A stretch of 28,063 bases of DNA from a virus, in the IMG/VR virus record IMGVR_UViG_3300044237_001398, positions 1 through 28,063 of that record, one strand, 5' to 3'. Each line of letters starts with the position of its first letter. Positions within the stretch are counted from its first letter, which is position 1. The notes beneath the pieces are model-generated. The model was not told the origin of the DNA. It saw only the letters and a program-made list of their open reading frames with translations, and made no database searches. The translations under genes and the position numbers were made by a program. This document shows positions 1 to 28,063 of this stretch, piece after piece.

Positions 1-753
1 AGATGCACCCCTCTCTACATTGAATACAGAGTGCCTACCATCATCATCGGTGTATGGATGATGCCATTCACCTTCAGGAATATACTTCTCAGTCTTATGA
101 AGCTTCGGATAAGAGAACGCATTAGGCAGTTCATTGAACCTTGCCTCTGTATCAGGATCATCAGAGCATACAAAGAATTTCTGATCAGACGCCTTTGCAA
201 CTGTCTGAATCCAATGATCAACATCAAACGATTCAATATTAACAAAGTCAGTCATACGCAGGTGAATACCATAGTAACCCTGTCGCAGTTCATTCTCGTC
301 AAGGAATTTTCCAACCTTTTCAAGAACATCATCGCTGAATCTAAGTTCCCTTATCGTTTTCTTAATCTCTTCCTCAGGAATCCAATCATACAACAATGGA
401 GTGTAATAGAAGACTGGTTTGTCTGATGAGTTTACGAAATTGCGAAATGACTCAACATTCATATTATTAGGTTCCATCCTACCTGGATTTCTAAAGAACT
501 GTAGATAGGATGCGTCACATGAGAGAAGATTATATTGTTCACCAATAACATAATATTCTCTAATGTTTGTATCAGATGCCTCAAGATTATTTTCTTCAGA
601 GAAAAGTTCATAGAACCTTGCTCTACACATATTTGTACTTGGCCAGCTTACCTTAACTGGTAGGTCACACAATCTTGCTAGTGTAATACCACCAATCAGA
701 CCACTATATCTGTTGCCAAAACTGCCGTCGCAGCATACATGAAAATGTTTCAT
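1..753 (-). CDS. NodZ/FUT8/O-fucosyltransferase-like glycosyltransferase, 3' end cut by window edge
   Basis: The first 251 codons are visible and no stop is reached before the left edge. Residues 12-38 carry a G-N-R-(x)n-L-A pattern ending in VSWP, which resembles the N-terminal nucleotide-sugar site of the alpha-1,6-fucosyltransferase/NodZ/O-FucT superfamily. Residues 162-169 (GIHLRMTD; His164, Arg166, Asp169) match the HxRxxD donor motif, and FFVCSDDPD at 193-201 resembles the later strand-acid motif. From the family, it should transfer a sugar from GDP-fucose or a related GDP-sugar. The ATG overlaps the methyltransferase stop (ATGA). As last visible gene of the GDP-sugar operon it fits a role using that operon's products. 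The acceptor is unknown. Confidence 0.72.
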   Translation of the reverse strand, partial: MKHFHVCCDGSFGNRYSGLIGGITLARLCDLPVKVSWPSTNMCRARFYELFSEENNLEASDTNIREYYVIGEQYNLLSCDASYLQFFRNPGRMEPNNMNVESFRNFVNSSDKPVFYYTPLLYDWIPEEEIKKTIRELRFSDDVLEKVGKFLDENELRQGYYGIHLRMTDFVNIESFDVDHWIQTVAKASDQKFFVCSDDPDTEARFNELPNAFSYPKLHKTEKYIPEGEWHHPYTDDDGRHSVFNVERGAS

Positions 754-1547
754 CACTCACTCAGATCATCAATGTAGAATGCTTCTCTCTCTCTTTGGAA
801 GTAACCAATAACTCTGTTTCTGTCCTCAAAAATATCAGACCAGTCGTCAATATTCTCTTTGTAGTTCTTCTTTTTCTTAATGTGAACTGTGGTCATTCCC
901 CAAGACTCAGGGCGATGAAGCACAGAGATGTAATCATCTTCATAGGTAAATCCTTCATTACCATACTTCTCAAATAATTCTGTAATTTCAAAGAAGCGAC
1001 CAACTGCAACCTCAGGGCGATCCCACTGAATACCCTTCTCCTTAACTTCAGGAACCCAGGTAAGGTCATGCATTCCTGCTGGCCAGTTAGTATCGTGGAA
1101 GACAATGTATCCATCCTCTTCCATGTGATCCCACCAGTGATAAAGTTCTGATGCAACCTGAGCAGCAACATGAATAGAATCAACGAAAAGAAGTTTTACA
1201 GTTCCATATTCTTCAGTGTCCCATGCCTTACCAACACTAGAACTATCTCCCTGAATTATTTTGTAAGTAGGATACTCTCCAAGATCAAACCCAAGACGCC
1301 TGAACTGAGTATCAACTCCATAGACTGTATTGTTTCTCTCTACAGAATCATAGGTCATGGTAAGAGATGACACACCATAGTCAACCCCAAGGTCAACAAA
1401 GACGTTATTCTCTCCGCACTTATCTACTACTCTTGCAAGTTGATAGAGGTTTGTTCCAAGATTACTGAATTGAAAGTTCTCTTCCGTTGAGAAGTTCCAT
1501 CCACCATAGTTGCCGGCACGGATGCCTTTTCCAATCGTTACTGTCAT
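753..1547 (-). CDS. Class I SAM-dependent methyltransferase (Methyltransf_24-like)
   Basis: 264 residues from the ATG at 1547, which lies one base after the stop of the asparagine-synthetase-like gene. A longer reading begins at a TTG inside that gene and is less likely. The SAM-binding core is visible: VFVDLGVDYG (motif I), VYGVDTQ (second acidic strand), then a strand with LLFVDSIH and, 20 residues on, GYIVFHDTNW. This layout is typical of the Methyltransf_24 and cephalosporin-hydroxylase-like group. The family methylates sugars or small molecules, often on oxygen. Placed among GDP-sugar enzymes and glycosyltransferases, it probably O-methylates a sugar of the glycan made by this operon. 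Substrate and position cannot be read from the sequence. Confidence 0.75.
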   Translation of the reverse strand: MTVTIGKGIRAGNYGGWNFSTEENFQFSNLGTNLYQLARVVDKCGENNVFVDLGVDYGVSSLTMTYDSVERNNTVYGVDTQFRRLGFDLGEYPTYKIIQGDSSSVGKAWDTEEYGTVKLLFVDSIHVAAQVASELYHWWDHMEEDGYIVFHDTNWPAGMHDLTWVPEVKEKGIQWDRPEVAVGRFFEITELFEKYGNEGFTYEDDYISVLHRPESWGMTTVHIKKKKNYKENIDDWSDIFEDRNRVIGYFQREREAFYIDDLSE

Positions 1548-1548
1548 G

Positions 1549-2883
1549 TCAGAATCCAATTTTTTCGTTTTCACAGAAGGGATAATTATTTTCAATCAGA
1601 TAATTATAAAGAACTGATTTATATTTGGAGTTCTTTAACTCAGGAGTAAGCGAAAGAAACTCTTGTACGACATATTTATCCAGGTACGGGTATCTGGTTT
1701 CAAGACCAAAAGACCCTGCAACGTGTTCTTCTTTTGCGATGTATGTTTCTTGTGAGCTGCCATAGAAAGATGCCCAAGGGAAGATAGTTGAGAGATCGTC
1801 AGGGAAAAGACCACCAAAGTTGCTATGAGAATACTTCTTGGTCCCACCAAAACCGTAGTCTGAGAACAGTTCATCTGCTCCAGAACCAGAGAGATAGATC
1901 TTTCTGTCGTCTCTCTTTGCCATAGTACAGACAGCAACTAAACTTCCTGCACCATGATCATCTTTGATGTCCATACCATATTCATTATAGTCACTAGAAC
2001 TAGAGTGAATGGTATTCTTGAATGGTTCTACATTATCAATCAAGTACTTGGTAAGTGATTGGCGACCAGGACCATACTCATCAATAGTAAACAATTCATA
2101 CTCAGATTCATCTCCGATAAGAGCATGTCTACCAGAAAGAACTGGCATATTCTCAGATCCAGTGATACTGTATGCCTTATAAGGAATGCCTTGTCGTCTC
2201 AATTCACATGCAATAGAACCACTGTCATATCCACTTGAGAGTCCAATGAAGACCTTCTCGCGAATACCTTTAGTTCTCTTACGGATAGACTCTGCAAACA
2301 CAGCGTTCCAATCATCAAAGGTAGTCTTGTATTGCCTCAGGTCAAACTTAAACACTGAACCTTGATCCAGAATCTCAAGAGTGTCCATGTCCAGAAGCAT
2401 CCTAGTGTTTGCTGGAATCTTCTTGACATCAGTAAACCCAAGAGCAAGTAAAGCAGACTCAAAAGTGGCTACACCAATCTTGTCTCCATTGATGGCATAC
2501 CAAATAGGTTTAGTGGCAAACACATCTGACGATAGGACAATACGTTCGTTCGCATAATCCACAAGACAGATAGCAAATTCACCATCCAACATGTTTGGAA
2601 AGAAAAATCCATGCTGTAGATACTTTGGAATGATACATTCACCATCAGAGGTGTAATGCTCCATGGCATTATAGATCTCTCCGTTGTACACACAAGCAAT
2701 CTGTCTCTCCTCATTGAGGAAAGGTTGTGGAGTGAACTCACCACTGATACTAAGAAGATTGTGAATGAAAGTATAGTCACCAACTTCTACAATGTTAGTG
2801 CTATCAGGTCCACGATCCTCCATGTAACGGTTTACATAATCAAGATCCTCTATCTCTTTATTCGTAAATAAAAAACTACACAT
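1549..2883 (-). CDS. AsnB-like glutamine-dependent amidotransferase
   Basis: 444 residues. The N-terminal Ntn-type glutaminase domain (about 1-170) begins MC, giving the catalytic Cys after Met removal, and has RGPDS near residue 30, YNGEIYN near 86 and DGEFA near 120. The C-terminal synthetase domain has the pyrophosphate-binding loop as GLSSGYDSGS, a variant of SGGxDSS. It is about 100 residues shorter than E. coli AsnB. Enzymes of this family either make asparagine or, in bacterial O-antigen clusters, amidate sugar acids to uronamides. Its place between a DUF616-like glycosyltransferase (TAATG overlap) and a methyltransferase supports sugar amidation. That is inference, since no uronic-acid dehydrogenase is seen here. 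Confidence 0.85.
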   Translation of the reverse strand: MCSFLFTNKEIEDLDYVNRYMEDRGPDSTNIVEVGDYTFIHNLLSISGEFTPQPFLNEERQIACVYNGEIYNAMEHYTSDGECIIPKYLQHGFFFPNMLDGEFAICLVDYANERIVLSSDVFATKPIWYAINGDKIGVATFESALLALGFTDVKKIPANTRMLLDMDTLEILDQGSVFKFDLRQYKTTFDDWNAVFAESIRKRTKGIREKVFIGLSSGYDSGSIACELRRQGIPYKAYSITGSENMPVLSGRHALIGDESEYELFTIDEYGPGRQSLTKYLIDNVEPFKNTIHSSSSDYNEYGMDIKDDHGAGSLVAVCTMAKRDDRKIYLSGSGADELFSDYGFGGTKKYSHSNFGGLFPDDLSTIFPWASFYGSSQETYIAKEEHVAGSFGLETRYPYLDKYVVQEFLSLTPELKNSKYKSVLYNYLIENNYPFCENEKIGF

Positions 2884-3557
2884 TATCGTTGATGATCTGA
2901 CGTAATTACTTGGGGTAAAATCTCATTCAGCATGAGTCCATTTGCTCTACCTGGCATGATTGCAGGAGTAATGCCATGCATATCCAAGGCAAAAGGAAGA
3001 CTCAGTTGATCCCTAGAAGAAAACTTACAGATCAACTCCCACCATGTTAGCATAAGTGCTTGAATCTCCAAAGTATTTCTTTGGATTCTGCAAGGCAATT
3101 CATATAGACCTTTATGCTTTTCAAAGATACGTGACTGATAGAAAACCATTTGATTCTCAACAAACTCAAGGAAGTCAAACCTAACTTGCTTGATAAGTTC
3201 TGCCTCCTCATACACACAATCCCTTTCAGGGTGCTTGAAGAGAGCAATGTCACTGTCCTTCAGATATGTTTCTACAATTTCTTTTGGGTCCATCTTGACT
3301 GCATGAGTAGCGTCAACCCAAATATAGTAGTCGTATCCAGGGACAAACAGGTGAGGCATGATCTTGTAGATCTTTGCATTCCTTCTGTTCGCATATCTGT
3401 TATCAATAGAGAACTTACGCAGTGGCATACGAGTCCACATGGAATCCTCAATCAGTTCCTCTTCTGTAAAGGCAAAGTAATCTGCAGAATCATATTTAAC
3501 ACTAACCTCTGCAGGCAGCGTAGCACCCACAGAGGAAGTCAAGACAGCAATTTTCAT
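2883..3557 (-). CDS. DUF616 (TOD1/MUCI70-like) glycosyltransferase-like protein
   Basis: 224 residues. The central stretch has an Arg-rich RRNAKIYKIMPHL segment followed by a hydrophobic strand and YYIWVDATH, then a (V)KMDP turn. This is the pattern of the DUF616/TOD1-MUCI70 glycosyltransferase domain, in which W-(I/V)-D precedes the metal-binding region. A later HPERDC segment also fits. There is no signal peptide or membrane segment, so it should act in the cytoplasm on a soluble or membrane-anchored acceptor. The start overlaps the GT11 stop (ATGA) and the stop overlaps the asnB-like start (TAATG), so translation is probably coupled. Sugar donor and acceptor are unknown. Confidence 0.65.
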   Translation of the reverse strand: MKIAVLTSSVGATLPAEVSVKYDSADYFAFTEEELIEDSMWTRMPLRKFSIDNRYANRRNAKIYKIMPHLFVPGYDYYIWVDATHAVKMDPKEIVETYLKDSDIALFKHPERDCVYEEAELIKQVRFDFLEFVENQMVFYQSRIFEKHKGLYELPCRIQRNTLEIQALMLTWWELICKFSSRDQLSLPFALDMHGITPAIMPGRANGLMLNEILPQVITSDHQR

Positions 3558-4411
3558 AACTCAATCCAGTTTTTATTTTCAGGGACAATATCAGAAGTAT
3601 CGTGATTGTATGCCTTACCAAACCACATCTTAGGCGAGATCAGTTTGCGAGTTCTATCCTTCTGAAGATAACCACCCCACCAGGATAGCGAACTATTCGC
3701 AGTGATGCCACCGTCACACAGAGACATAAGACACAAGTCCACAAAGGGAACCAGGGCACCGTCCTCATGCTTATCAGTTGATTCAGACATGTGGAAACGA
3801 TCAGCAGAGAAGAACTCTTGCTCCTTACACCAATCAATAGAGTCTGAAAAAACAATCACGGGAGTGTCTTCTGGGAAATGCTCAAGTCCTTTTTCATAAT
3901 ACTCAATCGGTTGGAGTGGATGGTGGTCTTGCAGGTTAGTATAAGCCCACTTAAATCCTCTCTTGTCTGCCAAGTTTGGATCACCACGACGGACATGTAA
4001 CATTATAGGACGAGTGTCAAATCCACTCATCATCTCCTCACATGGTTTCAGGATTTCATCTTGAAACTGAAGATCATTACGGATGACATCTTCAATGTCT
4101 TTGAAATACTTTTCTGTCTGATAGCAACCAAGCAGGTTTACATTGTCAGGACAGTTGTTATACAGGTTCTCATCAAAATGAAAATGTGCCTCCTGAACAC
4201 CTTGCTGGGTATTCAAGAAAGCAACGTTCTCTTCTTTGATTCCATCTAACTTAAAGCATTCATGAACACCATAGTTGTCAATGCTGTCATATGGAGGAGG
4301 AAATACAAAATCAAATCCCCTATTTGCTGCGATGCCACGGAGAGAAGCATACTGAAACAGTTGGTTTCCTAGACGACCACTGTTACCAAGTCCGTTAAAT
4401 CCAATAGTCAT
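3554..4411 (-). CDS. GT11 family alpha-1,2-fucosyltransferase-like glycosyltransferase
   Basis: 285 residues, the usual length for GT11. The N-terminus has GRLGNQLFQYA at 12-22 (donor-site entry motif). HVRRGD stands at 139-144, the family's signature for GDP-fucose binding. FSDSIDWC is at 188-195, and TANSSLSWWGGYL at 237-249 is the conserved C-terminal motif. Known members transfer L-fucose, and in some cases L-galactose, from the GDP-sugar to the 2-hydroxyl of a galactose residue, in O-antigens for example. GDP-L-fucose should be supplied by Gmd and Fcl of the same operon. The start codon overlaps the preceding stop (ATGA). The acceptor is unknown. Confidence 0.9.
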   Translation of the reverse strand: MTIGFNGLGNSGRLGNQLFQYASLRGIAANRGFDFVFPPPYDSIDNYGVHECFKLDGIKEENVAFLNTQQGVQEAHFHFDENLYNNCPDNVNLLGCYQTEKYFKDIEDVIRNDLQFQDEILKPCEEMMSGFDTRPIMLHVRRGDPNLADKRGFKWAYTNLQDHHPLQPIEYYEKGLEHFPEDTPVIVFSDSIDWCKEQEFFSADRFHMSESTDKHEDGALVPFVDLCLMSLCDGGITANSSLSWWGGYLQKDRTRKLISPKMWFGKAYNHDTSDIVPENKNWIEL

Positions 4412-5259
4412 AAGTAATTTTTCTTCATTTCATCGTACACTTTTTTGATACCCTTATCAATTGTGGTTTTAGGAACCCACCAATCAAGAATAAAGGTGTC
4501 TGCGGTGTTTCTCTTGTCCATCTGAACACTGTCTTTAGCAAGTCCAGGTTTAATATCTACATCATACATACCGTCCATGAAAAAACATCCCTTAATCATA
4601 GCAGCAACCTCTTTGATTGTCTCTGTTCTAAATGACGTGATGTGAAGGGGATCTTCTGGTTTGAAGTCAGTGTAAGACTCCATGACAGTCTCCAGTGCCT
4701 CACAGCAATCCTCAGCATAGAGGAACTGACGCTCCTCTGTACCATCGGTCATCATCTCAAACTGCTTCTCTTCAAAACCTTTACGGATGAAGTCAGTAAT
4801 GACATGTGCTTTCTCCATGTCATGTTCAATGCCATATACATTCCAGAACTTAACAGTCAGTCCCTTGAGTGCAGTGGTGTGCAGTTCTCCTACACGTTTC
4901 ATCACACCGTAAGGAGAGTAAGACATGTTACTCATCTGAGATGATGCAAACACAAATCTCTTACTATATTTGTCTAACAAACGGAAAGTGTTTGCCATCA
5001 TACGAGCATTGTTATTAATGAACTCAAACGTATGTTGATATTTTTTCAGGTAACGTGAACCACCCACATCAAAAGCAAGAAAGAATACAAAGTCAGCACT
5101 CTCAATCGCTTTCTCTACAACAGTGTTAGGTGTCACCCTGAGGTCAAACTCAGGACCATTCACGATATCGATACCCGTGACATCATGACCCTTATTGTTG
5201 AGGTATTCAGAAAGGTATGCACCAATCTGACCTGCAGATCCTAGGATTGTGATTTTCAT
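4408..5259 (-). CDS. NAD(P)-dependent SDR epimerase/dehydratase family protein
   Basis: 283 residues of the extended short-chain dehydrogenase fold. The Rossmann motif GSAGQIG is at 7-13, the acidic cofactor strand GIDIVN at about 34-39, and the catalytic set appears as FASSQMS followed by YGVMK (Tyr and Lys four apart). RQFLYAEDC in the C-terminal part is the usual substrate-domain motif. It is shorter and more diverged than the two other SDR enzymes in the operon. In context it may be the C5-epimerase/C4-ketoreductase (ColC-like) that finishes the product of the ColD-type enzyme, or a reductase in another GDP-sugar branch. This assignment is inference. It overlaps both neighbours by 4 nt. 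Confidence 0.8.
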   Translation of the reverse strand: MKITILGSAGQIGAYLSEYLNNKGHDVTGIDIVNGPEFDLRVTPNTVVEKAIESADFVFFLAFDVGGSRYLKKYQHTFEFINNNARMMANTFRLLDKYSKRFVFASSQMSNMSYSPYGVMKRVGELHTTALKGLTVKFWNVYGIEHDMEKAHVITDFIRKGFEEKQFEMMTDGTEERQFLYAEDCCEALETVMESYTDFKPEDPLHITSFRTETIKEVAAMIKGCFFMDGMYDVDIKPGLAKDSVQMDKRNTADTFILDWWVPKTTIDKGIKKVYDEMKKNYL

Positions 5260-6311
5260 TCTTCAGTATTCGCAGCAATTTGTTCAGAAATCCAAGCGTA
5301 AGTCTTAGCAATACCCTCCTCCAGGGTCATGCTGTAGTCCCATTGAAGTGCTTCACGAATCAGATCGTTGTTGGAGTTACGTCCACGCACACCCAGAGGA
5401 CCATCAATATGAATCTTTCTTACATCCTTACCAGCAACCTTAGCGACAGTATCTACCAGTTGATTGATGGTTACCATCTCCTCAGAACCAATGTTCACTG
5501 GTCCAAGGAAGTCAGATTCCATCAGACGGCGGGTAGCTTCAATGCATTCATCAATGTAGAGGAATGAACGAGTCTGTTCTCCATCACCCCAGACCTCAAT
5601 AGCACCACCTTGTTCAGGTAGATATCCTACCTTACGGCACATAGCAGCAGGAGACTTCTCCTTACCACCATTCCAAGTGCTATCAGGTCCATAGATGTTA
5701 TGAAAGCGAGCAATACGAACAGGGATACCATGGTTGCGGTTGAACGTCAGATACAAACGTTCAGAGAACAGTTTCTCCCAACCGTATTCAGAGTCAGGAC
5801 CAGCAGGATAAGCATCACTTTCCTTCAGTCCAGGATTGTCCACATCCATCTGAGCATACTCAGGATACATGCAGGCAGAGGAAGAGTAGAAGATCTTAGT
5901 TTTATTCTGCTCTGTCTGCTTATTCAACTCCAGTTGACACTTAAGCATGTTGAGGTTGATAGCAGCAGAATTATACATCACCTCAGAGTCATTATCTCCG
6001 GAGAAGATGTATCCAGCGCCACCCATATCAGCAGCATATTGATAGATCTCATCAAAAGATTCTACAAACTTCTCTGCTACATTTGCATAAAAATTACCCT
6101 GATACCCAGAGAACCTGATGACACGTTTCATCAGATCAATATCAGTAAGGTCACCAAGAATGAACTCGTCAGCAAGAGTAGGAGAATATTCTGGACGCTT
6201 GATGTCTACACCACGCACCCAGTATCCTTCGCTCTTCAGACGACGAACCATGTGACTACCAATAAATCCACCAGCACCACAAACAAGTGCAGTCTTTTGA
6301 CGCTCAGACAT
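5256..6311 (-). CDS. GDP-mannose 3,5-epimerase-like SDR enzyme
   Basis: 351 residues from the ATG at 6311. This start has a GGAG Shine-Dalgarno sequence nine bases upstream and follows the GT10 stop by one base; a TTG extension is rejected. The Rossmann motif CGAGGFIGSH is at 11-20. AADMGGAGYI (93-102), SSACMYPEY (144-152), KESDAYPAGP (163-172) and ARFHNIYGP (201-209) closely follow the plant GDP-mannose 3,5-epimerase pattern. Cys147, Tyr176 and Lys180 occupy the catalytic Cys/Tyr/Lys positions. The enzyme converts GDP-D-mannose to GDP-L-galactose and GDP-L-gulose. Here it opens a branch from GDP-mannose separate from the 6-deoxy branch of Gmd. Confidence 0.85.
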   Translation of the reverse strand: MSERQKTALVCGAGGFIGSHMVRRLKSEGYWVRGVDIKRPEYSPTLADEFILGDLTDIDLMKRVIRFSGYQGNFYANVAEKFVESFDEIYQYAADMGGAGYIFSGDNDSEVMYNSAAINLNMLKCQLELNKQTEQNKTKIFYSSSACMYPEYAQMDVDNPGLKESDAYPAGPDSEYGWEKLFSERLYLTFNRNHGIPVRIARFHNIYGPDSTWNGGKEKSPAAMCRKVGYLPEQGGAIEVWGDGEQTRSFLYIDECIEATRRLMESDFLGPVNIGSEEMVTINQLVDTVAKVAGKDVRKIHIDGPLGVRGRNSNNDLIREALQWDYSMTLEEGIAKTYAWISEQIAANTEE

Positions 6312-6312
6312 T

Positions 6313-7071
6313 CTATTCTCCAATAAATTCAGCAATTTCGTGTTTTACTCTAGCATGAAAGTCCCAATATTCCTTGGACTTTTCGTAGTTTTCTTCAACT
6401 ACTTTTACACGATCATCATAAAACTTCTCATTAAGATTGTCAAGAATATCCTTGAGTTCTTCGATAGTATTAAAGATAATCATGCCATCGGTATTAAAAT
6501 AATCACCGATGTTTGAGGCACCCCAATAGATTGGGATAGTTTTAGAGGCAAGGCAGTCGATCAACTTTTCAGTAATCCAGTTGTCTCGTTGCTCATTCTC
6601 TACAACTACGTGATATTTAGCAGTTTCAAAGAGAAAGTTCTTGTTCGGTGTTCGCGGAGGTGACTTATGTTTGACAATGCCAAACCCGTTCAGTTCTTCT
6701 GCATCTTCAAGTCCAGCCCAAATTTGTTGACGAAGTTTATGTCCTGGTGCCCATCCCTTATCACTTGTATTAAATGAGCAAACCTTCTGTTTATCTAGAT
6801 TAAATGTATCCCACTCAATCCAGCAGCATCCAAAGATAAACTTCTGTGCATTAGGGAGATCTAAGATGTCTTCTCTCCAGGTAAGAATCAAATCAAACTT
6901 ATCTGCATTCTCCCTAATAAGGTTAGAGATATCAAGAATGGATGGAGGTTCAACTTGAACTAAAACATTGATGCAGTCTGCTTTCCATGCAAGTGCATCG
7001 TAACAGATGTGAACTTTTTTACTGAACTTTCCATCCGTGGACATTGTTCCACTACATTGAACATTATACAT
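6313..7071 (-). CDS. GT10 family (alpha-1,3-fucosyltransferase-like) glycosyltransferase
   Basis: 252 residues. The C-terminal half carries the GT10 donor-binding signature: YHVVVENE (153-160), WITEKL (165-170) and IPIYWGAS (179-186). These correspond to the family's F-x-x-ENS, Y-(V/I)-TEK and (V/I)P(V/I)YWG blocks. Known members transfer L-fucose from GDP-fucose to the 3- or 4-position of GlcNAc or glucose. The N-terminal acceptor region is short and shows no membrane anchor, so it resembles bacterial soluble forms. The ATG at 7071 has GAGG nine bases upstream and overlaps the ColD-like gene by 8 nt. The sugar actually moved could be any GDP-L-sugar made by this operon. Confidence 0.85.
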   Translation of the reverse strand: MYNVQCSGTMSTDGKFSKKVHICYDALAWKADCINVLVQVEPPSILDISNLIRENADKFDLILTWREDILDLPNAQKFIFGCCWIEWDTFNLDKQKVCSFNTSDKGWAPGHKLRQQIWAGLEDAEELNGFGIVKHKSPPRTPNKNFLFETAKYHVVVENEQRDNWITEKLIDCLASKTIPIYWGASNIGDYFNTDGMIIFNTIEELKDILDNLNEKFYDDRVKVVEENYEKSKEYWDFHARVKHEIAEFIGE

Positions 7072-8239
7072 TTGGAACTACCTCACGTAAAATCTGAAGA
7101 AGTCGATCTACTTTTCTATCATCAACAAACTGACTGTTGCCAACGTAGAGTCCATTCTTATGTAGAATCTCTACGTTGGGTTCTTCTTTCTGAGTGCAGA
7201 GTTCATACTTTCTGAATGCAGGATGCCGAAGAAGATTACCACTAATAATAGGACGGAACTCAATTTCATTAAGCATCAAAGTTCCTTTGATCTTTGCAAC
7301 ATACTTTTCATCATAAGGAATAATTGGTAGAGAGAAACTACTGTTACCTGTCTGATATTGTGGCGTTCTCAATCCTTTGTGAAACAAAATACCATTATAA
7401 TATCGACGATAATTGTGTTTACGAATCTCAATGTTCTTGTCAAGTTTCTTCAATTGAGAAAGACCAAGAACGGCACAGATTTCATGGTTACGGAAGTTAT
7501 ATCCGTCAGTCATGAACAGGAATGCGGGATCAATATCAGGGTTTTCTGCTACATATTTGTCACGATTTAGGTCAGATTCCCTTGCCATTCCATGAGATCT
7601 CTTCATTCTCATCAGATCATAGAGGTCTGGATTGTTAGTACAGACCATTCCACCTTCAATAGTAGTAATGTGATGACCGAAGTAAAAACTAAATGTTGAT
7701 CCTGCAGAGAGAGTTCCTCTCTTGTTTAGATCAGGACCCTGAACACCATGGGACTCACAGATGTCCTCAAGAATCAATGCGTTAGGAAAAATATCTTCAA
7801 TCTTCTCTACATCAGAAGACAATCCAATCAGATGAGTGACAAAAACTACCTTGATATCAGGATGTTGAGTAGCAACATACTTCAAATCTTCAATATCAAA
7901 GGAAAAATTGTTCAGATTGATGTCACAAAAGATAGGTTGTAGTCCATTTTGAATGACTGGACCAACATTAGTAACCCAAGTAGTGGCAGGAACTAGAACT
8001 TTATCTCCATCTTTGAGTCCACAGAGTTCTTTGATTGATGCAATCAAGAGAGAGTTAGCAGTGCTACCACTAGAAACATAAAGGGAGTAATCAACACCCA
8101 ACCACTCTGCCCACTTCTTTTCAAACTGACGAACCTTCGGTCCATTCGTCAATCTACTACTAGTTAAAATAAATGTTGCCATTTTCAAACGATCTTTGAG
8201 TGTGATCGTCTCTTCCATCAAAGGCCAGGGTTCAATCAT
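7064..8239 (-). CDS. colD: ColD-type GDP-4-keto-6-deoxy-D-mannose 3-dehydratase (DegT/AHBA fold)
   Basis: 391 residues of the DegT/DnrJ/EryC1/StrS PLP-dependent aminotransferase fold. SSGSTAN is at 56-62 (cofactor phosphate loop), VPATTW at 83-88 and LEDICESHG at 157-165. At the Schiff-base position the sequence is FSFYFGHHITTIEGG (183-197). Aligned to the usual S-F-x-x-x-K, the lysine is replaced by His189. This change is characteristic of ColD and of the E1-type 3-dehydrases, which remove a 3-hydroxyl rather than aminate a ketone. The expected reaction uses the product of Gmd and gives a GDP-4-keto-3,6-dideoxy sugar, the precursor of colitose. It overlaps fcl by 4 nt (ATGA). Confidence 0.85.
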   Translation of the reverse strand: MIEPWPLMEETITLKDRLKMATFILTSSRLTNGPKVRQFEKKWAEWLGVDYSLYVSSGSTANSLLIASIKELCGLKDGDKVLVPATTWVTNVGPVIQNGLQPIFCDINLNNFSFDIEDLKYVATQHPDIKVVFVTHLIGLSSDVEKIEDIFPNALILEDICESHGVQGPDLNKRGTLSAGSTFSFYFGHHITTIEGGMVCTNNPDLYDLMRMKRSHGMARESDLNRDKYVAENPDIDPAFLFMTDGYNFRNHEICAVLGLSQLKKLDKNIEIRKHNYRRYYNGILFHKGLRTPQYQTGNSSFSLPIIPYDEKYVAKIKGTLMLNEIEFRPIISGNLLRHPAFRKYELCTQKEEPNVEILHKNGLYVGNSQFVDDRKVDRLLQILREVVPNV

Positions 8240-9159
8240 GAGCGTTTTTTCTCCAATTTGTAGTATTCATAGGTGGTTTGCAAACCATTTTCCAAGGAAG
8301 TTTTAGGTTTCCAACCAAGATTTTCTAGTTTTGAAATATCAAGAAGTTTTTTCATCATGCCATTTGGTTTATCAGTGTCCCATTTTACTTCACCTTCAAA
8401 CCCAACAGTGTCTTTAATAATGTCTGCGAGTTCTTTGATGGAATAATCAACACCACTTCCCACATTGATTATATCACCATCATCGTAGTTCTGCATTAGG
8501 AACAAACAAGCATCAGCGAGGTCTTCAACATAGATAAACTCTCTTCTAGCAAGTCCAGTTCCCCAAAAAGTAACGCTATCACCACCATCATGGAACTTAG
8601 AGAGCATAGATCCTATCACATGACCATTAGCCTGATTGAAATTGTCCTTTGGACCATACACATTACAAGGTTGAGCAGTAATAAAATTACAATCATACTG
8701 CTTTCTATACGCCTGACACAGTTTAATACCAGCAATTTTAGCGATAGAGTATGCTTCATTAGTGGGTTCAAGTGGTCCTGAGAGAAGATATTCCTCCCGC
8801 ATCGGTTGAGGGCAATGCTTAGGATAGATGCATGATGAACCCAGAAACAAAAGTTTCTTTACCCTATATTTGTGCGAACACTTGATAATATTGTTCTGAA
8901 TTGCCAGATTATCAAGCAAAAAGTCAACAGGATGAGCAACATTGTCACCAATTCCACCGCATTTTGCTGCTGCTAAGAAGACAAAATCAGGTTTTTCTTG
9001 CTTAAAGAGAGCAGAAACCTGCTCATGATCACACAAATCCACCTCTTTTCTGGTTTTGAGGATCAAATTTCGATACCCAAGTTCTCTCAATCTCCTTACG
9101 ATTGCAGATCCAACCATGCCAGTGTGACCTGCAACGTAAATTTTATCACTCGTATGCAT
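8236..9159 (-). CDS. fcl: GDP-L-fucose synthase (GDP-4-keto-6-deoxymannose 3,5-epimerase/4-reductase)
   Basis: 307 residues from the ATG at 9159, which has AGGAGG eleven bases upstream inside the end of gmd and overlaps it by 14 nt. The longer reading to 9210 has no ATG support. The Rossmann motif GHTGMVG is at 11-17. [22 protein letters not shown] (catalytic Tyr and Lys) and CNVYGPKDN follow the WcaG/Fcl/GMER pattern, and [13 protein letters not shown] follows later. The enzyme epimerises C3 and C5 and reduces C4 of the Gmd product with NADPH to give GDP-L-fucose. It lies directly after gmd, as in most bacterial clusters. An alternative is a ColC-like role on the ColD product. Confidence 0.92.
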
Positions 9160-10216
9160 AACGACTGAATCCTCCTGATGTAAGAAGCTCATCTCTCTTT
9201 GCAAACTCAATGTCCTTATTTACCATCTCTTGAATCATCTCATCAAGAGTAATTTCTGGTTTCCAACCAAGAGTTTCCCTTGCTTTGGTTGAATCGCCAA
9301 GCAAAGTCTCAACTTCAGCGTCTCTAAAGTACCTGGGGCTGACGCTAATCACCACATTTCCGGTGTTTTTATCGATTCCGATCTCGTTTACGCCCTCACC
9401 TTGCCACTGAATATCCATTCCAAGGCACTTACCTGTGCGTTCACAGAACTCTCTGACAGTAATTTGTTCCATAGTAGAGATAACAAAGTCATCAGGTACA
9501 TCGTGTTGCATCATCATCCACATTGCACGAACGTAATCCTTAGCATGACCCCAGTCACGCTTAGCATCCAGGTTGCCCAGTCGCAGAGTCTTCAGAAGAC
9601 CAAGACTGACCCGTGCAAGGTCTCTTGTAATCTTTCTGGTGACAAAAGTCTCACCTCTACGGGGTGATTCGTGATTGAAAAGAATACCAGAACACGCAAA
9701 CATACCGTATGACTCACGATAGTTCTTAGTAATCCAGTGAGCATACAGTTTTGCTACTCCATATGGAGACCGTGGATAGAAGGGAGTGGTCTCTTTCTGA
9801 GGATTTTCTTGCACCAATCCAAACATTTCTGAGGTAGATGCCTGATAAAACCTAGTCGTCTTCTCCAAACCGAGGATACGAATTGCCTCAAGGATACGAA
9901 GTGTTCCAAGCGCATCACTGTTAGCAGTATACTCTGGTGTTTCAAAAGAAACCTTTACATGACTCTGAGCACCTAGATTATAGATCTCATCAGGTCGAAT
10001 CATCTGAATCAAACGAATCAAATTGGTAGAATCAGTCAAGTCACCATAGTGCATGTAGAAGTTTTTACTTCCATTAAAGACATGGTTTACTCTATCAGTA
10101 TTGAATGAGGAACTTCTTCGCTTAATACCATGCACCTCATATCCTTTTTCCAGGAGAAACTCAGCAAGATAAGAACCATCTTGCCCTGTCAGTCCTGTAA
10201 TCAGTGCTCTTTTCAT
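9146..10216 (-). CDS. gmd: GDP-mannose 4,6-dehydratase, first gene of the sugar operon
   Basis: 356 residues, close to the usual family length. The Rossmann motif [14 protein letters not shown] starts at residue 8. [22 protein letters not shown] and the catalytic YGVAK follow, then [14 protein letters not shown] and TRKITR, all hallmarks of Gmd. It removes water from GDP-D-mannose to give GDP-4-keto-6-deoxy-D-mannose, the branch point for Fcl and the ColD-like enzyme. It is the first gene of an unbroken operon. The ATG lies about 22 nt after a TATAAT hexamer and about 30 nt after an intrinsic terminator. Its 5' leader holds a structured RNA, so it is probably under attenuation control. No strong Shine-Dalgarno sequence is seen. 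Confidence 0.95.
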
Positions 10217-10238
10217 ACGTTCATTCTACTATCTCATT

Positions 10239-10267
10239 ATTATACAAAAAAAGGCAGGTTTATGCAA
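10239..10267 (-). promoter_or_regulatory. Candidate sigma70-like promoter for the sugar operon
   Basis: On the minus strand a perfect TATAAT (10244-10239) lies 17 bases after TTGCAT (10267-10262), a weak -35. Transcription would begin near 10232 and leave a leader of about 15 nt before gmd. The -35 lies inside the terminator hairpin, so one sequence may end the upstream transcript and start the next. Alternatively the whole leader is transcribed from further upstream and this AT-rich stretch is not a promoter. Confidence 0.4.
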
Positions 10268-10273
10268 CCTACC
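10246..10273 (-). terminator. Intrinsic terminator before gmd
   Basis: On the minus strand GGTAGGTT pairs with AACCTGCC (8 bp, one G-T wobble) around a 5-nt loop, followed at once by seven T residues (plus-strand A run 10246-10252). This is a clear rho-independent terminator. It stands between the structured leader RNA and the gmd start codon, where a conditional terminator (attenuator) would be expected. Confidence 0.8.
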
Positions 10274-10282
10274 TTAGAGGGA

Positions 10283-10383
10283 AATTTCATGCACGCCACT
10301 TGCTCTTTTACCTGAAGCAAGAAACAGGGCGGGAGTGTTACCTCCATCCGCACCACTTGCTCTTAGGTAAAGCAAGAAACCAT
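10283..10383 (-). ncRNA. Structured leader RNA, candidate wcaG-type motif
   Basis: Immediately after the stop of the 67-residue gene come two copies of a hairpin with a CTTGCT/AGCAAG stem (plus 10356-10376 and 10299-10321). They flank a GC-rich hairpin whose core is GGAG/CTCC (10332-10345), extended by GCG/CGC and GG/CC pairs. The loops of the two outer hairpins are complementary over 7 nt (TTTACCT and AGGTAAA), so a kissing interaction is possible; alternatively AGCAAG of the first copy can pair with CTTGCT of the second to enclose the middle hairpin. A terminator and gmd-fcl follow. A wcaG RNA motif is known from comparative genomics in cyanobacteria and cyanophages next to exopolysaccharide genes such as wcaG. 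The match is by position and features, not by a covariance search. Confidence 0.55.
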
Positions 10384-10587
10384 TCAGAGTGATTTGAATT
10401 TGCCAGGGAATGCTTCTTTCAGTGCAGCAACTACCTGCTCCAATCTAGCAGCATCTCCACTACCACCGCCGTCACATTTTTCGTGTGCTTTCGCTTCAAG
10501 TGCTTTGAGTCTGCCCTCGACTTCTACGTCATACTTGGACATCGATGCACCAGTCGCAGACTTCGCTGCCTTTCCTTGAGTTGCCAT
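10384..10587 (-). CDS. Small charged hypothetical protein, 67 residues
   Basis: I do not recognise a family with confidence. The protein has an Ala/Lys/Ser/Thr-rich N-terminus, then YDVEVEGRLKALEAKAHEK and, after a Gly/Asp-rich turn, a second helix AARLEQVVAALKEAFPGKF. The regular hydrophobic spacing in both helices suggests a short helical hairpin or coiled coil. No signal peptide, membrane segment or catalytic motif is present. The stop codon (TGA at 10386-10384) abuts the structured leader RNA of the sugar operon. About 66 AT-rich nt separate its ATG from the gene upstream, with no clear promoter. Confidence 0.7.
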   Translation of the reverse strand: MATQGKAAKSATGASMSKYDVEVEGRLKALEAKAHEKCDGGGSGDAARLEQVVAALKEAFPGKFKSL

Positions 10588-10650
10588 TTGTACAATTAAT
10601 AACTTCTCTGTTTATTTAGTTTTTTAGAAGGGTCTAGTGACTCCACCAGT

Positions 10651-10736
10651 GCTGTTAAAGTCCATCCGTGACTTTGGGATCATCCCGACCAGGGCTGTTA
10701 GAGTCCATCCGTGACTTGATGAGATCAATCCTTGCT
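10651..10736. repeat. Imperfect 43-bp tandem duplication at a gene's 3' end
   Basis: The 24-bp block at 10651-10674 recurs at 10694-10717 with one mismatch (A/G at the eighth base). The offset is 43 bp, which is not a multiple of three. The minus-strand copy met first by the ribosome is read in frame. The second copy is entered in another frame and immediately supplies the TAA stop. Confidence 0.85.
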
Positions 10737-10924
10737 CTTAAATTTACTTCAGAATCTCTTTGAAAATTACCGTAGGCAATATTCATAAGAGTTTGAACTG
10801 TCTTCCATCCATGATACTTGTTATGCGATCTTACTCTCATATAGTAATCATGGAGCAGAAGTTTAGCATCATGTACCGTCATCCACTCATGTATAAGAGT
10901 TAGGTTGATGGCATCATTTTCCAT
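10655..10924 (-). CDS. Hypothetical protein, 89 residues, C-terminus altered by a repeat
   Basis: I recognise no family. The first 70 residues look helical and folded, with a His/Tyr/Trp-rich centre (LLLHDYYMRVRSHNKYHGW) and a basic-acidic helix RARIDLIKSRMD. The ATG overlaps the stop of the 77-residue gene (TAATG), so translation is coupled. The final 15 or so residues come from a 43-bp duplicated segment read out of its earlier frame, ending in KVTDGL. If the duplication were absent, the frame would run on to a tail ending NSTGGVTRPF before a TAG near 10624. The gene is probably intact in its core with a replaced tail. Confidence 0.7.
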   Translation of the reverse strand: MENDAINLTLIHEWMTVHDAKLLLHDYYMRVRSHNKYHGWKTVQTLMNIAYGNFQRDSEVNLRARIDLIKSRMDSNSPGRDDPKVTDGL

Positions 10925-11157
10925 TAAGAGGCAGACACATTGTCTTTTATATAGCAGGGTTTACCTGTCAACCACTTAGGATACTCTGCATCTTCCATTG
11001 CTAGAAGGCATTGTGCCTGGTTGTCGAACAGGTAAACATCAAACCACTTACGATTGTAGTAGTCTTGCTCCTGTAATCTATAATCAGGTTTACCATTGAG
11101 TTCAATGATACCCTTTTCAACAAACCTAAAAGGTCCACGTTCTAGTAAAACTTTCAT
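10924..11157 (-). CDS. Hypothetical protein, 77 residues
   Basis: I recognise no family. The sequence is mixed alpha/beta in character, with short strands such as FRFVEKGIIEL and YRLQEQDYYNRKWFDVYLFD, rich in aromatic residues. It ends with WLTGKPCYIKDNVSAS. There is no membrane segment or signal peptide. It sits in a chain of three small genes (70, 77 and 89 residues) with overlaps of 4 and 1 nt, all downstream of the TTGACG/TATAAT promoter at 11389-11417, which suggests early expression. Confidence 0.72.
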   Translation of the reverse strand: MKVLLERGPFRFVEKGIIELNGKPDYRLQEQDYYNRKWFDVYLFDNQAQCLLAMEDAEYPKWLTGKPCYIKDNVSAS

Positions 11158-11366
11158 GCTTCGACTGCTTCAAGATCGACGGCGAGTTGCTCCATCAGTA
11201 TATCATAATCATCAAGAGGATCGCCAGAGAAGGAGACTCCGTTGTTCTCATAATAACGACGGACCTTTTTGAGAAGTTTCGGATTCTTCACATCTAGGAA
11301 AAACTCACCATTCACAGCAGCACGAAGAGTGCTGATATCTTTCTTGAACTTACTAGTCAGTGTCAT
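11154..11366 (-). CDS. Hypothetical protein, 70 residues, first gene after an early-type promoter
   Basis: The ATG at 11366 is preferred over a longer reading, because the longer one would run back through the promoter hexamers. The protein is charged and helical: KFKKDISTLRAAVNGEFFLD, then KNPKLLKKVRRYYENNG and an acidic C-terminus YDILMEQLAVDLEAVEA. I recognise no domain. Transcription from the promoter at 11389-11417 would begin about 15-20 nt upstream of the ATG, so the leader is very short. It overlaps the next gene by 4 nt. Confidence 0.72.
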   Translation of the reverse strand: MTLTSKFKKDISTLRAAVNGEFFLDVKNPKLLKKVRRYYENNGVSFSGDPLDDYDILMEQLAVDLEAVEA

Positions 11367-11388
11367 TGTCTTGCTTATTGACCTTAGT

Positions 11389-11417
11389 ATTATAAGGGTT
11401 TGACGGAAAACCGTCAA
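11389..11417 (-). promoter_or_regulatory. Strong sigma70-type promoter with palindromic -35 region
   Basis: On the minus strand TTGACG (11417-11412), a 17-nt spacer, and TATAAT (11394-11389). The -35 lies in the perfect palindrome TTGACGGTTTTCCGTCAA (7-bp arms, 4-nt loop, 11417-11400). The element begins at the base next to the 3' end of the CAT-anticodon tRNA. The same hexamers and spacing occur at 12041-12013. It should drive the 70/77/89-residue gene chain with host RNA polymerase. Confidence 0.8.
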
Positions 11418-11490
11418 TAGGGGTTGTGAGGATCGAACTCACCTTAGGCAAATTATGAGTTTGCTGCATTCACCAGATTGCTAAACCCCC
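11418..11490 (-). tRNA. tRNA with CAT anticodon (Met, or Ile if modified)
   Basis: A 73-nt cloverleaf. The anticodon stem is GCAAA/TTTGC with loop CTCATAA, giving anticodon CAT. The T-arm is GTGAG-TTCGATC-CTCAC. The acceptor GGGGGTT pairs with AACCCCT, with G1-U72 as a wobble, and the discriminator is A. It lacks the C1-A72 mismatch of a typical initiator. It could be elongator tRNA-Met or a lysidine-modified tRNA-Ile2, which sequence alone does not settle. No CCA is encoded. Confidence 0.9.
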
Positions 11491-11492
11491 GA

Positions 11493-11564
11493 TAGGACCG
11501 CTGGGATTTGAACCCAGGTCACACCGTTATAAGCAGTGGGCATTAACCATTATGCGACAGTCCC
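11493..11564 (-). tRNA. tRNA-Ile (TAT anticodon)
   Basis: A 72-nt cloverleaf. The anticodon arm is CACTG-CTTATAA-CGGTG with anticodon TAT, which reads ATA. The D-stem is GCAT/ATGC and the T-arm CTGGG-TTCAAAT-CCCAG. The acceptor GGGACTG pairs with CGGTCCT, again with a terminal G1-U72 wobble, and the discriminator is A. Its 5' base lies directly beside the stop codon of the Phd-like gene. Confidence 0.88.
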
Positions 11565-11738
11565 TCAGGACGCTTCGTTATTGAGGTCTTTATAAATGCG
11601 TATGATTTCATCATCCGCCGGAATCATTACTGCCCTATCTCCATTCTCATTCTCTACGCCTATTGTCTCTCCGTTCTCCACTCTTTCCATCAAAGTTTCC
11701 CAGTTTTCTTGCCAGTATTCCACAGAATAAAATTGCAT
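11565..11738 (-). CDS. Orphan Phd/YefM-like antitoxin, 57 residues
   Basis: Translation from the ATG at 11738 gives a protein with the Phd/YefM fold pattern: a first strand (FYSVEYW), a helix with ENWETLMERVENGE, a strand TIGVENENGDRAVMIP, then a C-terminal helix DDEIIRIYKDL. In the family this N-terminal domain dimerises and binds operator DNA, and the C-terminus neutralises a Doc- or YoeB-type toxin. The C-terminal toxin-binding tail is very short here and no toxin gene lies beside it. It stands between tRNA-Pro and tRNA-Ile, its TGA touching the tRNA-Ile gene. It may act as a phage anti-toxin or as a repressor. Confidence 0.75.
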   Translation of the reverse strand: MQFYSVEYWQENWETLMERVENGETIGVENENGDRAVMIPADDEIIRIYKDLNNEAS

Positions 11739-11758
11739 CTTGCCATTATGTATAAGAA

Positions 11759-11832
11759 TCGGGGTAAAAGGATTTGAACCTTCGGCCACTCGCTCCCAAA
11801 GCGAGTGCTCTGCCTGATTGAGCTACAGGGGA
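11759..11832 (-). tRNA. tRNA-Pro-like gene (TGG anticodon) with mispaired acceptor stem
   Basis: The D-arm (GCTC/GAGC), anticodon arm (CTCGC-TTTGGGA-GCGAG, anticodon TGG) and T-arm (GAAGG-TTCAAAT-CCTTT) are well formed. The acceptor is not: the 5' strand is TCCCCTG and the 3' strand TACCCCG, so four C residues oppose four C residues. A normal partner would be CGGGGTA. The gene may be a tRNA pseudogene, may need editing, or may function as a processing marker. The 3' discriminator would be A. Confidence 0.65.
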
Positions 11833-12006
11833 ATGGGTGCAGGTGAACCAACCTGCAATTCGGACCAAAGTCCTGGTATTGTGTAATACCCTCTGCTCGT
11901 CAGCAGAGGGGGCACCAAGAGGGATCCCACCTCTCTCTCACATGGGTTGGTTTTCCGATTCTTTTTTCTCTCGGAGACGTGAGCCGGGATGCATTCCAGT
12001 CCCATT
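11833..12006 (-). ncRNA. Highly structured non-coding RNA upstream of tRNA-Pro, unrecognised
   Basis: About 175 nt lie between a strong promoter and the tRNA-Pro-like gene, with no convincing ORF. Hairpins readable on the minus strand, 5' to 3': GGGA/TCCC; CTCACGT/ATGTGAG (7 bp, one wobble) enclosing TCCGA/TCGGA; AGAGG/CCTCT; CCTCTGCT-GACG-AGCAGAGG; GGTATT-ACAC-AATACC; GGAC-TTTG-GTCC; and GCAGGT-TGGTTC-ACCTGC. ATGGG near the 5' end can also pair with CCCAT, making a pseudoknot with the CTCAC/GTGAG helix. It lacks RNase P, SRP or tmRNA consensus motifs that I can see. By position it resembles the stable RNAs C and D in the T4 tRNA region. Confidence 0.6.
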
Positions 12007-12012
12007 GTGTTT

Positions 12013-12041
12013 ATTATAACCCTACTTGTGCTCTCCGTCAA
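12013..12041 (-). promoter_or_regulatory. Strong sigma70-type promoter for the structured RNA and tRNA-Pro/Ile/Met cluster
   Basis: On the minus strand TTGACG (12041-12036), 17 nt, and TATAAT (12018-12013). Transcription should begin near 12006, at the first bases of the structured RNA. The -35 lies within the last codons of the 49-residue gene. The element shares TTGACGG at one end and TTATAAT at the other with the promoter at 11417-11389. Confidence 0.8.
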
Positions 12042-12171
12042 ATGGTTCCCAGTGTTTCCACCCGTATTTGTAAACTGCCCACATTCCTAAGATGGGAACA
12101 AACACAAGTAAAAACCCCATGACACCAAGGCACCAAGGGGTTTGCATAACATACCGAACAAATAAAATCAT
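12022..12171 (-). CDS. Small single-span membrane protein, 49 residues
   Basis: The ATG at 12171 overlaps the stop of the 28-residue gene (ATGA), which argues for this start over the ATG at 12147. The protein has one hydrophobic span, LGVMGFLLVFVPILGMWAVY, at about residues 15-34, followed by a short charged tail KYGWKHWEPFDGEHK. It is probably an inner-membrane peptide. Small membrane proteins of this kind are common in early regions of T4-like phages. No family is recognised. Its 3' end contains the -35 of the downstream promoter. Confidence 0.6.
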   Translation of the reverse strand: MILFVRYVMQTPWCLGVMGFLLVFVPILGMWAVYKYGWKHWEPFDGEHK

Positions 12172-12254
12172 TCTGCTAAAACAGATAGGACAAAAAGAAA
12201 TATTCCAAAGAAACAAGCTCCAAAAATAATAATCAATGGGATGAATTCTTCCAT
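12168..12254 (-). CDS. Very small membrane peptide, 28 residues
   Basis: The frame starts MEEFIPLIIIFGACFFG and continues to the end as one hydrophobic span. The stop TGA overlaps the ATG of the 49-residue membrane protein (ATGA), and its start overlaps the coiled-coil gene by 22 nt. The back-to-back coupling of two single-span peptides is the main support. Function is unknown. A two-component membrane lesion or superinfection-exclusion pair is possible but unproven. Confidence 0.55.
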   Translation of the reverse strand: MEEFIPLIIIFGACFFGIFLFVLSVLAE

Positions 12255-12433
12255 AGTTCTTCTAAATTATGAGAAGATTGAGGATGATGCCACTGTTCCT
12301 TATCTGTTTTATTCATTAATTCATATAATTCATTAGTTAATGAAACATTTTCCTGTTCTAAATATGTAACTCTTTCTTTAAGAGAATTTACTTCTTTTAT
12401 TAAAGTCTGAATATTATTATCAAGCAATTGCAT
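12233..12433 (-). CDS. Small coiled-coil protein, 66 residues
   Basis: The ATG at 12433 has GGAG eight bases upstream. Residues 1-42 form a leucine-zipper-like heptad pattern: IQTLIKEVNSLKERVTYLEQ then ENVSLTNELYELMN. A His/Gln/Ser-rich tail ends NLEELWKNSSH. It has no membrane segment. The protein probably dimerises, but no family or partner is recognised. It belongs to the row of tiny genes between the two tRNA clusters. Confidence 0.65.
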   Translation of the reverse strand: MQLLDNNIQTLIKEVNSLKERVTYLEQENVSLTNELYELMNKTDKEQWHHPQSSHNLEELWKNSSH

Positions 12434-12478
12434 GTGTCATCTCCATCGCTTCTTTTAGTTCATTATATATCTTTAACG

Positions 12479-12649
12479 TCAAGCACGACCGATCAATGAC
12501 AGGACTCCATGACAATAGAAGGTCAGAAGTATTGCTCCAATGATCGCACTTATAATTGCAGCAGTTTTATTGTGTTTGTCTATTGCTTTGTCAATCATTT
12601 CCTGGCACTGCTTCTCAGTGATATAGTGCTCAGGTTTGATTTCATCCAT
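12479..12649 (-). CDS. Small membrane-anchored protein, 56 residues
   Basis: The start MDEIKPEHYITEKQ is chosen because its ATG (12649) overlaps the stop of the preceding 51-residue gene in the string ATGGATGA. The N-terminal 28 residues are charged and helical (CQEMIDKAIDKHNKT). A hydrophobic span AAIISAIIGAILLTFYCHGV follows at about 29-48, with a short basic tail. This is the layout of a cytoplasmic helix on a C-terminal membrane anchor. No family is recognised. Confidence 0.65.
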   Translation of the reverse strand: MDEIKPEHYITEKQCQEMIDKAIDKHNKTAAIISAIIGAILLTFYCHGVLSLIGRA

Positions 12650-12797
12650 CCTGTGAGACATTTGGGGGATTGTTCATCGGGTCAGGTAACCCTTTGACTA
12701 TAGCACAAGCACGTTTATAAAAGAAGTTGTCGGTTGTTCCTTTTTCCTCAAACGCCTCTTTGATTCTTGCCCAGTTTGCTAGTTCGTCGGGATGCAT
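12642..12797 (-). CDS. Small conserved-looking phage protein, 51 residues
   Basis: This short gene starts MHPDELANWARIKEAFEEKG and continues with TTDNFFYKRACAIVKGLPDP. The pattern of an amphipathic helix, a Thr-Asp turn, FYKRA and a final P-D-P resembles a small protein I associate with T4-like cyanophages, although I cannot name a family. Its end overlaps the next gene by 8 nt, which supports translation. About 64 nt of AT-rich sequence separate it from the upstream gene and hold no clear promoter or ribosome site. Confidence 0.65.
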   Translation of the reverse strand: MHPDELANWARIKEAFEEKGTTDNFFYKRACAIVKGLPDPMNNPPNVSQDG

Positions 12798-12861
12798 TTA
12801 CTTGAATGGTAACAGCACGATACTATTTACCGATTTAATGCTTTCTAAATGTTTACTTTTC

Positions 12862-13110
12862 CTAACGTTCTTCAAATTCAATGCGGCGTATCTTACGTTT
12901 ACGACGCTCTTCTTGATATAAAAGTTCCGTTCTAGAGAAATGACTATCAATTTTTCTCTCTAGATTATTAGAAACCATGACAACTTTATCCATATCAACA
13001 GCACCGACTTTGTTGTCAGCGACTCTCATCTGGTTGGAACATCCACAGAACTGAACTTTACTAGTGCTTGTCAATTCTGTTCCGCACTCTTTGCATCTTA
13101 CTGTAATCAT
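12862..13110 (-). CDS. Small zinc-ribbon-like protein, 82 residues
   Basis: The N-terminus has CKEC (residues 6-9) and CGC (22-24), a CxxC plus CxC arrangement that could bind one zinc ion. The middle part is VDMDKVVMVSNNLERKIDSH and the C-terminus is strongly basic and helical (RKRKIRRIEFEER). Small zinc-binding proteins with basic tails often bind nucleic acid, but no family is recognised. The gene follows the Val-Gly-Arg tRNA cluster on the same strand, its ATG 24 nt after tRNA-Val, so it may share their transcript. Confidence 0.68.
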   Translation of the reverse strand: MITVRCKECGTELTSTSKVQFCGCSNQMRVADNKVGAVDMDKVVMVSNNLERKIDSHFSRTELLYQEERRKRKIRRIEFEER

Positions 13111-13133
13111 GGGTTATTAGTGTTAATAGAACA

Positions 13134-13205
13134 TGGGAAATACTGGGATCGAACCAGTGACATACTGCGTGTAAAGCAGGCACTCTACCTCTGAGTTAAT
13201 TTCCC
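13134..13205 (-). tRNA. tRNA-Val (TAC anticodon)
   Basis: A 72-nt cloverleaf with acceptor GGGAAAT/ATTTCCC perfectly paired. The anticodon loop is TTTACAC, anticodon TAC. The T-arm is ACTGG-TTCGATC-CCAGT and the discriminator A. Only two bases separate it from tRNA-Gly, so the two are surely co-transcribed. Confidence 0.93.
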
Positions 13206-13207
13206 AG

Positions 13208-13278
13208 AGCGGGTGACGGGGATCGAACCCGTGACAAGAGCTTGGAAGGCTCGCATGTTACCGCTACACCACACCCGC
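13208..13278 (-). tRNA. tRNA-Gly (TCC anticodon)
   Basis: A 71-nt cloverleaf with acceptor GCGGGTG/CACCCGC. The anticodon loop is CTTCCAA, anticodon TCC, on an AGC/GCT-closed stem. The T-arm is ACGGG-TTCGATC-CCCGT and the discriminator T, usual for glycine. Confidence 0.94.
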
Positions 13279-13294
13279 AGATCGGGTCTTACAT

Positions 13295-13322
13295 GGGAGA
13301 GGAGGTGGTGGTGGTCTCTCCC
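13295..13322 (-). other. Hairpin spacer between tRNA-Gly and tRNA-Arg
   Basis: The minus strand has GGGAGAG pairing with CTCTCCC (7 bp) around a loop built of ACC repeats. No T run follows, so it is unlikely to be a terminator. It may guide processing of the tRNA precursor. Confidence 0.55.
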
Positions 13323-13331
13323 AATGCCCAG

Positions 13332-13405
13332 CGACTCAGGTAGGATTTGAACCTACGACCGACTGCTTAGAAGGCAGTTGCTCTATCCAGCTGAGCTACT
13401 GAGTC
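13332..13405 (-). tRNA. tRNA-Arg (TCT anticodon)
   Basis: A 74-nt cloverleaf with acceptor GACTCAG/CTGAGTC. The D-arm is GCTC/GAGC. The anticodon arm is ACTGC-CTTCTAA-GCAGT with anticodon TCT, which reads AGA and AGG. The T-arm is GTAGG-TTCAAAT-CCTAC and the discriminator G. Confidence 0.94.
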
Positions 13406-13409
13406 AAAG

Positions 13410-13426
13410 AAGGGGATTATCCCCTT
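13410..13426 (-). other. Short hairpin with a stop codon as its loop
   Basis: On the minus strand AAGGGGA and TCCCCTT pair perfectly (7 bp), and the three-base loop TAA is the stop codon of the 77-residue gene. It ends five bases before tRNA-Arg. It could be a weak terminator or an RNase cut site that separates the mRNA from the tRNA cluster. Confidence 0.6.
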
Positions 13427-13650
13427 TCAACACCGTCATTCATATAATCAGTGAAGTCATCATATTGCTCTTTACTGATTTCGTCAAGTGAGATAACTTC
13501 TAAATCTTCTTGAGGGTCGAACCACTCATCAAATTCTGCCATGATTGACAGCATATCATAAATTCGATCAACACCTTTTCCATTGTACTCTGCAACTTTG
13601 TCAATAGCCCACTGTCTAACGTCAGCAACAATTTCTTCAGTCTCCATCAT
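13417..13650 (-). CDS. Acidic hypothetical protein, 77 residues
   Basis: Starts at one of two adjacent ATG codons (13650 or 13647), overlapping the end of the GIY-YIG gene by 14 nt. A longer frame reaching 13866 only shadows that gene. The protein is strongly acidic: METEEIVADVRQWAIDK, then IYDMLSIMAEFDEWFDPQED and DEISKEQYDDFTDYMNDG. Small acidic phage proteins can mimic DNA or bind host polymerase, but no family is recognised. Its stop codon forms the loop of a hairpin just before tRNA-Arg. Confidence 0.7.
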   Translation of the reverse strand: MMETEEIVADVRQWAIDKVAEYNGKGVDRIYDMLSIMAEFDEWFDPQEDLEVISLDEISKEQYDDFTDYMNDGVERG

Positions 13651-14077
13651 AATAGTCTTTTCGGAAGTACCTGCTGAGGATGTTACTATTGTAGTAGGCA
13701 GGTCCTCCTGTGTCAAGGGATTCGGTAAGGACTCCGTGGATGAAGAGTTGTCTGGTTTCTTCAAAGTTTGTTTTGCCAGGTGTTTTATGTAAGCTGAGGA
13801 TAGTGCGACTAAAGTTTTGTCTACCCAGTCGTTCAATGTCCTCTTTAAGTTCTGGACAAGACCCATAGTACTTTTTCCAATCAGATTCTTTTTTTACTCG
13901 GCGTTTCTTTCCTGGAGGTTTTCGATGACTCCAAAAATACTTTCGCCCAATGTACTGTCGTTGGTTGGTGAGATTGGTAATGTTATACACAAAACCATAA
14001 AAGTCGTGAATATCGTCACTAGTAAAAGGTCTGTTACAATATAACCAGGGATTTTCATAATCAATATCTATACTCAT
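13637..14077 (-). CDS. GIY-YIG-type endonuclease
   Basis: 146 residues from the ATG at 14077. The N-terminal part reads YGFVYNITNLTNQRQYIGRKYFW (in two overlapping motifs, YGFVY and QYIGRK), the two strands of the GIY-YIG nuclease core separated by about ten residues. A basic stretch PPGKKRRVKK follows, then YYGSCPELKEDIERLG and a helix with ETRQLFI, consistent with the catalytic Glu region. Free-standing GIY-YIG enzymes in T4-like phages are often homing endonucleases that cut near their own insertion site. It lies between small genes two to three genes away from nrdB, a known target region for phage homing enzymes. Confidence 0.8.
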   Translation of the reverse strand: MSIDIDYENPWLYCNRPFTSDDIHDFYGFVYNITNLTNQRQYIGRKYFWSHRKPPGKKRRVKKESDWKKYYGSCPELKEDIERLGRQNFSRTILSLHKTPGKTNFEETRQLFIHGVLTESLDTGGPAYYNSNILSRYFRKDYYDGD

Positions 14078-14222
14078 CAAGAAGATCTAATACCTTATTC
14101 AGATATTTATGTGCCAGACCCCGTGCTTCATCATCGTACCGATGTTCTTCATAATGAAGATCATTTTTAAGTCTCTCTATTCTTGCTTTGACTTCATCCC
14201 TGGTCAGTTGATTCCTTGGCAT
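14061..14222 (-). CDS. Small charged helical protein, 53 residues
   Basis: The ATG at 14222 gives MPRNQLTRDEVKARIERLKN and continues with DLHYEEHRYDDEARGLAHKYL and a C-terminal LNKVLDLLDEYRY. The whole sequence fits two amphipathic helices. A longer reading would run through the previous gene and is rejected. It overlaps the preceding 47-residue gene by 29 nt and the GIY-YIG gene by 17 nt. No family is recognised. Confidence 0.65.
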   Translation of the reverse strand: MPRNQLTRDEVKARIERLKNDLHYEEHRYDDEARGLAHKYLNKVLDLLDEYRY

Positions 14223-14337
14223 TTTGTTCATTCTCAAGCATTTTCTTAAGTTTTTGATATCGCAGCACTTGGTCTGGAAGATAAAACTGAGGACCAAGAC
14301 GCAATAAACGTTGGTCCTCTTCTGAAAGTTCTTTCAT
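14194..14337 (-). CDS. Small hypothetical protein directly after nrdB, 47 residues
   Basis: The frame reads MKELSEEDQRLLRLGPQFYL then PDQVLRYQKLKKMLENEQNA and a short polar tail. The ATG overlaps the nrdB stop codon (TAATG), a strong sign of coupled translation. It looks like a short helical protein with a central L-G-P turn. No family is recognised. Confidence 0.68.
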   Translation of the reverse strand: MKELSEEDQRLLRLGPQFYLPDQVLRYQKLKKMLENEQNAKESTDQG

Positions 14338-15485
14338 TAGAGTTGAAATCCGGAGAACGTATCTTTTTTGACATCCTGTTTGATGCCACCCACAACGTAA
14401 GATTCAACCTCAGTCTCCTGTGGTGCAACCTGGAGACCCTTAGAAGAGATCCAGTGTTGCGTCCAAGGCAATGGATTGTTCTTTGCAGCAATATCATACT
14501 GCGGTTTCAATCCTATCGCTTTCAGACGACGATTGGCAATCCACTCAACATATTGTTGTAAAAGTTTGTCGTTCAGACCAATCATAGATCCGTCCTTGAA
14601 CAGATAATCTGCCCAACGCTTCTCTTCGTTGACTGCATTATCAAACAATTTGTAAGTCCACTCCTCCTCTTCTTTCATGATCCGTTTCATTTCAGGATCG
14701 TCACCTTGCGCCCACTTGTTCAGAATGTTCTGAGTGATTGCTAGGTGCTGGTTTTCGTCTCTTGCAATAAGGGAGATGATCTTTGCAGATCCTTCCATGA
14801 GTTTAAGTTCGCCAAAGGCGAAACTGCAAGCAAAGCTAACGTAAAACCGAATACCCTCAAGAACGTTAACGTTTGCAACTGCTCTGTAGAGTTTACGCTT
14901 GAGTTCATACTTGCCTTCTAATGCGGTTGGGACTTCTTCTAATGCGTGTTGCCATTGATTTGAATTATCATGGAAATGTGCGCTTCCAATAAAGTCATCA
15001 TACGCCGATGTAACGCTGCTAGCACGCTCTAGAATGCGTTGGTCGGTGACAATCTTATCAAATACCTCAGAAGGATCTGAATAGACGTTCTTGATGATAT
15101 ATGTGTAGGAACGACTGTGGATCATTTCCATGAACCCCCAGACCTCCATACATGCCTCTAGTTCAGGTAAGCTGCAGTAAGGAATAAAAGCCATCCCAGG
15201 ACCACGCCCTTGAATGGAGTCAAGCATAATCTGATACTTGAGATTAGAGGTATAGATATGCTTTTGTTCTGGACGAAGTGTTTGATAATCCCCACGGTCT
15301 TTTTGTAGTGAAACTTCTTCTGGTCTCCAGAAGTAACCCAGTTGTTGAGTTGTCAGTTTATCAAAAACTGGGTATTTGTACGAATCGTATCTCTGGACTC
15401 CCAGAGGTTTACCGAAAAACATCGGTTGTTTTTTAGTATTTACTTGTTCAGTGTTAAAGACAGTCATGCCCTTAACTTTAGTCAT
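14337..15485 (-). CDS. nrdB: Class Ia ribonucleotide reductase, beta subunit
   Basis: 382 residues from the ATG at 15485, which has GAGG eight bases upstream. A longer frame would run into nrdA. The di-iron and radical motifs match E. coli NrdB: FWRPEEVSLQKDR (Asp63 as the D84 equivalent), FMEMIHSRSY with Glu120, His123 and the radical Tyr127, and IARDENQHL with the second Glu and His. The subunit stores the tyrosyl radical used by NrdA to make deoxynucleotides for phage DNA. No intron or inserted nuclease interrupts it. It lies 25 nt after nrdA and is followed at once by a small gene. Confidence 0.96.
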   Translation of the reverse strand: MTKVKGMTVFNTEQVNTKKQPMFFGKPLGVQRYDSYKYPVFDKLTTQQLGYFWRPEEVSLQKDRGDYQTLRPEQKHIYTSNLKYQIMLDSIQGRGPGMAFIPYCSLPELEACMEVWGFMEMIHSRSYTYIIKNVYSDPSEVFDKIVTDQRILERASSVTSAYDDFIGSAHFHDNSNQWQHALEEVPTALEGKYELKRKLYRAVANVNVLEGIRFYVSFACSFAFGELKLMEGSAKIISLIARDENQHLAITQNILNKWAQGDDPEMKRIMKEEEEWTYKLFDNAVNEEKRWADYLFKDGSMIGLNDKLLQQYVEWIANRRLKAIGLKPQYDIAAKNNPLPWTQHWISSKGLQVAPQETEVESYVVGGIKQDVKKDTFSGFQL

Positions 15486-15510
15486 ATTATTTTCCTCTAC
15501 TGAAGAAACT

Positions 15511-17808
15511 TTAAACTGCACAGGATTCACACTCTCCCTCCTCGGCTTGTTCTAATTCGTTTAACAGATTATCTAAATTTGGTTTTTCTTCTACTACCTC
15601 ATCATTCTTCATGTCATGAGTGTTTTGATAGTAGGAGGTTTTCCAACCGTACTTATATGTAGTCAAAAAGTCTTGTGCCATGACGGACACTGGGACTTCA
15701 TTCTCAGGATACTTCTCAGGATTGTAACTCCAGTTACCAGAAATCGCTTGATCAAAGAATTTTTGCATCACAGCAACAACATTAATATAACCACGATTGG
15801 ACTCCATATCCCAAAGAAGCGTATAATTATTTTTAAGGTTGTTATATTGTGGGACAATCTGCTTGAGTGGTCCCTTTTTGCTCTTCTTAATGGACAGATA
15901 GTCTCTAGGTGGCTCGATTCCATTTGTTGCATTTGACACAACGGAACTGCTCTCTGATGGCATCTGAGCAGACAATGTTGAGTGCCTAAGTCCGTGGGTG
16001 GAGATAGATGTTCTAAGACCTTCCCAATCATGCTCCAACTCCTGAGATGAAATTTCGTCAACATCCTTCTTGTATGTATCAATAGGAAGGAGTCCATCAG
16101 CATACTTAGTTCGACCAAAGTTTTCACACCATCCCTTCTCCTTGGCAAGTTGATTAGATGCCTTCAGGAGATAGAACTGGAATGCCTCAGAGAGACCGTG
16201 AACAGCGTCCCATGCCTCTTGTGAGTCGTACTTGAACCCAAGTTTAGCAAGATAGTGTGCCAGACCAATAAAACCCACTCCAAGGGATCTACGTGCCTTT
16301 GTAGCACGTTCCGCTGCCACCACAGGATATTTCTGATAGTCAATCAATTCTTCTAGACCACGGACAGCAAGGTCACAGAGATTTTCTAGTTCTTGATCAG
16401 TTCTAACCTTACCAACATTGACAGCAGAGAGAATACACAGAGCAATCTCACCAAATTCATCATCGATGTGATCAATAGGATCTGTGGGCAGGGTAATCTC
16501 CTGACACAGGTTAGACATATTCACCTTGTCTTTGAAAGAAGAGTGAGTGTTGCAGTGGTCGATGTTCATGATATACAGGCGACCAGTCTCAGCACGCTCC
16601 TTCAAGAGGTCTAGAATGAGTCTTTGTGCTGAAACAGTTTTTCTTGGAACAGACTCATCTCGTTCAAACCCCACATATAAATCATCGAACCTATCAGTAC
16701 CAAAAGCGTCATACAAACCTGGTACGTCGTGCGGTGAGAACAAGCTAATTTCTCCATCCTGGATGAAACGTTCGTAGAAAATTTTCGATATTTGAATGGA
16801 ATAGTCAAGTTTGCGTACCCGGTTGTCTTCTGTTCCTTTGTTATTCTTTAGAACGATGATGTCTTCGATTTCCTGATGCCAGATAGGAAAGTGAACTGTC
16901 GCTGAACCACCTCTGATACCGTTTTGTGTGCAGCATCGGACAGTTGACTCAAACTTTTTAAGGAAGGGGACCACACCTGTGTGCTGTACCTCTCCACCTC
17001 TGATCTTACTGTTGATGCCACGGATTCTGCCCGCGTTGATACCGATTCCCGCCCTTTGTGCAACGTATTTGCCAATTGCCATATCAGAGCTAAAGATACT
17101 ATCGAGGGTGTCATCAACATCAACAAGAACACAGCTAGCAAATTGTCGAAGTGGAGTTCGCACTCCTGCCATGATAGGTGTGGGAATGTTGAGTTTGTGT
17201 TTGGAGATTGCATCGTAATACCTCTTGACGTATGACATCCTGGTATCTTTTGGATACTCTTGGAAAATTGTTAGTGCAATCATTATGTACATGAACTGTG
17301 GGGTCTCATAGACTCCACCAGAACTCCTATCTTGCACTAAGTATTTATCCACAACCTGCCGGAGACCAGCATAGGTAAAGTCGAAATCACGTCCATGATC
17401 AATCATGGAGTTTGCTTTATCAATTTCCTCTTTAGAATACTTGAGGAAAATTTCTTTATCGTAAACTTCAATTTCAGTACAACTCATAATATGCTGCTCT
17501 AGATGAGGTAGTTCTCTCATCTTTCCGTAGAGACTCTTACGGAGAGCGAACAGAAGCAGACGAGCAGCAACGTACTGATAGTTTGGATGATCTAAATCAA
17601 TCAAGTCACTAGCACTTTTAATTAAAATTTCTTGGATTTCTGCAGTGGTGATGCCATCGTAGAACTGAATACCTGACTTCATCTCAACTTGACTCGCAGA
17701 CACCCCTGCAAGACCCGTGGTTGCCTCTTCAACCATCAAATGCATTTTATCTAGGTCAAGAGGTTCAATTCTTCCGTCTCTCTTTTTAACCTTGGTGCCG
17801 TTACTCAT
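15511..17808 (-). CDS. nrdA: Class Ia ribonucleotide reductase, alpha subunit
   Basis: 765 residues, close to E. coli NrdA. The N-terminus resembles an ATP cone (KKRDGRIEPLDLDKM). Active-site residues are visible: Cys226 in FASCVLVD, NLCQE with Asn433, Cys435 and Glu437, and Cys458 in IALCILSA. The C-terminus ends ECESCAV, carrying the pair of cysteines that accept electrons from thioredoxin or glutaredoxin. It reduces ribonucleoside diphosphates to deoxy forms. The ATG overlaps the primase stop (ATGA), tying replication priming to nucleotide supply. The gene appears intact. Confidence 0.97.
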   Translation of the reverse strand: MSNGTKVKKRDGRIEPLDLDKMHLMVEEATTGLAGVSASQVEMKSGIQFYDGITTAEIQEILIKSASDLIDLDHPNYQYVAARLLLFALRKSLYGKMRELPHLEQHIMSCTEIEVYDKEIFLKYSKEEIDKANSMIDHGRDFDFTYAGLRQVVDKYLVQDRSSGGVYETPQFMYIMIALTIFQEYPKDTRMSYVKRYYDAISKHKLNIPTPIMAGVRTPLRQFASCVLVDVDDTLDSIFSSDMAIGKYVAQRAGIGINAGRIRGINSKIRGGEVQHTGVVPFLKKFESTVRCCTQNGIRGGSATVHFPIWHQEIEDIIVLKNNKGTEDNRVRKLDYSIQISKIFYERFIQDGEISLFSPHDVPGLYDAFGTDRFDDLYVGFERDESVPRKTVSAQRLILDLLKERAETGRLYIMNIDHCNTHSSFKDKVNMSNLCQEITLPTDPIDHIDDEFGEIALCILSAVNVGKVRTDQELENLCDLAVRGLEELIDYQKYPVVAAERATKARRSLGVGFIGLAHYLAKLGFKYDSQEAWDAVHGLSEAFQFYLLKASNQLAKEKGWCENFGRTKYADGLLPIDTYKKDVDEISSQELEHDWEGLRTSISTHGLRHSTLSAQMPSESSSVVSNATNGIEPPRDYLSIKKSKKGPLKQIVPQYNNLKNNYTLLWDMESNRGYINVVAVMQKFFDQAISGNWSYNPEKYPENEVPVSVMAQDFLTTYKYGWKTSYYQNTHDMKNDEVVEEKPNLDNLLNELEQAEEGECESCAV

Positions 17809-18773
17809 ATCTTCTTCCAGGTGTTAAATTTAAGTTTTGCTTGTAAACCACTATATGTGTTTGATTCTATCACAGACTGCACATCCAGTCCATTCATTAC
17901 CATATCATTTATGTCTTTGTCATCGATACTATCTGGCCAAATAACTACCGACTGACCAGAATCGATTGTTTTGGATATTCGGTTTGTAATTTCTCTGTTG
18001 CGGGGTTCGTTATCATAGATCCACACAGGACTGCCAATCCCCCAACGACCAACATCAGCGTCAGCTCCGCACATAGCAATCGCGTTGCGAATGAACGTAC
18101 TATCAAATGGTCCTTCTGTAACGTAGACTGGAGCATCTCTTCTGATGTTATCCAATCCGTAGATTTTTGGTGCATCATCGTCAAGCATCACGGTAATATA
18201 TTTAACCTTGCTAGGACCTAGAGATCTTCCCTGGAATCCAATTAAGTTCTTTTCATAATAAAGAGGGATGATGATACGTTCTTCATCATGTTCCTCACTC
18301 TTAAATGTTGGTTTTAAACTATTAGCAAACTTTTTAAAGTGTTCAGCAAAATAGAAATCATCAGGGTTGAGTTTCCTTGCTATGAGATATCCTGCTGCTT
18401 CAGGATTTTCGGATGCCTTGGGAAGTTTGAGTTTCTTCTTAAACTTAGGTGTCTCAAACTTAAACTCTGGTTCTTCTACAACGAAGTTTCGACCAGAGAA
18501 ACCTTCTTTGAACTTCTCCATCGCATACTGCTTCTGCACCACTGGATCAACCTTCTTTAAAAAGTTGTTAAGTGACATCGAAGCACCACAATTGTGGCAC
18601 TTATAGTTAGTATTTACCTTTGAAGCATACAGATATCCCCTTGTTTTGGACTTATTCTTTTTTGAGTCGCCACAGATAGGGCAACGAAAGTTGTAAAGAT
18701 TTGCCTTTACTCTTTTAAACTTTTCTAGTTTTGAAGATACGAGTCCAATAAACTTGGAATCAATATGATCCAT
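17805..18773 (-). CDS. T4 gp61-type DNA primase
   Basis: 322 residues, near the length of T4 gp61. The N-terminal zinc ribbon has CPIC (Cys31, Cys34) and CHNC (Cys59, Cys62), with the basic stretch KKNKSKTRGYLYASK between them. A TOPRIM-like catalytic core follows: VYVTEGPFDS with Glu220, then VWIYDNEPRN with Asp254 and a DDKDIND acidic cluster near 284-290. It makes RNA primers for lagging-strand synthesis at the fork with the gp41-type helicase, whose gene lies at the right end of this window. It overlaps the coiled-coil gene upstream by 14 nt and nrdA downstream by 4 nt. Confidence 0.92.
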   Translation of the reverse strand: MDHIDSKFIGLVSSKLEKFKRVKANLYNFRCPICGDSKKNKSKTRGYLYASKVNTNYKCHNCGASMSLNNFLKKVDPVVQKQYAMEKFKEGFSGRNFVVEEPEFKFETPKFKKKLKLPKASENPEAAGYLIARKLNPDDFYFAEHFKKFANSLKPTFKSEEHDEERIIIPLYYEKNLIGFQGRSLGPSKVKYITVMLDDDAPKIYGLDNIRRDAPVYVTEGPFDSTFIRNAIAMCGADADVGRWGIGSPVWIYDNEPRNREITNRISKTIDSGQSVVIWPDSIDDKDINDMVMNGLDVQSVIESNTYSGLQAKLKFNTWKKI

Positions 18774-19161
18774 TCACAAGAGATATCGCTGGTGCTACTA
18801 TAGCACTTTCAGCAGAGGTTAACAAGGGTCTAAGAGTTTTGATTGATTGTGGATTTGTAATTATTAATACTGCTCCCAGTGCTCCGATGCCAATCCAAAG
18901 TTTTCGTTCCAATATTGATAATCGTTTACTAACGATGTTATGATCGATGTCCATTTTATCACGGAGTTTGTCGATTTTATCAAACAAAACTGAGTCGATG
19001 TTTTCCTGTTTTGTAATTCTTTCCTCATGGACCGCTAACATACGCGACACATTATTATTTACCTCTGCTAATTTCTCTATGGCAGAGTCTAACCTAGAGA
19101 CCAAAGTCTCAAAGTTCTGCAGTCTTTCTTCTAGAATTGCGACCTTAACTTGCTCAGCCAT
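18760..19161 (-). CDS. Coiled-coil protein with C-terminal membrane span (XhlA-like layout)
   Basis: 133 residues. Residues 1-85 are almost unbroken heptads (VAILEERLQNFETLVSRLDS, then KLAEVNNNVSRML). LWIGIGALGAVLIIT at about 88-102 is one membrane span, followed by a short hydrophobic tail. A long cytoplasmic coiled coil ending in a membrane span is the layout of XhlA-type haemolysin/holin partners and of some tail chaperones. I infer a membrane-associated, possibly lysis-related role; the sequence does not prove it. It overlaps the small gene upstream by 8 nt and the primase by 14 nt. Confidence 0.72.
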   Translation of the reverse strand: MAEQVKVAILEERLQNFETLVSRLDSAIEKLAEVNNNVSRMLAVHEERITKQENIDSVLFDKIDKLRDKMDIDHNIVSKRLSILERKLWIGIGALGAVLIITNPQSIKTLRPLLTSAESAIVAPAISLVNGSY

Positions 19162-19336
19162 TTTCGGGTTTCCACATTTTCCTTACGCCCTTCATGTAGA
19201 TGTATTTATTTCTTTTTCTTACTGGAGGGTCGTCACCTGCCTCTACAGAACCAGCAATCTTTCCACCACCAATATTATTGGTAGGTGCTTCTTCACGAAT
19301 GAAGTCAATAATTTTGTCAAGAGTTTCCTTTTTCAT
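19154..19336 (-). CDS. Small hypothetical protein, 60 residues
   Basis: An N-terminal helix KETLDKIIDFIREEA leads to a Gly-rich turn NNIGGGKIAGSVEAGDDPP. The C-terminus is basic and aromatic, VRKRNKYIYMKGVRKMWKP. The pattern suggests a folded small protein or a binding peptide. I cannot name the family. It overlaps the upstream gene by 20 nt and the coiled-coil gene by 8 nt, so it belongs to the same translational chain. Confidence 0.7.
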   Translation of the reverse strand: MKKETLDKIIDFIREEAPTNNIGGGKIAGSVEAGDDPPVRKRNKYIYMKGVRKMWKPENG

Positions 19337-19709
19337 TATAGATCTTGTAAAGTTCCTCTAAACAGGTCATATCGACCTTAATATTATGTATCGAAGAGTG
19401 AGGATACTCCGGTAGTTTACCCAAGAAGATGATAAAACTTTTCATGGCAGACCAGAGATCACTCTCGATTTTAAAGAACAACATTGGAGTTGTTGCTTCA
19501 CCAAAGATATTATAGAGAATAATGAAATGATTTAGAAGGAGGTGAGTTTTGAGTTGACCTGTGTTTTTGTATCTCTTCAATAATCTTTTGATATATTTGA
19601 AGTGATTCAGGTCTTTGTCAAAATCCTCCTTCGTTACCGCTTGTGGATTCTCATAGTTTCGGATAGCGAATAATAAAAAATTATCCTCATTCAATTCATT
19701 AAAAAGCAT
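19317..19709 (-). CDS. Hypothetical protein, 130 residues
   Basis: An all-helical protein with a basic central segment (LNHFKYIKRLLKRYKNTGQL), then long hydrophobic helices LLLNHFIILYNIFG and MLFFKIESDLWSAMKSFIIF. The spans are broken by charged residues, so it is more likely globular than membrane-bound. Its N-terminus, LFNELNEDNFLLFAIRNYENP, is typical of small T4-like phage proteins found near virion genes, but no function is known to me. It starts 8 nt after the stop of the 352-residue putative virion protein. Confidence 0.75.
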   Translation of the reverse strand: MLFNELNEDNFLLFAIRNYENPQAVTKEDFDKDLNHFKYIKRLLKRYKNTGQLKTHLLLNHFIILYNIFGEATTPMLFFKIESDLWSAMKSFIIFLGKLPEYPHSSIHNIKVDMTCLEELYKIYNEKGNS

Positions 19710-19717
19710 AGACTAGA

Positions 19718-20776
19718 TCATGCAGGAGGATAAGCAACACTGGTGGTGATGCCAGACATTGCTACCAGAGTCTCTTTCTTGACTCTTGCATTGCCATGCA
19801 TATCGGTGTAAGTGGTAATACCAACCCAACCTGTAGAGGTCAGTTGATAGGAAGTACCAGATGCGTTGGATGCACCTGTTTGTGCAATACCGATAACGGT
19901 TGCTTCTTTTCCAGATTCAGTTTCAGAACCAATAAACTCAATAGAAGTTCCGACTGCAATTCCTCTCTTAATTTCTACAGCTTGTCTAAATCCAACTGCC
20001 TGAGTCAGAGGAGTATCAAGAACAACAGTGATCCTATTTGGTTCTGATGTTCCAGGACTGATAAACGGTCTAATGGTTCCAATACCAATAGAGTTTGTTC
20101 CAGCAACGAAAGTATCACCAACTCTGATAGAGGTTACGTGATTATCTCTTCCGAATAGGTATCTGTCGAACAGGGTTACTTCAGATTGACCGATGGCTCT
20201 AAGACCGTGAGCATGATAGTGAAGGGATTGTGTTGCGATTCCACTTGCCTGAACTCTGGCGAAGGTGGCACCAACAGAAACAACAGAAGCAACTCCAACA
20301 GGAAGATCACCACCACCAAAGAGAACAGTATCTCCAGCAGTAACGTTTTCTCCAGAGGGATTACCAGAAACAAAAATAACAGTAGATCCAATACCAACTC
20401 TAGCGTGGTTGGTAGTTGTTGCCAGTTTGACTGTTCTGAACTTAGCAGAATTAGTCATCTGGTTATGATTAGGATCATGAGTCGCAGACTTAGGCGACTG
20501 AGTGATCCTATAGTTTACATTCTCAATCATACCATGACTCAGACCTGCAGTCGAATCAATGGTCAACTCAAGTGTGCTACCAATCGCTACGATTACCGCA
20601 TCACCATGATAATTTTTAGGACCGTCAAAAGGAGTACCAAAACTAATTACATCTCCAACAGAAGCAGATCCAGCTTCACCAAAAGAAGTAGCTGTTCCTA
20701 CAACTCTATTCGTACCATATTCGAGAGTGACAGTACCCCCCGAAAATACATTGTCGTTATTACCCCAGAGTGCCAT
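19718..20776 (-). CDS. Putative virion structural protein, 352 residues
   Basis: The composition is rich in Gly, Thr, Val, Ser and Ala with very few Lys and many short beta-prone segments: GTNRVVGTATSFGEAGSASV, GDVISFGTPFDG, VGIGSTVIFVSG. Phrases built on V/I-G-(I/V)-G-(S/T) recur through the protein, suggesting repeated small beta domains such as those of capsid decoration or fibre proteins. There is no catalytic motif. A perfect T4-type late octamer TATAAATA lies 33 nt upstream of the ATG, which fits late expression. The exact position in the particle is unknown. Confidence 0.7.
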   Translation of the reverse strand: MALWGNNDNVFSGGTVTLEYGTNRVVGTATSFGEAGSASVGDVISFGTPFDGPKNYHGDAVIVAIGSTLELTIDSTAGLSHGMIENVNYRITQSPKSATHDPNHNQMTNSAKFRTVKLATTTNHARVGIGSTVIFVSGNPSGENVTAGDTVLFGGGDLPVGVASVVSVGATFARVQASGIATQSLHYHAHGLRAIGQSEVTLFDRYLFGRDNHVTSIRVGDTFVAGTNSIGIGTIRPFISPGTSEPNRITVVLDTPLTQAVGFRQAVEIKRGIAVGTSIEFIGSETESGKEATVIGIAQTGASNASGTSYQLTSTGWVGITTYTDMHGNARVKKETLVAMSGITTSVAYPPA

Positions 20777-20808
20777 GTCTCGTCTCTATTAAATGTTTTG
20801 CTAATTAA

Positions 20809-20816
20809 TATTTATA
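20809..20816 (-). promoter_or_regulatory. T4-type late promoter octamer TATAAATA
   Basis: The minus strand carries a perfect TATAAATA in the short gap between two genes, 33 nt before the ATG of the putative virion protein. T4 late promoters consist of this octamer read by the phage-coded late sigma factor, and cyanophages use NATAAATA versions. Confidence 0.75.
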
Positions 20817-20834
20817 AAAAGGATAGATTGCAGT

Positions 20835-21038
20835 TCAATCCTCCTCGCGGTTTTTAATTGCCTTTGCGACAACTTCTAATAACTGATCATCCATGTCAGT
20901 CTTGGTCAACTTAACTGCCTTAGCAAGAATAATAAGACAGATCTCAACCATTTTCTCACCCAATTCCTCATTCTCTGGAATTTTTGTAACTGCATCTTTG
21001 ATGATTTTTGAAGCTAGTGGAAGTAGAAATGCAAGCAT
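20835..21038 (-). CDS. Small hypothetical protein, 67 residues
   Basis: The ATG at 21038 has GAGG five bases upstream. The sequence begins with a short hydrophobic helix (LAFLLPLASKIIKDAV), then KIPENEELGEKMVEICLIIL, AKAVKLTKTDMDDQLLEVV and a charged end. It looks all-helical and compact. The first helix is too short and mixed to call a signal peptide. It lies between probable virion genes. No family is recognised. Confidence 0.7.
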   Translation of the reverse strand: MLAFLLPLASKIIKDAVTKIPENEELGEKMVEICLIILAKAVKLTKTDMDDQLLEVVAKAIKNREED

Positions 21039-21070
21039 GATGACCTCAGTAGACTATATTCTATATATCG

Positions 21071-21928
21071 TTATTCTTTGTTAGAAACATACCTTCCCAA
21101 CTTTTTATCATAACGTTTTACTTCACCAGGACGAAGACGGTCTCTTGCTTCCTTTGTCTTTCCAACAAACTTACCAAACTTCATCTTTCGATCTGCCTTA
21201 GCAAACTCTTTTTTCTCCTTGTCATACCTATCATACTTAGTTTCTTCAGAGACCTTTTTCTTACCTTGGCAATGTGCTCTCTGAGAAAATCCTTTTGGAT
21301 TATTACAATCGATAGATTTTTTATATTTGTCAGACCAACCTTCATTCATTTTCTTGGTCTTCTTTTTCATTGAATTGATATATTTTCTATAGACTGCTGC
21401 CTCAGAGGTTTTGCCCATTTCTCTTGCTCTCTGTTCCATGGCGACTGCTGCCTGGATTTTGTGAGCATGAGATCTTGATGAATTACGAATCTTAGAAACC
21501 GATGCTTTAGCAGTAGCAACATCTTTAAATCCTAAACCATGAATAGTTCCCTTAGGATTCTCATCAGTGTATAAGTCAGAGTGCTTCTTAGAGTTAGCAG
21601 GTTGCCCTTTCTTTCTAGGGATACGAGGATTTGATTCCTCATTTACATCACCAGAGTTATCACCTTTATGCAAGTTCTTGAATAGATGTTTATGAAGTGG
21701 TTTTGCCTTCTTCATAATTTTATCTTTCTGAGAAAAAGTTTTTTCCTCTTTGGCAACTTTCTTTTCAGGAAGTTTCTTATGTTTAGTGGATGCAAAGTCT
21801 TTCACATCACTCTTCTTCATGTCAGCAGCTGCTTTAGCAGTCTCAGGAGTAGTCGCTGCCATCTCACCTTTTTGAATGGCGCGAACTATTCCAAAAAAAC
21901 GTTGCTGCTTCTTAGATACTGCAGGCAT
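21071..21928 (-). CDS. DUF3008-like basic virion-associated protein, 285 residues
   Basis: The N-terminus, PAVSKKQQRFFGIVRAIQKG, matches the DUF3008 pattern of T4-like phage proteins. A long Lys-rich region follows (KKLPEKKVAKEEKTFSQKDK). A second domain at about 130-190 includes GTIHGLGFKDVATAKASVSK and AHKIQAAVAMEQRAREMGK. Near residue 210 there is a CNNPKGFSQRAHCQGKKK motif with two Cys and one His, possibly metal-binding. The overall charge is very positive, which fits a DNA-associated internal protein. The start overlaps the upstream stop (TGATG) with GAGGTG just ahead of it. Function is unproven. Confidence 0.72.
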   Translation of the reverse strand: MPAVSKKQQRFFGIVRAIQKGEMAATTPETAKAAADMKKSDVKDFASTKHKKLPEKKVAKEEKTFSQKDKIMKKAKPLHKHLFKNLHKGDNSGDVNEESNPRIPRKKGQPANSKKHSDLYTDENPKGTIHGLGFKDVATAKASVSKIRNSSRSHAHKIQAAVAMEQRAREMGKTSEAAVYRKYINSMKKKTKKMNEGWSDKYKKSIDCNNPKGFSQRAHCQGKKKVSEETKYDRYDKEKKEFAKADRKMKFGKFVGKTKEARDRLRPGEVKRYDKKLGRYVSNKE

Positions 21929-23673
21929 CAGTCACCTCTATAACGAGAACCAGGACGAGGACCAGTAGCATCGGTCATCTTCTGAGCATCAGTTCTGGTG
22001 TCCTTGGGTGCATTCTTTGCCATCTGCTTGAGCTGAGCAGCACGTTGCTTCTCACGATCACCAGGTTGATATGGTTTTCTCTTTGCTGCTGCTTCGCGAG
22101 AGATTCTCATCTGATCAGCAATACTCAGTTCCTTTGCCTCACCCATTGCTTTTGTGGGTTCTGCTTTTGACTTGTCAAGTTCCTGTCTTCTTCTCTGAGC
22201 AATCATCTTATCGAGCATTGCCTTCTTTTTCTGCATCTGAACTTCTTGAGGAGACATTTCCTCACCCATGTGATCAGCAGATTTATAACGCTTGTCACCT
22301 GCCATCATTTTCTGATATGCAGGAGTGTTACCTTTTTTATCAGCGTTGGTGACGACCATACGCTTGTCTTCAGACTTTTTTGGCGTTTCTCCGCCTCCGT
22401 AGACTGCCTCATCAACATTCTCTTCTTTCAGTTTGTCAGCGACTTTAAGTGCTGCCTTTCTCATACCACGCTTAGCGGAGGTTTTGATTCTCTGAACCAT
22501 AGGTGATACTGCTCTCTTAGCATCTCTAGCAGCATGATATCCTTTGTATGCAATTTTACCAAGGAAACCCTTTGCTTTCTTCTTCAATTTGTCTCTGGTT
22601 CTTTCAGATTTAGGTCCTTCAGTGTCATGACCCATAGTTACTTTTGCTTCTTCAAGGGCATGGTCTACTGCCTCAGGATCATGTCCTTCATCAACTAGTT
22701 CCTGACGAAGACCCTCTACCATGAAATCATACTCACTGATCTCAGTCATTTCGATGAGTTCCCCTCCCATCTCCTCAACTGCTTCACCTAATTTAGGGTT
22801 GATTTTGATTTTATTCTTTACGTTCTTTTCTTTGATAGGTTTAGAGTCAATATCGTCAGTCATGATCTCGGAGAGGTCTTGCCTCCAGGATGAATATGCT
22901 TCCTTCATAGACTTCTTCATAAGTGCAGATTTACGTCCTGAAGGATTAGTCATAGCAATTCTGCGTTGCATCTGTTTGTTGACTTCTTTTTCATCACCAG
23001 CAGCAACTGCTCTTTGCTCTTTGTCATATGCTTTTTGAGTCTGACGTTGCATCTTCTCTTTAGGAAGTGCCTTGTACATTTCATCCACATTATCAACATC
23101 CTCTTTCTTGTATTGAGGATGGTCATCCAGTTTCATACCACGCTTCTTTTCGAGACGTGCTTTGCGTTCTTTGGTGCCCTTTTCAGGATCTTCATCACGG
23201 ACACCTTCGGACATTCTCTTCTTCATTGCCTTGCCGATTGCCTTACGACGTTTCATCAAGTAAGAATCGGTGCTGTCCTTCTTACCGTCATTATTGACAT
23301 CACCGTCTTCCTTTCCGACAGGATCAAGTGACTCATTAGTTGGAGGGGGAGGAAGTTTTTTGCCCTTTAGTTTTCCTTGTGCCTGAAGTTTTCTGTCATA
23401 GGCAAAGACATCGACCTTATTCTTTTTCTTCGCAGCATCTATGCGAGCAGCACCCTTAGGATCAATTATTTCATTAACCTGCTCAACCTCTTCAAAATGA
23501 GGGTTCTTCATTGAAGTCCCCATCTTCTCCATATCTTTACGTGCCTTTTCATTATTCTTCTGACGCTTTTTCATATCTGGTTCCAGATACGTGTCGTCTT
23601 TTTTCTCAGCAATTTGCTCTAAGTAAATCTTTGAGAGGGGATTCAAAGGATTAGGACCAATACCATTAGACAT
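21928..23673 (-). CDS. Large charged putative internal virion protein with EF-hand-like loop
   Basis: 581 residues, about 40% Lys, Arg, Glu and Asp by eye, largely helical or disordered. The N-terminus is MSNGIGPNPLNPLSKIYLEQ. Residues 125-136, DVNNDGKKDSTD, fit the 12-residue calcium loop of EF-hand/dockerin type (D-x-N-x-D-G-x-x-D-x-x-D). A central acidic part contains SSWRQDLSEIM and GGELIEMTEISEYDFM. The C-terminal 200 residues are rich in Lys, Gln and Met. Several L-x-E or I-x-E sites resemble those cut by T4-type prohead protease. A CATAAATA late octamer lies 30 nt upstream. No enzyme motif is seen. Confidence 0.68.
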   Translation of the reverse strand: MSNGIGPNPLNPLSKIYLEQIAEKKDDTYLEPDMKKRQKNNEKARKDMEKMGTSMKNPHFEEVEQVNEIIDPKGAARIDAAKKKNKVDVFAYDRKLQAQGKLKGKKLPPPPTNESLDPVGKEDGDVNNDGKKDSTDSYLMKRRKAIGKAMKKRMSEGVRDEDPEKGTKERKARLEKKRGMKLDDHPQYKKEDVDNVDEMYKALPKEKMQRQTQKAYDKEQRAVAAGDEKEVNKQMQRRIAMTNPSGRKSALMKKSMKEAYSSWRQDLSEIMTDDIDSKPIKEKNVKNKIKINPKLGEAVEEMGGELIEMTEISEYDFMVEGLRQELVDEGHDPEAVDHALEEAKVTMGHDTEGPKSERTRDKLKKKAKGFLGKIAYKGYHAARDAKRAVSPMVQRIKTSAKRGMRKAALKVADKLKEENVDEAVYGGGETPKKSEDKRMVVTNADKKGNTPAYQKMMAGDKRYKSADHMGEEMSPQEVQMQKKKAMLDKMIAQRRRQELDKSKAEPTKAMGEAKELSIADQMRISREAAAKRKPYQPGDREKQRAAQLKQMAKNAPKDTRTDAQKMTDATGPRPGSRYRGD

Positions 23674-23682
23674 GGGAATTCG

Positions 23683-24918
23683 CTACTTTCTTTTCTTATT
23701 CTTATTTATGAAATTCTTAATACTAGATGTTCCTGTTGCTGCCATTGCATTTTTAAGATATCCAGTCGTACCATCAAGAGTATTAGGTTTACCAGGAACT
23801 CTCATACGTCTATCCATTGTTTTTTCAGTATACTCCATAACATCACGTATCCAAGACTTAAACATATAGTCTTCTTTAGTTACACAGATTAAATGATTGG
23901 TCCCTCTACGGACAATCTTCCCAATCAAACCAGTGTGAAGACTTTCAACAATATCACCGATCTTATAGATGACTCCATTTATGTACTGCTCACGAAGTCC
24001 TTTAGCATCAAATCTAGGAGCAATCTCCCACATCTCTGCAACTTCTTTCTTCTTCGCTTTGATTTTCATACCAGAACGAACAGCATCAAAGAGTGCTTGA
24101 GTATCACCATCATCTAATTCTTTAGGAGTGCCGCGACGGAAAGCATCAAAGTCATCATCAACCACAGCCTTTCTCATTTTGGATGCTGACATACCCTCAA
24201 CACCTTCAGCATCCGCATCTCTTACACCAGCAGAAATGACACGAATCAGATCAAAATTATAAAGATCTCCATTATACTTCTGTGCCAAATTCTCAAACTC
24301 AGATTGACGATCTGATCCTACAACGATATTAACATTCTTATATCCTTGTTCGTCTGCTGTTGTAAGAACATTAAAGATAGATCTCATTTGATCATCATTA
24401 ACAATATTCTCCTCATAGTCGGGGAACATCTTCTTCATAAATCCAATCTTCATGTCAGGATCAAGTGGATTCTTCTTAGGATCCTGAGAACGTGAAGGAT
24501 AAATCTTCAAGTCTTCCCCTGCTGCTGCTTTCTTTGCGGCAGCAAGAAGTTTGCCATGTCCTACAGTAGGGGGATTGAAACGACCAAATGTAACGGTCAG
24601 AGTTTCTGTAGTCTCTCTAGAACCTTCTCCACCCTCACCTGCTTCTGCTTTCTTTGCGCCAGTCGCCTCAGGTGCAGTTTTCTTAGGTTCTGCCTTAGGT
24701 TCTGGTCTTGCTGATGCTTTTGGTTGTGTAGGTTTGTCATCCTCTACTTTCTTTTTCTTCTTATCAATAAACTTTAACTTACCATCTTCAGTAGTCGCAA
24801 CAAATTTTCCACGGGAGTCTAACCAACCACCGTGTCCATCACTCTTTAGGTTCAGTTTTTTCGCCTGCATACTTGCTTGCGACTGCGCCTCTGTCAGAAA
24901 CTGAAAGAAACTTTTCAT
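23683..24918 (-). CDS. Nucleotidylyltransferase-fold protein with putative capsid-targeting peptide
   Basis: 411 residues in three parts. Residues 1-11, MKSFFQFLTEA, resemble the capsid-targeting sequence of T4 internal protein III (MKTYQEFIAE then A), cut after Glu10 by the prohead protease. A Lys/Pro/Ala-rich linker spans about 50-105. Residues 106-260 form a cytidylyl/adenylyltransferase-like domain: TFGRFNPPTVGHGKLL with TVGH at 118-121 (the T/HxGH motif) and GMSASKMR at 242-249 (the ISSTxxR-like motif). A KOW/SH3-like domain (YKIGDIVESLHTGLIGKIVR) lies at about 318-337. NMN or similar nucleotides are likely substrates. Packaging in the head is inferred. Confidence 0.78.
   Translation of the reverse strand: MKSFFQFLTEAQSQASMQAKKLNLKSDGHGGWLDSRGKFVATTEDGKLKFIDKKKKKVEDDKPTQPKASARPEPKAEPKKTAPEATGAKKAEAGEGGEGSRETTETLTVTFGRFNPPTVGHGKLLAAAKKAAAGEDLKIYPSRSQDPKKNPLDPDMKIGFMKKMFPDYEENIVNDDQMRSIFNVLTTADEQGYKNVNIVVGSDRQSEFENLAQKYNGDLYNFDLIRVISAGVRDADAEGVEGMSASKMRKAVVDDDFDAFRRGTPKELDDGDTQALFDAVRSGMKIKAKKKEVAEMWEIAPRFDAKGLREQYINGVIYKIGDIVESLHTGLIGKIVRRGTNHLICVTKEDYMFKSWIRDVMEYTEKTMDRRMRVPGKPNTLDGTTGYLKNAMAATGTSSIKNFINKNKKRK
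23703..23710 (-). promoter_or_regulatory. Late promoter octamer CATAAATA
   Basis: The minus strand has CATAAATA 30 nt before the ATG of the 581-residue protein, inside the last codons of the nucleotidylyltransferase gene. The sequence also encodes Phe-Ile-Asn, so coding use is an alternative explanation. Confidence 0.5.
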
Positions 24919-24944
24919 TGATATTGATAGTCCTTATACATTAT

Positions 24945-26117
24945 TTAGTAAATTTTCAAAAATGGTCCATTAGAATTACCAAATTCTTTTTTTGCACCAT
25001 AGTAAAGCGCAGTACACCATTCTTTTGATTTACCTTTCTTTGCTATTGTCACCCAAATATTTGCCCACTCCATAGCAACTAACTTAGAAGAAAATCTTCC
25101 AGCAGAACTTCTATCTGCTTTCTTCGTTTCATACATGATTGCATAATCTAGAACTGATTCAAAACCCTCAGCAACTCTCCTATTATTTTCATATACAGCA
25201 ACCTCACCAAAGTCAACCATATCAGAAGAATCTAACTTCTTATACAAATCAATCCAGTATCGTTTAGCAGAATCAGTCCACTCACCAACAGGGGGGATGT
25301 TTTTATCCTTTGCTGCTGAAGTTGGACGATTTAATCCCATACCCTCAAGAAAAGAATCTAATGCAATACTGGAAACTTTACCAAGTTTAGCCCCAGCATC
25401 CTTTCCCTTTGGTGTAAGATCTGTTTGAACTAGATTCCTTTCCTTGGAATACTGAAAGTTTCTAGACTGCCCATGAATTTTGCCACCCATAGCAGTTTCC
25501 ATATCAAAACCAAGTTCACCAGTATCAAATAAAAATGGTTTCTTCTTTCCTAATGTCAATGTGCATTTCAAAGATCCCTTAACCATATCAACTTCAGTCG
25601 GTATACTCTTTCCTCCGGCATTAGCAACTTCTGAAGAAGCGTTCTTTTTATTTTTTGCAATTGCTTTTAAGGAAACTCCAATAAGCAATTTTTCATTCAG
25701 AGTCTCTCTCATGTAAGCATTAAGCAATCCTAGTTTTGCTTCTTTAGACATTCCTTTTATATTAGTCAGTTCTTTTATAGTTCCCTCAATAACTTTTTTC
25801 TTACTCTTCTTGACTAATACAATATCCATGGGATTCCAACGATCCTTTACAGACACACCACACTCTATCTTTGCAATCTTCTCAATATAAGGCATTATTC
25901 CATTATCTCTGGAATATTCATACCCCTTGTTTACGCCTAAGTATTTCTTTAATGCTGCTGTTTGTTTACGGTAGGTGTCTCTCCATTCTGGTCCATACCC
26001 ATCGTAGACAGACAGCATCATTTTATCTGTTGGTTCTTTTCCTTTTTCTATAACATGTTCAAAGAAAACTCTTGAACCATTTTCCTGTTTGGCAGTCTCT
26101 CTTGCGTCAGTTGCCAT
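24945..26117 (-). CDS. Putative virion protein, 390 residues, unrecognised
   Basis: A soluble mixed alpha/beta protein with no membrane span. Visible features are FFEHVIEKGKEPTDKMML, a basic stretch KKSKKKVIEGTIKELTNIKG, and a Gly-rich region FDTGELGFDMETAMGGKIHG. The C-terminal half contains SAGRFSSKLVAMEWANIWVT and ends GNSNGPFLKIY. No catalytic motif is clear to me. The gene lies first in the block of probable head or internal genes, with a CATAAATA late octamer 14 nt before its ATG, and is followed 26 nt later by the nucleotidylyltransferase gene. Structural role is inferred from context only. Confidence 0.65.
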   Translation of the reverse strand: MATDARETAKQENGSRVFFEHVIEKGKEPTDKMMLSVYDGYGPEWRDTYRKQTAALKKYLGVNKGYEYSRDNGIMPYIEKIAKIECGVSVKDRWNPMDIVLVKKSKKKVIEGTIKELTNIKGMSKEAKLGLLNAYMRETLNEKLLIGVSLKAIAKNKKNASSEVANAGGKSIPTEVDMVKGSLKCTLTLGKKKPFLFDTGELGFDMETAMGGKIHGQSRNFQYSKERNLVQTDLTPKGKDAGAKLGKVSSIALDSFLEGMGLNRPTSAAKDKNIPPVGEWTDSAKRYWIDLYKKLDSSDMVDFGEVAVYENNRRVAEGFESVLDYAIMYETKKADRSSAGRFSSKLVAMEWANIWVTIAKKGKSKEWCTALYYGAKKEFGNSNGPFLKIY

Positions 26118-26130
26118 TACCCTTTTTAAA

Positions 26131-26138
26131 TATTTATG
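26131..26138 (-). promoter_or_regulatory. Late promoter octamer CATAAATA at the 3' end of tRNA-Ala
   Basis: The minus strand CATAAATA shares its first two bases with the 3' end of tRNA-Ala and stands 14 nt before the ATG of the 390-residue protein. It would give that gene a very short late leader. Confidence 0.5.
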
Positions 26139-26209
26139 GAGTTATGGGGACTCGAACCCCAAACCTCCTGCGTGCAAAACAGGCGCTCTACCAATTGAGC
26201 TATAACCCC
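26137..26209 (-). tRNA. tRNA-Ala (TGC anticodon)
   Basis: A 73-nt cloverleaf. The acceptor GGGGTTA pairs with TAACTCC with one G-T wobble. The D-arm is GCTC/GAGC, the anticodon loop TTTTGCAC region gives anticodon TGC, and the T-arm is TGGGG-TTCGAGT-CCCCA. The discriminator is A. Its first ten bases also encode the end of the upstream 63-residue gene. Confidence 0.94.
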
Positions 26210-26391
26210 TTGAGATATTCCTTTTCGTTTTGATAGGGAACTGTCTCTCCCGTGTATAGTTTCCATCCCTCATGAATTTCAGGAACTAACCACTGATCAA
26301 CCCGATAACAGTATTTCCAATTAACGGGTTGAATACAATTAATTACTACTACAGTCCAAAATGCTGTGATGTAGTTGAAAACAGTGAGCAT
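26200..26391 (-). CDS. Small membrane-anchored protein ending inside tRNA-Ala, 63 residues
   Basis: The ATG overlaps the mazG stop (TAATG). The N-terminus has a hydrophobic span, VFNYITAFWTVVVINCI, then a soluble aromatic region NWKYCYRVDQWLVPEIHEGW and a polar end. The stop codon (TAG at 26202-26200) and the last two codons lie within the 5' end of tRNA-Ala, so the mRNA and the tRNA share ten nucleotides. Cutting out the tRNA would remove the stop codon from this message. No family is recognised. Confidence 0.68.
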   Translation of the reverse strand: MLTVFNYITAFWTVVVINCIQPVNWKYCYRVDQWLVPEIHEGWKLYTGETVPYQNEKEYLKGL

Positions 26392-26798
26392 TAAACGTCG
26401 CCTTCTTGGCGATTTTCAGAATAGTGGACATCGAAGTTACCACCAGGATAACGTTTCATAAGTTTGTCAACATTCATCTCAATCACCTCATCAAAGCTAG
26501 TATCGAGTGCCATACATGCCTGTGCTAGATACCAACAGATATCACCCAGTTCACGCTTCATATGAAAGATATTCTCTTCAGTGTATGGTTTGCCCTGGAA
26601 AAGAATTTTCTTTACAACTTCAGTGAACTCACCAGACTCCGCAGTTAGACCAAGAGCAGCAGTGAGCAACTGAGAAGTATTAGTTCCAGTTACTTCAAGT
26701 TCAGCAAGACGAGATGCCATTGCACCATAGTCAAGACTAGGTTCACTGGTAACTTCTTTTACAAACTCAACGTATTTTTCGGTATCAACTTTAGTCAT
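26391..26798 (-). CDS. mazG: MazG-like nucleoside triphosphate pyrophosphohydrolase
   Basis: 135 residues, the size of single-domain phage MazG proteins. The all-alpha NTP-pyrophosphatase motif is present: ESGE at 54-57 (metal-binding Glu pair), a helix with KKILFQGK, and ELGD at 83-86 (Glu and Asp). The C-terminal part, NVDKLMKRYPGGNF, is also typical. The enzyme hydrolyses NTPs or dNTPs to the monophosphate and pyrophosphate. In cyanophages it has been proposed to alter host (p)ppGpp levels, though its preferred substrates appear to be nucleotides. The ATG overlaps the helicase stop (TGATG). Confidence 0.9.
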   Translation of the reverse strand: MTKVDTEKYVEFVKEVTSEPSLDYGAMASRLAELEVTGTNTSQLLTAALGLTAESGEFTEVVKKILFQGKPYTEENIFHMKRELGDICWYLAQACMALDTSFDEVIEMNVDKLMKRYPGGNFDVHYSENRQEGDV

Positions 26799-28063
26799 CA
26801 GAATTTAAATCCGTCGAACGACTTCTTAGGTTTTGGTTCTTCATAAGTATACTCTTCATCCTTCCCACTGTCAAGAATATCTTCTTGTGCAGATTGCTCA
26901 CAATCATACAGACGCATCTTGGCACGATCAATACCAACCACAAACCTCTTGGAAATAGTTGGATCATTATATCTATTCTTCAACTGCTTCACCATAATTT
27001 GCCCGAGTCCTTCAAGATCTTCAGTTGAAATAAGGGCAAACATAAGATCAGCAGTAGCAGGGAGACCAAAGGACTCAGAGGTATCAGTAAGTTCAACATC
27101 ACTGCTACCATAACCAGAACGAGTGGTCTGCGTGGCAGAAACGATAGGGACGTTTGCTTCGCAAGCCAATCCTCTAAGTTCTTCAGCAATAGCCTTGACA
27201 ACTGTATATGAATTGACATTGCTGCCTGCGCGATACCTTTCGGAAGCACATATATTAAGGTAATCAATGAAAATAATATCAGGTCTAAATGACTTCTTAA
27301 GTGCAAGTTCATTAAGAAGTGATCTAAAGTGTCCCGCATGTGCAGATGCCGTAGGATACTCCTTAATAATTAGAGATCCTTGAGTTTTTTGTGCCAGTTT
27401 TGTCACCTTATCCTCAAACATTAACTTAGGAAGATCGGTTATCTCCTGGATTGGTACATTAAGAAGGTTTGCATCAATTCGTTCTGCAATCTTTTCTTCA
27501 GCCATTTCAAGCGTGATGTATAGCACGTTTTTTCCGTTAAGGAGTGCCGAAGCAGCGACATGGCACATAAACAAACTCTTACCGACACCAGTGCCAGCGA
27601 GAGCAATATTAAGCGTCTTGTTAGGGAGACCACCTTTCGTAATCTTGTTGAAATACTCAAGGTCGAACGGGATGAGATCTTCCTTTTTGTGGTATGATTC
27701 GTATCTTTTTTCATAATCAATCAGGTAATCGTGACCGATATTTGTATCAAAAGAAACTGCCAATGCATTTGACAGAATACTAGGAATAGCACCTCTATCT
27801 TTCTCTTTATCCTTCCCATCTGCAAGAGCAATGGATTCCATCAGTGCCAGATAAATGGCACGGTCTCGGCACCACTTCTCTGTAGTATCACACAACCAAT
27901 CGTAATCAGTTGGAACATCTTCAAGATAACTAATCAACTTAGTAATTTCTTGAAAAGAAGTATCATTAATATCTTGACGCTTCTCTACCTCAATACAAAG
28001 AACTTCTTTGGTTGCAGGTTGATTATATTCCGTGACAAATTTTTCAATTTCCTCAAAAGTAAT
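26798..28063 (-). CDS. T4 gp41-type replicative DNA helicase (DnaB family), 5' end missing
   Basis: 421 codons are visible, open to the right edge, so the true start lies outside. Walker A, AGTGVGKS, stands at about visible residue 157, and the Walker B-like strand DIIFIDYLN comes later. VSATQTTRSG (DnaB motif 3) and KNRYNDPTISKRFVVGID with an Arg-finger region follow, and then an acidic, Lys-rich tail. This is the hexameric helicase that unwinds the fork and works with the gp61-type primase encoded at 17805-18773. The gene overlaps mazG by 3 nt (TGATG). Confidence 0.93.
   Translation of the reverse strand: MTFEEIEKFVTEYNQPATKEVLCIEVEKRQDINDTSFQEITKLISYLEDVPTDYDWLCDTTEKWCRDRAIYLALMESIALADGKDKEKDRGAIPSILSNALAVSFDTNIGHDYLIDYEKRYESYHKKEDLIPFDLEYFNKITKGGLPNKTLNIALAGTGVGKSLFMCHVAASALLNGKNVLYITLEMAEEKIAERIDANLLNVPIQEITDLPKLMFEDKVTKLAQKTQGSLIIKEYPTASAHAGHFRSLLNELALKKSFRPDIIFIDYLNICASERYRAGSNVNSYTVVKAIAEELRGLACEANVPIVSATQTTRSGYGSSDVELTDTSESFGLPATADLMFALISTEDLEGLGQIMVKQLKNRYNDPTISKRFVVGIDRAKMRLYDCEQSAQEDILDSGKDEEYTYEEPKPKKSFDGFKF

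Follow-up and report, generated by a model that had tools for sequence, protein, structure and literature searches.

Comparison with related viral loci indicates that the wcaG RNA upstream of a GDP-sugar operon belongs to a larger composite RNA as its 3′ half, with two more pseudoknot modules (10716-10640) upstream of the known element. In the reading preferred here, to which a probability of roughly 0.47 is assigned, this tandem-pseudoknot RNA would end the upstream transcript, a terminator would follow, then an overlapping promoter starting the sugar operon, and the array would serve end protection or processing. The window, i.e., the whole stretch of DNA that was analyzed, comprises the 28,063 bases of an IMG/VR virus record, and all RNA features discussed lie on its minus strand. 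It is related to the T4-like cyanophages S-SM2, Bellamy, and SynMITS9220M01. Weinberg et al (2010; PMC2864571) describe wcaG as probably a riboswitch, associated with exopolysaccharide and high-light genes, and later cyanophage papers repeat a riboswitch role for sugar or high-light genes. A sequence-only reading of the window had likewise proposed a leader that senses a metabolite or condition.

Results

Identity and layout of the RNA

When the window was analyzed with cmscan against Rfam 15, a full-length match to RF01761 was obtained (94.7 bits versus a gathering cutoff of 42; E = 4e-17 over the window), which establishes that the RNA belongs to this family and answers the key check attached to the sequence-only reading. 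The hallmarks of wcaG, two CUUGCUU-type hairpins flanking a GC-rich hairpin, together with the UGGUGCGG and UGGCG tails, are present (Table 1). Both CTTGCT/AGCAAG repeats were found on the minus strand, as were the intervening GC-rich hairpin and the loop words quoted earlier; the repeat pattern matched twice, compared with 0.00 matches expected in shuffles, and the whole stretch folds better than shuffled sequence (z = −2.35). The observation itself is confirmed, with every named sequence feature at its place, and its interpretation, taken overall, is partly supported. Unit B begins directly past a TGA stop codon (10386-10384, −). Unit C is composed of S1 (CCUG/CAGG), loop 1 (UUU), and S2 (CUUGCUU/GAGCAAG), followed by UGGCG. 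Behind gmd, the GDP-sugar operon contains an epimerase, a DegT-type aminotransferase, family 10 and family 11 glycosyltransferases, and further epimerases. Elsewhere in the window, cmscan called a tRNA at 11765-11827 (46 bits) that is absent from the ARAGORN list and is possibly degenerate or unusual.

Table 1. Features of the window in 5′ to 3′ order on the minus strand.
Feature	Positions	Strand	Basis
phrog_481 gene (77 aa, function unknown), conserved upstream neighbour	10924..11157	−	PHROGs, E = 4.5e-34
Pseudoknot module Q1, AGUC-ACGGAUG-GACU...CCUGGUCGGGA	10683..10716	−	model R1, 48.9 bits, E = 5e-12
Pseudoknot module Q2	10640..10673	−	model R1, 49.5 bits, E = 3e-12
67-aa ORF (phrog_35121, function unknown) between module pairs	10384..10587	−	PHROGs
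wcaG RNA RF01761 (units B, P2, C, and GCGUGCAUGAAA tail)	10285..10384	−	cmscan 94.7 bits, model 1-98
Unit B, wcaG 5′ repeat, pseudoknot-type hairpin	10356..10383	−	RF01761 positions 1-29; model R2, 25.4 bits
P2, GC-rich hairpin of wcaG	10329..10351	−	RF01761 alignment
Unit C, wcaG 3′ repeat, H-type pseudoknot	10294..10328	−	model R2, 54.4 bits; S1/S2 covariation
Intrinsic terminator AAGGTAGGTT-GCATA-AACCTGCCTT and T-run	10246..10275	−	terminator also in 129/142 relatives
−35-like TTGCAT inside terminator hairpin, weak (3/6 to consensus)	10262..10267	−	motif
−10 box TATAAT, right after T-run, 17 nt from −35-like box	10239..10244	−	motif
gmd (GDP-mannose 4,6-dehydratase), sugar operon gene 1	9146..10216	−	Pfam PF16363, E = 8e-153

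Pseudoknots within each repeat

For comparison, ∼100 related viral loci were fetched by pattern, and more were added later. In unit C, S1 forms between the four bases 5′ of UUU and the first four of the hairpin loop, which gives an H-type pseudoknot. In the metagenomic set, which was chosen by sequence patterns, is biased to close relatives, and holds distinct sequences that are not independent events, S1 was paired in 179 of 180 cells with 12 different combinations (45 distinct sequences; shuffled mean 133, maximum 150). This test is not circular because only the S2 hairpin had been used to select the sequences. With 59 distinct sequences, 99.6% of S1 cells were paired and both sides had changed at three of the four pairs; for the whole structure of unit C, 99.7% of cells were paired, with 136 double changes, and slid controls gave 34–55%. 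Loop 3 was invariably NNAAA. S1 of unit B is shorter and weaker, with at least three pairs in 43 of 49 cases (shuffled mean 37.7). The conserved long-range pairing is that inside each repeat and has the form of an H-type pseudoknot.

Covariation in homologous leaders, proposed earlier as a check on the structure, was found for S1 and S2 of unit C; the loop–loop pairing between repeats is not conserved. Although the complementary loop words are present in the window, at least five base pairs can form in only 4 of 52 arrays, all four being close relatives of the window, and the mean is 3.04 compared with 2.81 in shuffled sequence. Kissing loops were rejected, being rare among arrays and requiring loop halves that are both already used in S1 pairings; the complementarity probably arises as a side effect of the two S1 sequences. 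The proposed 9-nt antiterminator fared similarly. Its segments ACCTAAGAG (10368-10360) and CTCTAAGGT (10279-10271) lie where they had been located and pair at eight of nine positions, but the pairing is not conserved. At locus L003, the first repeat is identical to that of the window, yet the terminator arm is not complementary to it; complementarity to the arm was at shuffled level among 114 distinct arrays (4.57 versus 4.53, z = 0.7), and over 82 arrays the excess above shuffled did not go beyond z = 1.7. The antiterminator formed by the first repeat and the terminator arm was rejected as specific to the window sequence. More broadly, no conserved pairing was found between wcaG and the terminator arm, which exists in 65 different sequences, and a classical antiterminator is therefore unlikely. 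The long swapped hairpin of the minimum-energy fold was likewise rejected, as it can form in only 41 of 93 arrays.

Modules upstream of wcaG

The Q modules 5′ of wcaG follow the pattern AGUC-NNGGNNN-GACU...CUGGUCGGGA or ...CUGGUGGAGUC. Their stem, together with two contacts that the loop makes with the 3′ side, was paired in 100% of cells, with double changes at six of six pairs. In the window, Q1 overlaps the 3′ end of the ORF 10924-10655, and the UAA in loop 3 of Q2 (10657-10655) is the stop codon of this ORF. The same four modules follow each other in the order Q-Q-B-C without interruption, within ∼200 nt, in S-CREM1. In S-PM2, a Q module occupies the usual place of B, and the module types therefore look interchangeable. 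A module variant, AGUC-UUUGCCAAU-AGACU...CUAGAUGGU, was seen in L259-L263 and L267 (∼2000-2060; 2620-2650 in L259), at the place that Q modules take in other phages. As for the 67-aa ORF between the module pairs of the window, a CTAAATA late-promoter-like motif (10619-10613, −) precedes it, and its place is taken by different small ORFs in other phages.

Strong Q and B/C matches were found at one locus only per genome in the complete phage genomes searched (155–231 kb). Such a distribution speaks against a device that protects mRNAs in general; it would fit a riboswitch or a trans-acting RNA equally well. A general intercistronic protection of many mRNAs was rejected because of this single-locus distribution.

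Terminator and promoter downstream of wcaG

The intrinsic terminator and the start of gmd are as the sequence-only reading had claimed, with a hairpin at 10275-10251 followed by the T-run and, 30 nt past the latter, the ATG at 10216 (−). Among C units with enough downstream sequence, an intrinsic terminator begins 14–26 nt past the unit in 129 of 142, and across relatives the start codon mostly lies 25–37 nt past the T-run. Promoters and ORFs were called mechanically, a promoter call being an inference from motifs. On this basis, TATAAT with at most one mismatch occurs within 15 nt after the T-run in 97 of 107 distinct cases (78 exact), compared with 63 of 234 (14 exact) after other terminators on the same contigs. 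Within the terminator loop, relatives have TTGACA (many), TTTACA, or TTGCAT, spaced as in a promoter. A σ70-type promoter pair was found between wcaG and the gene that follows in 98 of 129 distinct flanks versus 6.7% of random windows, and a late-type motif in six more of these flanks. Thus, the sugar operon probably has its own promoter downstream of wcaG. About 10% of arrays are without a terminator and run directly into the next gene or tRNA, the RNA there also being a leader.

Neighboring genes

A phrog_481 homologue lies one or two genes upstream of the RNA in 13 of 17 phages, whereas the biggest homology cluster downstream comprises 4 of 17. The stop codon of an ORF is found between −30 and +12 nt from the start of the module chain in 230 of 295 chains, versus 10.7% of random positions, and is often inside a module, as in Q2 of the window. 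phrog_481 is present in 461 cyanophage records. In a prospective set of 12 isolates taken only because they carry it, six gave model or Rfam matches (E < 0.01); every one of these is on the strand of phrog_481 and lies at this gene or downstream of it. Three more of these isolates (L260, L262, and L263) carry a related module as judged by eye; two Prochlorococcus phages with phrog_481 had no module in the part that was read, and the corresponding part of S-RIM44 is filled by a long gene. phrog_481 is a small protein syntenic with the RNA, and the two might act together.

Downstream, 4 of the 16 named isolates have a sugar gene as the next feature and 6 have a tRNA; in the others it is a high-light gene or some other gene. 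Sugar-nucleotide genes frequently come next at the metagenomic loci, where 47 of 98 next genes match Epimerase and 14 match CTP_transf_like. This comparison does not support the claim that the leader gates the whole sugar operon, a promoter being usual after wcaG and the next feature being something other than a sugar gene in 12 of the 16 isolates.

Single units of the same type were also seen outside such arrays, directly after a tmRNA (L063 6801, an 84-kb record also carrying GOLLD RNA) and, in other phage contigs, directly after tRNA genes (tRNA-Pro, tRNA-Asp; L216 2672, L226 3207, L227 6177, and L242, minus-strand index 2657). MAG contigs of Treponema or Spirochaetaceae (L122, L126, L129, and L131) also contain units that share this core; in the tRNA-gene-rich L129, the unit lies upstream of a gene with an RNA ligase-like protein (by eye only). 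A host origin was rejected: a strict pattern scan of 84,980 species returned 11 stretches, none titled as a cyanobacterium, and two of the stretches (L123 and L132) look like stray cyanophage contigs.

Discussion

The composite RNA would consist of H-type pseudoknots in tandem, up to four in number (Q1, Q2, B, and C in the window), each followed by UGG(U/C)(G/C)G. It would sit at the 3′ end of a transcription unit that contains phrog_481 and is often a tRNA/small-ORF operon. The intrinsic terminator just past unit C would close the phrog_481 transcript, and the putative promoter, with its −35-like box in the terminator hairpin, would open the next unit, which in the window is the GDP-sugar operon. 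The tandem pseudoknots may set where the upstream transcript ends or shield this 3′ end from host exonucleases, or they may be freed as a stable RNA. The module structure, the single locus per genome, the terminator and promoter motifs, and the upstream synteny all come from comparison; that the upstream transcript ends after wcaG, and that the sugar mRNA starts downstream of it, is what we infer. Protection or processing of the 3′ end is the weakest step of the proposal, and it is about as likely that this end gives rise to a free RNA acting in trans.

The original assignment as a riboswitch or attenuator (Weinberg et al, 2010, and the sequence-only reading), in which the pseudoknots bind a metabolite and set terminator read-through into the sugar operon, is considered unlikely. 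It would account for the close spacing of RNA and terminator and for sugar-nucleotide genes being the commonest next genes at the metagenomic loci; one locus per genome suits a dedicated switch, and wcaG is ranked a probable riboswitch in PMC2864571. However, the pairing of the RNA to the many different terminator arms is not conserved, a promoter usually lies after the RNA, and the next feature in most isolates is not a sugar gene. Under this assignment, the downstream promoter would provide an additional constitutive or later supply.

That nascent pseudoknots modify RNA polymerase and help it to pass the terminator, like the HK022 put RNA or Bacillus EAR, appears improbable. Structured RNA right before a terminator, with no conserved pairing to it, is the expected look of such an antitermination element. 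The terminator–promoter overlap is conserved, however, so that read-through is not needed by the downstream genes, and modules are also found where no terminator follows. It is just as doubtful that modules, terminator, and promoter act at the DNA level, as recombination-prone cassettes for swapping neighbor genes, like PeSL. A constant element with varied genes behind it, the exchange of module order and type between phages (e.g., Q for B in S-PM2), and the terminator–promoter composite would fit such punctuation, but the many compensatory changes in stems and pseudoknots indicate that the RNA structure is under selection, something that homologous recombination by itself would not require. 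A type III toxin–antitoxin RNA was also considered, prompted by the tandem pseudoknots.

The window RNA resembles the wcaG RNA of Weinberg et al (2010; PMC2864571) in phage group, in the two hairpins, and in P2. It differs from that account in forming the 3′ half of an RNA that extends further upstream, by two more modules, and in that the downstream genes of the isolates are not consistently sugar or high-light genes. A terminator and promoter follow wcaG, so a position in a 5′ UTR is doubtful. The manA RNA (RF01745), the other orphan cyanophage riboswitch candidate, is unlike wcaG in fold and sequence and lies outside the array, 373 nt downstream of wcaG in S-CREM1. There (L213, 3468-3682), it almost exactly fills the spacer between tRNA-Leu and tRNA-Asn, so that a role as an mRNA 5′ UTR is doubtful there too.

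The STAXI motif (RF01728), a pseudoknot in two or three tandem repeats (PMC2864571), is alike in being a tandemly repeated pseudoknot, but occurs in other bacteria with other neighbors; no RF01728 match at the gathering threshold was obtained in the window and 13 loci scanned. The promoter/stem-loop (PeSL) motifs of T4-type phages (Arbiol, 2010; Comeau, 2014; both as cited in PMC4503421) likewise combine a terminator with a promoter between exchangeable gene modules, and a combination of this kind was found here at a gene-module boundary, as judged by sequence motifs only. Unlike PeSL, the −35-like box here lies within the terminator hairpin, and a pseudoknot array precedes it. A literature search on cyanophage pseudoknots and on Syn9 start sites returned nothing usable. 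Consecutive pseudoknots also form the upstream pseudoknot domain of tobacco mosaic virus RNA, just past the stop codon in the 3′ UTR. The latter is a plant RNA virus, and its likeness to the cyanophage array is one of layout alone. The larger single-locus RNA, the terminator–promoter overlap, and the upstream synteny appear to be new, as do the covariation-supported pseudoknots, unless S1 was already drawn in the wcaG figure of 2010.

Since 2010, wcaG has figured among the orphan riboswitch candidates; this accepted role probably has to be reconsidered. Tentatively, and with somewhat less than an even chance, RF01761 would not be a riboswitch but the 3′ fragment of a single-copy, four-pseudoknot cyanophage RNA behind phrog_481 that closes a tRNA/small-ORF transcript; the single units behind tRNA and tmRNA genes in unrelated phages would make this RNA a general phage 3′-end element. 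If wcaG belongs to the end of the upstream transcript, the hunt for a ligand of the sugar operon aims at the wrong gene. The 3′-end prediction is directly testable in cultured S-PM2 and S-SM2 and, if it is true, the wcaG family would offer a way into the question of how marine phages preserve their own RNA while host mRNA is degraded.
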